Below are positions 1 through 57,351 of a DNA stretch of 57,351 bases, one piece after another. Below the pieces are notes generated by a model that ran no database searches, had not been told where the DNA came from, and saw nothing but the letters and a program-made list of their open reading frames with translations. This DNA is from Planctomycetota bacterium (GTDB lineage Bacteria; Planctomycetota; Phycisphaerae; Sedimentisphaerales; Anaerohalosphaeraceae), in the NCBI GenBank assembly GCA_019456225.1, contig VRUI01000026.1:1-57351 (forward strand), read 5' to 3'. How positions within the stretch are numbered: position 1 is the stretch's first letter; each line of letters opens with the position of its first letter. The position numbers were made by a program, and so were the translations under genes.

Positions 1-221
1 AGGCGATTGTAATCCTGGCTGAAGGAAAAGAAAGTCACGGGGCGATACTTGTCGACAGGATATTAGGCCAGCAGCGAGTCGTTGTAAAAGAATTAGACAA
101 ACGGTTTTCATACATAAATACGATTGCCGGGACAGCGGTTCTGGCAAATACAAAAATCGGCATGGTACTCGATATTCCGGGCATACTTGCTGAATCTCTG
201 ACAGGAACAGTAACCGAATAA
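1..221 (+). CDS. cheA: CheA-like chemotaxis histidine kinase, C-terminal end only (partial)
   Basis: The reading frame is open from base 3 and stops with TAA at 219-221, giving about 72 residues with the start outside the window. The peptide carries the pattern LVDRILGQQRVVVKELD, then a run ending IGMVLDIPGIL. This matches the end of the CheW-like regulatory domain that closes CheA kinases, where LGQQEVVIK and ALILDV are the usual forms. The domain couples the kinase to CheW and chemoreceptors at the cytoplasmic membrane. A free-standing CheW cannot be excluded from this fragment alone, but ending soon after the LDIPGIL strand is more typical of CheA. No chemotaxis partner follows it on this side. 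Confidence 0.7.
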   Translation, partial: AIVILAEGKESHGAILVDRILGQQRVVVKELDKRFSYINTIAGTAVLANTKIGMVLDIPGILAESLTGTVTE

Positions 222-317
222 TCCCTCTCTCTCATTTTATCCCTCAAAAAGCAAACAAAACCAAGCGGTAAGATCACTTATTAGGAAAACTTAGGGGGTC
301 AGACACCTTTAAAATTT

Positions 318-351
318 AAATCGCTGTTTGCGGTAGCGTAAACGGCGATTT
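318..351 (+). repeat. REP-like hairpin between the cheA tail and a transposase remnant
   Basis: AAATCGCTGTTT at 318-329 pairs with AAACGGCGATTT at 340-351, a 12-bp stem with one G-U pair and a 10-base loop containing GGTAG. A short T-run follows at 359-363, so it could also terminate the cheA transcript. REP hairpins are the usual partners of RAYT transposases, and a remnant of one lies just downstream, so a REP origin is plausible. Confidence 0.5.
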
Positions 352-372
352 TGGCTGGTTTTTAAAATATAA

Positions 373-639
373 CTAATTGCAAAGCTGGATATTGTTACTG
401 CCTACGAATATAGCGCGGTCGGTAATCTGCTGACCAAAACGGTTGTCGATTTTGATTTTGCCACGGGACTTGTCGGCAAAGCCGAGCAGTGGCCGTGGAG
501 CAGCTTGGCAATATGAACCGGCAATGCTGATAAGCCTATCACCTTATGCAAAAGTCCGATTGAGTTGCCGAAACAATGGCATCGAATGGTGAATAATCTT
601 TCAGCAGTTGACGAAGCCATTGCCGTAGGCAATCGGTGA
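373..639 (+). pseudogene. Broken remnant of a REP-associated tyrosine transposase (RAYT), joined to a YD-repeat-like fragment
   Basis: In one frame the sequence reads a fragment with TAYEYSAVGNLLTKT, resembling the YD repeats of RHS-type proteins. It runs directly into GLVGKAEQWPWSSLAI, stops at TGA 514-516, and continues in the same frame to TGA 637-639 with PIELPKQWHRMVNN. The WPWSS motif followed by a PLPxxW-like segment is the C-terminal signature of RAYT (Y1 transposase family) proteins. The catalytic HUH and Tyr regions are absent and there is an internal stop, so this is a dead remnant. The YD-repeat assignment is weaker than the RAYT one. The sequence GGGGGTCAGACACCTTT at 294-310 is of a type often seen beside such genes. 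Confidence 0.55.
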
Positions 640-833
640 TTTTATTTTGGCGGAAATGACATTTCGATTTATGAATGGTTCCCGGCGTAAAGCCAGAACT
701 TCGCTTTGGTCAGCATCCTAGCGGGGTGTGATTGGCCCGGCGCTTGCGCTTAGGGCTGCTGTTTGTCGTGCGGATTGCGTTTGGGTTCATTGTATTTGTT
801 CGTCTGGGTCCCTGCCTTGGCGGGGATGACAAG

Positions 834-882
834 TAAACAGCGATCAGCAAACAGCAAACAGCAAACAGCAAACAGCGATTAG
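834..882 (+). repeat. Heptanucleotide array, CAAACAG type
   Basis: Seven 7-base units run without interruption: TAAACAG, CGATCAG, four copies of CAAACAG, then CGATTAG. The 7-base period is exact across 49 bases. Confidence 0.9.
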
Positions 883-958
883 TCCGCCATAAAGATTTGG
901 CCCGTCACTACTGCCGGGTAGACTCCCTTCGGGAGGCTGATTTATAATTAAAAGAATG

Positions 959-1105
959 AATATCCAATAGCGAACAAGGAATATCGAATAGCGAATGAAA
1001 AAGCGAATATCCAATAGCGAACAAGGAATAACCAATAGCGAATGAAAAGGCGAATATCCAATAGCGAACAAGGAATAACCAATATCCAGTAAAAAATGAA
1101 TATCC
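959..1105 (+). repeat. Heptanucleotide array with a 47-bp higher-order repeat
   Basis: The basic unit is AATNNNN with 7-base spacing: AATATCC, AATAGCG, AACAAGG, AATATCG or AATAACC, AATAGCG, then a 12-base AATGAAAARGCG spacer. Higher-order copies begin at 959, 1006 and 1053, exactly 47 bases apart. The third copy degenerates after 1087. It is a relative of the array at 4397-4438. Confidence 0.9.
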
Positions 1106-1496
1106 AATCCTTTACTGCTGCCGGATGTTCCATATTGATTCCGTCACTACTGCCGGGTAGACTCCCTTCGGGATTTCGCTTCGCTCAACTTTTTGGGCGC
1201 CTTCGGCGGGGCATTTTTATTCTGGCTCCCGGATCAAGTCCGGGATGACAGGTTGGGTGTGGTTTAATTGTTATTGTTGAGCGTGGATTCCCGCCTTCGC
1301 GGGAATGACAAAGGGGGCGTGTTGGGGTGATGTCGGCAGGATGCCGACATTACGGTTTTATTCGGGCAGCTTGCGCTGCCGCGCTTCTGTTTGTCGTTCG
1401 GATTGCGTAGGGGTTCATTGTGTTTGTTCGTCTGGGTCCCCGCTTTCGCGGGGATGACGAGTTTTGCGTTTGGGGAACTGTTCATTGTTTTTTTAT

Positions 1497-1525
1497 AAAA
1501 AAAAGGGCCGAGTTGGACTCGGCCC
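1497..1525 (-). terminator. Rho-independent terminator of the minus-strand secreted-protein gene
   Basis: GGGCCGAGT at 1505-1513 pairs perfectly with ACTCGGCCC at 1517-1525 across a 3-base loop. Read on the minus strand, the stem is followed by eight T (the A-run at 1497-1504). It lies 28 bases past the stop of the gene at 1553-2767. Confidence 0.9.
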
Positions 1526-1552
1526 TCCGGTATTTGTGTTATTGATCTAAGT

Positions 1553-2767
1553 CTATAAAGATAATATCTCGATTATTTCATCGATCAACAGGTTTAGCTC
1601 GGCTACGCTGTCACCGATTACGAAGTCGGGCGGTTTTTTTTCGCCGTCTGTCTTTTTGGCGATACTCTGAAGCTGCTTGAGAGCGATGTCTGTCTCGCCA
1701 ATTGTATATAATTTTCCAGCTGCTTCGAGCATGTTACCCAATGCCTTTATGCGGTTGGCGGCAGTCTTGGCATTATTTTTCGGAGCATACCCGATGATCG
1801 TACCATCTGCGATAGATTCGTTAAATAAATCTATAGCTAGCTGGATCAATTTTTCGACAGGGACTTCAATGACAACGCCTACGCCTGACAATACTACTTC
1901 GACAGTTGGTTCATCAGTATCGTCACTGGCAATTGTTAGTGTTGCCTGAACAAATGCTTCAGAAGAAGGTGTAAATGTGATCTCAATGTCAGTCGAGGCG
2001 ATTTCATCGGGAGCTATTACAATGACACCATCTGTAGGGACAGGCTCAGCAGTGATCGCAAAATCAGCACTGCCTTCAAGTGAGATATCCGATACAGTCA
2101 GGTCGACACATCCCGAGTTTACAATTTGGACGACATACGTTTCACTGACTCCAATTTCGATGTCGCCATAATCGTGCGTCAGATCGGCAGGGAATACATT
2201 GATCTCACGAGCACCTTCAGTTGACAGATTTATCGGGACCGTTGCATCCATCCAGATGTCATAAATGGTTCCATCGGGATGTTCCCATATGATGTTGTAG
2301 TAGCCATAGGCACCGGCAGTAAAAGAAGTGGTGGCAGGGTTAATGTCGATATATGGAACAATATTCGGATCAATTTCAACGTCAATCAATTCTTCGTCGT
2401 TGTTGAGTTGTCCGCCAACCCAGAATTTTGTGCCGTGAACGGTAATAACTCCGCCTACAGCAGTTAACTCAAACCAACCCTCAAAAGCGGGGCCAAACTC
2501 TGAATTAAATGTTCCTCCGTAGAGGTGTACTTCGCCGCCTGCATTTACCTGTATAAAACCTGAAGTTTCGGCTCCGGGCAGGAAATTGACAAACTCGTAG
2601 TCAGTGATACTGCTGGGATTATCCCAGTCATTGTTGATAAACAAATTGCCGGTTACAGGGCCATCGATGTTATTAGAATCTATGGGGTCGGCTAACAGGG
2701 TTGAGCTTGCTGCAGCGAGGCAGATACAAATAATCAATGCAAAATTTACTAGCTTTTTACAATACAT
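1553..2767 (-). CDS. Secreted protein with a choice-of-anchor-D-like domain and a helical C-terminal domain
   Basis: The product is 404 residues. Residues 1-26 form a typical signal peptide with a hydrophobic core (ALIICICLAAASS). Residues of about 35-190 are rich in Gly, Asn and aromatic residues and look like a beta-structured surface domain. Residues of about 195-295 (containing DYGDIEIG, VVQIVNSG, ISLEGSADFAIT, VVLSGVG) match the immunoglobulin-like ASH / choice-of-anchor-D type fold. The last 100 residues are helical and resemble the FIMAH domain found at the C-terminus of many planctomycete exported proteins. The likely location is cell surface or periplasm and the function is unknown. 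A Shine-Dalgarno sequence (AAGGAG on the minus strand) lies just upstream of the ATG, and a strong terminator follows. Confidence 0.85.
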   Translation of the reverse strand: MYCKKLVNFALIICICLAAASSTLLADPIDSNNIDGPVTGNLFINNDWDNPSSITDYEFVNFLPGAETSGFIQVNAGGEVHLYGGTFNSEFGPAFEGWFELTAVGGVITVHGTKFWVGGQLNNDEELIDVEIDPNIVPYIDINPATTSFTAGAYGYYNIIWEHPDGTIYDIWMDATVPINLSTEGAREINVFPADLTHDYGDIEIGVSETYVVQIVNSGCVDLTVSDISLEGSADFAITAEPVPTDGVIVIAPDEIASTDIEITFTPSSEAFVQATLTIASDDTDEPTVEVVLSGVGVVIEVPVEKLIQLAIDLFNESIADGTIIGYAPKNNAKTAANRIKALGNMLEAAGKLYTIGETDIALKQLQSIAKKTDGEKKPPDFVIGDSVAELNLLIDEIIEILSL

Positions 2768-3034
2768 TTCACTTCTCCTTAAATAAAAATAATTATTTTA
2801 CTTTTCGATCACCGGTTTTTACATGCTTTTTCGTCTCCTTAAAAAAACAACATTTATCTATCAATCTGCTCTTAGAACAAATACCTGTACCGATAATATT
2901 GCAGGAGTCCTATAAAAGCAATGAAAAAACGGAAGTTTTATTTTTTCATAAATGGGTCCGTTTTTTTAACCGAATAACTGAATGTTTAACCGGACAAGTT
3001 CTGCTAATTATAGCTTTATTTTAGGAGTTTTGTT

Positions 3035-3535
3035 GTGAAAAAAGGGTTTACATTAATCGAAATTCTTATAGTGGTAACGATTCTTGGGATAGTGGCGGCG
3101 ATGGTTATACCTAGTGTTCAGGGTCATGTAGAAAAGGCTCGTACCGCAGCTGCCAAGGAAACGCTGCAATCTTTGCGGCATCAAATTGAACTTTATAAGT
3201 TCGAGCATGAGGATGCGGTTCCCGGTTTCGCCGGCGGAAGCCCGATCTCACCATTAAATACGGTCAGGCAATTTACAAATTGCACGAAAGTAGACGGCAG
3301 CGTATCTCCATTTACCAAAAAGACCGGCGAGTACGTTTGCGGTCCGTATCTTCCTAAGATGGCGAAGAATCCGTTTAACAAGCTTGACACAATAACAATA
3401 GTGCCGGTCGGTACTGATTTTTCGGCTGCCGTCGATGGTACGTCCAGCGGGTGGCTGTATAAGGCCGGTACGTGTGATATACGCCTTAATTCGACAGGGA
3501 CCGATGAACGCGGGGTTAAGCACTACGAGTTATAG
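3035..3535 (+). CDS. Type IV prepilin / type II secretion pseudopilin, tandem copy 1
   Basis: The product is 166 residues and starts with GTG at 3035, with AGGAG 7 bases upstream. The N-terminus KKGFTLIEILIVVTILG is a complete class III signal: a short leader, Gly at -1, Phe at +1 and Glu at +5, followed by a hydrophobic helix that forms the pilus core. The prepilin peptidase should cut after Gly. The segment LRHQIELYKFEH ending in VPG is typical of planctomycete major prepilins. Two Cys in the globular head may form a disulfide. The gene is 60 percent or more alike with the next gene and part of the same tandem duplication. It stands alone, 37 kb from the assembly genes, so it may be an alternative pilin subunit. 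Confidence 0.9.
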   Translation: MKKGFTLIEILIVVTILGIVAAMVIPSVQGHVEKARTAAAKETLQSLRHQIELYKFEHEDAVPGFAGGSPISPLNTVRQFTNCTKVDGSVSPFTKKTGEYVCGPYLPKMAKNPFNKLDTITIVPVGTDFSAAVDGTSSGWLYKAGTCDIRLNSTGTDERGVKHYEL

Positions 3536-3770
3536 ACTGCATGCAAATGGTTGGGGGATTTTGATTTATTTCCGACGTAAAGCCTGGATGTTCCATTTTG
3601 TTTTTGTATTAGGTATCTTTGCACCGATAATATCGCCGGGGTCCTATAAAAGCGGGGTTAGGGGGTTTGGTTTATTTTTTCATAAAAAGGTTTGTTTATA
3701 TCGCCGATACCTGAATGTTCGAGGATTAGATTTTAACGACTGTAGATCCAGTGTTTTTAGGAGATTTTTT

Positions 3771-4271
3771 ATGAAGAAAGGTTTCACACTAATCGAAATT
3801 CTTATCGTGGTGACGATTCTTGGGATAATTGTTACGCTGGCTATGCCTTTGGTTCAGGGTAAGGCTGAAGAAGCTCGCGTCGCATCTGCCAAGGAAATGC
3901 TGCAATCTTTGCGACATCAAATTGAACTTTATAAGCTTCAGCATGACGGCCAGATCCCCGGTTTCGTTGCCGGATCTGCGGTGTCAGGTGCAGTAACACT
4001 TAATCAATTCATAAAATATACGGCAGAAGACGGTACCGTATCGGCTATTGATAAGTCGACCGATGCCGCCCCATACGGCAAGTACTTTTCTAAGATGCCT
4101 AAGAACCCTTTTAACGGACGTTGGAATATTGTAATTGTTCCTAACGGTGTAGATATTTCTGTTGCTGCCGATGGTACGTCCAGCGGTTGGCTGTATAAGA
4201 GAAAGACGGCTGAAATTCGTCTTAACTCGACAGGGACCGATGAACGCGGGGTTAAGCACTACGACTTATAG
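3771..4271 (+). CDS. Type IV prepilin / type II secretion pseudopilin, tandem copy 2
   Basis: The product is 166 residues and starts at ATG 3771, with TTTTAGGAG upstream. The frame is open back to 3435, but the extra upstream sequence lies before a normal prepilin leader, so the later ATG is right. KKGFTLIEILIVVTILGI is an intact class III signal with Gly at -1 and Glu at +5. Both start and stop lie exactly 736 bases after those of copy 1. The N-terminal helix, the SLRHQIELYK segment and the C-terminal TDERGVKHY segment are nearly identical. The middle of the head domain (residues of about 70-130) has diverged and lacks the Cys pair of copy 1. Confidence 0.9.
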   Translation: MKKGFTLIEILIVVTILGIIVTLAMPLVQGKAEEARVASAKEMLQSLRHQIELYKLQHDGQIPGFVAGSAVSGAVTLNQFIKYTAEDGTVSAIDKSTDAAPYGKYFSKMPKNPFNGRWNIVIVPNGVDISVAADGTSSGWLYKRKTAEIRLNSTGTDERGVKHYDL

Positions 4272-4396
4272 ACTGCTTGCAAATGGTTGGGGGGTTTTGA
4301 AGGTGTACAAGGTTAAGAAGTAGAAGCAGCATGTGTACCCACCTTCGTAAGGGCTTGGGTGCGGTAAACAGCATATCTTACCGGATGCGATATTTG

Positions 4397-4438
4397 AATA
4401 TCCAATATCCAACACGGAATATCCAATAACCAATTAGA
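4397..4438 (+). repeat. Heptanucleotide array, AATATCC type
   Basis: Units at exact 7-base spacing: AATATCC, AATATCC, AACACGG, AATATCC, AATAACC, AATTAGA. It is of the same family as the array at 959-1105. Confidence 0.9.
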
Positions 4439-4458
4439 CCGGCCTTTGGCCGGTTTTT
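4438..4458 (+). terminator. Rho-independent terminator-like hairpin
   Basis: ACCGGCC at 4438-4444 pairs with GGCCGGT at 4448-4454 across a TTT loop, followed by a T-run to 4458. It abuts a heptamer array, so it may be part of the repeat as well as the terminator of the prepilin pair. Confidence 0.65.
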
Positions 4459-4613
4459 GGGTGAAGGCTTTTTAAAGGCGGTATTATTTTTTTAGGGGGG
4501 CATTGTTGTTGTGTGGTTTTATCCCTGCGCTTCGGGCTTTTGTTTTGTTTTGTTGTTTTGTTTTTATTTAACTTTTTGTTGCATTTTGTTGTTTTTTGTG
4601 TTAAATTTTGATT

Positions 4614-5372
4614 ATGTCTCTTGGAAAAATTATTCGCGATCGACGGGAAGAGCTTCGGTTTACCCTTGATGAGGTAGCTGGGCGGACGGGCTTTTCTAAA
4701 CCATATCTATCAACAATCGAAACCGGCAAGGTTAAGAATCCGCCTGGTGACGGGCTTTTGCGCAAGCTTGAGATGGTGCTTGAGTTTGACGCCGGTTTGC
4801 TTTTGCATATCGCACACGTCGAGAGTATGCCTGCTGATATTCGCAGCGATTATGAGGCGAGAGAGGCGGAAAACCGGCGTTATAAGCAGATTATCCGCAA
4901 TATTATTCAGGAAGGCGGGGCTGTTGAAGGGGCCGAGGGGGTTGGCGACGATGCTGATGAGAAACCTATCGTGTCGGGGCAACTGGTGCCTGTGATCAAC
5001 AAGGTTGCGGCGGGGTACCCGGTGGATTTTGACGATCTTGGGTATCCGGTGGGTTTCGCCGATGACTATGTCCGGTGTACGGATCTGCATGATCCCAACG
5101 CTTTCGCTGTTCGTGTGTTCGGGGATTCCATGGAGCCGAAATTTAACGAGGGGGATATTGTGATATTTTCGCCGGCTTTGGAGGTTACGGCTGGGGATGA
5201 CTGTTTTGTGCGGTTTACTATGCCGCATGAGACTACTTTTAAGCGTGTTTTCTTTGAGGAGGGGGGGAATGTGCGGTTGCAGCCGCGAAATCAACAGTAT
5301 GCTCCCAATATTATCGAAGGGAGCCGGATCAATGGGATCTACCGGGCTGTTATGCGGCTTGAGCGACTTTGA
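4614..5372 (+). CDS. XRE-family transcriptional regulator with a LexA/CI-like S24 domain
   Basis: The product is 252 residues from ATG 4614; an in-frame TTG at 4608 is a less likely start. Residues of about 4-60 form a helix-turn-helix of the XRE type (LGKIIRDRREELRFTLDEVA, then SKPYLSTIETG). Residues of about 120-250 form an S24 peptidase-like domain with the Ser-Lys dyad: the nucleophile S172 in FGDSMEP and K210 in TTFKRV. Such proteins repress promoters and many cleave themselves when activated, as LexA and phage CI do. No clear Ala-Gly cleavage site is evident in the linker, so autocleavage is uncertain. Its target is unknown. It lies 200 bases upstream of lptD. Confidence 0.88.
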   Translation: MSLGKIIRDRREELRFTLDEVAGRTGFSKPYLSTIETGKVKNPPGDGLLRKLEMVLEFDAGLLLHIAHVESMPADIRSDYEAREAENRRYKQIIRNIIQEGGAVEGAEGVGDDADEKPIVSGQLVPVINKVAAGYPVDFDDLGYPVGFADDYVRCTDLHDPNAFAVRVFGDSMEPKFNEGDIVIFSPALEVTAGDDCFVRFTMPHETTFKRVFFEEGGNVRLQPRNQQYAPNIIEGSRINGIYRAVMRLERL

Positions 5373-5578
5373 TTAGTTTCTAGTTTTTAGTCGTTAGGTA
5401 TGGATTCGGCCTTTCCGTCTTGGCCTGGGTACGACGCGACAAGCCAGCCGAGGCTATATTATTTTGGTGTTTTTGACTGGATTTTGTTTGTCGAATCGCT
5501 ATAATCACTCCTAATCTTTAGTTATTAGTCCTGATATAGGGTTTTTTTGCCCTGATTTTAATAAAGTACGGATATTTT
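5372..5578 (+). other. Spacer upstream of lptD with heptad TAG repeats and a possible promoter
   Basis: TAG triplets recur every 7 bases at 5374, 5381, 5388 and 5395, a degenerate heptad array. A TATAAT lies at 5500-5505. The nearest TTGACT (5473-5478) sits 21 bases upstream, which is longer than usual, so the promoter call is weak. Confidence 0.4.
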
Positions 5579-8500
5579 ATGCGAAAATTATGGGAATTGT
5601 TTTTATTGTTTTGTTTAACGTTATGCTGGGCGGGTGCCTTTGCTGAGGAATCCAGCAGAGGCGATTATTTTGCCGGTCAGGATATTCATCTTGGGGCTTT
5701 TCGGATGAGTGTTTATCCTTCGGTTGACGGATCGGCTGATGAGCAGATCGTAGTTTTTGATGAAGGTTTTTCGCTTGAGTTCGGCGGCAGTTCGCTGTCT
5801 TGCGATCAGGCGGTTGTCTGGATCACTACCAAACACTATGAGTATCGCGGCAGCGAAAGCATTGATTATGCTGTTCGTGCGTACCTGGAAGGTAATGTGA
5901 AGGTTTCTCAGGGATTGTCGGGTAAGTCTAAGGACAATCAAGCGATCATCGAACAGGGCAAGTCGCTGGTTGTTCATTTCTTTGTCACTGGTGAGGTTTT
6001 TTCGACGGTAGAGGAACGATCCGATGGGGTTCTGGACGATCTTAAGGGTATGCAGCTTTTTAAGAATGCATCAAAGGCTGTTCGTCCCTTGCGATCGAGG
6101 CTTATAGTTGCACCTGAGGCGATCGTTCCAAGGTACAAAGAGGATATTTCGGTGGTCGATGAGAAATACGGCAAGGCGCTGAAAAACCCGCTAAGAGCTT
6201 CGGATTATTTTGAGATCGGCGAGGTTAAACAGACTACGGGGCCGGCAGTTGCCGTTGATTTTGCGCCTCAAGCAGATACTAGCCGCAGCGGATCAGGGAA
6301 AGTTAAAGAAAGAGAGTTTCAATACCCGATCAATATTTCCGGAGTCTGGGAGAAGGATCCTGAGATTCGGATGACCGAAGCTGACGGCGTGAAGGTCGCG
6401 ACTTTGATGGGGCGTTTTTATCTTTGGCAGAAGAAGGATGACAAGGGTAATATTGTTGAGTTCCAGGCTGACAATGGGGTGATATTTTACGGCAGCGACA
6501 AACTTGCCAAGAGCAGCGATGCGAAACGACCATCCGGCACTGGTACGGTTGACGCGGTTTATTTTTCGGGTAATATCGTGATGACCGAGGGTGAACGTAC
6601 GATCCGCGCCGAAGAGTTGTTTTATGATTTTGTGAATAAGCGTGCTCTTGCAGTAAAGGCTGAGATGCGTAAGTTTGATGTTGGCAGGGGGATTCCGATC
6701 TATCTTCGTGCCGCGAAACTTCAGCAGGTTTCTGAGAATATTTTTCAGGCGGAAAATATCGTTCTTACAACGAGTGAGTTTTATGTTCCCCAGCTATCCC
6801 TTACTGCGAGTCAACTGGTGATGACCGATACGACCGGTGTTCAGGAGCGGGCCGACGGGATTGCCGATGACAGTAAGTTCGACGCGGTGCTGACCGATAT
6901 CAGGCTGAAGGCGGGCAAGCGTACGTATTTTGTATGGCCCCGTTTGCGTACTAATTTTGAGCGTCCGGATATCCCCATTCGGCGGATACAGGTCGGACAT
7001 GATTCTCGTTTTGGTACTTCTGTTGAGACGCGTTGGTACCTTTCGCGGCTTCTCGGTCTCAAGGAGCCTGAGGGTGTTGACAGTTCATTGATGGTCGATT
7101 ATTTTGGTAAGCGCGGCAGCGGTGTCGGTGTGATGGTCGACTATAAGCGAGACGATTATTTTGGCGGTGTGAGCAGTTATATTATCAAGGACAGAGGCCT
7201 GGACGATCTTGGCAGGACGAGAAAGAATATTGAACCCGGTTCCGATATTCGCGGGCGTTTTACGGCGAGGCACAAGCATTATCTTCCGTATAACTGGCAG
7301 GCAACTCTTGAGATAAGTTATCTTTCAGATAAGCATTTCCTTGAAAGCTACTACCGTACAGAATTTAATACTTCCAAGGCTCAGGAGACCTTGCTGTATC
7401 TTAAGCGGCTTGAGGATTTCTGGGCGTTTTCATTTCTTATGAAAGTTCGAATCAACGATTTTGAGAGCGAGCTTGAAGAGCTGCCTACTGCTGAGCTGCA
7501 TTTTAAGGGCGTTTCTTTCTGGGACGATATGCTGACTTACTATGGCGATACCCGTGTTAGCCGGCTTCGCAATCGTGTTCCCTCTGATTCGACTTCTGAT
7601 GTTTCGCAGGACTTTTTCACCTTCCTTACTACGCGGCATGAGGTTGATGTTCCAATGCGATTAGGTGCCGTCAATATTGTTCCGTTTACGGGTGTGAGTT
7701 ATTCTATCGACGACCAGGAAGGTTTCAGGAAGAATGTCGATAACAGTGTCAGCAGCAAGCCTGAAGAGAAGGTTTTGTTTGGCGAGGTTGGTGTCCGCAT
7801 GTCGACTTTGTTCTGGAAGGAAGATGGGACGTTTAAGTCTAAACTCTGGGATGTTGACGGGTTGCGTCATACAATTAAACCTCATTTCGAGGCAGTCCTT
7901 TATGAGGAGGATTCTGATGTTATTGAGATGCGTAATTTCATGAATTTTGGTTTGTCGCAGAGGTGGCAGACGCGTAGAGGCAGTGCTGACAAAAGGCGAA
8001 CTGTCGACTGGATGCGTTTTGATGTCGACGCGACGTTCCTTTCTGATACCGCAGATTCTTCTCTGTCTCCTGCGCTGCCGAATGCTTTCGGACCTGCGAA
8101 TTCTTACGGACCTGCGAAGTTTATCTGGAACGATCCTTCTATTCCGGTGTTTATGCGGCGCGATGATTCGTTGTGGGGTATGGTTCGTGATACTGTTAAT
8201 CTGGACTATATGTGGCGGATGAGCGATACGACAGTTTACCTGAGCGATCTGAATTATGATACTCAATCCGGTGTTGTCCAGCAGTTTAACGCTGGTATCG
8301 CCAAGTATGTTTATCCGGATATCAGTTACTATATCGGGAGCAGGTATTATCGGCCAGTGACGATAGATGTTCCAGCGACATTAAAAAATTCTAGAGTTCA
8401 TGAAAAGGGTTCCAACTCTATAATCGGTTCTATAACTTATGCCTTGAATAATCGTTATACTATTATCGTTTCAGAGGAGTATAACCTTGATTATGGTAAT

Positions 8501-8686
8501 AATGTTCGTACGGAATTAGCATTGCTGAGGCGTTACCACCGGTTGTACTGCGGTCTGACACTTTCTATCGATGAGTCTCGCGATGAGAAATCGATCATGT
8601 TTTCGATCTGGCCGCAGGGGATCAAGGATCTGACTTTCGGGGATCGGAGATACGCTTCGTTCCGCGATGGCATTCTGGAGAACTAG
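5579..8686 (+). CDS. lptD: LptD-like outer-membrane LPS-assembly protein (OstA family)
   Basis: The product is 1035 residues. An N-terminal signal peptide (residues 1-22, LFLLFCLTLCWAGAFA) is followed by a long periplasmic region. Its OstA-like beta-jellyroll repeats (about 235-420) contain GTVDAVYFSGNIVMTEGERTI and ENIFQAENIVLTTS. The C-terminal half has alternating aromatic and polar strands typical of an outer-membrane barrel (for example VDYFGKRGSGVGVMVDY, LNNRYTIIVSEEY), ending in a strand with MFSIWPQG. LptD with LptE inserts lipopolysaccharide into the outer leaflet. The protein is longer than the E. coli protein (about 780 residues), mostly through a larger N-terminal part, which is common in this phylum. 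An LpxL-like gene at 35798 and a Lol-like exporter in the same window support a true outer membrane. Confidence 0.85.
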   Translation: MRKLWELFLLFCLTLCWAGAFAEESSRGDYFAGQDIHLGAFRMSVYPSVDGSADEQIVVFDEGFSLEFGGSSLSCDQAVVWITTKHYEYRGSESIDYAVRAYLEGNVKVSQGLSGKSKDNQAIIEQGKSLVVHFFVTGEVFSTVEERSDGVLDDLKGMQLFKNASKAVRPLRSRLIVAPEAIVPRYKEDISVVDEKYGKALKNPLRASDYFEIGEVKQTTGPAVAVDFAPQADTSRSGSGKVKEREFQYPINISGVWEKDPEIRMTEADGVKVATLMGRFYLWQKKDDKGNIVEFQADNGVIFYGSDKLAKSSDAKRPSGTGTVDAVYFSGNIVMTEGERTIRAEELFYDFVNKRALAVKAEMRKFDVGRGIPIYLRAAKLQQVSENIFQAENIVLTTSEFYVPQLSLTASQLVMTDTTGVQERADGIADDSKFDAVLTDIRLKAGKRTYFVWPRLRTNFERPDIPIRRIQVGHDSRFGTSVETRWYLSRLLGLKEPEGVDSSLMVDYFGKRGSGVGVMVDYKRDDYFGGVSSYIIKDRGLDDLGRTRKNIEPGSDIRGRFTARHKHYLPYNWQATLEISYLSDKHFLESYYRTEFNTSKAQETLLYLKRLEDFWAFSFLMKVRINDFESELEELPTAELHFKGVSFWDDMLTYYGDTRVSRLRNRVPSDSTSDVSQDFFTFLTTRHEVDVPMRLGAVNIVPFTGVSYSIDDQEGFRKNVDNSVSSKPEEKVLFGEVGVRMSTLFWKEDGTFKSKLWDVDGLRHTIKPHFEAVLYEEDSDVIEMRNFMNFGLSQRWQTRRGSADKRRTVDWMRFDVDATFLSDTADSSLSPALPNAFGPANSYGPAKFIWNDPSIPVFMRRDDSLWGMVRDTVNLDYMWRMSDTTVYLSDLNYDTQSGVVQQFNAGIAKYVYPDISYYIGSRYYRPVTIDVPATLKNSRVHEKGSNSIIGSITYALNNRYTIIVSEEYNLDYGNNVRTELALLRRYHRLYCGLTLSIDESRDEKSIMFSIWPQGIKDLTFGDRRYASFRDGILEN

Positions 8687-8981
8687 AAATATTTATCCGC
8701 AGATTACGCGGATTATTTTTAAATTTAAAAACAGCAGTGCGTGTTTTGTGAAATATCGCTTGCAACTTTTGAGAGTCAAAACTGTATTCCTTTTTTGCCA
8801 CAGAGAGCACAGAGGAAAAGAGAGAAAAGAAAAAGATAAAAACAATAGAAACCGCCACGGCGGTGCTAATTTATTAACATGCCGGCAGGATGCCGGCGTT
8901 ACGTTGCGTGTGATAATCGGAGTGTTCCGATTATAATTTTAATTTACTGTTTTATTATTAGAAAGTTTATGAGGGAAGATT
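8687..8981 (+). other. Spacer with mixed repeats upstream of fba
   Basis: It contains a CCGCAGATTACGCGG-type palindrome (8697-8711), a GCCACAGAGAGCACAGAGG repeat (8799-8817), a degenerate hairpin-B unit ACCGCCACGGCGG (8851-8863) and a GCCGGCAGGATGCCGGC hairpin (8881-8897) related to those at 1333 and 16211. Frames across it are not genes. Confidence 0.7.
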
Positions 8982-9932
8982 ATGCCTTTAGTGGACACGA
9001 AAAAAATGTTTGAGATGGCCTATAAGAACGGCTATGCAATTGGGGCTTTCAATGTTAACAACATGGAAATTACCCAGGGAATCGTTGCAGCGATCGTCGA
9101 GGAAAAAGCTCCGCTTATTCTTCAGGTCTCACGCGGGGCGAGGTCCTATGCATCAATGAATTATCTTAAGGCTATCATCGACTGTGCGGTCGCTGAAAAT
9201 CCGGATATTCCGATTTGCATGCACCTTGATCATGGCGATACATTTGAGTCCTGCAAGCAGTGTGTCGATGACGGTTTTACATCCGTTATGATCGATGCAT
9301 CGCACTCGAGCTTCGAAGATAATATCGCGCTGACGAAGCAGGTTGTAGATTATGCTCACGCTCACGGTGTTGTTGTCGAAGCAGAACTCGGTAAACTCGG
9401 TGGTATCGAAGAAGACGTTGTTGGCGTCTCGGCTGAGGATGTAATGAACCACCTGACCGATCCTGACCAGGTTGTTGAATTTGTTGAAAAGACCGGCTGT
9501 GATTCGCTTGCTATTGCTATCGGAACAAGCCACGGTGCTTATAAATTTAAGACCGCACCAAAACTGGCTATTGACGTAGTGGAAAAGGTTGAAGTCAAAT
9601 TGCCGGGATTTCCGCTTGTTATGCATGGTTCGAGCAGCGTTTTGAAGGAATTTAAGGACCTGATCAACAAGTACGGCGGGGATATGCCTGATGCTATGGG
9701 TGTCCCTGAAGATGCTATCAGCGAGGCGGCTAAGAAGGCTGTCTGCAAGGTTAACATCGATACCGACCTTAGAATGGCTCTTACAGCGAAAATTCGCCAG
9801 GTATTCTGTGAGACCCCAGCTGAATTCGATCCTCGCAAGTATCTTGGACCTGGTCGTCAGGCCATTAAAGACATGGTTAAGCATAAACTTCATGTTCTCG
9901 GATGTGCCGGTAAGGCTGACGAGTGCCTTTAG
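8982..9932 (+). CDS. fba: Class II fructose-bisphosphate aldolase
   Basis: The product is 316 residues and starts at ATG 8982 behind GAGGGAAG. It catalyses the reversible cleavage of fructose 1,6-bisphosphate to dihydroxyacetone phosphate and glyceraldehyde 3-phosphate in glycolysis and gluconeogenesis, in the cytoplasm. The metal site is visible: HLDHGD (residues 81-86) supplies the catalytic Asp83 and zinc ligand His84. GTSHGAYK (about 180) and MHGSSS (about 210) supply further His ligands and the phosphate-binding loop. Length and motif order fit the class IIB group, which includes ketohexose- and tagatose-bisphosphate aldolases, so substrate choice is not absolutely fixed. It is a single gene, followed by a 10-bp perfect hairpin. 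Confidence 0.95.
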   Translation: MPLVDTKKMFEMAYKNGYAIGAFNVNNMEITQGIVAAIVEEKAPLILQVSRGARSYASMNYLKAIIDCAVAENPDIPICMHLDHGDTFESCKQCVDDGFTSVMIDASHSSFEDNIALTKQVVDYAHAHGVVVEAELGKLGGIEEDVVGVSAEDVMNHLTDPDQVVEFVEKTGCDSLAIAIGTSHGAYKFKTAPKLAIDVVEKVEVKLPGFPLVMHGSSSVLKEFKDLINKYGGDMPDAMGVPEDAISEAAKKAVCKVNIDTDLRMALTAKIRQVFCETPAEFDPRKYLGPGRQAIKDMVKHKLHVLGCAGKADECL

Positions 9933-9933
9933 T

Positions 9934-10020
9934 CAAACTGACCTTTGGTCAGTTTGAGATTGATTATTGATTATTTATAATTGATTATTTGAGGATTCGG
10001 CCTTTGGCCGAGGCATTTTA
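9934..10020 (+). repeat. Composite intergenic element (hairpin A, heptad array, hairpin B), copy 1
   Basis: Hairpin A is CAAACTGACC (9934-9943), TTT, GGTCAGTTTG (9947-9956), a perfect 10-bp stem starting one base after the fba stop. The heptads TGATTAT, TGATTAT, TTATAAT, TGATTAT fill 9961-9988. Hairpin B, with CGGCC and GGCCG arms around TTT, lies at 9998-10010 and is followed by AGGCATTTTA. Confidence 0.8.
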
Positions 10021-10033
10021 TTAAAAAAAGACG

Positions 10034-10074
10034 CCACGCAAGCTCTTTAATTGCAGTGGTTTACGTTTTTTTTT
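10034..10074 (+). terminator. Probable rho-independent terminator downstream of fba
   Basis: CCACGCAA (10034-10041) pairs with TTGCAGTGG (10051-10059, one bulged A), followed after a few bases by nine T at 10066-10074. Confidence 0.6.
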
Positions 10075-10418
10075 GGGCGTTTTCGGTCAGTTTGAAAATG
10101 TATAATGTCTATTGTATAATATTTGTAAATTGGCTTTTGGCCGTAACTTTTTTTGGTTTTGAGCGTCTATAATATAGCTGTCCCTGGTTTTTTGGCTGGG
10201 GTAGCTTTATAGGCTTGTGGAATTGGGTTTTTTATATGTTTTTCAGCGGTTTTGTCCCTGCGCTTGCGGTTTGGGCTTTTTTTTGCTTTGTTAAAGTGGA
10301 GAGTTTATTCCGTAAATATTGGTCTTTAAAACGACGATGTAGTGATGTCGGGGATGATTTTTGAAAGTGTTTTTGGTCTATGTTAATACGTTAATGTGTT
10401 TATTTTGAAGAGGTTACC
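10075..10418 (+). other. Spacer upstream of the S41 protease gene
   Basis: No gene is seen. The 17-mer AATGTCTATTGTATAAT (10104-10120) recurs at 18419-18435. TATAAT hexamers occur at 10101, 10115 and 10168, any of which might be a -10. A TCCCTGCGCTTGCGG-type repeat at 10255-10269 is shared with the 4521 and 12999 spacers. Confidence 0.5.
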
Positions 10419-12893
10419 TTGAAAACTGTTAAAAACAACAGGTTCTGGATGGTTCTTGCCGTATTTATTACGGTTGTTCTGGCTCTTGCTGGAGGGAAAA
10501 AAGTTCTTAATAGTTCTAATGCGTCTATTGCTAAATCTACAGGTGATACTTCCAGTGATGTCGAAGTAGCCAGTGATGTGGATGTAGCCAGTGTTGTTGA
10601 GGCCGCGGCGTCTAAGATCAGTACGGGTGATTTTGAGGGCGCCGATGCGCTTATCAGCAAGATCAAGAAGCTTTCTGACAGGAGTGCGTTGCAGCTTGGG
10701 CGTATAATCGACGAATATAATATCTTTTCCAAGGAACGGAAAGAGGCTAAAGCTAAGTTATATGAAGAACTGCTGGCCGACCTTAAAGGGGAAGGTCCTA
10801 AAGAGAAAAAAGAGGAGCTAACCAAAAAGGATTCTGAGACTGAAACAAAAGTTGAAACTAAAAAAGAAGATAAAGGTAAAGGCTCCGGTGAGAGCGAAAT
10901 ATCAATTGATGCCGGTGAGTCCGAAAAATCAATCAATGCTGTTGATTCCGAGACAATAAGTGATAGCGGTAAGGACGATGAAGTTGATCCTGAAGTGAAA
11001 GAGATGAACGAGACTTTTTTGAAGGTTCTAAAGGTCAAAGAGTATGCTAACGAGGAACAGGAAAAAGAACTTCTTTCCAGCGAGATAGTTAAGTCTCTTA
11101 TTGAAAAATCCCTTAAGAAGGGCCGAGAGTTTGAAGCCGAGAATGAATGGGTTGATGCTTATGCTCACTGTTATTACTGGCTTGGTGCTCTTTTTCCCGA
11201 TAATAAGGAATACAAAGACCATATGAAGAAGCTGATGCGGCTTGCGATGATCGAAATGTCGCTTAAGGATAACAGTTGTGAAAAGAGTGCCGACCGTCAT
11301 TCCGGTATCAAGCCGGAGATGCTTGTTCGGGCCGTACGGGCTTTGGATTTCAGCTATGTTTCTTTGCTTGATTATAAAGCGATGACAATAAAGGCGATCG
11401 AACAGTGTCATTTTCTTAGCCAGGTTTTGTTATCGGAAAAGAAGGATATATCCTACAGGGTTTCTGTCGAGGATATGGATAAGTGGCATGAACGCCTTTC
11501 GGCGATACAGAAAGGGCTTGAAGGTGATCCTACTCTTAAACGAGATGCTTTTGTACGTATTTTCAGCGAGGTTCTTGCTCTTAATACGAATACGCTTGGT
11601 ATTCCGCAGGAGATTATCGTTGCTCAATATACTCAAGCGGCTCTTGAGGCTCTTGACCCGTTTACAAATCTTATCTGGCCGTGGAGGGTACTTGATTTTG
11701 AGAAAAATATGACTCAGGACTTTACCGGTATCGGAATTCATATTACGAAGATCCGCGGAGTTCTTGCAGTTGCAAGTTTGTTGCCGGATACTCCCGCTTA
11801 CCGTTCGAATCTTGATGCTAACGACGAGATCCTTGCCGTTAACGGCGAAGAAACCAAGGATATGACTCTTACTTGTGTTGTGAGCAAGATAACCGGGCCT
11901 AAGGGTACCAAAGTCACGCTTACAGTTCGTCATGAAGATGCTGCTGAGGGCGAGACTGAAGATATTGTCCTGGTTCGTGCCCGTATTGAAGTTCCTACGA
12001 TCCGCGGTTGGAAACGAGAAGACGATGGGAGTAATGGAAGCAACGGGGCAAACGGTACCACCGCTTCCAAGGAGAATTCCGGTAAGTGGGGACATATGAT
12101 CGACTCTGTAAATAAGATCGGTTATATGCGGCTTACAGGTTTTACTATGAATACAGCACCGACTATGAAGGCTCAACTTCATAATCTTGAAGTGCGTGGC
12201 ATGAAGGGTCTTATTGTCGATCTTCGCGATAACTCGGGCGGGTATCTGTCGACGGCCGCTGCTGTTGTTGATATGTTCGTTGATAGCGGTTTGATCGTTA
12301 AGAGCCAGCCGAGATGGGGTATCGCTACCTATGAGCGTGCGAGGAAACGCGGTACGCATCCGAATTATCCTCTTATCGTTTTGATCAACGGCTCTTCCGC
12401 GAGCGCTTCTGAGATCGTTGCAGGTGCTTTGCAGGATGATAAGTTTAAACGTGCGACGCTTGTCGGTACCCGCAGCTATGGCAAGGGCAGCGTTCAGACG
12501 ATAGTTCATTATTCCGGTGAAGGTTCGAAGCTTAAGTATACGATGGCGTATTATCACCTTCCGTCTGGTCAGCGGGTTAAGAACCGGTATAAAATGGAAA
12601 AAGAAGGGCGTAAGGACTGGGGTATTGCTCCGGATGTTGAGGTTGAGATGACCAGTGAAGAGATCAAGAAACATCGTGAGATCCAGTGGTCCAATGACGT
12701 TCTTGCCAAAGCCGGTCACGTTGATGAAAAGGGTAAGCCGGTTAAGCGGTATACTGCCCAAGAGACTATCGCCGCCGATCCTCAGATGCGGGTTGCGCTT
12801 ATGATTGCAAAATCCAAGATCATCCAGGCAGGGGGTGTGGTTGAGTTTCCGGAAAAGGTTTCTGATAAGCCGGTAGTTGCCGGGAAAAATTAA
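10419..12893 (+). CDS. PDZ-containing carboxy-terminal processing protease, S41 family
   Basis: The product is 824 residues with a TTG start at 10419 behind GAAGAGG. An N-terminal hydrophobic segment (about 8-25, FWMVLAVFITVVLALAGG) exports or anchors it. Residues of about 40-200 are charged and Glu/Lys-rich. A mostly helical region follows to about 420. The PDZ domain (about 430-520, GIGIHITKIRGVLAVASLLPD then DEILAVNG) binds substrate tails. The S41 domain follows, with LIVDLRDNSGG, the catalytic serine motif GSSASASEIVAG and the lysine motif GTRSYGKGSVQT. CtpA/Prc-type enzymes trim or degrade periplasmic proteins from the C-terminus. At 824 residues it is about twice the size of CtpA, and the N-terminal extension is of unknown role. 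Confidence 0.88.
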   Translation: MKTVKNNRFWMVLAVFITVVLALAGGKKVLNSSNASIAKSTGDTSSDVEVASDVDVASVVEAAASKISTGDFEGADALISKIKKLSDRSALQLGRIIDEYNIFSKERKEAKAKLYEELLADLKGEGPKEKKEELTKKDSETETKVETKKEDKGKGSGESEISIDAGESEKSINAVDSETISDSGKDDEVDPEVKEMNETFLKVLKVKEYANEEQEKELLSSEIVKSLIEKSLKKGREFEAENEWVDAYAHCYYWLGALFPDNKEYKDHMKKLMRLAMIEMSLKDNSCEKSADRHSGIKPEMLVRAVRALDFSYVSLLDYKAMTIKAIEQCHFLSQVLLSEKKDISYRVSVEDMDKWHERLSAIQKGLEGDPTLKRDAFVRIFSEVLALNTNTLGIPQEIIVAQYTQAALEALDPFTNLIWPWRVLDFEKNMTQDFTGIGIHITKIRGVLAVASLLPDTPAYRSNLDANDEILAVNGEETKDMTLTCVVSKITGPKGTKVTLTVRHEDAAEGETEDIVLVRARIEVPTIRGWKREDDGSNGSNGANGTTASKENSGKWGHMIDSVNKIGYMRLTGFTMNTAPTMKAQLHNLEVRGMKGLIVDLRDNSGGYLSTAAAVVDMFVDSGLIVKSQPRWGIATYERARKRGTHPNYPLIVLINGSSASASEIVAGALQDDKFKRATLVGTRSYGKGSVQTIVHYSGEGSKLKYTMAYYHLPSGQRVKNRYKMEKEGRKDWGIAPDVEVEMTSEEIKKHREIQWSNDVLAKAGHVDEKGKPVKRYTAQETIAADPQMRVALMIAKSKIIQAGGVVEFPEKVSDKPVVAGKN

Positions 12894-13071
12894 TAGCGAT
12901 TATCTATTAGTCCCGATAAATCCCCGACGTAAAGCCGGGGCAGTCTCTGATTTCGCTTCGCTCAACAGCGATTGGCTATTAGGGTTCTGTTGGTTTTTAT
13001 CCCTGCGCCTTGCGGTGTTACCGCTTTTTGTGAGCTTCGGGCTTTTGTTTAAATATTCTTTTGTACTTTCC

Positions 13072-13100
13072 TTGCCCTTTTGTTTGTTTTGGTGTATTAT
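13072..13100 (+). promoter_or_regulatory. Candidate sigma-70 promoter for lysS
   Basis: TTGCCC (13072-13077) and TATTAT (13095-13100) are separated by 17 bases, 68 bases before the lysS start codon. Confidence 0.5.
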
Positions 13101-13167
13101 ACGCGCTGTTTGTATGATTTAATTGGAATTTGGTCGCCTTTTGGCGTTTTTTTGAAGGGAAAGTTAG

Positions 13168-14616
13168 TTGTCTGAGAATACCAGTATCGATAAATTGCAG
13201 CAGCAGCGTCAGGATAAGCTTGAAAAGTATCGCGAGCTTGGGGTTGACCCTTATGGGGGTAAATTTGAAGGTGTCGAAAGCACCGCATCTATCGTAGGCA
13301 GATTTGTAGATGATCAGGAAGGTCAGGTTGCTTGTGCGGCCGGTCGTATCGTTCTTTTGCGGGATATCGGCAAACTTATCTTTATTACGCTGCGCGATTC
13401 GAGCGGGACCATCCAGATCGGGCTTAGCAAAAAACTGCTTGCCGATTTCTGGGATGTCGTGAAACTGCTGGAACTTGGCGATATTGTCGGCGCTAGCGGC
13501 GATCTTGCACGGACGCGTACCGGTGAGATCACTATCTGGGTTGATAAGCTTACCATGCTTTGCAAGTCTTTGCTTCAGCCGCCGGAGAAATTCCATGGGC
13601 TTACTGATGTTGATATGCGGTACAGGCAAAGGTATGTTGACCTTTGGGCGAACCCTGAGGTTATGGGGACATTCCAAAAACGCAGTGCTATGATTGCGAC
13701 TATTCGGCGGCTGCTTACCGATAAGGGGTTTTGCGAGGTTGAGACTCCCATGATGCAGTCTATCGCCGGCGGGGCGGCTGCCAAGCCCTTTATTACTCAT
13801 CATAATTCTCTGAATATGGATATGTTCCTGCGGATCTCACCGGAACTGTTCCTTAAGCGTCTGCTGGTTGGCGGTATGGAAAAGGTTTTTGAGGTCAACC
13901 GTAATTTCCGTAATGAAGGGCTTAGCACACGGCATAACCCTGAGTTTACGATGATGGAACTTTATCAGGCGTATGCCGATTATAATGTTATGATGGACAT
14001 CACCGAAGAGATCTTCTGCACGCTTATCGAGGAACATTGCGAAAGTAATGTGATCGAGTTTGGCGATCTGAAGGTTAACTATGCCGGGCCCTGGCGGAGG
14101 GCGAAGTATGGCGATCTGCTGAAGGAATATGCCGGGTGCGATATTGACGATATTGCCGCTGTCCGGGCCAAGGCGAAAGAGCTTGGGATTAATGATGAGG
14201 GTATGGATGATGCGATTGTTATCAATGAGGTTTTCGAAGAGACGGTCGAGGATAATTTGATCGATCCTACGTTTGTGATCGATTATCCGGCGGCTCTTTG
14301 TCCTTTGACACGACGGAGTAAGTCGGACCCGAGGTATGCCGAGCGGTTTGAGTTGTTTGTCGCCAGGATGGAACTTGCGAACGCGTATACCGAGCTTAAT
14401 GACCCGGCTGTTCAGGAAGCGAATTTCAGGGAACAGCTTCGCGGGCAGGATGAGACGATGGCGACGATGGACGATGATTTTGTCAACGCTTTGAAGTATG
14501 GTATGCCTCCGGCAGGCGGGCTTGGGATCGGGATCGACCGGCTTGTTATGCTGCTGACTGGCGAGACTAGTATTCGGGACGTTGTTTTGTTTCCTCTGCT
14601 TAAATCTTTATCGTAA
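13168..14616 (+). CDS. lysS: Lysyl-tRNA synthetase, class II
   Basis: The product is 482 residues; the start is TTG at 13168 with GAAGGGA upstream. It charges tRNA-Lys with lysine using ATP. The N-terminal part holds the anticodon-binding OB fold (about 60-150). The class II catalytic core has motif 2, with FLKRLLVGGMEKVFEVNRNF and RNEG (about 225-255), and motif 3, GLGIGIDRLVMLLTG (about 450-465). The ending IRDVVLFPLLK is typical of LysS. Length is close to the usual 490-505. It is a single gene with its own promoter-like sequence. Confidence 0.97.
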   Translation: MSENTSIDKLQQQRQDKLEKYRELGVDPYGGKFEGVESTASIVGRFVDDQEGQVACAAGRIVLLRDIGKLIFITLRDSSGTIQIGLSKKLLADFWDVVKLLELGDIVGASGDLARTRTGEITIWVDKLTMLCKSLLQPPEKFHGLTDVDMRYRQRYVDLWANPEVMGTFQKRSAMIATIRRLLTDKGFCEVETPMMQSIAGGAAAKPFITHHNSLNMDMFLRISPELFLKRLLVGGMEKVFEVNRNFRNEGLSTRHNPEFTMMELYQAYADYNVMMDITEEIFCTLIEEHCESNVIEFGDLKVNYAGPWRRAKYGDLLKEYAGCDIDDIAAVRAKAKELGINDEGMDDAIVINEVFEETVEDNLIDPTFVIDYPAALCPLTRRSKSDPRYAERFELFVARMELANAYTELNDPAVQEANFREQLRGQDETMATMDDDFVNALKYGMPPAGGLGIGIDRLVMLLTGETSIRDVVLFPLLKSLS

Positions 14617-14819
14617 TTTATTTATCCGCAGATTGAAAGCTGAAATTTACCATGAAGAACATGAAGGTAAAAGCATGAAGATCATGAAGGAAAAATAAAG
14701 ATAAAAAAGGAAACCGCCTTCGGCGGAAGCTGTTTAATTATCGGGGAGCTTGCGCTCCCGCGATTTTAGGCGTTTTTTTAAAATGGATTGAAACGGATTT
14801 AAGAAATTGGAATTCTTGC
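14617..14819 (+). other. Repeat spacer upstream of the ABC exporter genes
   Basis: It holds four CATGAAG units at 14651-14690 (spaced 9, 14 and 9 bases), a hairpin-B unit CCGCC-TTC-GGCGG at 14714-14726 and a GGGAGCTTGCGCTCCC hairpin at 14744-14759. The same CATGAAG array plus hairpin B occurs at 17613-17703 before the ATPase gene of the same cluster. Confidence 0.75.
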
Positions 14820-16115
14820 ATGAAGCATTTGAGTTTTTTTCTTTGTTTTAAATATCTTTGCAGGAAGAAGATCGTTCTGCTTAGCATCGCTTCTGTTGCG
14901 ATGTGCTGCGGGCTGCTTATTGTTGTGTCCAGTTTGTTTTCGGGTTTTATCGCGGCTGTTGAGAACAGTGCGAGCGAGAATATGGGGGATGTTGTTATCG
15001 ATCCGTATGGTTCGATGCGTGTCCCTGATTACGACGAGTTGATCAGCGAACTTGAAAAGGTTGATGTTGTTGAGGCTGCGACGGCGGTTCTTTCGAGTAA
15101 CGGGGGGCTTTTGTTTCTCGGCAAGGGTAACGTTCGGGCGGTTTTATTGTGGGGGATAGAGGTTGGCAGGCGCGATGCGGTTTCGCCGTTTTCGAAATAT
15201 CTTGTCGGCAGCGGTGGGGTCGATATCGGCGATGAAGTCGCTGTCGGATACGTTGGGATCGGGGTTGTGGCAAAGCCGGATGCTGTTACCGATGAGTATG
15301 ACTATGACGAGGTGGGCGAATTTGTCGGCAGGAAGGTCAGGCTTACTACGGCAGTTAGCGGAAGCGACAAACCCAGGCGAATAACTTTCCATATCGCCGA
15401 TATATCCCAGACGGGGGTACACCAGTTTGACAGCAATTTTGTGTATATGCCTATCGAAGAACTTTCAGAACAGCTTTACCCGGGCAAGGGTAAGATCGCC
15501 GATATGATACAGATCAAGCTTGTTGGCGGTGCCGATGAGGAAGCGGCGGTCGATAAGATACGCGGCGTCTGGCGTGAGTTTGGAAAGAAAAAGAAACTGG
15601 ATTGGGCATCGCCCCTCGATGTCGAGACTTCACGTTTGAAACAGGCGCGGTTGATCGGTGAGTATCGCAAGCAGATGGGTATGCTGATGCTGATATTCGG
15701 GGTTGTCAGCGGCGGAGTTATTTTGCTTATCTTCTGTATATTCTACCTTATCGTTATGACGAAGATTAAAGATATCGCCATCATCAAGAGCTGCGGGCTT
15801 GGCTCGTCCGGGGTGGCGGTTTTGTTTGTTTTCTTTGGGCTTGTGGTTGGTGTGGCAGGTTCGGGGTTTGGGATACTTATCGGGTGGCTGATGACTAAGA
15901 ATATTAACGCGGTTGAGGCGTGGGTTAGTTCGGCGCTTGGGCTGAATCTTTGGAAGAGCAGCACTTATATGTTCAGCAGGATACCGAATGTTGTATACTG
16001 GGATTATGTTTACTGGATCGCCGGTGCTGCGATCGTGGCGGCGGCGTTGGGGGCTTTGGTTCCTGCGATAGCGGCGTCGCGGGTGAGGCCGGTACGGATT
16101 CTCAGGTACGAATAG
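14820..16115 (+). CDS. ABC transporter permease, LolC/E-like (FtsX/MacB family)
   Basis: The product is 431 residues. One membrane helix lies near the N-terminus (about 17-42, KIVLLSIASVAMCCGLLIVVSSLF), then a large periplasmic domain to about 285. Three helices then close the protein (about 290-315, 335-360 and 395-420), the last followed by VPAIAASRVRPVRILRYE. This is the fold and ending of LolC/LolE and MacB permeases, which extract lipoproteins or other substrates from the inner membrane rather than importing solutes. A second permease and an ATPase follow, so the three probably form a LolCDE-type complex. Substrate assignment is inferred from family and gene set. The ATG at 14820 lies behind a weak ribosome site. 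Confidence 0.85.
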   Translation: MKHLSFFLCFKYLCRKKIVLLSIASVAMCCGLLIVVSSLFSGFIAAVENSASENMGDVVIDPYGSMRVPDYDELISELEKVDVVEAATAVLSSNGGLLFLGKGNVRAVLLWGIEVGRRDAVSPFSKYLVGSGGVDIGDEVAVGYVGIGVVAKPDAVTDEYDYDEVGEFVGRKVRLTTAVSGSDKPRRITFHIADISQTGVHQFDSNFVYMPIEELSEQLYPGKGKIADMIQIKLVGGADEEAAVDKIRGVWREFGKKKKLDWASPLDVETSRLKQARLIGEYRKQMGMLMLIFGVVSGGVILLIFCIFYLIVMTKIKDIAIIKSCGLGSSGVAVLFVFFGLVVGVAGSGFGILIGWLMTKNINAVEAWVSSALGLNLWKSSTYMFSRIPNVVYWDYVYWIAGAAIVAAALGALVPAIAASRVRPVRILRYE

Positions 16116-16147
16116 TATTTCAAACGGCTTGCTTGGATTGTTTGGAA

Positions 16148-16236
16148 TTTATAATTTATAATTGATGATTTATAATTAGAGGATTCGCCTTCGGCGAAGC
16201 TGTTTTATCTGTCGGCAGGATGCCGACAGTACGGTT
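16148..16236 (+). repeat. Heptad array plus hairpin B and GTCGGCAGGATGCCGAC hairpin
   Basis: TTTATAA, TTTATAA, TTGATGA, TTTATAA occupy 16148-16175 at exact 7-base spacing. AGAGGATTCGCCTTCGGCGAAGCTGTTTTA (hairpin B type) and a second hairpin GTCGGCAGGATGCCGAC follow, directly upstream of the second permease gene. There is no hairpin A. Confidence 0.85.
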
Positions 16237-16247
16237 AGCGGTTAGAT

Positions 16248-17597
16248 ATGTATAAACTAATGTTGGCAACTCGTTATTTTTTTAAGCGTCGGATCAATCT
16301 TCTGGCGATGGCGGCTATTGCGCTTTGTGTTTTTATTGTTGTCGTTGTTATGAGCGTGATGATCGGTCTTGTTAGCGACTTCAAGGAAAAGAACCACAGT
16401 TATTCCGGCGACTGCGTTATCCATAGCGATTCGCTGGTGGGGTTTGCTTACTACGAGGATTTTGTCAGCGAGCTTGAAGGGGAAAAGTTTGCCTGCGGTG
16501 TTTCGCCGGTGATCGATGGGTTTGGATTGATGAGACGGCCTGGTTATGAGGATAATATCGGGCTGCAGATCAGAGGTGTTGATCCGGTTAAACATTCTGC
16601 GGCGACGGGGTTTGGGGATACTTTGTATTACCACAAGGATAATCCCGAAAAGGCTTTTGAGAATATTTACGAACCGAATCTTCCGGGGTCGGTTATCGGT
16701 GTTTCGATCATCTATAAAAGCGGCAGCTTTGGTGAGTATGACCATTTTCCGGTCCCGCGGGATTTGAAATTCGAGATCACGTGTTTTCCGCTTAACGCTA
16801 AAGGGGGGCTTGCTAGAGGCGGCGCTGATCCGACCAGTACGAAGGTGTTTGTCAATAGCGACGATACTCATAGCGGGCTTGTTAAGGTTGACGGGGGGAT
16901 GATCTATCTTCCGTTTGACGAGGCGCAGTCGATGTTCGAGATGGGCTGGCCGATCAAGCGGATCAACTCGATACATATTAAGTTTTCCAAAGGGGTAAGC
17001 GCCGATGAAGGGATGGCGAAGGTTGCGGCGATGTGGGCAAAGCATGTTGAGCGGAATAAGGATAAGACTTATGCGAACCTGTTTGATAATGTTTCTGTCG
17101 AGGACTGGTTTCGATACAGGCGGGAGATAATCGCGCCGATGGAAAAGGAACAGACGATGCTTACGATACTGTTTGCGATGCTTGGGATCATTACGGTGTT
17201 CGTTATCTTTGTTGTGTTCTATATGATCATCGGACATAAGACCAGGGATATTGGGATCATGAGAAGTATCGGGGTTTCCAGCTGGTCGGTGGTGAGTATC
17301 TTTCTACTGTTCGCGGGGATGGTTGGTGTTGTCGGCTCTGCGATAGGCGCGTCGGCAGGGTGCAGTTTTCTGGTTAAAATTAATGATATGGAAGACTGGC
17401 TTTTTGAGAATTATGAGTGGCAGCTTTGGAACAGGGAGATCTATGCGATCGGCGAGATCCCGCATGATATCGAGTTTAATGTTATCGCCGTTATTGTGGC
17501 TTGTGCTATCGGGGCGGCTTTGCTTGGGGCGTTTGTTCCGGCTGTGCAGGCTGGGTTTAAGCGACCTGTTGAGGTTTTGCAGGTTAATCAAGTATAG
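16248..17597 (+). CDS. ABC transporter permease, LolC/E-like, second subunit
   Basis: The product is 449 residues with the same architecture as the previous gene. There is one N-terminal helix (about 17-42, NLLAMAAIALCVFIVVVVMSVMIG), a periplasmic domain of about 260 residues, and three C-terminal helices (about 305-330, 345-372 and 410-435). It ends FVPAVQAGFKRPVEVLQVNQV. Two non-identical permeases next to one ATPase is the arrangement of LolCDE, where LolC and LolE form the membrane heterodimer. Sequence similarity to the first permease is low outside the helices. The spacer before it carries a repeat element, so co-transcription must pass through it. Confidence 0.85.
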   Translation: MYKLMLATRYFFKRRINLLAMAAIALCVFIVVVVMSVMIGLVSDFKEKNHSYSGDCVIHSDSLVGFAYYEDFVSELEGEKFACGVSPVIDGFGLMRRPGYEDNIGLQIRGVDPVKHSAATGFGDTLYYHKDNPEKAFENIYEPNLPGSVIGVSIIYKSGSFGEYDHFPVPRDLKFEITCFPLNAKGGLARGGADPTSTKVFVNSDDTHSGLVKVDGGMIYLPFDEAQSMFEMGWPIKRINSIHIKFSKGVSADEGMAKVAAMWAKHVERNKDKTYANLFDNVSVEDWFRYRREIIAPMEKEQTMLTILFAMLGIITVFVIFVVFYMIIGHKTRDIGIMRSIGVSSWSVVSIFLLFAGMVGVVGSAIGASAGCSFLVKINDMEDWLFENYEWQLWNREIYAIGEIPHDIEFNVIAVIVACAIGAALLGAFVPAVQAGFKRPVEVLQVNQV

Positions 17598-17612
17598 GGA
17601 GTGTGTTTTTAC

Positions 17613-17703
17613 CATGAAGAGCATGAAGACAAGGGCGTGAAGGGCATGAAGAAAAATAATAAAATTAAAAGATAAAAACTAAAAAGGAAACCGCCTTCGG
17701 CGG
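17613..17703 (+). repeat. CATGAAG array with hairpin B
   Basis: CATGAAG-like units lie at 17613, 17622, 17636 (CGTGAAG) and 17645, then an A-rich stretch, then CCGCC-TTC-GGCGG at 17691-17703. It is nearly the same arrangement as at 14651-14726, so the two spacers of this cluster carry copies of one element. Confidence 0.8.
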
Positions 17704-17726
17704 GGACTATTATATGGAGTTTTATT

Positions 17727-18407
17727 GTGATACTTAAAGGTGTTGATTTACATAAGTCTTATAAGATGGGGCAGACTAAGCTTGAGGTTTTGCGCGGGCT
17801 TGATGTTTCAATTTCCGAAGGTGAGTTTGTCGCTATCGTCGGGGCTTCCGGAAGCGGTAAGAGTACGCTTTTGCATCTGCTCGGTGCGCTGGATAAGCCC
17901 AATCAAGGGCGTGTCGAGTTCCGGGGTAAAGCACTTTCGAGCTTTGGGAGCGGGCAACTTAACGGATTTCGTAATAAAACGGTCGGTTTTGTCTTTCAGT
18001 TCTATCATCTGCTTGACGAATTGAATATTCTGGAGAATACATTGCTTCCTGCGATGGCCGGCAGTAATAGCTTTGGATGGGTTTCCAGGCGAAAAACGGC
18101 GAAAGAAAGTGCAATATTGCTTCTTGAGCGGATGGGTCTTGGTGGGCGACTTAAGCATAAAGCGTACCAGCTTTCGGGCGGTGAGAGGCAGAGGGTGGCT
18201 ATCGCGAGGGCTCTAATTAATGACCCTGAACTACTTTTAGCCGATGAACCGACAGGAAACCTTGACTCTGAGACAGGAAATGGTATCCTAGAGGCGCTCG
18301 AAGAGTTTCATCTGGCCGGGCAGACTATCGTTATGGTGACGCATGACAGCCGGATCGCCGACAGGGCCGACAGGGTAATTCGGTTGGTCGACGGGAAAAT
18401 AGAATGA
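17727..18407 (+). CDS. ABC transporter ATP-binding protein, LolD-like
   Basis: The product is 226 residues with a GTG start at 17727 and GGAG upstream. It has a complete nucleotide-binding domain: Walker [10 protein letters not shown] (39-47), a Q-loop in FVFQFYHLL, the signature LSGGERQR (149-156), Walker [15 protein letters not shown] and the switch His in [17 protein letters not shown] is characteristic of the LolD/MacB/FtsE group. It powers the two permeases encoded just upstream, probably for moving lipoproteins or other lipidated cargo to the outer membrane. Confidence 0.92.
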
Positions 18408-18418
18408 TAAAAATGCCT

Positions 18419-18456
18419 AATGTCTATTGTATAATGGAGGAAACCGCCTTCGGCGG
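18419..18456 (+). repeat. Shared 17-mer and hairpin B
   Basis: AATGTCTATTGTATAAT at 18419-18435 is identical to 10104-10120. CCGCC-TTC-GGCGG at 18444-18456 is the hairpin-B type stem, 30 bases before the aminotransferase start. Confidence 0.8.
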
Positions 18457-18485
18457 ATGCTATTTTATATTTGGGAAGAAAGCTT

Positions 18486-19337
18486 ATGAAAATCTGGATG
18501 GATGATCGTTTGGTTGATGAGGCAGATGCCAAGATCTCTGTTTTTGATCACGGTTTGCTTTATGGCGACGGTGTGTTTGAGGGGATCCGCGTCTATGGGG
18601 GTAAGATATTTGAACTTGCGGCACATCTTAAGCGACTTTATGAGTCGGCGAAGGTTATTCGTCTTGATATTGGTATGGGTATTGACGAGCTTGCTGCTGC
18701 GACCGAAAAGACGGTCGAGGCAAACAGCATAGCTGACGGGTATATTCGGCTTTTGATCACCCGTGGGATCGGCGATCTTGGGCTTGACCCGTTCATTTGC
18801 AAAAATCCCGGGATAATTATTATCGCCGATGGTATTCAGTTGTATCCGGAAGAACTTTATGAAAAGGGGCTTAAGGTCGTTAGCGTTTCTACGATGCGGA
18901 GTCATCCGCTTGCGCTTGCTCCACAGATCAAGAGTCTTAACTATCTGAATAACATAATGGCCAAGGTTGAGGCGATAGATCAGGGGGCCGGTGAGGCGAT
19001 CATGTACAACCATCTTGGTTATGTCGCTGAAGCTTCTGCCGATAATGTTTTTATTGTTAAAGATGATGTTGTAATCACGCCGCCTGCTGAGGCTGGTGCG
19101 CTTGGGGGGATTACCCGCGGGATAGTTATTCGCCTTGCCGGAGAAATGGGGTATGAAGTTGCCGAGCGGAATCTTACCCGTGTCGATCTTTATGTTAGCG
19201 ATGAGTTTTTTATGACAGGTACTGCTGCTGAGGTGATAGCTATTGTCGATATTGACGGCAGGGTGATCGGCGATGGTAAGCCTGGGAAAATAACCGAAAC
19301 TATTAGAAAGAAATTTTTTGAATATGCTCGTTCCTGA
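18486..19337 (+). CDS. ilvE: Class IV aminotransferase, branched-chain amino acid type (IlvE-like)
   Basis: The product is 283 residues from ATG 18486, with GGGAAGAAAG upstream; the in-frame TTG at 18471 is less likely. Features of the pyridoxal-phosphate class IV fold are seen: FDHGLLYGDGVFEGIRVYGG near the N-terminus, the cofactor lysine in QIKSLNYLNN (about 145), the Glu-rich EAIMYNHLGYVAEASADNVFIV segment and ALGGITRGIV. Proteins of this type transaminate branched-chain keto acids with glutamate, the last step of Ile, Leu and Val synthesis. D-amino acid aminotransferases share much of this pattern, so the substrate is likely but not certain. The next gene overlaps its last bases. Confidence 0.85.
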   Translation: MKIWMDDRLVDEADAKISVFDHGLLYGDGVFEGIRVYGGKIFELAAHLKRLYESAKVIRLDIGMGIDELAAATEKTVEANSIADGYIRLLITRGIGDLGLDPFICKNPGIIIIADGIQLYPEELYEKGLKVVSVSTMRSHPLALAPQIKSLNYLNNIMAKVEAIDQGAGEAIMYNHLGYVAEASADNVFIVKDDVVITPPAEAGALGGITRGIVIRLAGEMGYEVAERNLTRVDLYVSDEFFMTGTAAEVIAIVDIDGRVIGDGKPGKITETIRKKFFEYARS

Positions 19338-20340
19338 GAACAAAAACACTTTTTTGCATACTGCAATATATAACGACTTTGCGGGCAGATTTGACGCGAT
19401 ATCAGATAAGCTTGAAGCTGTTAAAGGATGTATTGCCGCCCAGCTGGTCGCCGGCAGCGAATCTGTAGATCGGCGTCTTGAGCATGTGGTTTCGGCGACC
19501 GGTAAGATGGTGCGTCCGGCACTGGTTTTGCTTTGCGGTAAGTGCTGCGGGTCTGTAGGTGATCTGCAAATTGAGATCGCCACGATAATCGAGATGGTTC
19601 ATATCGCGACATTACTGCATGACGATGTTATCGATCATGCCGACAGCCGTAGAAATGTTGCGACGGCAAACTCGATCTGGGGTAATGAGTCAGCGGTTTT
19701 GCTGGGTGATTTTGCTCTGAGTAAGGCTTTTGCGATGTCGGCGCGGCTTGACGACAAACGTGTGTCGAAGATACTTGCCGATACGGCGATACAGATATGC
19801 GCCGGTGAGCTTGAGCAGAATGCACAGCGTGATAACTGGCGTTTGAGCGAGGGTGAATATTTTGAGATAATAGAGGCTAAGACAGCTTCGCTTTTTGGGA
19901 GCAGCTGCGAACTTGGGGCTCTTGCGGCGGGGGCGGACGAAAAAACAATAAAGCAGTTCTCTGATTTTGGGATCAGCCTGGGGATGGCTTTTCAGGTCGC
20001 AGATGATCTTATCGATATTACCGGGGCTGAAAAAGGTGAAGGCAAGACGCTGGGGCGAGATATCGCCGAGAGAAAGCCTACGCTTCCGATGATACATCTG
20101 ATCAGTACGCTCAGGAACGCCGAGGCTGATGAGCTTGTTGATGGGCTTTCGTCTGGCCAGGTACCGGACAACTATGAAGGGATGCTGATTAGCAGCGAGA
20201 GCCTTGAATACAGCAGGAAGGTTGCCCGGGATTATTGCGACATGGCGATCAGGTGTCTGGAAGGAATTGATGCGGGTGAGGCTAAGGGGCAGTTGGCCGA
20301 TATTGTTCGGATCGTTATGAATAGAGCGATTAGTGATTAG
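19324..20340 (+). CDS. Long-chain polyprenyl diphosphate synthase (IspB/HepT type)
   Basis: The product is 338 residues from ATG 19324 (an in-frame TTG lies at 19318), overlapping the previous gene by 14 bases. Both aspartate-rich motifs of trans-prenyltransferases are intact: DDVIDHADSRR in the first half and QVADDLIDITG in the second, each binding diphosphate through magnesium. The region LLHDDVIDHADSRR...TANSIWGNESAVLLGDF resembles octaprenyl and heptaprenyl synthases more than farnesyl synthases, so it probably makes the side chain of a quinone. The last five codons coincide with a heptamer repeat array. Confidence 0.9.
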   Translation: MLVPENKNTFLHTAIYNDFAGRFDAISDKLEAVKGCIAAQLVAGSESVDRRLEHVVSATGKMVRPALVLLCGKCCGSVGDLQIEIATIIEMVHIATLLHDDVIDHADSRRNVATANSIWGNESAVLLGDFALSKAFAMSARLDDKRVSKILADTAIQICAGELEQNAQRDNWRLSEGEYFEIIEAKTASLFGSSCELGALAAGADEKTIKQFSDFGISLGMAFQVADDLIDITGAEKGEGKTLGRDIAERKPTLPMIHLISTLRNAEADELVDGLSSGQVPDNYEGMLISSESLEYSRKVARDYCDMAIRCLEGIDAGEAKGQLADIVRIVMNRAISD

Positions 20341-20360
20341 CAATTAGCGATTGGTCATTT
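20326..20360 (+). repeat. Heptanucleotide array overlapping a gene end
   Basis: GCGATTA, GTGATTA, GCAATTA, GCGATTG, GTCATTT follow at 7-base spacing. The first two units encode the last residues and stop codon of the polyprenyl synthase gene. Confidence 0.85.
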
Positions 20361-20620
20361 TTATTCGTTATTGGTTTTGGGGGAGTTTTCGTGGGGAAAA
20401 AGTTTTCCCTTCTTTTGTTTTTTTTACTCAACGCCCTATAATCTCTTGATTTTTGTGCCTTAAACTTGTCTTTTGGGGTGGTCTTCAAGAATGGTTTGGA
20501 TGGCCTGGGTTTCTTTGCCGGCGGGGTTTAATCTTTGGGGTTTTTCTGGTATAATATACTTTGTAAGGGCGGGTCGTTTTCCGTTCTTTGGGGTGTTTTG
20601 TTTTTTTGGGGGCAGTACTA
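20361..20620 (+). other. Spacer with hairpin and possible promoter
   Basis: GGGAAAA (20394-20400) and TTTTCCC (20403-20409) form an inverted repeat followed by a T-rich stretch, terminator-like. TATAAT at 20550-20555 is a possible -10 for the small frame downstream, but no good -35 is seen. Confidence 0.4.
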
Positions 20621-20806
20621 ATGGTTAAGCGAATTCCGTGCAGGGTTGTATCGTCGGTTTTCAGTGGGCATGATCAAGCTTACAGCAATAGTAGACCGCC
20701 GATGTCGCCTGGCGATTCTTCGGGGCCGCTGGGCGTTGTAAATGTTGATGATGATAACGTCAGCTTTCCGATGGGTATGTTTGTTGACGTGATCATTGGT
20801 GAGTAG
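20621..20806 (+). CDS. Possible small hypothetical protein
   Basis: The frame gives 61 residues from ATG 20621 (open back to 20588). I do not recognise it. The peptide is Ser/Pro/Gly-rich in the middle (SRPPMSPGDSSGPLG) and ends in FVDVIIGE. It has no signal peptide or membrane segment. A G-rich run at 20608-20613 could act as a weak ribosome site, and a TATAAT lies 65 bases upstream. A composite repeat begins 6 bases after its stop, as happens after several real genes here. The evidence for coding is thin. Confidence 0.35.
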   Translation: MVKRIPCRVVSSVFSGHDQAYSNSRPPMSPGDSSGPLGVVNVDDDNVSFPMGMFVDVIIGE

Positions 20807-20811
20807 TTAAT

Positions 20812-20893
20812 CAAACTGACCGGCTGGCCAGTTTGAAATTACTAATTACTAATTACGAATTTAGGACTCGGCCTGACGGCCAAGACAATTTTA
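20812..20893 (+). repeat. Composite intergenic element, copy 2
   Basis: Hairpin A: CAAACTG (20812-20818) pairs with CAGTTTG (20829-20835), with CC/GG inside. Heptads: AATTACT, AATTACT, AATTACG, AATTTAG at 20837-20864. Hairpin B: GGACTCGGCCTGACGGCC at 20865-20882, then AAGACAATTTTA. Confidence 0.85.
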
Positions 20894-20896
20894 TTT

Positions 20897-20962
20897 AGAA
20901 CCGGTTGAGTGTAGGCGGGTTTTTCTCCTCCTCCTTGCCCGTTTATGCTTCCGGTTCTTTTT
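20897..20962 (+). terminator. Long nested hairpin with T-run
   Basis: AGAACCGG (20897-20904) pairs with CCGGTTCT (20951-20958), followed by five T. Inside it, CGGG (20916-20919) can pair with CCCG (20938-20941) around a pyrimidine-rich loop. This is a terminator-like structure 140 bases upstream of the TraB-family gene. Confidence 0.5.
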
Positions 20963-21099
20963 AGTCGATCGTCGATAGTTTTTAGTCGTTAGTTTTTTTA
21001 TGAACTTTCTTTTTGTTTTGAAGTATGTTATAAGATAAGCTCTGCGGGAGTGTTGTTGCTTTTGCAGGGCTTTAATATTGTTTACAGGTTGAGTATTTT

Positions 21100-22278
21100 A
21101 TGAGTGAATCACAGTTGGCACTTCCTGAAAGTGTTACGCGACTTGAGGTTGAAGGTAAGACGGTTTATATTGTTGGAACAGCTCATGTTTCCAAACAGAG
21201 CGTTGAGGATGTTATTGATACGATTGCGGCAGTTGGGCCGGATTCTGTTTGTATCGAGCTTTGCGCGGCTCGTCACCGTTCGCTTATCGAGCGGGATAAC
21301 TGGAAAAAGATGGACCTTTTTAAGGTTCTTAAGCAGGGTAAAGCGCTTTTTCTGTTTGTTCAGCTTATTATGTCATCGTTTTACCGCAAACTTGGCAAAA
21401 AGCTTGGTGTTGAGCCCGGTGCCGAGATGCTGGAAGGGGCAAAACAGGCCGAGGCAGTCGGTGCCGAACTTGTGCTTGCCGACCGTGATATCGAGATTAC
21501 GCTTAAGCGTGTGTGGGGGTATCTGAACTTGTGGAATAAGTTTAAGATGTTTGCCGAGCTATTGGCCGGGCTTATCTTTGGTGAAAAGATAGACGAAGAT
21601 CTTATCGAGAATATGAAGAAGCAGGACCAGCTTGAAAGCATTATGGAGGTTTTTGCAAAATCGTTCCCGGAGGTTAAGAAGCGTTTGATCGATGAGCGGG
21701 ATGTTTATCTTGCTGAGAAGATCCGCACTGCGCCGGGTGAAAAGATCGTCGCGGTTGTCGGAGCGGCGCATGTGCCTGGGATCACGGAGCATATTTATAA
21801 GGAGCAGTCGCTTGATGAGCTTTTGGTGGTGCCTCCTAAGTCGATAGTACCTAAGATACTCAAGTGGGCTATACCTGCTTTGGTGATTTTTTTGCTTGTC
21901 AGGGGTTTTTCTAAGGAGGGTCTTGAGCATTTCAAAGACGATATTACGATCTGGATCCTTGTAAACGGGATACTTAGTGCTATCGGGGCGGCAGTTGCTT
22001 TTGGTCATCCGCTTACGGTGATCGCTTCTTTTGTGGGTGCTCCGCTTACGAGTCTTAATCCTATGATCGCCGCCGGTTTTGTCGCCGGTATTGTTCAGAC
22101 GTGGATCAAAAAGCCGACAGTAGCCGATTTTGAGGGTATACCTGATGCAATATCGACGGTTAAGGGTTTCTGGTCAAATACGGTCACGCGTATTCTGCTG
22201 GTGTTTATGCTGGCAAATCTCGGCAGTGCGGTTGGGACATGGATCTCGCTGGCGTGGATAGGGGCGCGAGCTGCATAA
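21100..22278 (+). CDS. TraB/PrgY-family membrane protein
   Basis: The product is 392 residues. The N-terminal two thirds is the TraB domain, with the conserved GTAHVS (residues 26-31), CIELCAARH (about 53-61) and VGAAHVPGI (about 225) motifs that carry the putative metal-binding or catalytic residues shared with TIKI-type proteases. Three hydrophobic segments follow: about 250-267 (ILKWAIPALVIFLLV), 285-305 (IWILVNGILSAIGAAVAFG) and 365-388. PrgY, the Enterococcus relative, limits pheromone activity; the general role in other bacteria is unknown. It stands alone in the plus strand before sppA. Confidence 0.85.
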   Translation: MSESQLALPESVTRLEVEGKTVYIVGTAHVSKQSVEDVIDTIAAVGPDSVCIELCAARHRSLIERDNWKKMDLFKVLKQGKALFLFVQLIMSSFYRKLGKKLGVEPGAEMLEGAKQAEAVGAELVLADRDIEITLKRVWGYLNLWNKFKMFAELLAGLIFGEKIDEDLIENMKKQDQLESIMEVFAKSFPEVKKRLIDERDVYLAEKIRTAPGEKIVAVVGAAHVPGITEHIYKEQSLDELLVVPPKSIVPKILKWAIPALVIFLLVRGFSKEGLEHFKDDITIWILVNGILSAIGAAVAFGHPLTVIASFVGAPLTSLNPMIAAGFVAGIVQTWIKKPTVADFEGIPDAISTVKGFWSNTVTRILLVFMLANLGSAVGTWISLAWIGARAA

Positions 22279-22407
22279 AAATGTCTAATTGCGACAGTAA
22301 CCGGCCGATGGGCCTGGTGGGCTAATATTGTCGGGATGATATTTTCTTGTTAGAACCATTTTTTTTGGGAATTCTCGTTTTTTTCTCGTAAAATTTGTTT
22401 TTGGGGG

Positions 22408-22413
22408 TATAAT
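22408..22413 (+). promoter_or_regulatory. Candidate -10 hexamer for sppA
   Basis: TATAAT, 37 bases upstream of the sppA start codon. No convincing -35 at the right distance. Confidence 0.35.
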
Positions 22414-22449
22414 TGCGTATTCATATTGTGATTATTTGGAGAAAATATT

Positions 22450-23499
22450 ATGGATTACGAACATAAAGATAGTGATGTTGTTGCTGAGAGTTCTTCAGTG
22501 GTTTCTGGTGTTACTGAGAGGGTTGTTTATATTGAACGTCCGGTTAAGAAGTCTCGTTGGCGTATTTTATGGCGGATAGTCATTGTTCTTTTGATTTTAA
22601 CGGTTATAGGCGCCTTGTTTTCTGATAGTGGTACCGGGTATACCGAAGAAACTCTTATTAAAGGAACTGAGTCCAACAAGGTTGTTGTCATCAAGATTGA
22701 AAGTGTTATTACCGCCCAGACCAGCCGGGAGTTCGGCAAGCAGATGCAAAAGGCCCGTGCCGATGAAAATGTCAAGGCGCTGATAATCCGAACCAATACT
22801 CCCGGCGGTGGGGTTGCCGCGAGCGATCAGATCAATCATATGATCACTAAATTCCGGCAGGAAACGGGTAAGCCTGTCGTAGCGTTTATGCAGTCTATCG
22901 CAACGTCGGGAGGGTACTATACTTCTGTCGCGTGCGATACGATCATCGCAGAGCCTACCGTTATTACCGGTTCGATCGGTGTTATTATGCAGGTTATGGG
23001 TCTGCAGGGACTTTTCGAGGATAAGCTTGGTATTAAACCTGTGACGATCAAGTCGGGCGAGAAAAAGGACTGGCCGAATATGTTCACGGAAATGACGCTG
23101 GAACAAAAAACGTATCTTGAGAATAAGGTCATTACGCCGGCTTATGATCGTTTTGTTGATCTTGTGTTTGAAGGCAGGAAGGAAGCTGTTATAAATGCGG
23201 GCCGTTCCGATGTTCTCACTTTTGAAGAGGTTCGGGGTCTCGCTGACGGGAGTATCTACGGGGCCAAAGAGGCACTGGAAAAAAAACTTATCGATGAGAT
23301 CGGGTATTTCGAGGATGTTGTCAATAAAGTTAGGTCGCTTACGAAACTTAGCAGTGTTCATGTGGTCGAATATTCAAAGCCGTTTTCGCTGGCTAATCTG
23401 ATGAGGGCAGAAACGAAACTCGGTATCAATATCGACGCAAAGCTGATCGACGAGGTGACTACTCCTCGCCTGCAATACCTCTGGCGGCCAGGGAAGTGA
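22450..23499 (+). CDS. sppA: Signal peptide peptidase SppA, S49 family
   Basis: The product is 349 residues. A cytoplasmic N-terminus is followed by one membrane helix (about 36-55, WRILWRIVIVLLILTVIGALF). The protease domain contains IRTNTPGGGVAASDQI, the serine motif ATSGGYYTSVACD, ITGSIGVIM and the lysine motif IKSGEKKDW, in the order of the short, single-domain SppA enzymes. The enzyme cleaves leftover signal peptides in the inner membrane. The C-terminus (about 270-349) is a helical tail. It is a single gene facing the histidine kinase gene. Confidence 0.92.
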   Translation: MDYEHKDSDVVAESSSVVSGVTERVVYIERPVKKSRWRILWRIVIVLLILTVIGALFSDSGTGYTEETLIKGTESNKVVVIKIESVITAQTSREFGKQMQKARADENVKALIIRTNTPGGGVAASDQINHMITKFRQETGKPVVAFMQSIATSGGYYTSVACDTIIAEPTVITGSIGVIMQVMGLQGLFEDKLGIKPVTIKSGEKKDWPNMFTEMTLEQKTYLENKVITPAYDRFVDLVFEGRKEAVINAGRSDVLTFEEVRGLADGSIYGAKEALEKKLIDEIGYFEDVVNKVRSLTKLSSVHVVEYSKPFSLANLMRAETKLGINIDAKLIDEVTTPRLQYLWRPGK

Positions 23500-23549
23500 T
23501 CGATTTATAATTTATGATTACGCTATTTCTTCTGAGCTAGCTTGTTTTG

Positions 23550-25973
23550 TCAGGCTTGCGTTGTTGTTGCGATTGCTACTCTCAGGAGTGCTCCGTTTGG
23601 TTTTGCAGATATTGCTTCTACGAATCCGTTGTGTGCCTGTGCGAATTTTTTGACGAGTGCCAGTCCGAGTCCCGTTCCCGTTGTTTCCCGTTTTGATTCT
23701 TCTGCGATGCGATAGAATTCGTCAAATATCTTTTTTCGCTGTGTGTGCGGTATGCCGGGCCCGTGGTCTGCGACCTCTATGAGGACGTATTTTCCTTCAG
23801 TCCTGGTTCTTATTGTTATGGTTTTGTCGGTAGCATTGGCGGCGTATTTTAGTGCGTTGTCGATCAGGTTGATTACGATCTGCATTACGGCATCGTTGTC
23901 GAAAGAGGTGCTTTGGATGTTGGTACCGAGTTCTGTTATTATCTCGAAGTTTTGCTTTGCGGCACATGGAGCCATCATTTCGACAACTTCGCTGATGCAG
24001 GAGTTTATGTCTCCCAGTGCGAAGTTGTATCTCTTTTTGCCTCGCTGTATCCTTGAAAAGTCCAGGACGTTTTCGATCAGGCGTGTGAGGCGTTCGCTTT
24101 CCTGCAGCATTGTTGAGTAATACTCGCTGCGTTTGTCGTCGGTCTTTATCCAGTTCTTTTCGAGCATCTCTGTGTACATTCGTATCGTTGTCAGCGGGGT
24201 TCTGAGTTCGTGGGAGACCGCTGATATGAAGTCGTCTTTTTTTCGGGCGAGTTTTACCTGTGCATTGAGGTTTCGCCAGAGGCTTACCAGTGCGACAAGA
24301 GTAGCGATCAGTACGATGGTCACTATCGCGAAGTACCAGTTTTTCAACTGGGATACCTGGTTGTTGATCCATTGGGGTTTCATCTCAATCAGGTTCAGTA
24401 CGATGCGTCCGAATCCGAAGTCGAGTACGGCTGCGTGTGCGGCAGTGTCCGATTCGTTTTTGCTAAGCTCAAAACCCATTCCGCCGCGAACAAGGCGTGA
24501 GGCGGATTCTCTTACCTGTTTGACGAGTTCTTTTTCGTTGAGTCTAAAGCCCTGGAGGAAGTGGTTTTCTTCGATCTGGACATGGCGGAGGAGGAAGACC
24601 TGGTTGTCAAAAAAGGTATCTTCGTCGGCAGCGGCAGTGTTGACGGTTATCGGGACGAATGGCTCTATTCTGATCTGTACCATGTCTTCGGCCTGCTGTT
24701 GGGCAGTATCTATTGTTAAGGAGTTACGGAGGGCCATTTGCAGCGATTGTTCATAGGTATAATCAAGGATGTTTTGTTCGTCGTATGCGTCGGGAATGTT
24801 TGGGTTGGCATTGCCAGAACCGTTCTGAGCAACTGAAGCATTTGCGCCGTTAAGGCCGGTGATAATTTCGTTTCCTTGTGTTTCAAATTCGGGTTGTGGT
24901 TTGCTGTTATTATCAGACTCTGCGAATTTCAGGGGGTTATTGTAATTGTCTTTGTTTTTGGCGACAACTTGCTGTTGTGTCTCCAGAAGTTGCCTGGGGA
25001 TACCCTGGCGTTCACCTTGGCCTCTTCTTGATTGGGCAGGGGACGGGTTTTTGGGGGTGTCACTCATTCTGCGGTATCTGCCGGGAGTTTGTCTGCCTGC
25101 CTGTTGCTGGAAAGAGCTGTTTTGCGTTTGATTGTTTGTTAATGCTTCTACTGCGAGTGCCTGTTGAGAGATTTGATCTGCCTGGGGGTAGATGTTTCCG
25201 TTGTCCATTGCTGATTTGTTGCTTTGCTGGTCTGCATATACTACGTTGCGGGGCCGTGTGACGATCTGTGATTTTTGGTTTAGTTGTTTCTGGAAGGGTT
25301 CTATGTTATAATTGGCGCGGGCATTTTTTGCGGACTGCTGCTGCCATTTTGAAGCTGATTTTTTTTGGGAAATGGTTTTTTTAGTTTTTCCTGTTTTTTG
25401 TTTTCTTTGGTCGGTTAACCTGGAGTCGCTTTGTTCGAGTGAGTTATTGACAAGTGATCTTCGTTGTATTTCCAGATATGCTATCGCGTTTGGGTTGCTT
25501 TTCAGCGAGTTTGTGACGTTGTCGTTGAGGTTTGAGACGTATAATTGCTTTTCGGAGTCAAGTTGCTGGCTTTGGCCCTCTACATAAAATGGCGAGACGA
25601 TCTTTCCGTCAGGTTCGATCTGAAAATGTCCGTATGCCATTCCGTGGGACATTGAATTGGCTAGCGGTGATCGGAGGATTATGTTTCCATCGTTGTTAAA
25701 TCCATTAAATCCTCGGTTAAATCCATTGTTAAATGTATCTGGTGCGTAGAAGTACTGATAGTCTGTGTATGGGCGTTTTTGCTCGGTTTGTATGAAGGTG
25801 TCCAGCTTTTGTTTTACGTCGATGCGTATTTGTTCGGCGACCTCTGAAAAGGCGACAATGCGTTTTCCTTCAAGGCCTTCGGCGTGGAGGCTTATCGAGT
25901 GGAAACCGAGTATGGCGAACGCGGCAAGGGCGGTGAATATTATTGCTGAAACTATTAGTAGTCTTTTGTACAT
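23550..25973 (-). CDS. Membrane sensor histidine kinase with a large Gln/Asn-rich sensor region
   Basis: The product is 807 residues. A membrane helix at about 6-24 is followed by a very long presumed periplasmic region (about 25-540). It is rich in Gln, Asn and Ser (for example QQQSAKNARANYNI and KPQPEFETQGNEI). A second helix lies at about 545-568 (YFAIVTIVLIATLVALVSLW). The dimerisation domain carries the phosphorylated His588 in VSHELRTPL. The ATP-binding domain has the N box NLIDNALKYA, G1 VADHGPGIP and G2 TGTGLGLALVKKF. It is downstream of its response regulator with 28 bases between, so the pair is one operon. The kinase half is like PhoR/ResE-type enzymes; the sensor region resembles nothing I recognise. 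Confidence 0.9.
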   Translation of the reverse strand: MYKRLLIVSAIIFTALAAFAILGFHSISLHAEGLEGKRIVAFSEVAEQIRIDVKQKLDTFIQTEQKRPYTDYQYFYAPDTFNNGFNRGFNGFNNDGNIILRSPLANSMSHGMAYGHFQIEPDGKIVSPFYVEGQSQQLDSEKQLYVSNLNDNVTNSLKSNPNAIAYLEIQRRSLVNNSLEQSDSRLTDQRKQKTGKTKKTISQKKSASKWQQQSAKNARANYNIEPFQKQLNQKSQIVTRPRNVVYADQQSNKSAMDNGNIYPQADQISQQALAVEALTNNQTQNSSFQQQAGRQTPGRYRRMSDTPKNPSPAQSRRGQGERQGIPRQLLETQQQVVAKNKDNYNNPLKFAESDNNSKPQPEFETQGNEIITGLNGANASVAQNGSGNANPNIPDAYDEQNILDYTYEQSLQMALRNSLTIDTAQQQAEDMVQIRIEPFVPITVNTAAADEDTFFDNQVFLLRHVQIEENHFLQGFRLNEKELVKQVRESASRLVRGGMGFELSKNESDTAAHAAVLDFGFGRIVLNLIEMKPQWINNQVSQLKNWYFAIVTIVLIATLVALVSLWRNLNAQVKLARKKDDFISAVSHELRTPLTTIRMYTEMLEKNWIKTDDKRSEYYSTMLQESERLTRLIENVLDFSRIQRGKKRYNFALGDINSCISEVVEMMAPCAAKQNFEIITELGTNIQSTSFDNDAVMQIVINLIDNALKYAANATDKTITIRTRTEGKYVLIEVADHGPGIPHTQRKKIFDEFYRIAEESKRETTGTGLGLALVKKFAQAHNGFVEAISAKPNGALLRVAIATTTQA

Positions 25974-25980
25974 TTTATTA

Positions 25981-25994
25981 AGCGATTAGCGATT
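25981..25994 (+). repeat. Two heptamers AGCGATT between the two-component genes
   Basis: AGCGATT AGCGATT at 25981-25994, in the short gap between kinase and regulator. The same pair recurs at 26718-26731 just upstream of the regulator. Confidence 0.75.
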
Positions 25995-26001
25995 AGATTT
26001 A

Positions 26002-26697
26002 TTACATTGTTTCGTAGAGGTAGCCTGCACCTCTTATTGTTTTAATTAGTTTTGGTTTTGCCGGGTTTGATTCTATTGTGCTTCTTAGCTTGGCAATGTG
26101 CATGTCCACTGTTCGTGTTTCGACTCCGCCCATTGATTCGCCCCATACTTTTTCGTATAGTTCGTCTCTTGAGATTACCCTTGACGGGTTTGCGGCGAAG
26201 AACTGTATTATCTGGCCCTGTCTTTTACTGATGGCGGTTTCTGTTTCTCCGGACCTGACCTTCAGCGATGAAATGTCGATTTCGAGGTGTCCGAAGCTGA
26301 ATTTTTGTCCGACAGATTTTGCCGGGTCTATCCTTCTCAGTACGGCGTTTATCCTGGCGAGCAGTTCTTCGAGTGAGAACGGTTTTGCTATGTAGTCGTC
26401 AGCGCCGAGGTTTAGTCCTGCGATCTTTTCTTTTTCCAGGCCCTTTGCAGTGAGCATAATTATCGAGGTGTTGAGTCCGGACTGTCGCCACTGACGGCAG
26501 AGTTGTTCGCCGCTGATCTTGGGGAGCATAAGGTCGAGCAGTATCAGGTCGAATGTTGTGTCCGAAACAATGCGTTCGGCTTCGAGACCGTCTACCGCTT
26601 CTGTGACCTTAAATCCGTGAAACTCAAGGAAGTCACGAAGTCCTATCCGGATCGTCGGTTCGTCCTCAACTACGAGTATTGAGATTTTGTTACTCAT
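26002..26697 (-). CDS. OmpR/PhoB-family response regulator
   Basis: The product is 231 residues from the ATG at 26697, which has GGAG 11 bases upstream; an in-frame ATG at 26754 would add 19 residues that do not fit the family. The receiver domain has the acidic pair E11-D12, the phosphorylation site D55 in LLDLMLP, the Thr in IMLTAKG and Lys in DDYIAKPF. The winged-helix DNA-binding domain (about 130-230) has VISRDELYEKVWG, RTVDMHIAKLR and RGAGYLYE, typical of PhoB. The likely target includes its own promoter, where three 11-bp repeats lie. Confidence 0.93.
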   Translation of the reverse strand: MSNKISILVVEDEPTIRIGLRDFLEFHGFKVTEAVDGLEAERIVSDTTFDLILLDLMLPKISGEQLCRQWRQSGLNTSIIMLTAKGLEKEKIAGLNLGADDYIAKPFSLEELLARINAVLRRIDPAKSVGQKFSFGHLEIDISSLKVRSGETETAISKRQGQIIQFFAANPSRVISRDELYEKVWGESMGGVETRTVDMHIAKLRSTIESNPAKPKLIKTIRGAGYLYETM

Positions 26698-26752
26698 ATC
26701 TGGTTCTACTCCAAAATAGCGATTAGCGATTAGCCGTCTTACATTATACACC

Positions 26753-26758
26753 ATTATA
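26753..26758 (-). promoter_or_regulatory. -10 hexamer of the response-regulator operon
   Basis: ATTATA on the plus strand reads TATAAT on the minus strand. A second TATAAT lies at 26743-26748. No -35 hexamer is found at the right distance; instead the GTAAAT repeat box begins 12 bases upstream, as in promoters activated by PhoB-type regulators. Confidence 0.5.
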
Positions 26759-26770
26759 GGCTATCGGGGG

Positions 26771-26798
26771 GTAAATCTATTGTAAATTATTTGTAAAT
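26771..26798. promoter_or_regulatory. Three 11-bp direct repeats, putative response-regulator box
   Basis: GTAAAT occurs at 26771, 26782 and 26793, exactly 11 bases apart, in the 200-base gap between the minus-strand regulator operon and the plus-strand exported-protein genes. Tandem half-sites with an 11-bp period are the known binding pattern of PhoB/OmpR-family regulators. Confidence 0.6.
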
Positions 26799-26899
26799 TC
26801 TCCCAAAGAGTATTTTACGTGTCTTTTACTTGTGTTTTGCCCGTGCAATGACGTATTCTGTTAGAGTAATGTTAATTTTATTTTTTAAGGAGTAATGTC

Positions 26900-28474
26900 A
26901 TGAGTAAGAATGGGATGTTATTGGTGTTTCTGGCGGCGATTTTTTGTTGTGGTATTTGTATTGGCGGCGATGGCGATGGCGGTAATGATATGTGCTGGGA
27001 GCCTAAAGTTAAGTCTGTGGCGGTTTTTAAGAATGGGCTTGGTTTTTTTAACCGGCAGGGCGATGTCAGCCTGCGTGACGGGTGGTGTCAGTCCGGTCAG
27101 ATTCCTCCTGCCGCCTTCGGTACACTGGCTATATATTCAGGGCAAAAGGATCACCTGGTTGATATTATTGGTTCTGGAAGCGGTGAGATAGTTGAGTTTG
27201 ACGGTGTCGATGCTGCTGACGATGTTGAGACCAGGCGTAAGCGCCTTGAGGCAAGTGTTAATCTTAAGCTGCAGCTGACCTATGAGAAAAAGGGCAGCGC
27301 ACGTTCTGCGGCGGGTAAGCTTGTCTCTATCGGGCCGAAGTTTGCGATTCTCGAGTCGAGCAACAACAGCTTTGCGGTTCCTATCGCGGGCATCTCGAAA
27401 ATGCAGGTGCTGGAACTTCCTTTGCGTGTGCATGTTCAGGGTGAGGGCAAAAAGGTACCGACAAAGACTTCGCTTAATATGGCGTATCTTCGTAAGGGGA
27501 TTACGTGGATTCCCGAATACAGCGTTGAGATCCTCGACGACGATACGGCGCAGATGACGCTTCGCGGGACGCTGGTCAACGAGGCTGAGGACCTTATTCA
27601 TTGTGATGTAAATTTTGTTGTCGGTGTGCCTCACTTTACGCATACCGGGTATATGGCGCCTATCGCGGTGGGGCAGACTATCCGGGCTATCGGTGCTTCG
27701 GTGGCTCCTGCTCAATTTCGAAAGCAGATAATGAACCGGGCGGCGATAGTTTCAAATGCATATAACGGTGACAGTTTTAACCAGTTTAGCGTCATCAATA
27801 AGCCGGTTGCCAACAACGGCGGTAATATTGACAAAGCCCTGGGCAATCTTCCTAAAATGGGTAGCTCGGCTGGTACGGATTACACTGTTTATACCAAGAA
27901 GGATATGACGGTTCGCAGGGGCGAGAAGGCTATCGTTACGCTGTTTGTCAAGAAGATCAAGTACTCGCATATTTATCGCTGGTCTCTGCCTGCGCGGGTT
28001 AAGCATTACCTGGTTCTTCAGAACGATACGGATACGGCGTGGACGACGGGGCCTTACCTGGCGATTCATGACGACAATCCGCTTAGCGAAGATATCCTGA
28101 AGTACACTCCCAAGGGCGGCAAGTGCGAGATCACTGTTACTCAGGCGATCAATGTTTCTCATGACAGCAGCGAGGCCGAGATCGATCGTGACCTGAAGTC
28201 TTACAGTCCGCGGAGCAGTTACTATTATGATCTTGTGACTTTGCGGGGGACTCTTAAGATCAAGAACTTTGAAAAGCGAGTTGCTGATATTATTGTTACC
28301 GCACCTGTCAAGGGCAAGGCTATCGATTCATCCAAGGGCGGAACTATCAGGGTGGATTCGACAAAACTGAGACTGCTGGAAAGAGCGGGTAAGGTTACGT
28401 GGAAAATCAGTCTTAAGCCAGGAAAGGAAACGACGTTGACGTACGATTATGAGAGGTATATTTCGTCGCATTGA
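26900..28474 (+). CDS. Exported protein with a DUF4139-like beta domain, paralogue 1
   Basis: The product is 524 residues with AAGGAG 8 bases before the ATG. The signal peptide is residues 1-23 (GMLLVFLAAIFCCGICIGG). The N-terminal segment with VKSVAVFKNGLGFFNRQGDVSLRDG and the central YLRKGITWIPEYSVEI and ATLVNE-like segments match the DUF4139 type seen in bacterial surface and periplasmic proteins. In that family they read V..V.V...GA.V.R and Y....W.P.Y. The function of the family is unknown. The next gene is a paralogue with the same leader and a similar signal peptide. It lies divergent from a two-component system. Confidence 0.8.
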   Translation: MSKNGMLLVFLAAIFCCGICIGGDGDGGNDMCWEPKVKSVAVFKNGLGFFNRQGDVSLRDGWCQSGQIPPAAFGTLAIYSGQKDHLVDIIGSGSGEIVEFDGVDAADDVETRRKRLEASVNLKLQLTYEKKGSARSAAGKLVSIGPKFAILESSNNSFAVPIAGISKMQVLELPLRVHVQGEGKKVPTKTSLNMAYLRKGITWIPEYSVEILDDDTAQMTLRGTLVNEAEDLIHCDVNFVVGVPHFTHTGYMAPIAVGQTIRAIGASVAPAQFRKQIMNRAAIVSNAYNGDSFNQFSVINKPVANNGGNIDKALGNLPKMGSSAGTDYTVYTKKDMTVRRGEKAIVTLFVKKIKYSHIYRWSLPARVKHYLVLQNDTDTAWTTGPYLAIHDDNPLSEDILKYTPKGGKCEITVTQAINVSHDSSEAEIDRDLKSYSPRSSYYYDLVTLRGTLKIKNFEKRVADIIVTAPVKGKAIDSSKGGTIRVDSTKLRLLERAGKVTWKISLKPGKETTLTYDYERYISSH

Positions 28475-28492
28475 TTTTGTGCTGTTATGGGA

Positions 28493-28504
28493 AATGTTAA
28501 CATT
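28493..28504. promoter_or_regulatory. AATGTTAACATT palindrome upstream of paralogue 2
   Basis: A perfect 12-base palindrome lies 18 bases before the ATG and runs into ATTTTAAGGAG. The same arrangement is at 30308-30319, and a half-site (AATGTTAA) precedes the 26900 gene. Confidence 0.65.
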
Positions 28505-28522
28505 ATTTTAAGGAGTAATACC

Positions 28523-30259
28523 ATGAGTAAGAACGGTTTGTTATTTTTGTCATTGGTTTTTTGTGCGGGTATTTGTTTTGGCGGCGGTAGTTCGTTTTCG
28601 CAGTTGCCTGTTGAGGAAGTTACTGTTTTTAAGGATGGGCATGCTTTTGTTTTGCATGAAGGTGCGATGGAGGTCGGCAAGGGCGGGGAGGTTTTACTTG
28701 ACTATCTGCCCAGACCGGTGATCGGAACTTTCTGGGCGTACTCTGGAGATAAGAGGGCAACGCTTAAAAGTGTGGTTTCCAGCAAAAAGGTGGTTGGGGT
28801 GAGTAAGACGGCTATGTCGATAGCGGAACTTGTCGAGGCGAATGTCGGTAAGCGGGTCCAGATAACCGAACGCGGGATAAGGTTTGACGCGACGATCATC
28901 AGGGTTTTAAAGCAGACGCGTCAGGAACTTAAGCGGACCGGCCCTGTAGGTACTAAGGAGCGGCTTGGTGTGACGAGCAATATCGTTATGCTGAAACTTG
29001 CGGGCAGCACAAAAGCTGTGCAGATAAACAAAATCGAAGATATTACTTTTCTCGATGAGCCAGAATCGAGTCTTGAGAAAGAGGAATTCAGGAATTCGAT
29101 GACTTTGAAGTTTGAGCCGAAAAAGGGCAAACTGGGTGATAAGGTTAAAGTCGGGATGGTTTATTTGCAGAGGGGTATCAGGTGGATCCCTAGTTACAGG
29201 ATTGATATAGACGGCAAGGGTAACGCAGTCTTTAAGTTGCAGGCTACGCTGATCAATGAGATGATCGATCTTAAGGGCGTTAAGACTCACCTGGTGGTCG
29301 GTGTTCCGAGTTTCGCGTTCAAGGATACTGTCGATCCTATCTCGCTGCAGCAGACGGTTGCTCAGTTGGGAAATCAGTTTCAGCCAAATAGCCAGACTCG
29401 TTATGCATTTCTAAATTCTATACAGACCCAGAGTGTGATGTATTCTGAGCCATCTAGAAATCGCTCTGGAGGAAATTCGGGTGAAACGATGGATCTTGGC
29501 CCTTCGATAACAGGGAGTAAGAAGAACGAAGACTTGTATGTGTTTACGCTCGAGAATGTGACATTGAAAAAGGGCGAGCGTATGGTTGTGCCTGTTGCGG
29601 AGTTTAAGATTTCTTACGCCGATGTCTACAAGCTGACAGTGCCGTTCGCTCCTCCTTTGGAGATGCGACGGCATTATAACAATAATCGTCAAGCACAGCT
29701 GGCGAAGTTGTTGACAGACAAGAAGGTCAAGCATGTTTTGCGTGTAAAAAACACGAGCGATTATCCGATAACGACTGCTCCTGTGACTATCTTTAGGGAT
29801 GGGCAGATACTTGCACAGGCGATGACGAGGTATACGGCAGTTGGCGGGACGAGCGATATCGAAGTTACGATTGCTATCGATGTTAAAGTAAAACATAAGG
29901 ATGTTGAGGTTAAGCGTACGCCTAATGTTAAAAAATGGCATGGGCATTCTCTTGACCGGATCGATATGGAAGGCAGTGTCAGGATGACTAACTTCCTGGG
30001 CAAGACTATCGATGTAGAAGTTGTTCGTACGACTATGGGTAAGATCGACAGTGCCGGTAACGATGGTGAGATCGAACAGAAGGATATCTATGATTCCGGC
30101 AATTTCCAGGCTGGCGGTCTGCCTGTCTGGTGGCACTGGTATTCATGGCCGTGGTGGTGGGCTCATCACAATCCGATGGGCCAGGTGGAATGGAAATTCA
30201 GCCTGGAACCTGGTAAAGAAATTCAGCTGGATTATAAATGGCATTATTTGTGGGATTAG
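28523..30259 (+). CDS. Exported protein with a DUF4139-like beta domain, paralogue 2
   Basis: The product is 578 residues from ATG 28523, preceded by AAGGAGTAATACC; the in-frame ATG at 28487 would put a non-signal stretch before the signal peptide. The signal peptide MSKNGLLFLSLVFCAGICFGG matches that of paralogue 1 in its first residues. VEEVTVFKDGHAFVLHEGAMEV and YLQRGIRWIPSYRIDI correspond to the same two conserved segments. A Trp/His-rich stretch (about 545-560, VWWHWYSWPWWWAHH) near the C-terminus is unusual and might bind metal or sit at a membrane surface. Confidence 0.8.
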   Translation: MSKNGLLFLSLVFCAGICFGGGSSFSQLPVEEVTVFKDGHAFVLHEGAMEVGKGGEVLLDYLPRPVIGTFWAYSGDKRATLKSVVSSKKVVGVSKTAMSIAELVEANVGKRVQITERGIRFDATIIRVLKQTRQELKRTGPVGTKERLGVTSNIVMLKLAGSTKAVQINKIEDITFLDEPESSLEKEEFRNSMTLKFEPKKGKLGDKVKVGMVYLQRGIRWIPSYRIDIDGKGNAVFKLQATLINEMIDLKGVKTHLVVGVPSFAFKDTVDPISLQQTVAQLGNQFQPNSQTRYAFLNSIQTQSVMYSEPSRNRSGGNSGETMDLGPSITGSKKNEDLYVFTLENVTLKKGERMVVPVAEFKISYADVYKLTVPFAPPLEMRRHYNNNRQAQLAKLLTDKKVKHVLRVKNTSDYPITTAPVTIFRDGQILAQAMTRYTAVGGTSDIEVTIAIDVKVKHKDVEVKRTPNVKKWHGHSLDRIDMEGSVRMTNFLGKTIDVEVVRTTMGKIDSAGNDGEIEQKDIYDSGNFQAGGLPVWWHWYSWPWWWAHHNPMGQVEWKFSLEPGKEIQLDYKWHYLWD

Positions 30260-30307
30260 CAGTTTAAGTTTGTCATTGTGATTTTGATGCCGTAAAGCGA
30301 TACAGGA

Positions 30308-30319
30308 AATGTTAACATT
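30308..30319. promoter_or_regulatory. AATGTTAACATT palindrome upstream of the third exported-protein gene
   Basis: Perfect palindrome followed by ATTTTAAGGAG and the ATG at 30338, the same layout as at 28493. Confidence 0.65.
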
Positions 30320-30337
30320 ATTTTAAGGAGCAATGTT

Positions 30338-31843
30338 ATGTGTAAAAGAGTAATTGTTGCAGTTTTGCTGGTTTTGATTAATCTGCCGGGTATGGTCCTG
30401 GCTAACGGCGGACCTTTTGTGGTGAAGTATCCTAAAGGGGACCCGGCCGCTAAAGGCGTTCTTGCGAGAATAGGCGATGATCTTATGCCCGGTCGTGAAA
30501 CGCGTCTTAAGGTTGTCAAGGAAGAGTTGAAGATCGACTTCAAGAAGAGTCCGCAGATACGTTTCATGAGGGTGGTTTCTACAAAGAAAGTCAAGGTTCC
30601 TCCGCTGGTCAGTGTTTCGGCTGAGTATACTATAGAGAATCCGACCGGCGAGGAAGTTACGGTTGATTTTGGTTTTCCGATCCTGCGCGGGATATATGTG
30701 CCTCCGATGAAAATGATGCCAATGCCGGATGCGAGAGTAAAACTTGGTAGTAAATATCTTCGTCCTACGATAATATCTAATTCGGCTATCTACGGGATAA
30801 TCCGTCAAAAGGCCAGGGCCGTGATCGATAAAGGAATCGCCGATGACAGTGAGCTTTCGGTGCTTGTCAATGTTGTCAGGAAAAGTAAGGGCAGCGGAAG
30901 GTCGGCGGCTGTGGACAGGATCATCTATCACCTGGTCAATGCTCGCAAATGGAACAAAAGAGACGCGGTTTTGTTGTCAGAATATGCAGGACTGGATATC
31001 GGCAAGATTAAGAGTCATCCGAGAGACAGCACACGTACCTGGGGGATGTTTGGCGGAGGTGCCGCGGAACTTTATAAGATTATTTCTGAGAATCTTGGTC
31101 CTTTGTCGGCGATCGGTGAGCAGAAGGCTACGCAATTGTTTGCCCAGCTTGCTACGGGGTTTGATAAAGAAGCCGGTTCTGCTTACGAAAAGATTTTTAC
31201 GGCATGGGGCGGCGATGTTCGCGAACGTGTTGTTGATATGACAAGCGGTAAGATTCGGCCCAGGAAACTGGATGTAAACGCGGGTGACAAAGATAGCCTG
31301 ACAAAGGCAGCTGCGTTTGATCCTACTGTTTATGCACGGGTTGACTTTTTTGATGAAAATGCCAAAATCTCCGAAGATGAGAAAAAGGCGTGCAAGGCGA
31401 TCTTGAAGAACCTTCCGGTTGTGTTTACTTTTGCGCCGATGAACATTCTTTATTACCAGGCGACATTTGCGGCCGGTAAGACGGAGAAACTTACGGTTAG
31501 TTACAAGCAGCATGCGTTTAAGGATACCGCCGGTTCCGGAAGTTATCAGCTTGCTTATGTTGTTCATCCTGCATCGTTCTGGGATGAGTTCGGGCCGATC
31601 AACCTGGAGGTGACGGTTCCGGAAGGTGTCCAGTTCCGTGCTTCTGTGCCGTGCGTGAAAAATCCGGCTAAGATGACAGTAATTCCAAACGGGCCTGACA
31701 AAGGCAAAAACAACATTGTTTATTGTGCGAACGTCAAAGATAAGACCGGTGAGTTGTTTGTGGCTGTTGATGCCGGTTCGTGGGATAAGCCTGCGGTTAA
31801 TACGGCTCAGCAGCAACAGGTGATAAGCTTGAAACGAAAGTAG
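30338..31843 (+). CDS. Exported protein of unknown function
   Basis: The product is 501 residues. The signal peptide is residues 1-22 (RVIVAVLLVLINLPGMVLA), followed directly by NGGPFVVKYPKGDP. The segment SVSAEYTIENPTGEEVTVDFGFPI recalls the start of DUF4424-type exported proteins, where non-charged beta strands precede FPM-like motifs. That likeness is weak. Cys residues are few. The gene shares the AATGTTAACATT leader with its upstream neighbour and is followed after 10 bases by the Tat-exported gene. It is probably co-regulated with both. Confidence 0.75.
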   Translation: MCKRVIVAVLLVLINLPGMVLANGGPFVVKYPKGDPAAKGVLARIGDDLMPGRETRLKVVKEELKIDFKKSPQIRFMRVVSTKKVKVPPLVSVSAEYTIENPTGEEVTVDFGFPILRGIYVPPMKMMPMPDARVKLGSKYLRPTIISNSAIYGIIRQKARAVIDKGIADDSELSVLVNVVRKSKGSGRSAAVDRIIYHLVNARKWNKRDAVLLSEYAGLDIGKIKSHPRDSTRTWGMFGGGAAELYKIISENLGPLSAIGEQKATQLFAQLATGFDKEAGSAYEKIFTAWGGDVRERVVDMTSGKIRPRKLDVNAGDKDSLTKAAAFDPTVYARVDFFDENAKISEDEKKACKAILKNLPVVFTFAPMNILYYQATFAAGKTEKLTVSYKQHAFKDTAGSGSYQLAYVVHPASFWDEFGPINLEVTVPEGVQFRASVPCVKNPAKMTVIPNGPDKGKNNIVYCANVKDKTGELFVAVDAGSWDKPAVNTAQQQQVISLKRK

Positions 31844-31853
31844 GCGGCAGTAA

Positions 31854-33077
31854 ATGAGCGGTTTGATCTCCAGGCGAAAATTTATGCGTACCGCGGCGGG
31901 TTTTGGCGTAGCCGCGGTGTGCGCATCTTCCGGTTTGTCTTATGCTGAAAGCGGCGATGAACCTAAGGTGATCATCGTTCTGTTCGGCGGCGGTACGCGC
32001 TCCAGCGAAACTATCGACGATCCTTCGCATCAGTATATCCCGAAGCTTTGGAACAAGATGATGCCCGCCGGGACGCTTTTTACGAATATGCGAGTCGAGG
32101 GCAAGGTGGTTCATCCTAACTCGGCCGGTTCGGTGGTTACCGGGCACTGGGAGTGGGACGATATCGACTGGACCAGGCCTGTTAAGAATCCGACGATCTA
32201 TGAGATATACCGCAAGGCAAACAAAGCCGCTGATACATCGGCGTGGGCGTTTGTCTATGCGTCCATACTGACAAAGACCGGCTATAGCCTCGATAAAGGA
32301 TACGGAGAAAAATTCGGGGCCAATGTCGTGGTTCCGCCGACGATAAGCAGGGCGGCACATGACCAGATGAAAGGGCTCATGCAAGCGGCGGCGGCATCGG
32401 GCAGCACAGAGGCGGAGATCGCGGCAGCGAGAAAATGTGAAAGGATCGCGAAAGAAAAAAGCCGGATCGACTTTTCGCATTTGAAGTCAGAAACGGCCCG
32501 CGGTTTTATGCAGAGGCAATATGACGGCTGGAAAAACTCCGGCAGTTCGACGAGCCATGACGCCTTTCTTGCCGATAGCGCTATCGAGTGTATGAAGAAG
32601 TTTGCGCCTGCGGTTATTAGTGTCGATTTTGGTGAGATCGATTGCGCTCATTATGGTTCGTGGTCCAGATACGTCGATGCTATCGCCAGGACCGATGAAT
32701 TGACGTGGAAGATATGGCGGGCCGTACAGGAGCAAAAGGAGTATCGGGGCAATACCCTGATGCTGATCCTGCCTGACCATGGCAGGGAGGCCGACCGTCC
32801 TGACGATCCGGGCCATTTCGGTTTTATTCACCATAGCGATTTTTATACGGGCAAAGGCGTAGATGAAAGCTGCAGGCGAGTCTGGATGCTTGCCATCGGC
32901 GAAGGGGTAAAAAAGAGAAAGATCGAAAAAGCAGTACCCATCACGGCGGTTGCGGCGACTGCATTGGAGCATTTGGGTCTTTCTGCCTCCCCAAAAGCCC
33001 GGAAATCTGTGCTTTCTTTTGCGAAAGGCGAAAAGCGTAAGACGGAAAAGGCGTTTCGCTCAATTCAGATGTTGTGA
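31854..33077 (+). CDS. Tat-exported alkaline-phosphatase-superfamily protein
   Basis: The product is 407 residues. The twin-arginine signal SRRKFMRTAAGFGVAAVCASSG (residues 6-27) sends a folded protein across the inner membrane. The mature part has VIIVLFGGGTRSSET, where a Ser or Thr would be the nucleophile, VDFGEIDCAHYGSW, LILPDHGREAD and HFGFIHH. These are Asp and His clusters placed as metal ligands of the alkaline phosphatase / sulfatase fold. Activity (phosphatase, phosphodiesterase or sulfatase) cannot be told from the sequence. It lies 10 bases after the exported protein gene, so co-transcription is likely. Confidence 0.8.
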   Translation: MSGLISRRKFMRTAAGFGVAAVCASSGLSYAESGDEPKVIIVLFGGGTRSSETIDDPSHQYIPKLWNKMMPAGTLFTNMRVEGKVVHPNSAGSVVTGHWEWDDIDWTRPVKNPTIYEIYRKANKAADTSAWAFVYASILTKTGYSLDKGYGEKFGANVVVPPTISRAAHDQMKGLMQAAAASGSTEAEIAAARKCERIAKEKSRIDFSHLKSETARGFMQRQYDGWKNSGSSTSHDAFLADSAIECMKKFAPAVISVDFGEIDCAHYGSWSRYVDAIARTDELTWKIWRAVQEQKEYRGNTLMLILPDHGREADRPDDPGHFGFIHHSDFYTGKGVDESCRRVWMLAIGEGVKKRKIEKAVPITAVAATALEHLGLSASPKARKSVLSFAKGEKRKTEKAFRSIQML

Positions 33078-33202
33078 GACACTTCGTTATTGTGGGGTTC
33101 TATCGGGCAGCTTGCGCTGCCGCGCTTTTATTTGCATTTTTTTGGTCTTGAGTGGATTTGTGCCGGTTGTATGACTGATGGGGGATTTGGGGTTTTTATT
33201 AT

Positions 33203-33231
33203 TTGCACGTGAGGCGATTCTGTTGTATTAT
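33203..33231 (+). promoter_or_regulatory. Candidate sigma-70 promoter for lon
   Basis: TTGCAC (33203-33208) and TATTAT (33226-33231), 17 bases apart, 77 bases before the lon start codon. Confidence 0.55.
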
Positions 33232-33307
33232 TATCACTAATATGCCCCCGATGGGGTAGTTTTGGTCGTATTTGTAATAAGTTATATGTTTTTTTAGGTC
33301 GTATTTT

Positions 33308-35698
33308 ATGAGACTTATGGATTTTGTAGATTTAGAGCCTTTTGTTAAGGGCGAAAATGGCGACTCAGAAGGCAGCGAGCGTAAGTTTCGGCTGTCTAAG
33401 GAGATCGGTATCCTTCCGATCCGCAGTGCGGTTGCTTTTCCGGGTACTGTTATGCCGCTGGCTATCGGTCGCGACAGGAGCAAGCGTCTGATCGAGAAAG
33501 TTATTCCGCATGAGACTGTTTTCGGGCTTGTTGCTCAGAAAGACGCTTCTGTTGAAAACCCGAACCCGGACGATCTCTACACGGTTGGGACTGCTGCTTC
33601 GGTTCTTAAAGTTATCAAGATGCCGCAGGGTTCGATAAATGTTATCGTTCATGGTATCGTCAGGTTTAAGATCGATGAGATCGTCGCTACCGAGCCTTAT
33701 ATTCGGGCGAAGGTGACGATGATCAACGGTAAAAAGACGAGGATTACCAAGAAGCTCTCAGCGATGCTGGTCAATGTCCGGCACAATGCTGCGCGGGTTG
33801 TTTCGCTAAGCCCGAATATTCCGGAAGAGGCGTTGGTTCTTCTGGACAATATCCAGGAACCGTCGGCGCTGGTTGATTTTCTTGCGGCGACTCTGAATAT
33901 TCCGGTCGAAGAAAAACAGGCGATACTTGAGGAAACGAATATGACCAGGCGGCTGGAGATGGTTTCGGTTTCGCTTGCCAGTCAGCTTGAAGTGCTTGAG
34001 CTTAGTCATAAATTGCAGGGGCAGGTACGCGACTCTATCGATAAGAGTCAGCGTGAATATTTCCTGCAGGAAGAGTTGAAAGCTATCCAGGCAGAACTCG
34101 GACAGACCGACCGCATTACCGAAGAGATCGAGGAGATGCACACACGCATAATGGATTCCGGGATGCCCGACGATGTCGCGTTTGAGGCTTTCCGTGAACT
34201 TGACCGCATGTCGAAGGTGCCGTCGGCGAGTCCGGAGTATGGCGTTATCAGGACGTACCTGGACTGGATGTGCGAATTGCCGTGGGCCAGTCAGACGAAA
34301 GATATGCTTGATATTATCAAGGCTGAAAAGATACTTAACCGCGATCATTACGGATTGCTGAAAGTTAAGAAGCGGATACTTGAGTTTCTTGCCGTCCGCA
34401 AACTTAACCCAAAGGGCAAAAGCCCGATACTTTGCTTTGTAGGGCCTCCCGGTGTCGGTAAGACTAGTCTGGGTAAATCTATTGCCCGGGCGATGGGCAG
34501 GGAATTTATCAGGATTTCGCTTGGCGGGATTCGCGACGAAGCAGATATTCGCGGTCACCGCAGGACGTATATTGGAGCGCTTCCGGGGCGGATATTGCAG
34601 GAGCTTCGCAAGTGCGGCAGCAGGAACCCGGTGTTTATGCTTGACGAGCTTGACAAGATCGGTCAGGATTTTCGGGGTGATCCGGCGTCGGCGCTGCTTG
34701 AGGTGCTTGACCCGGAGCAGAATAATACGTTTACCGATCACTATCTCGATCAGCCGTTCGATCTTTCCAGCGTGATGTTTATCGGTACGGCGAACTATAC
34801 CGAGCCTATTCCGCCGGCGCTGATGGACAGGATGGAGGTTATCGAACTGCCGGGTTATACGGCCAGGGAAAAGCTGCGTATCGCTAAGAAGTACCTTGTG
34901 CCGCGGCAGCTTATTGAGCATGGGCTTGGGAAAAAAGTTCTGACGATCAAAGACGACGCGATAGATTCGATCATTGAAAGCTATACTCGCGAGGCTGGCG
35001 TGCGTAATCTTGAACGGACCATCGCTTCGGTGTGCAGGCATGTCGCTACTAAGGTCGCCAAGGGCCAGATCAGGCGGGCGACTGTCGGTAAGGGGCAGCT
35101 TTCGAAGATTCTTGGAGCCCATAAATTCGAGTCGGAGCTTGCGCTTCGTACGGCCGTTGCCGGTGTTGCAACCGGGCTTGCATATACGCCTTTTGGCGGC
35201 GATATTCTGTTTATCGAGTCGGTGTCAATGCCGGGTAAAGGAAAGCTTATGATTACCGGCCAGCTTGGCGATGTTATGACTGAAAGTGCACAAGCGGCGT
35301 TTTCGGTTGTTAAGTCCAATGCTGCTAAACTCAAGATCGATTACAAAAAGTTTACCGATTATGATTACCATGTTCATGTTCCGGCAGGCGCTGTTCCTAA
35401 GGACGGGCCAAGTGCGGGGTGTGCAATATTTACGTCGCTTGTCTCGCTGCTGCTTAATAAGCCTATCGACCCGGTGGTGGCTATGACCGGTGAGATTACT
35501 CTTAAAGGGATCGTTTTGCCTATCGGCGGGCTTAAGGAAAAGGTTATCGCGGCGAAACGTGCCGGGATCAAGACGGTGATATTGCCGGCGAGGAATAAGA
35601 AGGATATTTCGGATATTCCGAAAGATGCGCAGACTAGTATGAAGTTTGTGTTTGTTAAAAAGGCCGAAGAAGTGCTGAAGACCGCTTTGCGGTCTTGA
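33308..35698 (+). CDS. lon: ATP-dependent Lon protease
   Basis: The product is 796 residues, the usual length. It degrades misfolded and short-lived regulatory proteins in the cytoplasm. The N-terminal substrate-binding LON domain (about 33-225, ILPIRSAVAFPGTVMPL) is followed by a helical linker. The AAA+ module has Walker A GPPGVGKT (379-386) and a DELDKIG Walker B. The protease domain has catalytic Ser702 in KDGPSAG and Lys745 in GGLKEKVI, the Lon dyad. Start ATG 33308 lies 8 bases into the line after a T-rich stretch, with no strong Shine-Dalgarno. The final codons and stop lie within an 8-bp hairpin of a composite repeat. Confidence 0.97.
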   Translation: MRLMDFVDLEPFVKGENGDSEGSERKFRLSKEIGILPIRSAVAFPGTVMPLAIGRDRSKRLIEKVIPHETVFGLVAQKDASVENPNPDDLYTVGTAASVLKVIKMPQGSINVIVHGIVRFKIDEIVATEPYIRAKVTMINGKKTRITKKLSAMLVNVRHNAARVVSLSPNIPEEALVLLDNIQEPSALVDFLAATLNIPVEEKQAILEETNMTRRLEMVSVSLASQLEVLELSHKLQGQVRDSIDKSQREYFLQEELKAIQAELGQTDRITEEIEEMHTRIMDSGMPDDVAFEAFRELDRMSKVPSASPEYGVIRTYLDWMCELPWASQTKDMLDIIKAEKILNRDHYGLLKVKKRILEFLAVRKLNPKGKSPILCFVGPPGVGKTSLGKSIARAMGREFIRISLGGIRDEADIRGHRRTYIGALPGRILQELRKCGSRNPVFMLDELDKIGQDFRGDPASALLEVLDPEQNNTFTDHYLDQPFDLSSVMFIGTANYTEPIPPALMDRMEVIELPGYTAREKLRIAKKYLVPRQLIEHGLGKKVLTIKDDAIDSIIESYTREAGVRNLERTIASVCRHVATKVAKGQIRRATVGKGQLSKILGAHKFESELALRTAVAGVATGLAYTPFGGDILFIESVSMPGKGKLMITGQLGDVMTESAQAAFSVVKSNAAKLKIDYKKFTDYDYHVHVPAGAVPKDGPSAGCAIFTSLVSLLLNKPIDPVVAMTGEITLKGIVLPIGGLKEKVIAAKRAGIKTVILPARNKKDISDIPKDAQTSMKFVFVKKAEEVLKTALRS

Positions 35699-35755
35699 AT
35701 TATCAATTACGAATTACGAATTTTGGAAACCGCCTTCGGCGGAGACTGTTTTTAG
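35678..35755 (+). repeat. Composite intergenic element, copy 3, overlapping the lon 3' end
   Basis: Hairpin A: AAGACCGC (35678-35685), TTT, GCGGTCTT (35689-35696), covering the last codons and running into the lon stop. Heptads: AATTATC, AATTACG, AATTACG, AATTTTG at 35698-35725. Hairpin B: CCGCC-TTC-GGCGG (35730-35742), then AGACTGTTTTTA. A GGGAGCTTGCGCTCCC hairpin follows at 35760-35775. Confidence 0.85.
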
Positions 35756-35797
35756 ATCGGGGAGCTTGCGCTCCCGTGTTTTTATAGAATTTTTTAT

Positions 35798-36742
35798 ATG
35801 GGTAGACGGAAGAAAAACCGAAAGCGTAACCCTGTTAAGGACTGGGTTGGTTATGCTGCGCTTCGGTTTGGATTGTTTATTTTGCTTCGGTTTAGTGTCA
35901 GGGCGAATCTTCGGTTTGCGCGGTTTCTTGGCAGCCAGATGTGGAAGAATTATAAGCGCGGCAGGATTCGGGCGATGGATAATCTTCGCAGAAGTTTTCC
36001 TGATAAGGACGAGCAGTGGTGCGCCGAGACGGGCAAACGGAGCTTTCAGCAGATCGTAATGCTGGTGATCGATATTTTTTATACGTCAAAACTTATTACG
36101 CGCGACAATTACCGAAAGTACTCGCGGTATAAGAATGTCGAGCAGATCAAGTGGCTTATGCAGGGCGGGCAAGGCATTTTGATGCTTACGGCCCATTACG
36201 GAAATTTCGAGATCATGGGGTATATGCTCGGGCTGTTCGGGTTTAGTATTTACAGCATAGCAAGGCCCATTGACAATCCTTATATCAATAAATATCTGCT
36301 TAGCCTTCGCAAGCATACCGGCCAGAAGATCATCGATAAGAAGGGGGCAACCGATAAGATGGAACAGATCATCGCCGAGCATGCTTCTATCGGGTTTATC
36401 GCAGACCAGGACGCCGGCAGAAAGGGTGTGTTTGTCGATTTCTTCGGTAAAAAGGCGAGCACGTATAAATCTATCGGGCTTTTGGCGATGCAGTATGATA
36501 TGCCCATCGCCGTCGCTTCGTCAAAACGTGTTGGCGATGATTTCTTTTTTGAAATCGAAATACAGCGGGTGATTTTCCCGGACGAATGGAAAGATAAGGA
36601 TGATCCGCTTACGTGGATAACGCAGGAGTACGTCAAAGCAACGGAAGATTTTATACGCCAGGACCCAACCCAATACTGGTGGCTCCACAGACGCTGGAAA
36701 CATCAGCCGCGGGTTAGAAAGGCAAAGAAGCCGGCTGAGTGA
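35798..36742 (+). CDS. LpxL/HtrB-like lysophospholipid (lipid A) acyltransferase
   Basis: The product is 314 residues with a Lys/Arg-rich N-terminus followed by a hydrophobic segment (about 20-42), as in inner-membrane acyltransferases. The catalytic HX4(E/D) motif is HYGNFE (about 128-133). The later segment GFIADQDAGRKGVFVDFFGKKA matches the conserved DQ...G.FV.FFG region of LpxL/LpxM. Such enzymes add secondary acyl chains to lipid A, which fits an LptD gene in the same window. It could instead acylate another glycolipid. The spacer upstream is a composite repeat plus a GGGAGCTTGCGCTCCC hairpin. Confidence 0.88.
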   Translation: MGRRKKNRKRNPVKDWVGYAALRFGLFILLRFSVRANLRFARFLGSQMWKNYKRGRIRAMDNLRRSFPDKDEQWCAETGKRSFQQIVMLVIDIFYTSKLITRDNYRKYSRYKNVEQIKWLMQGGQGILMLTAHYGNFEIMGYMLGLFGFSIYSIARPIDNPYINKYLLSLRKHTGQKIIDKKGATDKMEQIIAEHASIGFIADQDAGRKGVFVDFFGKKASTYKSIGLLAMQYDMPIAVASSKRVGDDFFFEIEIQRVIFPDEWKDKDDPLTWITQEYVKATEDFIRQDPTQYWWLHRRWKHQPRVRKAKKPAE

Positions 36743-36775
36743 TATTGGAGTGTTTTTGCTGCCGGTCTTTATTTG

Positions 36776-36804
36776 TTGACTTTTTCTTTGCCTGCCGTTA
36801 AGAT
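36776..36804 (+). promoter_or_regulatory. Candidate sigma-70 promoter for argH-thiL
   Basis: TTGACT (36776-36781) and TAAGAT (36799-36804), 17 bases apart, 44 bases before argH. Confidence 0.5.
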
Positions 36805-36847
36805 TTCCCTTGTACTGTTATGAAATATTGCTTTTGGAGCATTTATT

Positions 36848-38236
36848 ATGGGACAATCCGGTAAGAGTTGGGAAAAACGGCTTAGTGGCGAGACTGATGA
36901 ACTTGCGATTGATTTCGTCGAGTCTTTGTCGTATGACAAGCGGCTGTATAAATATGATATCGCAGGGTCGATAGCTCATGCGCAGATGCTTTGCGATCAG
37001 AAGATGATCACCAAGGCCGAGTTTGCCGAGATCAAGAATGGGCTTTTTGAGATTTCCGAAGAGATCGCCTCCGGCAAGTTCAAGTTCGACAAGGCTCAGG
37101 AAGATATCCACATGGCTATCGAGGCGGCGCTTATCAAGAAGATCGGCGACGCCGGAAAAAAGCTGCATACCGGCCGCAGCCGTAACGATCAGGTGGCGAC
37201 CGATGCCCGCCTTTGGATGCGGGATGAGATCGAGCTTTTGCGGACCCGGATCACTCTTTTGCAAAAGGCACTCGTTAAACTCGCCACCAAATATACTAAT
37301 TCCCCGATGCCGGCGTATACGCATCTTCAGCGTGCACAGCCGATCGTTATCGCCGGTTACCTGCTTAGCTTTGTCGAGCAGTTCCAGCGTGATCATATCC
37401 GGCTTGGCAATTGCAGCGATCTGCTCAATGTTTCTCCGCTTGGCAGCGGTGCTGTTGCCGGGTCTACCATTCCGCTTGACCGGGAAAGTACAGCCCGTCA
37501 GCTTGGTTTCAAAGGGATTATGCGTAACAGCATGGACGGTGTTTCGGATCGGGATTTTTGTGCGGAGTTTATTTTTGACTGCTCGCTTATCGCTACGCAT
37601 CTTTCGCGGCTGGCCGAGGATTTCATAATCTATTCGTCCAGCGAGTTTTCGTTCGTTACTATCGACGATAAATACTGCACCTCTTCCAGCATGATGCCGC
37701 AAAAGCGAAACCCCGATATGCTCGAACTGATCCGGGGAAAAACGGGGTCTGTTTATGGATCGCTGGTTGCGATGCTTACGATTCTTAAGGGTACGCCTTC
37801 GACGTATAACCGGGATATGCAGGAAGATAAAATACATGTCTTTAACGCAGCCGATACGGTCAGTGCGTCGGTTGATATGGCGGCGGCTATCGTTTCTAAT
37901 ATGAAGTTCAATACCAAACATATTGCAGCGGGACTTGACGAAGGTTTCCTTGACGCGACGGCTCTTGCCGAATATCTCGTTAAGAAGGGCGTGCCGTTTA
38001 GGGAGGCTCACGGTGTCGTAGGAGGCCTTGTAGCGGGTTGTGAGGATAAGAACTGCAAGCTTGGTGACGTGCCGCTCAAAGAGTTTCAGGCCGCTTGCCG
38101 GGTGATTGAAGATGATGTTTATGATTCGCTTGGTGCGGGCAATGTTACGCGGCAGTATCTTAGTGCCGGTGCGGTCGGGCCCGAACAGGCCGCTGAAGAA
38201 GTTATTTACTGGAAAGAGCAGTTGAAGAAGCGATGA
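36848..38236 (+). CDS. argH: Argininosuccinate lyase
   Basis: The product is 462 residues, the normal length. It splits argininosuccinate into arginine and fumarate, the last step of arginine synthesis. The fumarase/aspartase superfamily signature SSMMPQKRNPD (280-290) carries the mobile-loop catalytic Ser. HTGRSRNDQVATDARLW (about 106-122) and TYTHLQRAQPI-like AYTHLQRAQP (about 157) are the other conserved stretches, with the His general acid/base. The stop overlaps the thiL start by 4 bases (ATGA), so the two are translationally coupled although their pathways are unrelated. Confidence 0.97.
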   Translation: MGQSGKSWEKRLSGETDELAIDFVESLSYDKRLYKYDIAGSIAHAQMLCDQKMITKAEFAEIKNGLFEISEEIASGKFKFDKAQEDIHMAIEAALIKKIGDAGKKLHTGRSRNDQVATDARLWMRDEIELLRTRITLLQKALVKLATKYTNSPMPAYTHLQRAQPIVIAGYLLSFVEQFQRDHIRLGNCSDLLNVSPLGSGAVAGSTIPLDRESTARQLGFKGIMRNSMDGVSDRDFCAEFIFDCSLIATHLSRLAEDFIIYSSSEFSFVTIDDKYCTSSSMMPQKRNPDMLELIRGKTGSVYGSLVAMLTILKGTPSTYNRDMQEDKIHVFNAADTVSASVDMAAAIVSNMKFNTKHIAAGLDEGFLDATALAEYLVKKGVPFREAHGVVGGLVAGCEDKNCKLGDVPLKEFQAACRVIEDDVYDSLGAGNVTRQYLSAGAVGPEQAAEEVIYWKEQLKKR

Positions 38237-39147
38237 ACGACGGCGAAGATAAAATTACATCCTGGTTCGCCGACCAAAGCGATGCACCGGCCGATAAGTT
38301 TCCTATAGGTATCGGCGACGATATGGCACAGGTTACAGCGGATAAAGGGTCCGTGCTGATTACGACGGATATGCTGCTTGACGGAACACATTTCGATCTT
38401 TCCGAGGCCGGTTTCGAGCAGGCCGGTTACAAGGCTATGGCGGCGAGTCTGAGCGATTGTGCGGCGATGGCGACGATTCCCGTTTGTGCGGTCGTTGCCG
38501 TTGCATTGCCCGTTAAGACGCCTCCGGAGGCCCTCATGGACCTTCATAAGGGCATTGTCGCAGCAGGCAGTATGTTCGGGTGTTACCTTGTCGGGGGTGA
38601 TATTACGGCGTGGGCCGGCGATGGCAGATTTGCTATTAATGTTACTATGCTCAGTAAGCCCGGCGGCTGTTTGCCGGTTCGGCGCAGCGGTGCAAAGGTT
38701 GGCGATATTGTTTGCGTCACCGGCACCCTCGGCGGGGCGATCAAGGATAAGCATCTGCATTTTACGCCGCGGGTAGAAGAGGCTTTGCGTATGACAGAGA
38801 TCGTCACGATCAATTCGATGATGGATATATCGGACGGTATCAGCACCGATCTTAAGCGGATATGCGATAAGAGCGGTGTCGGGGTCACGCTGGATGGGCG
38901 GGATGTACCTCTTTCGATGGCTGCGATGGAATCGGATGATCCGTTGGGTGCGGCGATGAATGATGGCGAGGATTTTGAGTTGCTCTTTACGCTGTCACCT
39001 AAAGGGTATGGCAAACTTATCGATGAGTGGGATCTCGCTACGCCGATCAGTAATATTGGTGTTATCAGGAAAGAAACGGGGATCAGTATGGTGATGAAAG
39101 ACGGGTCGGTTGTTGAGGTGGTGCCTAAAGGTTACGATCACCTTTGA
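38233..39147 (+). CDS. thiL: Thiamine-monophosphate kinase
   Basis: The product is 304 residues and overlaps argH by ATGA. It phosphorylates thiamine monophosphate to thiamine diphosphate with ATP. The PurM/ThiL fold shows in IGIGDDMAQV (metal-binding Asp pair), LLDGTHFDL, the SLSDCAAMATIP segment, GGDITAW and MDISDGISTDLKRIC. Length is slightly below the 325 residues of E. coli ThiL. No other thiamine gene is present here. Confidence 0.94.
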   Translation: MNDGEDKITSWFADQSDAPADKFPIGIGDDMAQVTADKGSVLITTDMLLDGTHFDLSEAGFEQAGYKAMAASLSDCAAMATIPVCAVVAVALPVKTPPEALMDLHKGIVAAGSMFGCYLVGGDITAWAGDGRFAINVTMLSKPGGCLPVRRSGAKVGDIVCVTGTLGGAIKDKHLHFTPRVEEALRMTEIVTINSMMDISDGISTDLKRICDKSGVGVTLDGRDVPLSMAAMESDDPLGAAMNDGEDFELLFTLSPKGYGKLIDEWDLATPISNIGVIRKETGISMVMKDGSVVEVVPKGYDHL

Positions 39148-39149
39148 AA

Positions 39150-39204
39150 AATCAATTACGAATTACGAATTGAGGATTCGGCCTGATGGCCGAGGCTGTT
39201 TATT
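39150..39204 (+). repeat. Composite intergenic element, copy without hairpin A, ending at the tsaE start
   Basis: AATTACG, AATTACG, AATTGAG at 39154-39174, then GATTCGGCCTGATGGCCGAGG (hairpin B) and CTGTTTATT directly before the tsaE ATG at 39205. The GAGG at 39192-39195, in the right foot of hairpin B, is the only Shine-Dalgarno-like sequence for tsaE. Confidence 0.85.
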
Positions 39205-39693
39205 ATGGGTACTTGTGAAAATAATTGTTTTGAGGTTGTTACGGGATCGCCTGTCGAGACTATTGCTCTTGGCGTCAAGATCGGCGGAAATCTTGTCGGC
39301 GGGGAGGTTATCGGCCTTGTGGGGAACCTTGGCAGCGGAAAGACTCATCTTATTAAAGGAATCGCCGAAGGGCTTGGCGTTGATCGTGGCGGCGAGGTTA
39401 ACAGCCCTACGTTTGTCCTTGTCAATGAGTATACCGGTCCGGAGGTTCGCCTGGACATTTATCATATAGACGCCTATCGTCTTGATAGTGTCGCAGAGTT
39501 TGAGATGCTTGGGTTTGACGATCTTTGTTACGATCGCTCGGTGGTGCTGATCGAATGGGCCGATAAGATTGAATCTGCCCTTGAAAGCATCGATCCAATA
39601 CGTATTGAGCTTAGCCATATAAGTGAAAATCAACGAAAAATTCGGCTAAAAAATATCACTTCCCAACTATTATCAGCCCTTAAAAGCCAGTAA
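39205..39693 (+). CDS. tsaE: tRNA threonylcarbamoyladenosine biosynthesis ATPase TsaE
   Basis: The product is 162 residues. It is the ATPase partner of TsaB and TsaD in making the t6A base next to the anticodon of tRNAs that read ANN codons. Walker A GNLGSGKTHLIKGIAEGLG lies at about 40-58. NSPTFVLVNEY and LDIYHIDAYRL are the family-specific segments, and VVLIEWADKI is the conserved EW motif. Its start codon sits directly behind a composite repeat that provides the ribosome site. Confidence 0.94.
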   Translation: MGTCENNCFEVVTGSPVETIALGVKIGGNLVGGEVIGLVGNLGSGKTHLIKGIAEGLGVDRGGEVNSPTFVLVNEYTGPEVRLDIYHIDAYRLDSVAEFEMLGFDDLCYDRSVVLIEWADKIESALESIDPIRIELSHISENQRKIRLKNITSQLLSALKSQ

Positions 39694-40050
39694 TTACCCT
39701 TTCCTTTGTCGGTCTTATCGGCCCTCGAAAAAGTTTAAAAAAATGGGGGTTTTTTTGCGCACTCCGTTTGGCATAGGCAATTCTGTTTCTTATAGTTTTA
39801 TTGTAGGCAGTAACACAGTTCATTTAAAACTTAAGAAATTAACAGATTACAAATAATTGCAAGTGTGATCAAGCCGTAATTACAGTGCCCACACTATAGG
39901 TGGTAGGGTGAGAAACTATCGTTCCCCGCGGCTAACACTTGCAATACTAAAGAAACAGAATTAAACAAATGTAAATAATGGTTTTGAACGGTTCAAAACT
40001 GAAAAGCTTCTTGTGTAGTTCAATTTGTACTTTTTTTTAGGAGAAAGATT
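39694..40050 (+). ncRNA. Long structured leader of the major prepilin gene (candidate regulatory RNA)
   Basis: There is no gene in these 357 bases. AATTCTGTTTCTT (39779-39791) is the exact reverse complement of AAGAAACAGAATT (39950-39962). Inside lies a second perfect inverted repeat, ATTGCAAGTGT (39856-39866) with ACACTTGCAAT (39935-39945). Inside that, AGCCG (39872-39876) pairs with CGGCT (39929-39933). Small inner stems such as AGTG-CCCA-CACT (39884-39895) are possible. A separate 8-bp hairpin GTTTTGAA (39981-39988) with TTCAAAAC (39992-39999) and eight T (40031-40038) lie just before AGGAG and the ATG. The consensus elements of the c-di-GMP-I, SAM, TPP, FMN, cobalamin and purine riboswitches are not found, so the class is unassigned. 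Confidence 0.55.
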
Positions 40051-40563
40051 ATGAAGTCTAGAAGCAAAAGTGGTTTCACCCTGGTAGAAATTCTGATCGT
40101 GGTAGTTATCCTGGGTATCCTGGCAGCTATCGTAATTCCTCAGTTTAGCCAAGCTAGTTCTGAGGCTCGTGTATCGAGTGTAAAGAGTAACCTGCAGATG
40201 GTTCGTTCACAGATCGAGCTGTACAAGATTCAGCATGGCGATGTGCTTCCTGCTGGTACAGCAACTGAGCTTGTGACTCGTCTTACTACTAAGACGAACT
40301 ATAATGGTGCCGCATATACTGCTGCAATGGAACTTGCCGGCGATCCTTCTTATGGTCCTTATATGCAGAAATGGCCTGTAAATGCTGTCAGCCAGTTAGG
40401 TAGCGGTGTTACAGCGGCAGGCGTTCCTGACGGTTCTGAAATATCAGTTGTAATCACAGATCCTGCTGTTGACGCTCTTGATGCAGCCAATGGTTGGATT
40501 TATAACAATGTTGATGGAACATTCTTTGCTGTTGATGCAACTGTTGAAATGTGCAACTGGTAG
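40051..40563 (+). CDS. Type IV major prepilin (PilA-like)
   Basis: The product is 170 residues from ATG 40051 with AGGAGA upstream. The leader MKSRSKSG is cut after Gly8, giving mature FTLVEILIVVVILGILAAIVIPQF, with Glu at +5, a textbook type IV pilin N-terminal helix. VRSQIELYKIQHGDVLPAG is the planctomycete prepilin segment. The single, strong gene with a long leader and its own terminator, at the head of a pilus assembly locus, suggests the main pilus subunit. The head domain (about 60-170) ends in a Cys-containing tail (EMCNW); only one Cys is evident, so no disulfide. Confidence 0.92.
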   Translation: MKSRSKSGFTLVEILIVVVILGILAAIVIPQFSQASSEARVSSVKSNLQMVRSQIELYKIQHGDVLPAGTATELVTRLTTKTNYNGAAYTAAMELAGDPSYGPYMQKWPVNAVSQLGSGVTAAGVPDGSEISVVITDPAVDALDAANGWIYNNVDGTFFAVDATVEMCNW

Positions 40564-40589
40564 GATGACCTTATCTTGAAATGAAATAT

Positions 40590-40635
40590 AGCCGACCGGC
40601 GGTGGGATTACAAGACACTCCGGTCGGCTTTTTTT
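40590..40635 (+). terminator. Rho-independent terminator of the major prepilin gene
   Basis: AGCCGACCGG (40590-40599) pairs perfectly with CCGGTCGGCT (40620-40629), followed by seven T. It separates the prepilin from the minor pseudopilin genes. Confidence 0.92.
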
Positions 40636-40699
40636 AGAGCTGCTTGATTGACTGACATTGGACTTTTCTGAATTTTGAAAAAAAGGAAAGACTGGAAAG

Positions 40700-41185
40700 A
40701 TGAGAACTAAAAAATATTTAACATTTTGTATTGGCAGTAAACGAATAAACCGGGCATCGCTTAGAAACGCGGTGACTATCCCCGAGTTTTTTATTGTGTT
40801 TTTGATCTTAGCTATCATTGCCGCGATTTCGGCTCCTAAGTTTAGTGAGGCCAAAAACGGCAGCGATCTTAAAAGGCTGGTCAAAGGCCTGGAGACGGTT
40901 CGTCAGCAGATAGAACTCTACAAAGTACAGCATGAAGGTTTGCTTCCCGGCCAGAAGTTCAAAGGCCAGGAAATCACCGAGGAAGAATTTGTTAATGGTT
41001 TGACAGAGTCTGACGGAGTCTATGGGCCTTATCTGAAAAAGATGCCCAGAAATCCTTTCAATGGTCTAAGATCAGTAAGGATCGGCTCGGTGACAATCGG
41101 GTCGGCAGCGGGAGCCGGATGGTTTCTTAATTGCTATACGGGAGATTTCCGGGCAGATGATCTTGAGTTTCATCGGGCATACTAG
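40700..41185 (+). CDS. Divergent prepilin-like protein with a degenerate cleavage site
   Basis: The product is 161 residues. The family segment VRQQIELYKVQHEGLLPGQ and the GPYLKKMPRNPFNG stretch place it with the prepilins, but the N-terminal signal reads NAVTIPEFFIVFLILAIIAAIS. Ala stands at the -1 place usually held by Gly, Val at +1 instead of Phe, and the leader before it is long (about 24 residues, MRTKKY...RASLRN). Glu at +5 is kept. It may be processed slowly, or be a minor tip or anchor subunit. It could also be a decaying copy. It is separated from the major prepilin by a strong terminator. Confidence 0.8.
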   Translation: MRTKKYLTFCIGSKRINRASLRNAVTIPEFFIVFLILAIIAAISAPKFSEAKNGSDLKRLVKGLETVRQQIELYKVQHEGLLPGQKFKGQEITEEEFVNGLTESDGVYGPYLKKMPRNPFNGLRSVRIGSVTIGSAAGAGWFLNCYTGDFRADDLEFHRAY

Positions 41186-41187
41186 AG

Positions 41188-41277
41188 CAACCTGACCTGT
41201 CGGTCAGGTTGTAATTATTAATTACGAATTACTAATTACGAATTGAGGAAACGGCCTTACGGCCGAGGCTGTTTTTA
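41188..41277 (+). repeat. Composite intergenic element, copy 4, complete, abutting a start codon
   Basis: Hairpin A: CAACCTGACC (41188-41197), TGTC, GGTCAGGTTG (41202-41211). Heptads: AATTATT, AATTACG, AATTACT, AATTACG, AATTGAG at 41213-41247. Hairpin B: CGGCC (41252-41256), TTAC, GGCCG (41261-41265). GAGG at 41264-41267 is the Shine-Dalgarno-like sequence for the ATG at 41278. Confidence 0.9.
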
Positions 41278-41712
41278 ATGAACAGGAACTATCACAATCG
41301 AAAAGGTTTTACTCTTGCTGAGGCTATGATGGCGCTGGTTATACTGGCGGTGTCTGCTGGTGCGGTTGTTTTGCCTTATTCCAGTGGAGCGGCTGTCCTT
41401 GCAGAGGGCTCAAGACGAACCCTTGCCGCAAAACTGGCAGGCGATCTGCTGGATGAGATATCGGTGACAGATTATAGTGATATTATGGATGAATACGGAG
41501 GTTATTCTGAGGCGCAGGGGGAAATATGCGAAGCCAGGTCCTGGGATACGTTCGACAATGAGATCTACAGTAAATTCAGTCGGACTATAGTGTGCCAATA
41601 TCATAATATTGGCAGCGGGAGAAATATAACGCGAATGGGGATCAAGGCGACGGTAACGGTAAGTTACGACGGGCGTGAACTAGTGAAAATCTCGACTCTA
41701 ATAGCGGAATGA
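41278..41712 (+). CDS. Minor pseudopilin, PilV/GspI-like
   Basis: The product is 144 residues. RKGFTLAEAMMALVILAVSAGAVVLP is an intact class III signal with Gly at -1 and Glu at +5. The short length and the position before a GspJ/PilW-like and a GspK/PilX-like gene follow the I-J-K order of type II secretion and minor pilin operons. These minor subunits form the tip complex that starts pilus assembly. The initiation region is supplied by a composite repeat. Confidence 0.8.
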   Translation: MNRNYHNRKGFTLAEAMMALVILAVSAGAVVLPYSSGAAVLAEGSRRTLAAKLAGDLLDEISVTDYSDIMDEYGGYSEAQGEICEARSWDTFDNEIYSKFSRTIVCQYHNIGSGRNITRMGIKATVTVSYDGRELVKISTLIAE

Positions 41713-41719
41713 CGATATA

Positions 41720-42358
41720 ATGGAAAAGCGAAAATCACATTTAACAGGGCGATGCGGCGGTTTTACATTGGTCGAACTGATCATGGCTCTTTCAGTAACG
41801 TCGATAATTTTGGCAGCTGCGGCGACGCTTGCTTTTGCTGTCAGTTCGGCAGAGGAGGCGACCGGCGAAATGGGCCAAAGGCAGGCACATCTTCGCTTTG
41901 CGTCTATGCGCCTCCGTGAACTGGCCAGAAACAGCTGTTTGGCTTTTACATACTCTACGACAGGTGTGATATTCTGGAAAGATGATCTAAACGCTGATGG
42001 AGCAATAAACGGCAACGAGGTTGCGTGGCTTTATGTTGATAATGTCGGCAGCGAGTACGCGATCAACCTGATGGAGTTTCCCGACTATACAGCTTCGCTG
42101 ACCAGGAACCAACTGAAATTTGGCAGCGGGTTGACGACGATGATGATGGCGACCGATGAAAAAACTACGGTTTTGCTTGCAGATTGCTTGTCTGCCTCAA
42201 TTTGGTTAGTAATGGATAATTTTATAATTGTTGATTTCAGCTTGAAAGAGGGAAATCGGACCAAGGTATACCAGATGTGCGGAGGGGTTCGGGCTTCGGC
42301 AGAATATCTGGAACGTTCTGGTTTTGTGAACCTGGTTACCAGTGACGATGACTTATAG
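41720..42358 (+). CDS. Minor pseudopilin, PilW/GspJ-like
   Basis: The product is 212 residues, starting 7 bases after the previous stop. CGGFTLVELIMALSVTSIILAAAATLAF is a class III signal with Gly at -1 and Glu at +5, after a 14-residue leader. The length and the pattern of a longer head domain with RMRLRELA-like helix extension fit GspJ/PilW. It is likely a tip-complex subunit together with its neighbours. Confidence 0.8.
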   Translation: MEKRKSHLTGRCGGFTLVELIMALSVTSIILAAAATLAFAVSSAEEATGEMGQRQAHLRFASMRLRELARNSCLAFTYSTTGVIFWKDDLNADGAINGNEVAWLYVDNVGSEYAINLMEFPDYTASLTRNQLKFGSGLTTMMMATDEKTTVLLADCLSASIWLVMDNFIIVDFSLKEGNRTKVYQMCGGVRASAEYLERSGFVNLVTSDDDL

Positions 42359-42382
42359 TACTACGAAAGTTTGGTTTAGGTT

Positions 42383-43543
42383 ATGATAAATAAAATACAA
42401 CACAGGTCCAACAGGTCCGGCATTGCACTTCTTGTCATGGTGATTATAGTAGCGACCGTATCGGTGCTTTCGTTTGGTTTCATCATGAAAGCAGACAGTG
42501 AGCTTTCCTGCGGAGATAATACCATCTTTCGTACGGAAATGGATTACATCGGCCAGTCAGCTTTGAATTATGCCAAGGCTCTTATCGTAAATCCCCAGGA
42601 TGCAGCTACCGGTGCCGACGGGTACTGGCATGGCGATATGGCTCTCCAGTTGGAAAAAGGCAGCGATGATTATTTTGATGTTCAGGTCGAACGCTCGGAA
42701 ACCGGGGAAACACCTGAATGTACATTTAATGTAACCTGCCAGGGTTATAAGCTTAGCGGTGAAAGCAGAGTTTCCGAAACAAAACTGGCCGCCCAGCTTC
42801 GCCTGGACCCCTGCATAGCTTTATGGGTGGGTGCTACTTCTACAATTCACGCCAACGTGACTGTATATGGCGATACCTATTGTAATGGTGATTTATCAAA
42901 TGATGGCCAAATATATGGTGATGTATTTAGTGATGGATTCTCCGGCTCGAATACCGGACAGTCAATGGCCAGGGCAGACCGCAATGTCACCTGGCCTGGT
43001 ATAAGTGCTTCAGATTTCGAGCATGTTTATTATATCGACGGGACACCTTACAGCCCTGTAGTGCTAAATAACTCATCTTATACGGATGTTGACTGGGGGG
43101 CTACCGAGTCTAATCCCGCGGGTATTTATTATCGCAATGGCGGTCTGGATTTGCATGGGAATAACAAGATCAATGGTACTTTGATAGTTACAGGCGACCA
43201 TCTTGATTTTGAAGACGGGCAAAGCACAATTACCTCATTTAAAAACTATCCTGCGATAGTAGTTGAGTCAGAACTTCACTTTAAAGAAGGCGAGGCTGTA
43301 ATAACCGGTCTTGTTCAAGCATATAGTGCCACGGTGAACAAGGACTACGGTGACATTACAATTGTCGGCGGGCTTTTCATCAGAGATGGCGGGTTTTATG
43401 TGGAAGATGATTACGAAGACAATATAATCGTCAGAGGCGATCCTATGGCCGCGTCGATCAAGCTTATGCCTACCGCTGTGGATATTAAGGAGTGGTCGCC
43501 TGTCGGGGGAGCATACTACAAATCTATAAGACGCGATGACTAA
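42383..43543 (+). CDS. PilX/GspK-like minor pseudopilin with a beta-rich C-terminal extension
   Basis: The product is 386 residues. SGIALLVMVIIVATVSVLSFGFIMKADSEL is the N-terminal helix of the GspK/PilX type, which lacks the Glu at +5. The rest (about 150-370) is a repetitive stretch rich in Gly, Asn and Asp (VYGDTYCNGDLSNDGQIYGDV, NGTLIVTGDHLDF), in short regular strands like a beta-helix or bactofilin-type fold. GspK caps the pseudopilus tip in type II secretion. A beta-helix head of this size is unusual for the family. Confidence 0.75.
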   Translation: MINKIQHRSNRSGIALLVMVIIVATVSVLSFGFIMKADSELSCGDNTIFRTEMDYIGQSALNYAKALIVNPQDAATGADGYWHGDMALQLEKGSDDYFDVQVERSETGETPECTFNVTCQGYKLSGESRVSETKLAAQLRLDPCIALWVGATSTIHANVTVYGDTYCNGDLSNDGQIYGDVFSDGFSGSNTGQSMARADRNVTWPGISASDFEHVYYIDGTPYSPVVLNNSSYTDVDWGATESNPAGIYYRNGGLDLHGNNKINGTLIVTGDHLDFEDGQSTITSFKNYPAIVVESELHFKEGEAVITGLVQAYSATVNKDYGDITIVGGLFIRDGGFYVEDDYEDNIIVRGDPMAASIKLMPTAVDIKEWSPVGGAYYKSIRRDD

Positions 43544-43995
43544 AACTGACCAGTTGGTCGGATTGCATCTGGTTAGTTGTTGCTTTGTGTCGAGTTACGC
43601 CCCATAACAAATTCCTGAATCAAACTTTTTAAGCCACCGGAAATTTTTCTTTCCAACCGGTGGTTTTTTTATGCGCATTTCTGATTTTCAGTTTTACTGC
43701 TACTGATAATACCTGTAACGATTGTACCGGTTAGCGTGAAAAACAATCCCGTTTTTCAGTGTTATTAAGCGGGCCTGCCTTTTTTGATCTTCAATTTAAA
43801 TTTTAAAATCTGTCGCGATCTTTTCTGAAAATGAGGATTTCGCGTTACAGGCATTTATATAATCCAAAACTCTTAGCGGCGAAGTTAAGCAGTCTTGTCA
43901 AGATGACGAAAAGTTATTCTGTGATTAAAATGGATTAGCAGTACGAAAAAGACGGAAAGATAGCCGAAATAACCTTTAACTGTGAGGCAAACTTT
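43544..43995 (+). other. Spacer between the minor-pilin genes and the assembly operon
   Basis: No gene is found in 452 bases. A degenerate hairpin-A-like sequence (CTGACCAGTTGGTCGG) lies just after the stop at 43547-43562, and a strong terminator at 43634-43670. TATAAT at 43858-43863 is a possible -10 for the downstream operon, with only a weak -35. Confidence 0.6.
43634..43670 (+). terminator. Rho-independent terminator of the minor-pilin operon
   Basis: CCACCGG (43634-43640) pairs with CCGGTGG (43657-43663) and is followed by seven T. Confidence 0.88.
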
Positions 43996-44490
43996 ATGTG
44001 CCGTTTGAAAAAAGCGTTTACAATCGTAGAAATAATCGTTGTTATATTCATATTGTCGATCGTTTCAATGATCGCAATTCCTATGTTGAGTTCCGCCGCA
44101 GACACCCAGGTTCGCTCGGCGGCAAACATTCTGGCAGCCGACATAGAATATGCCAAAAATCTCGCGATCAGCCGACAGAAGAACTACTCAGTTGTTTTTG
44201 ATATTTCAAATAACACCTATGAAATTCACGATAATCTCGCCGCCATCATAGATCATCCTGTAACAGGTAAACCTTATTCGGTCAACTTTGCAAACGAAAG
44301 CCGCCTTAGCCGTGTCGTTATCAGTTCTGCTTTATTTGACAGTACCAATACACTTACTTTTGACTACCTTGGCAGTCCCTTTAACGGTTCATCGAATCCT
44401 TTGAACTCCGGCGAGATCATTCTCGTTGCCGACGGTTATTCGATGACGATAGAGGTTCAGGCAGTGACAGGTTATCTGACTATTAATTAA
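43996..44490 (+). CDS. GspH/FimT-like pseudopilin
   Basis: The product is 164 residues. The N-terminus MCRLKKAFTIVEIIVVIFILSIVSM has a class III signal with Ala in place of Gly at -1, Phe at +1 and Glu at +5. Prepilin peptidases tolerate Ala. The segment ILAADIEYAKNLAISRQKNYSVVFD is the conserved GspH/FimT feature (a helix followed by NYSVVF), and the ending GTGYLTIN-like VTGYLTIN is typical. It is the first gene of the assembly operon, 16 bases before pilM, so it is likely a minor pilin of this system. Confidence 0.82.
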   Translation: MCRLKKAFTIVEIIVVIFILSIVSMIAIPMLSSAADTQVRSAANILAADIEYAKNLAISRQKNYSVVFDISNNTYEIHDNLAAIIDHPVTGKPYSVNFANESRLSRVVISSALFDSTNTLTFDYLGSPFNGSSNPLNSGEIILVADGYSMTIEVQAVTGYLTIN

Positions 44491-44506
44491 AAGGGAATTT
44501 GCGTAT

Positions 44507-45622
44507 ATGATCAGATTTGCAATAAATAAAAACGGGCCTATCGGCCTTGACATCGGAAGCAATTCGATAAAGATGCTTCAATTCGTACAAAGCGGAGGTA
44601 ATATCCGTCTCGGTGCCGCCGATAAGGTCCAGTGTAAGTTTGATATGGGAGATGATCCTCAAAAGAGCAAAGAGTTTATTGTCGAATCGATAAAAGAGAT
44701 GTTAAGACGCGGTGCGTTTACCGGTACGAAAGTGGTGTCCTGCATTCCTAACGACAGTATTAAGATTAAGAGTTTACGTCTCGACCCCAGCGATTCGGAA
44801 AAAATAGAAGGCCTCTTGCAGGAAGAACTCGCCGAGCGTTTTAATTTTGATTCTTCAAAAGACGAGATCCGGTATATTACCGCAGGAAAAGTTTACCACG
44901 GCAGCGAACTTAAAAATGAAGTGATTTTTTTCGCTACCGACAGAAAAACGATAGAAAACCATATCTCTATTATCGAAGAATCCGGACTGGTTCCTGAGGC
45001 GATAGATCCGGTTCCGTGTGCGATACTCCGGAGTTTTCAGAGAACGATGCGGAGGCAGGTAGACCAGGATATTGTACGTTCATTTATTGATGTTGGTAAT
45101 CTCTATACTACTGTGATGATTGGAAGCTGCAGCCGGATATACTTTATCAAGCAGATTCCATCGGGCGGAAAACAGCTCAACGAAAGCGTTTCCGGCAAGT
45201 TGGGCATAGGAATAGAAGAAGCGATGCTGCTTCGCTCGAAGATTCAGCATGGCAATACCGAGAGCCTCAATAATACTACTATTCAGGCAGTAGCTGATGC
45301 TATAAACCGAGGCGTAGAAGAGCTTGCCCGGGAAATTTCACTTTGCCACAAGTATTGTGCAGTTACATTCAGGGGTGATCAGCCAAAGGTCGCGATACTT
45401 ACCGGCGGGGAAGCTTACGAGAAAGTGTTTGTGGATTCGTTGAAAACATATTTAAACATAGATATTGAAACCGCACATCCGTTTCAGGGTGTCGATTTGA
45501 GTAATACCAGCTTCGTCAGAGACGAAAATTCGCCCTTATGCGAATGGGCAGTTGCCGCTGGACTCGGACTGAAGAACTGGCATGTGAATAATTACATAGG
45601 CGCGAATAATGAAAGAGATTGA
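44507..45622 (+). CDS. pilM: Type IV pilus assembly protein PilM
   Basis: The product is 371 residues. It is an actin-like cytoplasmic protein that binds the N-terminus of PilN and links the pilus alignment complex to the membrane. GLDIGSNSIKMLQFVQSG at the N-terminus is the phosphate-1 motif of the actin fold, and FIDVGNLYTTVMIGS the phosphate-2 motif. ILTGGEAYEK near residue 305 is the adenosine motif. Length is close to the usual 350. It overlaps pilN by 14 bases. Confidence 0.9.
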   Translation: MIRFAINKNGPIGLDIGSNSIKMLQFVQSGGNIRLGAADKVQCKFDMGDDPQKSKEFIVESIKEMLRRGAFTGTKVVSCIPNDSIKIKSLRLDPSDSEKIEGLLQEELAERFNFDSSKDEIRYITAGKVYHGSELKNEVIFFATDRKTIENHISIIEESGLVPEAIDPVPCAILRSFQRTMRRQVDQDIVRSFIDVGNLYTTVMIGSCSRIYFIKQIPSGGKQLNESVSGKLGIGIEEAMLLRSKIQHGNTESLNNTTIQAVADAINRGVEELAREISLCHKYCAVTFRGDQPKVAILTGGEAYEKVFVDSLKTYLNIDIETAHPFQGVDLSNTSFVRDENSPLCEWAVAAGLGLKNWHVNNYIGANNERD

Positions 45623-46247
45623 TTTTCTTCCAAAATGGTATAAGACCGGCAAAAGACGCCAGGTAAATTACAGAAGGCAATACATTGTAATTGCCGGAAT
45701 ATTTATCACGCTGATCGCATGGAGTTTTTCTGCGAGTCTTTCGATCTCTGTCGTCGAGGCGCAGGTCGAGATGATGCACGATTCTCTAAAGAATAATCAG
45801 CAGATCGCTAACGGGTATACGGTTCTTCAGGGTTCGCTGGGGAAATTAGAGGAAAAGAAAGACCTGCTCGAAAGGCTTGGTACGGGCGTAAAGATATCTT
45901 CTATGCTTGCGGAAATTAGTTATCTCGTCGATAAGAATATTACGCTTACAAATCTGAATTATAAGTCCGAAGCATTTGTGCCTGAAAACATTGCATTTGG
46001 TTCTTCTGTAAGGCGGGGAAGGGCAAACTCCGGCATGAAGGATGCCATGCCTTCCGAAAGCATACGGTTTAAGGTTGCGATAAAAGGCGTAGCCGACAAT
46101 GCCGCAGACGTTACAGCGTTTATGAAAAGGCTCGGACAGTCGGAATATTTGTGCCAGATTATACCTGTTATTCTGCGGAATATTAAGAACACCTCTGCCG
46201 CGGAGTTTGAAATTAATTGTTACGTCGCTAATTATATCATTGAATAA
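45609..46247 (+). CDS. pilN: Type IV pilus assembly protein PilN
   Basis: The product is 212 residues. The N-terminal MKEIDFLPKWYK segment resembles the PilN motif INLLPWR that docks on PilM, and a membrane helix (about 25-46, YIVIAGIFITLIAWSFSASLSI) follows. The periplasmic part holds a coiled-coil stretch (about 50-95) and a ferredoxin-like fold. It forms heterodimers with PilO. Overlap with pilM suggests coupled translation. Confidence 0.85.
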   Translation: MKEIDFLPKWYKTGKRRQVNYRRQYIVIAGIFITLIAWSFSASLSISVVEAQVEMMHDSLKNNQQIANGYTVLQGSLGKLEEKKDLLERLGTGVKISSMLAEISYLVDKNITLTNLNYKSEAFVPENIAFGSSVRRGRANSGMKDAMPSESIRFKVAIKGVADNAADVTAFMKRLGQSEYLCQIIPVILRNIKNTSAAEFEINCYVANYIIE

Positions 46248-46262
46248 ATACAGGCGTTATAT

Positions 46263-46820
46263 ATGAGAAATATTGATAAGCAGCAAATTATAATAATCGT
46301 TGTAGCCGTTATCTCACTGGGAGGTTTCGGCGTGCTGCGATATCGTCCCCTTGCCGCTAAGACAAGGTCGATAAAGGCTGCCAGGGCGCAGTTCCTGACC
46401 GGAGACGAGAAGGTGAAAACCCAGGCCAGGCAGCTTCCGATACTAAACGCTAAAATGGAACAGAAAAAAAAGCAAATCGGGGACTATGACAGAAAGATTC
46501 CTTTTGGCAGGCGATTCGCCTCGCTTTACGACGAGATCACGGCAGTTATGAAGAAGCATAATCTCTCCGAACAATTGATTCAGCCGGGTCGTGAGACTGT
46601 CGGCGAAGAGATATCGTCGATACCGATCACTATTAATTGTTCAGGAGGGCTAAAGGATATTTTTGAGTTCTTCAGGTCTATAGAGTCATTCGACAGGCTC
46701 ATCAGGATTGAAGATATTGAGATGGTAAGCGAGCTTGATCAGGATATAGTCGCTGTCAAAGCTGGTGCAATAGTATATTATCGCCGGCAGTCCAGTACTG
46801 GACAGGAAAACAAAATATGA
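46263..46820 (+). CDS. pilO: Type IV pilus assembly protein PilO
   Basis: The product is 185 residues. A short cytoplasmic tail, one membrane helix (about 8-25, IIIIVVAVISLGGFGVL), a coiled coil (about 45-85) and a C-terminal ferredoxin-like domain fit PilO. It pairs with PilN in the periplasm. Identity is called by order (M-N-O) and topology rather than by a strict motif. It overlaps the next gene by ATGA. Confidence 0.8.
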   Translation: MRNIDKQQIIIIVVAVISLGGFGVLRYRPLAAKTRSIKAARAQFLTGDEKVKTQARQLPILNAKMEQKKKQIGDYDRKIPFGRRFASLYDEITAVMKKHNLSEQLIQPGRETVGEEISSIPITINCSGGLKDIFEFFRSIESFDRLIRIEDIEMVSELDQDIVAVKAGAIVYYRRQSSTGQENKI

Positions 46821-47416
46821 AAATGAGTCCGGAAAAAATGAGCGTTCATGGAAATACATCGAGGCAGATGCCGCAGGTCACCGGTAAGACAATTATTGCC
46901 GGCGGGCTGGTGCTGATGCTTGTATTTATGTGGATCAGGGTGTTTATAGGCGGATCAGATTCTCCAGACGAAGCAGATGCATCGGTTTTTGCTGCAAATG
47001 GCGGTAAGTCGCATAATACGGTTATGAAACTGAAACGACTGCCGCTTCCGTTCGAGTTTGGTCGTCATGACAGGCTGACGACGGATATGTTTGCCTCAAG
47101 GGACATGGAAATCGGCAAGGACGGTTCTTCCAAAGGCGGTAAAGATAAGGATAAAAAGATTAAATCGCAAAAAGACGCCGCTGGCAAACTGGCCAATAAG
47201 CTTGAACTTGACGCCATAATACTTGGCACCGACAAGTTTTCGCACAAGGCATTCATAAACGGCAAACTCCAGGTAGCCGGTGACAAATTAGAAGTAAAAC
47301 TTAACGATAAAAAATATGAGCTGGTTGTTGTGGAAGTATACCATAACAAGGTAGTTCTAAAATGGAGTGAATATACGATAACGGTACGGATGGCTAAATT
47401 AGATAATGTAAAGTAA
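46817..47416 (+). CDS. PilP/GspC-like inner membrane protein
   Basis: The product is 199 residues. One membrane helix (about 26-43, IIAGGLVLMLVFMWIRVFIG) is followed by a Lys-rich linker, and a C-terminal domain (about 130-199) with LELDAIILGTDKFSHKAFINGKL and VVVEVYHNKVVLKW. That spacing resembles the HR domain of PilP and GspC, which contacts the secretin N-terminus. No lipobox is present, so it would be held by the helix, unlike classical PilP. Position between pilO and the secretin supports the call. Confidence 0.7.
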   Translation: MKMSPEKMSVHGNTSRQMPQVTGKTIIAGGLVLMLVFMWIRVFIGGSDSPDEADASVFAANGGKSHNTVMKLKRLPLPFEFGRHDRLTTDMFASRDMEIGKDGSSKGGKDKDKKIKSQKDAAGKLANKLELDAIILGTDKFSHKAFINGKLQVAGDKLEVKLNDKKYELVVVEVYHNKVVLKWSEYTITVRMAKLDNVK

Positions 47417-47434
47417 CTTTAGAAAGGAAATGCA

Positions 47435-49201
47435 ATGAAGGTAAGAATAGAAAAAATGGAAAAGAAAGTAGTTAAATGGTTCCTGGTGTCGATTACTGCT
47501 GTAATGGTAATCATATTGTCAGGTTTCGGTGAAGAAACAGATGTTACTTTGACAGAAGAGGCCGTAGTTACAGATGAAAATGTTCTTTCATCTTTTGGTT
47601 CGGACGTTGAAGTGGTATTCAATGAAGATGAACCGGGTGGCGTTGCGTCATTACAATCGATACGATTCATCGAGGGCACCACTATCAAAAAAGGTCTCGT
47701 CATCCTTGGTTCGCTGTTTAGAAAAAACATTGTTCCGTCTGAAAAAATATCAGGTAATATCACCGTTACAAACCTTTACGATGTCAGCTTTGAAGAAGCA
47801 CTCGAGGCGATAATCGGTCCTAATAAATTCGAGGAAAGCAAAGACGGTAATTTCATCCGTGTCTTTACACCGGAAGAGTATCAGGGCAGGCTTAAACCGT
47901 ATGTTCGTGAACTTTACTACATTACCGCTGAAGAAGCTGCTACACTAATAACTCCGCTGCTAACTCCAAAGATCGGACAGGTTACTGCTACTACACCGGC
48001 TCTTAGGGATACAGAAGCGGGCAAGAGCGGAGATTCGCTTGCGATACGCGATACGATTATCATCAAAGACTACAAGGAAAACATTGCAGAGATCAAAGAT
48101 GCACTGGATAAGATAGACGTAATGCCTCCGCAGATACTGATCGAAGTGACTATCCTTGAAGCCGAGCTCGACGAAACAACGCAGTTTGGTATTGATTTCG
48201 ATTATCTTGGCGTAACTACGGCAATAGGTAACGATGGTATGTCAGTTGCCGGCCTTGCCACATCTGTTGCTCCCTCGTCCAATCAGTCGCCTTCCAATAC
48301 GGGCCTAAGCATAGGGTTTATCAGGAATAACGTGACAGGTTTTATAAGGGCACTTGAAGAAGCTACAGACACGACAGTACTGGCTAACCCCAAGATACTG
48401 GCATTGAACAAGCAAGCCGCTAAACTCCTTATCGGTAGAGAAGACGGCTATCTTACTACTACCGGTGTACAAGACAGCGGTCTCGTAACTCAGGAAGTTG
48501 ATTTTCTTGAAAGTGGTACCAAACTGGAGTTTCGACCGTATATCTGCAAAGGTAACTTTATCCGAATGGAAATTTCACCTTCACAAAGTAATGGTTCTGT
48601 AGTGGGAGGTCTTCCGGAAAAGACTATGACGACTGTTATGACTAATATAATGGTAGAAGACGGCAAGACGATCGTAATTGGCGGTCTCTTCCAGGAAAAG
48701 ACGATTCTCTCACGTTCGCAGATTCCTGTTATTGGCGATATTCCTGTTATTGGCGAACTGTTCAGGAGCACAAACGACCAGTCCGTACGCACCGAGCTTA
48801 TCATCCTTATTACCCCGCATATTATAAGAACTCCGCAGGATGCCGACGGTGCCGAACGTCTCGAAGACGTCAACAGGCTTATCTTTAAGGCCCGTAAGAA
48901 TATCTCATGGCTTAGTCGTGCAAGACGTGCCGAGGACCGCTATGCAGAAGCAGTAAGACGTTACCGCGCGGGCGATTCGGACGGTGCATTGCATCAGCTT
49001 AACTGGATATTTGAGAAGACTCGTAACTATCTCGAGATCGAAAGACTTCGCGATAAGATCATCACAGAAAAGTTCCCGAACAATACAGACCAGATCGAAA
49101 GGGTCATGCTTGGGCATTTCGAGCGGGAAGAGTCAGCCAAATGGTACCGGATGCTGAAGGACCCGGTTCTGAATAAGGATCAAAAAGTAACCGGAAACTA
49201 A
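47435..49201 (+). CDS. pilQ: Secretin (PilQ/GspD-like outer-membrane channel)
   Basis: The product is 588 residues with GAAAGGAAATG before the ATG at 47435. A hydrophobic N-terminal stretch (about 12-27, VKWFLVSITAVMVIIL) precedes a short N-domain region (about 70-200; DVSFEEALEAIIGPN is an STN/N0-like element, ELYYITAEEAATLI an N1-like one). The secretin domain (about 220-470) has VLANPKILALNKQAAKLLIG, VTQEVDFLESGTKLEFRPYI and PVIGDIPVIGELFRSTND, the last two being hallmark segments of the family. After it, a helical TPR-like tail (about 490-560, RYAEAVRRYRAGDSDGALHQLNWIF) is unusual for secretins. It forms the gated pore through which the pilus crosses the outer membrane. Confidence 0.92.
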   Translation: MKVRIEKMEKKVVKWFLVSITAVMVIILSGFGEETDVTLTEEAVVTDENVLSSFGSDVEVVFNEDEPGGVASLQSIRFIEGTTIKKGLVILGSLFRKNIVPSEKISGNITVTNLYDVSFEEALEAIIGPNKFEESKDGNFIRVFTPEEYQGRLKPYVRELYYITAEEAATLITPLLTPKIGQVTATTPALRDTEAGKSGDSLAIRDTIIIKDYKENIAEIKDALDKIDVMPPQILIEVTILEAELDETTQFGIDFDYLGVTTAIGNDGMSVAGLATSVAPSSNQSPSNTGLSIGFIRNNVTGFIRALEEATDTTVLANPKILALNKQAAKLLIGREDGYLTTTGVQDSGLVTQEVDFLESGTKLEFRPYICKGNFIRMEISPSQSNGSVVGGLPEKTMTTVMTNIMVEDGKTIVIGGLFQEKTILSRSQIPVIGDIPVIGELFRSTNDQSVRTELIILITPHIIRTPQDADGAERLEDVNRLIFKARKNISWLSRARRAEDRYAEAVRRYRAGDSDGALHQLNWIFEKTRNYLEIERLRDKIITEKFPNNTDQIERVMLGHFEREESAKWYRMLKDPVLNKDQKVTGN

Positions 49202-49233
49202 ACGATAACAAGGAAATTTAAAGGATTAAAATA

Positions 49234-50406
49234 ATGTTAAACAAAACTATTACAGTGTCGTTGCTTCTTGCGGTTTTTGCCGGTCTTTTTGCCGGCTGTA
49301 ATTCGCATGCCGAGAAAAAACTGGCCGCGATCAGGCGATGGGAAAAACAGTCGGCAGTGGCGAACCTCCCGGTTGCAATTGACATGCTGGAAAAGGGACA
49401 GACCGATAAGGCTATGGAGTTGACGGAAAAGTGCCTTGCTGTCGAAAATGAAAATGCACAGGCAAATCTTATCAAGGCAAGGGCACTCTACTCCCAGGGT
49501 AAGATCATCGAGGCGGAAGATTATCTTCGTCGCGCCGTAAGATATGACAGTAAACTCCACGAAGTCTGGTTCTGGCTTGGTACGCTTGCCCTGCAGGATA
49601 ACGACCAGCAGCGGGCTTTGAGTAATTATAAAAGAGCTCTCACGCAGGCACCGGCTAATACAGAATACATTGTCGCGATCGCCGAAGTGTACGCCTCGAA
49701 GGGGCAATACGAAAAAGCTATAGCTGTCCTGGAGGACAAATCCAGGTTCATGCCTTTAAATAAGGATATTGCCGTTGCCCAGGCCGATCTTTATCTGCGA
49801 AGCGGAAATGTCAAAGTTGCCATAAGCATATATAAGCGAATACTGGTGACAAGCGGACAGACTCCGGATGTCATTGCCGCTCTCGGGTACTGCTATGTAA
49901 TAGACCATCAGTGGGCGATGGCTTCTGAGATATTCGAAAAGCTCGTAAAGGACGCCTCTGTTCAGCAGAAGGAGACTTATCTGGAACTGCTTGCCGTCAT
50001 CAGCGTAAACAGCAGTCAGTACGGAAAAGCCGTTAAATACTTTGACAAGCTTAGTCTAAGCAGACGTGATGACGCGGATCTCTGGCTGAAAATGGGACAG
50101 GCAGCACTCGGTGCAAACGCCCCAAAACGTGCCCTTGCCTGCGCCAGGAGAGCTCTTGCGATCAGGCCCGGATGGCCCGATGCGATAGCTCTTAAAGGTT
50201 GTTCGCAGTATATGACCGGAGACTATTTCAAATCTATCCAGACTTTCGAGAAAATTCGCGGAGATAAAAAACTTACCTGTTTTGCATGGCTTATGACAGG
50301 AAGAAGCCTCCGCAAGATCGGAGAGCATGAAAGAGCTCAGTTGGCTTTTGAGAAGGCCTCTGCGATCGATCCGGAAAATGATCTTGTTGCATTCGTAAAC
50401 AAATAA
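49234..50406 (+). CDS. TPR-repeat lipoprotein
   Basis: The product is 390 residues. A lipoprotein signal peptide ends in LFAGC, with the lipidated Cys at residue 22. The rest is tetratricopeptide repeats in a row (for example ALYSQGKIIEAEDYLRRAV, NYKRALTQAPAN, AIAVLEDKS, AFEKASAIDPEND). In pilus systems a TPR lipoprotein of this kind (PilF/PilW, or Tgl) helps the secretin reach and assemble in the outer membrane. The position directly after the secretin gene supports such a pilotin-like role. That role is inferred. Confidence 0.85.
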   Translation: MLNKTITVSLLLAVFAGLFAGCNSHAEKKLAAIRRWEKQSAVANLPVAIDMLEKGQTDKAMELTEKCLAVENENAQANLIKARALYSQGKIIEAEDYLRRAVRYDSKLHEVWFWLGTLALQDNDQQRALSNYKRALTQAPANTEYIVAIAEVYASKGQYEKAIAVLEDKSRFMPLNKDIAVAQADLYLRSGNVKVAISIYKRILVTSGQTPDVIAALGYCYVIDHQWAMASEIFEKLVKDASVQQKETYLELLAVISVNSSQYGKAVKYFDKLSLSRRDDADLWLKMGQAALGANAPKRALACARRALAIRPGWPDAIALKGCSQYMTGDYFKSIQTFEKIRGDKKLTCFAWLMTGRSLRKIGEHERAQLAFEKASAIDPENDLVAFVNK

Positions 50407-50473
50407 AACTAACAATATTCAATTCTGCTGCGGTTTACCGGGGCAGCATCCAATAAGTGAGAGGGATGATATT

Positions 50474-51907
50474 TTGGGAACCAAAAAATATTATTTAATT
50501 TTTATTCTGATCCTTTCCGCTGTAACATTAGTGGCGAACATAGTGTCAATAGGCTTTAAGCCAAACCCGGCTGCTGTCATAGCTGTTGTCACAGGTCTGT
50601 GCGTCCTGATAGCTTTGTCTGTTTTCCTGAATTACTTGTCCGGGACGATCAGTTCTTTGGAGGTCATTTCAGAAAAGCTTAAAGAAGGCAGACCTGACGA
50701 ATTGCACATGAGAGGCAATGCGGCTATAGAGTCGCTGCTTGATGCCATAAGGCAGTTTTCCGCTGACTCAGTGCAGGAAACAAGGGATATGGAGAAAAAG
50801 ACTGCCGAATACAAACTCGAACTCCAGTTACTGACTAAGGAAAAGGAAAACACCGAAGCTATCATCTACAGTATCAGAGACGCCGTTATAGTCTCGGATG
50901 AATATGACAGGCTTGTCATGGCCAATGCAGCCGCCGAAGAACTATTTGGTTTCAAAAAGGATCCGGATGTCTCGATCTCCCTTGAAGAATTTATAGATGA
51001 TAATGACTTCATCGAGCTTGTCCGCCAAAACAGGCAAAGCAGGCAATGCCATGTAAAGCATGAAGTTACTTTTGACGGAGATCAGCATCAACGGACTTTC
51101 GACTGCATAATCTCATGCATGAAGGATAACGAAAATCAGGTATCCGGCGTAGTTGCCGTCCTTCACGATATTACCCGTGAAAAAGAGATATCCAGAATGA
51201 AAAACGATTTCGTTAGTCACGTATCTCACGAACTCAAGACGCCGTTGGCTTCTATTAATGCTTATGCCGAGATGCTTGTCGACGGAGAAGCCGAGGACCA
51301 GGAAACCATTACCGAATTCTGCACGATTATCCAGAGCCAGGCACAGAGGCTCAACCGCCTGATCGAAGAGATTCTAAATATCTCCAGGATTGAGTCGGGC
51401 CTTGTAAAGGTCAATAAGGAATGCCTCAGCGTTGCTATAGTTGTTCAGGAAGCGGTAAAGATGATAGAAAGCTATGCCGCTGAGAAGAATATTACGGTAA
51501 ATTTGCCGGCCCCGATTATCCACGACCAGGTAAATGCCGATAAAGATATGTTAAGTCAGGTTGTTATAAACCTCTTGAGCAATGCCGTAAAGTATACAGA
51601 GCCCGGAGGAAACATTAAAGTTGACAGTGAAGTTAACGAATCGGATAAAATAGTTCACGTTACCGTCACTGACACTGGTGTAGGGATACCTCCGGAAGAC
51701 ATAGAACATGTTTTCGATAAGTTTTATCGTGTCGAGGCGAATAAAAAATACGCGAAGGGAACCGGGCTGGGCCTTAATCTTGTTCAGCAGATTGTTGAGA
51801 CGGTACATGATGGAAAGGTTTTTGTCACCAGCACCATAGGTGAAGGAAGCACTTTTGGTTTTGACATGCCGCTTGCAACAAGCCAGGTAGAAGAAACTGT
51901 TAAGTAG
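50474..51907 (+). CDS. Membrane sensor histidine kinase with PAS domain
   Basis: The product is 477 residues from a TTG start at 50474 preceded by GAGAGGGATG. Two membrane helices (about 6-26 and 36-57) sit near the N-terminus with hardly any periplasmic loop. A coiled-coil linker, then a PAS domain (about 130-235, IRDAVIVSDEYDRLVMANAAAEELFG), the dimerisation domain with His252 in VSHELKTPL, and the ATP-binding domain with the N box NLLSNAVKYTEPGG, G1 VTDTGVGIP and G2 GTGLGLNLV complete it. Its partner is probably the CheY-like regulator 15 bases downstream. Confidence 0.9.
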   Translation: MGTKKYYLIFILILSAVTLVANIVSIGFKPNPAAVIAVVTGLCVLIALSVFLNYLSGTISSLEVISEKLKEGRPDELHMRGNAAIESLLDAIRQFSADSVQETRDMEKKTAEYKLELQLLTKEKENTEAIIYSIRDAVIVSDEYDRLVMANAAAEELFGFKKDPDVSISLEEFIDDNDFIELVRQNRQSRQCHVKHEVTFDGDQHQRTFDCIISCMKDNENQVSGVVAVLHDITREKEISRMKNDFVSHVSHELKTPLASINAYAEMLVDGEAEDQETITEFCTIIQSQAQRLNRLIEEILNISRIESGLVKVNKECLSVAIVVQEAVKMIESYAAEKNITVNLPAPIIHDQVNADKDMLSQVVINLLSNAVKYTEPGGNIKVDSEVNESDKIVHVTVTDTGVGIPPEDIEHVFDKFYRVEANKKYAKGTGLGLNLVQQIVETVHDGKVFVTSTIGEGSTFGFDMPLATSQVEETVK

Positions 51908-51922
51908 AAATGGAGAATAAAT

Positions 51923-52306
51923 ATGTCGCAAAGAAAAGCTTTAGTAGTCGATGATGAGATTCATATTGTTCAGGTCGTAGCGATTAAGCTTCGCAACAAT
52001 GGTTTTGATGTTAGAACAGCCGAAAACGGTGCCGTTGCGCTCGAGCTTATTAAAACTGAAAAGCCGGATGTTATTGTGACGGATTATCAGATGCCTGTAA
52101 TGAGCGGACTAGAGTTCATCGAAAATCTGCGCGGCGATCCCGAAACTGCCGACATCCCGGTAATAATGCTTACTGCCAGAGGCTTCGCGATCGAGGATGA
52201 AAAGAAGGAGCAACTCAAAATAGCAAACTGTCTTAGTAAACCTTTCAGTCCCAGAGAGGTTTTAAGATGTATCGAAGAAACATTGAGTACAAGTTCGGTT
52301 ACCTGA
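51923..52306 (+). CDS. CheY-like single-domain response regulator
   Basis: The product is 127 residues and is a receiver domain only. D10-D11, phosphorylation site D54 in VTDYQMPV, Thr in IMLTARG and Lys in LSKPFSP are all in place. With no output domain it must act through protein contacts, for example with the HD-GYP protein encoded next or with the pilus machinery. Confidence 0.92.
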   Translation: MSQRKALVVDDEIHIVQVVAIKLRNNGFDVRTAENGAVALELIKTEKPDVIVTDYQMPVMSGLEFIENLRGDPETADIPVIMLTARGFAIEDEKKEQLKIANCLSKPFSPREVLRCIEETLSTSSVT

Positions 52307-52333
52307 CACTGATTCAAAAGGAATAGGCATTCT

Positions 52334-53917
52334 ATGAATGAAATATTATACAAAAAAATACCTGAAGGACAGTTTGCTCTACTTGAAAAATTCTCAAAGA
52401 GAGTAAACGGTTTTGCCGCAGATTTTGCCGCCTTTGATGTCATAGGAGAAGTGTTGCTGGATTCTCCATGCGGCTCGGCTTGCCAGTGCCATGAGGAAAT
52501 GAAAAATTTCGCGGCCGATGTGCTTAAGGAAGACTTTGATAACGTCAGGTATAAAGATGCGGAAAGTGCTTTTTTTGCCAGATGTCTAAAGTTCGACGGC
52601 GAAACTGTTGCCGTTGCCGTAACTAATGTTACAGGGCAGATATCCAGTGACAGGGAAAAAGAGCTTTTCACGGAAATTCTTGAAACTTTCGCCAAAGATT
52701 TCGAGCAGGGATCCCTCCATTCCCAGCAGATCGAAATGGTAAGTTCAGAACTTGCCCAGACATACGAAGAGCTTGTTCTGCTTTACAATATGAGCACGAA
52801 CATGAAGGTTACCCAGTCAAATGCGACATATCTGCAGATGGCATGTGACCAACTGACGCAGCTTGTCAATGTAGAAGGAATCGCGATCTTTCTGCAAAAA
52901 GAGATTGAAGAAGAGGAAACTCAGTATGTTTTGATAGCAGGTTCCGGTCTTATCGCCGTTGATCAGGTTATGGCAGACATCCTCCAGCTTCACCTTATTG
53001 AAGAGATCGATCTGGGCAGAGAGGTTCTTTTAGACAGCATGGTTGACTCGCCATTTAAATATGACTGGCCCGAAAGGATTAAAAATATTATTGCCGTCCC
53101 GCTTCATGGAGGCGAAAAGATGATAGGCTTTATGGTTGCTACAAACATCCTCAATAAGCCGGATTTCGACAGTATGGAGACAAAGCTCTTCAATTCCGTT
53201 GCTAACCAGTGCGCAATTTTTGTAGAGAACGGCAGGCTTTTTGGAGACCTGAAGGAACTTTTCATCGGTTCACTAAAGGCCCTGACAAACAGCATCGATG
53301 CAAAAGACCAGTATACACGGGGTCATTCCGAAAGAGTGGCCTTTATTTCGCGGTGGATCGCCGAAGAATTGTCGAAACACCGTTCACTCGAAGATGAATA
53401 TATTCACATGATCTATTTGTCGGGCCTCCTTCACGATATAGGAAAGATCGGGATCAGCGAATTGGTTCTGTGCAAAAACGGCAAGCTAACAGAAAGCGAA
53501 ATGAATGTCATCAAATCTCATCCTAAGATAGGCGCATCGATATTGTCAGACATCAAGCAGATGAGCGGGATCGTTTCCGGAGTATTGTGCCACCACGAAA
53601 GACCAGATGGTAAGGGGTATCCGGAAGGGCTTTTAGATAAGCAGATACCGCTGATAGCCCAGATCATAAGTCTCGCCGACGCCTTTGATGCTATGACATC
53701 GAGACGTATTTACAGAGAGGCGATGAGTATTAAAAGGGCGCTTGAGGAAATTGAAAAAGGTCTCGGCACGCAGTTCGACCAGGAGATCGGCGAAATCTTT
53801 ATAAAAAGCGATGTCAACAAACTCTGGACAATAATCCAGGACGGTTTTATAGAAACCTGGGATTACAGTAATTTTGATGAATACGGTACCGTTGCCGTCG
53901 GGACGTTGCTAAGATGA
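52334..53917 (+). CDS. GAF and HD-GYP domain protein, probable cyclic-di-GMP phosphodiesterase
   Basis: The product is 527 residues. A region with Cys (SPCGSACQCHEEM, about 45-57) is followed by a GAF domain (about 155-300), then the HD-GYP domain (about 315-500). The HD pair H367-D368 lies in LLHDIGKIGI and the defining HHERPDGKGYP motif spans 420-430, complete. HD-GYP enzymes hydrolyse cyclic-di-GMP to GMP through pGpG in a di- or tri-iron site. Four Cys near the N-terminus might bind metal. Lying between a CheY-like regulator and a STAS protein, it may be the effector of the kinase pathway that controls pilus use. Confidence 0.9.
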   Translation: MNEILYKKIPEGQFALLEKFSKRVNGFAADFAAFDVIGEVLLDSPCGSACQCHEEMKNFAADVLKEDFDNVRYKDAESAFFARCLKFDGETVAVAVTNVTGQISSDREKELFTEILETFAKDFEQGSLHSQQIEMVSSELAQTYEELVLLYNMSTNMKVTQSNATYLQMACDQLTQLVNVEGIAIFLQKEIEEEETQYVLIAGSGLIAVDQVMADILQLHLIEEIDLGREVLLDSMVDSPFKYDWPERIKNIIAVPLHGGEKMIGFMVATNILNKPDFDSMETKLFNSVANQCAIFVENGRLFGDLKELFIGSLKALTNSIDAKDQYTRGHSERVAFISRWIAEELSKHRSLEDEYIHMIYLSGLLHDIGKIGISELVLCKNGKLTESEMNVIKSHPKIGASILSDIKQMSGIVSGVLCHHERPDGKGYPEGLLDKQIPLIAQIISLADAFDAMTSRRIYREAMSIKRALEEIEKGLGTQFDQEIGEIFIKSDVNKLWTIIQDGFIETWDYSNFDEYGTVAVGTLLR

Positions 53918-54249
53918 AAATAAGTACTCAGAACTATAACGATGTAACGGTCGTGGAATTGCACGGAGACTTTACTTCCGAGTTCTCAAAACCTTTTGAG
54001 GATGCTGTGAAAGAAGTAATTCAGCAAGGAGCTGCCGGAATTGTTCTCGATATGACGCATATAAGTTTTATTGACAGTCTCAGCCTTGAGCAGATTCTCT
54101 GGCTTCGCGATTACTGCAATGATAAATTGCGTCAGTTAAAGATCGCCGGCCTTGACGAAACCTGCGAAAAAATACTATCTGTCACACGACTTGAAAAACA
54201 GCTCGATACCTATGAAGAATTGTCAGAAGCTGTAAAAAGTTTTGCTTAG
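53914..54249 (+). CDS. STAS-domain anti-anti-sigma-like protein
   Basis: The product is 111 residues, overlapping the HD-GYP gene by ATGA. VVELHGDFTSEF and GIVLDMTHISFIDSLSLEQILWL match the STAS fold of SpoIIAA/RsbV, in which the Ser of the DSxS-like segment (IDSLSLE) is phosphorylated by a partner kinase. No anti-sigma kinase is encoded nearby. The role here is unknown; it may act as a switch in the same signalling path as its neighbours. Confidence 0.85.
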   Translation: MKISTQNYNDVTVVELHGDFTSEFSKPFEDAVKEVIQQGAAGIVLDMTHISFIDSLSLEQILWLRDYCNDKLRQLKIAGLDETCEKILSVTRLEKQLDTYEELSEAVKSFA

Positions 54250-54306
54250 AAATTGGGAAATATCGGATAGAACCGATTTGATAACACTGGTAAGAGACTT
54301 CGAATA

Positions 54307-56022
54307 ATGCAAGTTGCAACACAAAAAAAAATGCTGATCGGACAACTTCTCCTCAAAAGGGGGGTGGTCACTGCCGAGCAGATAGATATGGCCGTCGAAG
54401 AGCAAAAAAGGATCGGCAGAAGCAAGCTCCTTGGCGAAGTAATGGTTGGTATGAGTATCTGTACGGAGAACCAGATTTCTTCGGCCCTTGCTGAAGCTTA
54501 CGACGTTCCGTACGCCCAGGTAACACCGAAATTATGCGATCCGGCAATCGTCGAAATACTTCCCAGGGAGTTTCTCGAAGAGTACACCGTTCTTCCGCTT
54601 TTTAAAGTGCATGACGTGTTGACAGCTGCCATTAGCGAACCGTCAAACGTCTTTCTTATCGATGAAATAGAACGCCTCAGCGGCTGCAAGGTGCAGGTCG
54701 TTTGCGCTACTGTAAAAGATATTAAAGCAACACTCCAGACGTATATGCCAGCGGCAAACGTTTTCGTTATTGACGACATTATCGAAGACACTTCGCTGGA
54801 TGATTTTTCGCTCATAGAAACAGTCACCGAAGATATTGGGGACCTGGAAGACGTCGCAGGCCAGTCCCCGGTCGTCAAACTGGTAAACTATCTTATCTAT
54901 ACTGCCGTTCGCGAAGACGCCAGCGATATCCATATCGAGATCGATGATAAAAGACTTCGGGTTCGCTATCGTGTTGACGGAAGACTCTACGAAAAAATGA
55001 CCCCCCCGCACCAGATGCACTCGGCCATTGTCTCGAGGATAAAGATCATGGCTGATCTCGACATCGCCCAGAGACGTCTCCCGCAGGATGGCGGCATCCA
55101 TGTTCTTATGGAAGGCAGAGCAATTGATCTTCGAGTGTCGGTAATGCCGAGCAGTTACGGTGAAAAAGTAGTAATACGAATAATCGATTCAAGCAAGATG
55201 CTGGCGAGTCTCGAATCTCTCGGGTTCAGCATGGATAACCTGCAGATATTCAAAGATGTTATAAACGCCCCGAACGGTATAGTCCTTGTAACCGGTCCGA
55301 CAGGATCTGGGAAAAATACAACTCTATACGCCGGTCTTACAGAGATTAACAGCGAACAGGTAAACATATGTACTGTAGAGGATCCGGTTGAATGTAATAT
55401 CGCAGGGATAAACCAGTTTCAGGTGCAAGACAGCGCAGGCTTTGAATTTTCCATGGCACTTAGAGGTCTGTTAAGACAGGACCCTGATGTGATAATGGTC
55501 GGCGAAATCCGTGACAATGAAACTGCCACTATTGCCGTACAGGCAGCATTAACCGGCCATCTGGTCATGTCGACTCTCCATACAAACGATGCATGCGGAG
55601 CGGTCACAAGGCTTGCCGATCTCGGAGTTGCTCCATATCTCATCAGCGCATCGCTGATCGCAGTAGTAGCTCAGCGACTTGTACGAAAGATTTGTCCAGA
55701 CTGCAAAGAAAAATATCAACTCCACGCCAATTTCCGTAAAGTTGTAGAAAAATGGCAGGTAGAGATACCGGAGTTTTACCGTGGTTTAGGTTGCAGAAAA
55801 TGCAGGAACACGGGCTACATCGGCAGGATAGCGATACACGAAATGTTCGTTCCGGACGAGGACATCCTTGACATGATCGGAACCGATAAGTCGATCAAGG
55901 AAATACGACAGAGGGCAATTGCAAACGGAATGCTTCCGCTGCACTACGACGGCATTGAAAAGGTAAAAGCCGGAATCACAACAATAGAGGAGATACTGAG
56001 AGTTACTAATGTAAACTCATAG
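54307..56022 (+). CDS. pilB: Pilus assembly ATPase PilB/GspE
   Basis: The product is 571 residues. The N-terminal GspE-N domain (about 1-150, IGQLLLKRGVVTAEQIDMAV) is followed by the catalytic domain. It shows Asp box VREDASDIHIE, Walker A GPTGSGKNTTLY (about 330-341), Walker B IMVGEIRDNETA and His box TGHLVMSTLHTNDA. A zinc-type CPDC...CRKC set lies near residue 460-500. In the Walker A motif the residue after Lys336 is Asn337, where Ser or Thr is standard, and it coordinates magnesium. This ATPase powers pilus extension at the inner membrane. It is separated from the STAS gene by 57 bases and from pilC by 12. Confidence 0.93.
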   Translation: MQVATQKKMLIGQLLLKRGVVTAEQIDMAVEEQKRIGRSKLLGEVMVGMSICTENQISSALAEAYDVPYAQVTPKLCDPAIVEILPREFLEEYTVLPLFKVHDVLTAAISEPSNVFLIDEIERLSGCKVQVVCATVKDIKATLQTYMPAANVFVIDDIIEDTSLDDFSLIETVTEDIGDLEDVAGQSPVVKLVNYLIYTAVREDASDIHIEIDDKRLRVRYRVDGRLYEKMTPPHQMHSAIVSRIKIMADLDIAQRRLPQDGGIHVLMEGRAIDLRVSVMPSSYGEKVVIRIIDSSKMLASLESLGFSMDNLQIFKDVINAPNGIVLVTGPTGSGKNTTLYAGLTEINSEQVNICTVEDPVECNIAGINQFQVQDSAGFEFSMALRGLLRQDPDVIMVGEIRDNETATIAVQAALTGHLVMSTLHTNDACGAVTRLADLGVAPYLISASLIAVVAQRLVRKICPDCKEKYQLHANFRKVVEKWQVEIPEFYRGLGCRKCRNTGYIGRIAIHEMFVPDEDILDMIGTDKSIKEIRQRAIANGMLPLHYDGIEKVKAGITTIEEILRVTNVNS

Positions 56023-56034
56023 TGAGATACCGTA

Positions 56035-57153
56035 ATGGAAATGACCCAGGAATTAAATACGTTCGCAAAGAAGACCCAAAGCGTTAAGACTTCTAATCTC
56101 AGGATCAAGCCTATAGAGTTGATCACGTTTACCAATCAGCTTTCGGTAATGCTTGAAAGCGGGGTTGTTCTAAGCGACGCCCTCGACGTCATTGCCGAGC
56201 AAACTTCGCCAGGGGCGTTTAAGACTATAATGGACGATATCGCCGAAAGAATACGAGGCGGTGAAAGTTTTTCTTTGGTCCTGAAGAAGTATCCAAGGGT
56301 ATTCGGTAATATGTTTATAAGTATGGTTCAGGCCTCAGAGGCATCCGGAAAAATGTCGGAAATGCTCGAAGTCCTAAGCCAATACATCACCGCTGACGAA
56401 CAAACCAGAAAACAGGTTAAAGGCGCTATGATATACCCGCTGATAATGCTTCTGATGTCCGTTGCAGCTACAGGGTCGTTGATGTTTTTCGTTCTGCCAA
56501 GATTTGCCAGCATATACAATGCAAAGGGAGCGGCATTGCCGAAACTTACACAGGTACTGGTAAACTTCAGCGCCGTACTTGGGGATCCTGAAAAAATGAC
56601 CATGATCATGACGGTATTATTTGCATTAGGCGCCGCATTTCATTTTTGGAGGCCGACAGAGTCCGGACAGAAAACAATCGACTGGTTAAAGATTCGCACG
56701 CCGATTTTCGGCAACATGTTCATTGATATGGTTCTGACAAGAAGTATGCGAATAATGGCTACGATGGTTAACACCGGCGTAAGCATTCTCGATGCGATAG
56801 AAGTAATGAAGGATTCATGTGGAAATTTTTATTTCTACAGACTCTGGTCGGCAACGGACGTAAAGATACGCGATGGGTACCAGCTTTCTGACTCGATTCT
56901 TCAGGCACCTCACAGCGAATTGGTCGATCCTGGTATCATACAGATGCTTAGGGCAGGCGAGAAAAGCGGGAAACTCGGCCATGTGTGCGACAAGGTGTCG
57001 ATATTTTACGACAAAAAGCTCCAAACCTCAATAAAAACGGCAACAGCCCTGATCGAGCCAATAATGATTATAATAATGGGCGGCGTAATAGGAACAATAG
57101 CAATAGCGCTGCTCCTGCCCGTATTCAAGATTTCAAGCGTAATGGCACATTAA
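56035..57153 (+). CDS. pilC: Inner-membrane platform protein PilC/GspF
   Basis: The product is 372 residues. Two GspF/T2SSF domains each have the conserved cytoplasmic helical bundle: IELITFTNQLSVMLESGVVLSDALDVI (about 25-51) and NMFIDMVLTRSMRIMATMVNTGVSILDAIE. Membrane helices lie at about 135-160 (IYPLIMLLMSVAATGSLMFFVLPR), 184-205 and 340-365 (LIEPIMIIIMGGVIGTIAIALLLPVF). It is the platform on which PilB acts. The length is slightly short of the usual 400. It is followed by a heptamer array, then the operon terminator and a group II intron. Confidence 0.92.
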   Translation: MEMTQELNTFAKKTQSVKTSNLRIKPIELITFTNQLSVMLESGVVLSDALDVIAEQTSPGAFKTIMDDIAERIRGGESFSLVLKKYPRVFGNMFISMVQASEASGKMSEMLEVLSQYITADEQTRKQVKGAMIYPLIMLLMSVAATGSLMFFVLPRFASIYNAKGAALPKLTQVLVNFSAVLGDPEKMTMIMTVLFALGAAFHFWRPTESGQKTIDWLKIRTPIFGNMFIDMVLTRSMRIMATMVNTGVSILDAIEVMKDSCGNFYFYRLWSATDVKIRDGYQLSDSILQAPHSELVDPGIIQMLRAGEKSGKLGHVCDKVSIFYDKKLQTSIKTATALIEPIMIIIMGGVIGTIAIALLLPVFKISSVMAH

Positions 57154-57201
57154 ATAGCAATTAACGATCAGCAATTAGCAATCAGCAATCAGCAATTAGA
57201 A
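57153..57201 (+). repeat. Heptanucleotide array after pilC
   Basis: AATAGCA, ATTAACG, ATCAGCA, ATTAGCA, ATCAGCA, ATCAGCA, ATTAGAA at exact 7-base spacing, starting at the last base of the pilC stop codon. Confidence 0.9.
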
Positions 57202-57240
57202 AAAAAAACGACACTGCAACTTCTCTTACAGTGGAATTAC

Positions 57241-57273
57241 AAGGCCGGGCTTTGGCAGTCAGGCCTTTTTTTA
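57241..57273 (+). terminator. Rho-independent terminator of the pilus operon
   Basis: AAGGCC (57241-57246) pairs with GGCCTT (57262-57267), followed by more T. A weaker hairpin CACTG/CAGTG lies at about 57213-57234. The intron begins three bases past this terminator. Confidence 0.75.
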
Positions 57274-57275
57274 TT

Positions 57276-57351
57276 GTGTGCCCGGCAGGGCACACTTACT
57301 TGGAGGTGAAAGTCCTCTATGGGCCCGGCAGCGGGAACCATTAGCCGGACG
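57276..57351 (+). mobile_element. Group II intron, 5' end of domain I (truncated by window end)
   Basis: The sequence opens GUGUGCCCGGCA, the 5' boundary typical of bacterial group II introns and equal over 12 bases to what I recall of the Oceanobacillus iheyensis group IIC intron. GGUGAAAGUCC and AACCAUUAGCCGGACG follow, as in the conserved start of domain I. The GUGUGCCC and GGGCACAC stretches can pair as the first stem. The intron lies on the plus strand just after a terminator stem with a T-run, the usual target of the IIC class. The reverse transcriptase (if any) is outside the window. Confidence 0.85.

Follow-up and report, generated by a model that had tools for sequence, protein, structure and literature searches.

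A candidate boxA and a conserved folded leader RNA precede the major prepilin gene in a family of Planctomycetota

Introduction

The boxA element is the site on nascent RNA that is bound by NusB and NusE (S10). To our knowledge, antitermination through boxA has been described chiefly in rRNA, in CRISPR arrays, and in a small set of regulatory genes, and the cases in mRNA come mostly from proteobacteria. Pilin and surface genes are in turn known to be preceded by GEMM/c-di-GMP-I riboswitches (RF01051). In E. coli, boxA is both necessary and sufficient for the rRNA antitermination complex (PMC10250234). BoxA also promotes transcription through CRISPR arrays (PMC7862264). The boxA in the leader of E. 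coli suhB represses that gene (PMC5725501).

Here we describe the leader of a major prepilin gene within a 57,351-nt stretch of DNA from a Planctomycetota bacterium (the window; its genome is called the query below). As in rRNA leaders, a boxA stands shortly after the promoter of an untranslated transcript, and its sequence matches the boxA of 16S leaders in the same family; unlike them, the pilin leader belongs to an mRNA that codes for a protein, and an intrinsic terminator follows the gene. It shares with the boxA leaders of CRISPR arrays (cited in PMC7862264) a boxA outside rRNA and early in an untranslated transcript, but the pilin boxA precedes a structured leader and a gene rather than repeats. 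Both suhB of Enterobacteriaceae and the pilin gene carry boxA in the 5' UTR of an mRNA, but in suhB it is near the ribosome-binding site and repressive, whereas in the pilin leader it is far upstream, with a conserved folded RNA between (PMC5725501). Like GEMM/c-di-GMP-I (RF01051), this is a structured leader before a pilin gene, yet neither the query nor its relatives have an Rfam match there.

Results

The prepilin gene opens a cluster resembling type IV pilus/type II secretion systems (PilM, PilO, secretin, T2SSE, T2SSF). The T8 run that a preliminary description had placed just 5' of the Shine-Dalgarno sequence is present at 40031-40038, and relatives have hairpins similar to the terminator 3' of their prepilin genes. 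Within the pilus cluster, 50474-53917 encodes a PAS-domain histidine kinase and a GAF-containing protein of the HD-GYP type.

40051..40563, + strand: major prepilin gene (N_methyl), with N-methylation motif; first gene of the pilus cluster
40039..40044, + strand: Shine-Dalgarno sequence AGGAGA
40590..40636, + strand: intrinsic terminator after the prepilin gene, a 14-pair stem and then a U run

A leader RNA before the prepilin gene had already been proposed, and this part of the proposal stands; the promoter and boxA had been missed. The promoter consists of a -35 element, TTGGCA, at 39768-39773 and a -10 element, TATAGT, at 39791-39796, and it is conserved. A common motif, TTTGGCA-N-TTTATTTCTTATATTTT, occurs in the regions upstream of the relatives' prepilin genes, with TTTGGCA followed by a conserved spacer ending in TTTATTTCT and then by TATATTTT, and the motif is kept in many loci of sister families, across much of the order. 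Transcription from this promoter is predicted to start at ~39803-39806. In two genomes (G024 and G033; loci L025 and L055), the promoter is kept and the leader is only ~60-100 nt long, with no folded body.

39768..39796, + strand: sigma-70-type promoter (TTGGCA, 17 nt, TATAGT), conserved before the major prepilin gene
39804..40050, + strand: untranslated leader of ~247 nt, running from the start predicted by the promoter position up to the prepilin start codon

The inverted repeats reported in the preliminary description are all there: the 13-bp repeat is exact at 39779-39791/39950-39962, the 11-bp repeat is exact at 39856-39866/39935-39945, and the AGCCG/CGGCT stem lies inside the latter. Shuffled sequences put the expected number of perfect 13-bp repeats with arms within 200 nt at 0.1 in the 57-kb window, where one is found, and that of 11-bp repeat matches at 3.0, where there are 10. 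The further proposal, a stack of the 13-bp and 11-bp helices within a single RNA, did not hold up: the 13-bp repeat has its 5' arm between -35 and -10, and this arm would be absent from the predicted transcript. In relatives, the promoter region pairs with the region 3' of P2 (see below) no better than when partners are permuted (6457 of 20000 permutations reach the pairing of the true partners). Because its 5' arm is in the promoter spacer and the pairing is not kept in relatives, we rejected the outer 13-bp helix as an RNA element. The perfect repeat that joins promoter spacer to leader is thus rare by chance, yet not conserved.

39779..39791, + strand: 13-bp repeat, 5' arm, within the promoter spacer and not expected in the transcript
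39950..39962, + strand: 13-bp repeat, 3' arm, pairing not conserved

Shortly after the predicted start lies a candidate boxA.

39818..39829, + strand: boxA-like candidate NusB/NusE site GTTCATTTAAAA, degenerate, located by its score against an rRNA matrix

The 16S leaders of the family contain GYTCTTTGACAAG 217-244 nt before 16S, and a boxA matrix was built solely from the family's rRNA leaders. This matrix detects boxA in 22-23 of 24 prepilin leaders, at +10 to +37 relative to the predicted start, and many of the copies are identical to the rRNA boxA (GTTCTTTGACAAG); the leader of G025 has none, and the scores in G014 and G021 are marginal. The query copy is in register at +15, and none of 1000 shuffles scores as high. 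It deviates in two places: position 5 is A, which is also seen in a single rRNA boxA from the family (G035), and position 13 is C instead of G. A tolerant rRNA-like pattern, widened to admit A at position 5, has six matches in the 4.45-Mb query genome, among them the prepilin leader, the 16S leader, and an apparent 16S-23S spacer. The prepilin boxA is conserved and matches the rRNA boxA of the same organisms, the query copy being degenerate; judged from the predicted start, it would lie early in the untranslated transcript.

Perfect boxA sites also occur elsewhere in the family. One, rRNA-like, lies ~100 nt upstream of an apparently Cas1-like ORF (G030:C18:5777, L246), and boxA may therefore also mark a CRISPR locus in the query's family. 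Others, in G004 (L222) and G002 (L220), precede look-alike ORFs (SRSDYxELAxFHYR).

The best-studied boxA in an mRNA, that of suhB, offers one model for the pilin leader, in which Nus factors repress through translation inhibition and Rho-dependent termination (PMC5725501). We consider repression of this kind very unlikely here, as the suhB boxA is near the start codon and the pilin boxA is ~150-400 nt upstream, near the transcript start.

Downstream of boxA the leader contains a folded body, in which P1 (the 11-bp repeat) encloses a core of P2, P3, and P4.

39856..39866, + strand: P1, 5' strand (the 11-bp repeat of the preliminary description)
39871..39935, + strand: conserved core P2-P3-P4, from a model built without the query sequence
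39872..39877, + strand: P2, 5' strand, AGCCGT
39888..39890, + strand: P3, 5' strand, CCC
39906..39908, + strand: P3, 3' strand, GGG
39912..39916, + strand: P4, 5' strand, GAAAC, one A-C mismatch in the query
39921..39925, + strand: P4, 3' strand, GTTCC
39928..39933, + strand: P2, 3' strand, GCGGCT
39935..39945, + strand: P1, 3' strand

Of 39 genomes in the query's family, 14 carry the P1-P4 body ahead of their major prepilin gene. In the consensus of the core, P2 (GCCG/CGGC) closes a junction from which a variable P3 and a short P4 (GAAC-NNN-GUUC) extend. UAAaGAUAC and GCGAAGAAC are nearly constant across the 14 genomes, and together with UCUC these conserved unpaired residues surround the three-way junction. 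As had been asked of the leader, compensatory changes are found among relatives, both in P1 and in the P2-P4 core. In the core, 89% of cells are paired as opposed to 36-50% with partners slid, and double changes occur in 9 of 14 pairs compared with 4.4 in shuffles; the alignment was not fitted to the structure, but the structure itself came from this alignment, and the figures therefore lean in its favor. The core alignments span P2-P4 only because the distance from P1 to P2 varies. P1 differs in sequence among genomes with its pairing kept, and when 3' flanks were permuted among genomes, the observed energy was not reached in any of 100000 trials. The piece enclosed by P1 folds better than shuffles (z -2.86, 1/300), and the whole leader is not outstanding by this measure (z -1.45 and -1.54). 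Comparison of the sequences thus indicates that this is a structured cis-acting leader RNA whose P1-P4 body is kept by evolution.

When the core model built without the query was run over the 57-kb window, 39871-39935 was the sole match, at 19.3 bits (E 5e-4). Since scores of 22-30 bits occur by chance across 397 genomes, 19.3 bits alone would not suffice, and the match is convincing because it is positioned in the orthologous leader. There is one good copy of the core per genome, always before the prepilin gene, and no good match was found outside the family. In a class-wide search of the 397 genomes, the new matches that were inspected were weak and lay within or next to coding genes of ordinary kinds, ClpB and enolase among them; the core thus looks restricted to a single family. 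A comparison of the core with the sister-family leaders gave no match, and a DNA-level search for close relatives within the family gave short matches only.

The hairpin at 39981-39999 is likewise present, with 9 bp according to the repeat finder and 8 bp in the preliminary description.

39981..39999, + strand: distal hairpin GTTTTGAACGGTTCAAAAC, near-identical between the query and four further genera

G014 has a compensatory variant, GATTTGA/TTCAAATC. In most relatives the hairpin is followed by CCGATACCGAAA, which is shortened in the query and lacks CGATAC. Sister families of the order have a different leader, in which UUAAGU, a hairpin, and CGAUA occupy a comparable position. Their motifs (GGACACTTA..AAGTGTTTTCGGACGT; GGAGGATTTG; GTTAAGTC-hairpin-TCGATA) are conserved in L066, L067, L070, L071, L073, L075, L076, L081-L083, L089, L091, L106, and L117. 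There was no Rfam match in the sister-family loci scanned, and an alignment fold of their distal element gave no consensus structure.

In ~10 relatives the body is replaced by unrelated hairpins. The promoter is kept in these leaders, and so is boxA in all but one; those retaining boxA include G004, G008, G009, and G028-G031. The leaders of G008, G009, and G037 (L145, L030, and L037) contain, in some cases, an inserted repeat resembling intergenic elements of the form CACAGATT..AATCTGTG.

A rival explanation is a leader that binds protein or is processed by RNase, in which the body would stabilize the mRNA or serve as an autoregulatory site, whereas boxA would be incidental or vestigial. This is possible but doubtful. 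Stable helices with freely varying sequence in a variable body are expected of a stability element, and the query boxA is degenerate. However, boxA is the more constant element, near-fixed at +10 to +37 and rRNA-like in 22-23 of 24 leaders.

An Rfam search had been proposed for the leader, and it assigned no known riboswitch class: no family, RF01051 included, reached its gathering threshold. Scans of the query and of 24 loci from relatives against Rfam 15, at both the gathering thresholds and permissive ones, gave no leader match above chance. The folded body is a candidate new RNA family, with good covariation in the alignments and absent from Rfam 15. A search of the query's genome for c-di-GMP-I found none, but the control matched nowhere, which makes this negative weak.

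Could the body nevertheless be a riboswitch aptamer, for c-di-GMP or another ligand, that controls pilin expression? The conserved unpaired residues around the three-way junction and the position before a single gene are of the kind an aptamer would have, and a HD-GYP-type gene with a GAF domain lies 12 kb downstream of the leader (52334-53917). The 3' strand of P4 could also pair with the Shine-Dalgarno sequence in 8 of 14 leaders, a possible switch, but this pairing fails in the query, where 34% of other windows pair as strongly, and where the site is AAAGGG. Besides the missing Rfam match in query and relatives, the occurrence in one family only, as a single good copy in each genome and invariably ahead of one and the same gene, and the loss of the body in ~10 relatives in which the promoter and mostly boxA remain make an aptamer distinctly unlikely. 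The retention of boxA in leaders with a replaced body speaks against the view that the leader serves mainly as an aptamer. The suggestion that the leader answers HD-GYP/c-di-GMP signaling loses its footing on the same grounds (one copy per genome, the same gene, a replaceable body), its sole link being the gene 12 kb away.

Discussion

We favor, at a probability of roughly 55%, the reading that the boxA leader recruits a Nus antitermination complex, with the body serving as a shield or in translation control. A strong conserved promoter would start a ~250-nt untranslated leader before the major prepilin gene, with boxA in its first 40 nt. As expected from how boxA is known to act, NusB and NusE (S10) would bind this boxA on the nascent RNA and convert RNA polymerase into an antitermination complex of the rRNA type, which could cross the untranslated leader at a high rate without Rho termination. 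P1, closing P2, P3, and P4, and then the distal hairpin would stand before the ribosome-binding site as a stable shield or folding unit, and this could keep the pilin mRNA productive and its expression high.

The persistence of boxA where the body has been replaced fits transcription, not an aptamer, as the constant function, and the early position of boxA resembles the rRNA and CRISPR cases, which makes Nus-dependent antitermination through the leader the likeliest such function. Several observations weigh against this reading. The query boxA is degenerate, G025 is without one, and the scores of G014 and G021 are borderline. C is not in excess over G in the query leader, which therefore shows no evident loading site for Rho, and two leaders (G024 and G033) measure merely ~60-100 nt. 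Furthermore, the E. coli suhB boxA represses its gene, and boxA alone does not set the direction of the effect (PMC5725501).

A more far-reaching version would combine both parts in one device not described before, in which an rRNA-type boxA on a pilin mRNA is gated by a new three-way-junction RNA. We think this improbable; if true, pilus output would be set by the same Nus machinery as ribosome synthesis.

Under the antitermination reading, a family-wide boxA on planctomycete pilin mRNA would extend boxA antitermination to a cell-surface structural gene and would give a testable reason for long structured pilin leaders. A gene for a surface fiber thus seems to make use of a mechanism familiar above all from the genes of ribosomal RNA.

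Follow-up and report, generated by a model that had tools for sequence, protein, structure and literature searches.

In the 57,351-nt stretch of planctomycete DNA analysed here (the window), the spacer between the TAG stop of the gene at 40700-41185 and the ATG at 41278 is filled by a composite element, 41188-41277 on the + strand, whose parts follow one another in the order hairpin A, 33 nt of heptads and hairpin B. Hairpin A (41188-41211; CAACCTGACC-TGTC-GGTCAGGTTG) starts 2 nt past the TAG and corresponds to the left terminal-repeat region of a longer element described below. The heptad array, a tandem repeat of period 7 (41212-41244; AATTATT/AATTACG/AATTACT), contains stop codons in all three frames, since a unit of 7 nt is not divisible by 3. 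Hairpin B (41245-41277; GAGGAAACGGCCTTACGGCCGAGGCTGTTTTTA) has its canonical stem at 41252-41265, and its GAGG foot at 41265-41268 ends 9 nt upstream of the ATG of a pilin-like gene with an N-terminal methylation motif (41278-41712, + strand; Pfam N_methyl). A covariance model, R1, built from 14 copies of the element matches 41186-41276 with 92.3 bits, and the copy folds far better than its shuffles (z of -4.1), with the GAGG paired in the minimum-free-energy structure.

A sequence-only reading of the window had reported this three-part order at four places, with part copies at two more, and all six were found again with small corrections. Besides 41188-41277, full copies lie on the + strand at 9934-10020 (R1 score 81.2 bits), directly 3' of the stop codon ending a class II aldolase gene (8982-9932), and at 20812-20893 (90 bits), a short form. 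The fourth, at 35678-35755 (+ strand, 58.6 bits), has a first hairpin of other sequence (AAGACCGC..GCGGTCTT); it contains the TGA stop of lon (33308-35698) and lies upstream of an lpxL-like gene (35798). Both part copies, also on the + strand, lack hairpin A and consist of heptads and hairpin B. One, at 39150-39204 (57.6 bits; fold not much better than its shuffles, z of -1.0), separates an AIRS-domain gene (38233-39147), by inference thiL, from tsaE (39205-39693); the other spans 16148-16207 (45.9 bits), and what had been taken for its remainder, 16210-16236, is a palindrome of a different kind. The ATGs at 41278 and 39205 do follow directly on their copies. The end that the reading ascribed to hairpin B in most copies, GGCCGAGG CTGTTTTTA, is exact among the window copies only at 41188, the genome-wide consensus being about GGCSGAGRCTRTTTTA.

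Four hairpin-B units come in addition to that list, all on the + strand: a hairpin-B-like unit near 1198 (1198-1220, repeat family D8), units behind another tandem repeat at 14709-14737 and at 17686-17715 (the latter in repeat family D4), and one at about 18439 within a stretch of AATGTCT/ATTGTAT heptads and hairpin B (18398-18467, 36.5 bits) upstream of an aminotransferase gene. Hairpin B occurs also without the composite. Heptad arrays of other sequence are frequent in the window, those at 835-1108 and 4397-4434 (AAACAGC; GAATATCC/AATAGCG/AACAAGG) lying outside any composite. At 3019-4300, neighbouring ORFs are tandemly duplicated at about 80-83% identity, 736 bp apart; one of them resembles the gene at 40700 (31% over 154 aa to the orthologue in G002, a relative of the same family).

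Extent of the family and conservation of its hairpins

The sequence-only reading had proposed a model search of the genome and its relatives. R1 gave at least 150 matches in the 4.45-Mb genome, at least 149 of them at E<=2e-4. The hairpin-B pattern, whose foot is GGCTR (reverse complement YAGCC), has 16 exact matches in the same genome, compared with 0 for the reversed pattern. In a species-level collection of genomes, a strict form of the pattern occurs in a single record, a MAG of the Phycisphaerae. Across the order, 25 of 118 genomes were positive at E<=1e-4 (24 of 117 relatives and the genome itself), with G002 holding the most copies after the own genome; the family is thus present in several families of one planctomycete order. 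Rfam gave no matches in the window, nor in seven further loci, six of them copy-bearing.

We used an alignment of 121 distinct R1 matches to examine the two hairpins. Standard pairs make up 97.3% of its pair cells, compared with 88.4% after shuffling, and 11 of the 13 pairs change on both sides in a compensatory manner, with both stems kept. Since the alignment was fitted to R1 and such changes are expected of mobile DNA palindromes, this establishes the hairpins rather than a function in RNA. In one copy on another contig (L093, G000:C23:23897-24013), a palindrome of other sequence (CCCGACGTAAAGCCGGGATGTTCC) is inserted within the heptads.

Terminal repeats, target duplications and short forms

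A longer element, bounded by 12-bp terminal inverted repeats (CTCAAACTGACC...GGTCAGTTTGAG), has the composite as its left part. The end CTCAAACTGACC, allowing at most 1 mismatch, has 221 matches in the own genome compared with 32 for the reversed pattern. Long copies lie mostly at operon ends and are mostly 137-181 bp in length; beyond hairpin B they carry a right domain, detected at 14 places in the own genome (E<=0.01), and a second copy of the right arm of hairpin A. Paired 12-bp ends in the own genome delimit elements of 157, 159, 169, 171 and 653 bp with perfect 7-bp duplications (TAAGTAA, TTGATTT, TTATTTA, TAAATAA and TAACCAA), a further element of 181 bp has the duplication TAATTAA, and one element each in G002 and G019 is also perfectly duplicated. 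On contig C103 one element is nested in another, each with a separate duplication. A 7/7 duplication is present in 8 of 71 rows for left-right pairs measuring 121-260 bp (both strands counted; 4 elements), compared with 0 of 166 rows for pairs formed by hairpin A only. A scan of all candidates of 120-260 bp gave 7/7 in 6 of 32 rows. Spurious pairs are among the other rows, as are decayed copies; one of the latter is that at 9934, whose right domain and right terminal repeat (10021-10095, + strand) have no target duplication left. A Fisher test on 14 hand-picked long forms was not relied on.

The family is short, non-coding, present in many copies and mostly intergenic, as miniature inverted-repeat elements (MITEs) are; its long forms add terminal inverted repeats and target-site duplications, and its short forms, without a right end, have no such repeats. 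The suggestion of the sequence-only reading that this is a small mobile element is borne out by the repeats and 7-bp duplications, together with the filled and empty orthologous sites described below, and a mobile origin is well supported. Among the loci examined, which cover part of the 221 end sequences, there was no transposase gene with CTCAAACTGACC/GGTCAGTTTGAG ends. On contig C149, two ends enclose 2 kb that were considered as a candidate autonomous element; this was set aside on reading the ORFs, which look acyltransferase-like and lipoprotein-like rather than transposase-like. The gene calls beside right ends without left ends showed no evident transposase gene.

Most copies, including that at 41188, are short forms that lack the right end and the duplication and stop at the TTTTA tail of hairpin B. 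We counted right domains and positions in 105 R1 matches of at least 45 bits, chosen partly by score from the at least 149 copies, 16 weak or palindromic matches of the 121 being left out. The right domain was detected in 16 of these 105: in 0 of 16 copies whose next ATG is no more than 5 nt away, 1 of 19 with it at 11-40 nt, 7 of 37 with it further away, 0 of 6 antisense copies and 8 of 27 others. Short forms did not behave as independent insertions with 7-bp duplications of their own, there being no excess of these over shuffled pairs (70 with hairpin A). We infer that they are probably truncations, although their sharp common right end could reflect movement by another route, for example with hairpin B as a REP.

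Placement relative to genes and occupancy in relatives

Of the 105 copies, 72 lie between two genes that run in the element's own direction (++), compared with 6 between two genes that both run against it (--); a further 6 are convergent, 5 divergent and 16 have an uncalled neighbour. Among the 86 copies that have a gene of their own direction upstream, 71 start between -31 and +6 from its stop, and in 12 copies its TGA lies inside hairpin A. Distances to the next start, taken from a simple purpose-written gene caller and counted over all 76 ++ rows, weak ones included, fall into two groups: the nearest in-frame ATG is at -3 to 5 in 16 called copies, to which we added by hand that at 41188, the gene at 41278 having been missed by the caller, and at 11-28 in 17 copies, with none at 6-10. 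The 6 reversed copies near a start are 10-27 nt away from it and, where looked at, lie outside the gene's own Shine-Dalgarno (SD)-like site. The gap in start distances fits selection for a working SD, be it the hairpin B foot or a native one. An apparent CTNR target motif at the left end of reversed copies was discarded, being the complement of the neighbouring gene's own SD.

The sequence-only reading had placed the SD-like site of the following gene in the foot of hairpin B, and the foot does lie in that position in the 16 called copies and at 41188. Use of the foot as an SD is moderately supported. SD-like 4-mers precede only 13 of the 28 genes in the window, compared with 21% of random positions, and SD dependence here is therefore moderate. 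The forward bias extends to copies whose next gene has retained a native SD downstream of the element, and is therefore not explained by SD supply alone; it is also seen without a start nearby, so something at the 3' end of the upstream gene probably matters too. The reading's further proposal, that stem B could set or switch translation, is conjectural. We found no avoidance of SD-pairing TTC feet in ATG-proximal copies, 13 of 16 keeping the TT(C) foot much as other copies do; the pairing shown to be kept is that of the canonical stem, and the family has no fixed set of gene partners.

Comparison with relatives supplies both empty and filled sites. In the spacer between the AIRS-domain gene and tsaE, the element is absent from 13 of 13 readable relatives, in 6 of which the two genes overlap by ATGA. 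Between nmeth and orf212, G002 has a full copy running from stop to start (TAA|CTCAAAC...CTTATTT|ATG), where the spacer of the own genome measures 7 bp and no element is present in the other 8 relatives read. Between orf161 and nmeth, G002 has a degenerate copy with hairpin B and GAGG directly before the ATG, as at 41278, and with different heptads; the spacer has no element in 8 other relatives. Hairpin B before nmeth is thus kept in two genera. Retention of the element at all orthologous loci, which the reading had named as pointing to an old regulatory site, is not seen; yet 6 of the 25 copies in G002 lie in a spacer flanked by an orthologue of a gene beside an own-genome copy, among the own-genome loci compared, and the heptads differ in all six. 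The family therefore both turns over and persists, and domestication, which the reading had proposed, is possible for the sites shared with this relative.

Origin and role of the composite

The data above establish a mobile family with its ends and duplications, its filled and empty sites and its bias in position and orientation. We consider it probable that the composite belongs to a modular mobile family of MITE type, whose short forms are tolerated between a stop and the next SD or ATG, with the foot of hairpin B available as a ready SD. In its full-length form, of about 155-180 bp, the left terminal repeat would fold as hairpin A and be followed by an AT-rich heptad minisatellite, a REP-like hairpin B, the conserved right domain and the right terminal repeat; each insertion would create a 7-bp target duplication, the transposase presumably acting in trans. 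Short forms, we propose, survive between stop and start because their cost there is low: hairpin A or the heptads would offer the upstream gene a stop codon whatever its frame, and the GAGG foot and AT-rich tail of hairpin B would serve as an SD when an ATG follows at once. If the foot is so used, then many genes in operons (tsaE, the pilin-like gene and others) owe their ribosome-binding site to a mobile element, and selfish DNA rewires translation rather than transcription; the filled and empty sites across the order allow a direct test. Going further, the short form may be a portable stop-start adaptor that splits ATGA-coupled gene pairs by an any-frame stop and a hairpin-borne SD, kept at the same junctions across genera as its heptads are rewritten, such that a selfish element becomes a genome-wide set of interchangeable intercistronic ribosome-binding sites; this we hold to be rather unlikely.

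In a first rival account, hairpin B might be a REP spread by a Y1 HUH transposase (RAYT), the composite a BIME-like mosaic made via single-stranded DNA and the terminal-repeat MITE a secondary combination. Such an origin is possible, if on balance doubtful: it would account for hairpin B without the composite and for short forms without duplications, and a RAYT-like gene (L200, G000:C8:1895-2344) has two copies of hairpin B within 200 nt upstream and half a copy just downstream. Homologues of this gene occur in 27 of 78 genomes of the order, the own genome included, often beside palindromes ending GGCTAA that resemble the GGCTA foot of hairpin B, which suggests that hairpin B began as a REP. 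However, this link is seen at one locus only, where the protein scores 32 bits against the NCBIfam REP-transposase, below the cut-off of 80; G002 has copies of the element, yet no hairpin B lies downstream of its RAYT fragment, which is truncated at the end of a contig and gave no confirmation of a RAYT as mover; and the foot is not GTAG, CGTC or CnGA, so that hairpin B is not a GTAG- or CGTC-tagged palindrome of REP/BIME type. Elements of IS200/IS605 type have no terminal inverted repeats and make no target duplication, and the long form, which has both, misfits their transposition. Three more Y1 transposase genes (L197, L199 and L201) each have a different palindrome of their own on both sides.

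A selected role at the 3' end of the upstream gene, with hairpin A as terminator, mRNA stabiliser or RNase site, is of the kind proposed for REP, ERIC and SPRITE repeats. The 71 of 86 copies that start at an upstream stop, even where the next start is distant, and the way in which orientation follows the genes speak for it, but hairpin A has no T-run behind it and that behind hairpin B is offset from its stem, many copies are found within apparent operons, and compact spacers alone would also put copies near stops; we regard such a role as unlikely, if less so than an old cis-regulatory RNA whose stem B would alternately mask and expose the SD. The latter could draw on the compensatory changes, the stable fold at 41188 with its GAGG paired, the 6 of 25 G002 copies in common spacers and the hairpin B kept before nmeth in two genera. 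Against it stand the at least 149 copies beside unrelated genes, many without a start nearby, the weak fold of the tsaE copy and the lack of an Rfam match, and conserved hairpins are also expected of mobile palindromes, leaving it improbable. Chance, or slippage of AT-rich heptads beside unrelated hairpins, has in its favour the heptad arrays of other sequence widespread in the window, but it is already refuted by the order, ends and hairpins, which recur across at least 149 copies and 24 of 117 relatives, and by the duplications.

Parts of the design favoured here, a MITE-type family with a ready SD, are already known. BOX elements of Streptococcus pneumoniae, described as numbering about 125 per genome and having MITE features (PMC3049150, cited in part), are likewise modular intergenic stem-loops with terminal repeats, target duplication and variable modules; they differ in sequence and phylum, and the present family has a 7-bp minisatellite as its variable module and, at one end, an SD-like foot ahead of the next ATG. 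BrickBuilt of Porphyromonas gingivalis similarly carries tandem repeats inside a MITE with inverted ends, but in the passages cited these are 23-bp units in 19 copies, at least 49 nt from coding sequences (PMC4596501), in contrast to 7-bp units in at least 149 copies that touch stops and starts. Correia/NEMIS, ERIC and RUP are non-coding terminal-repeat elements of less than 200 bp with target duplications, ERIC being co-transcribed between genes with an orientation-dependent effect; their ends are different, and the cited passages describe no SD supply for them (PMC2229807). REP/BIME sequences, in the portions cited, are high-copy extragenic palindromes near 3' ends that sometimes provide a TAG stop, and class 3 Y1 proteins of Planctomycetes are flanked by atypical hairpins (PMC3733652, PMC6006769); the present family differs in its foot and in the terminal repeats and 7-bp duplications of its long form. 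The TAACTGA heptads of Beggiatoaceae are intergenic, near the start codons of many genes, in genomes where canonical SDs are rare (PMC4679880); the cited part mentions no hairpins, whereas here hairpin B brings an SD-like GAGG. A literature search, thin on subscription journals, found no bacterial repeat recognised as providing SDs in the manner of hairpin B. It is the combination of heptad core, 7-bp duplication and SD-bearing end that is new.

Heptads also accompany another kind of locus. ORFs of PF05635 (23S-rRNA intervening-sequence protein) occur in 68 of 78 genomes of the order and are often enclosed by inverted heptad arrays (L202, L204 and L205 in the own genome; L232-L261 across the order), and so enclosed they look like mobile units. 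Of 34 such loci tried, 31 could be analysed; the scores of 17 exceed that of every one of 172 control windows, and the best period proved to be lag 7 in 18 of the 22 measured. As a source of the heptads these S23/IVP ORFs offered a parallel but were set aside, the own-genome S23 loci inspected having no hairpin A or B around the ORF itself. L204 seems to lie between two tRNA-like sequences. In two genera (G012 and G011; L162 and L173) the asl-thiL spacer is filled by a small PF05635 ORF with inverted tandem repeats on its two sides, and in many other relatives these genes overlap by ATGA or GTGA.
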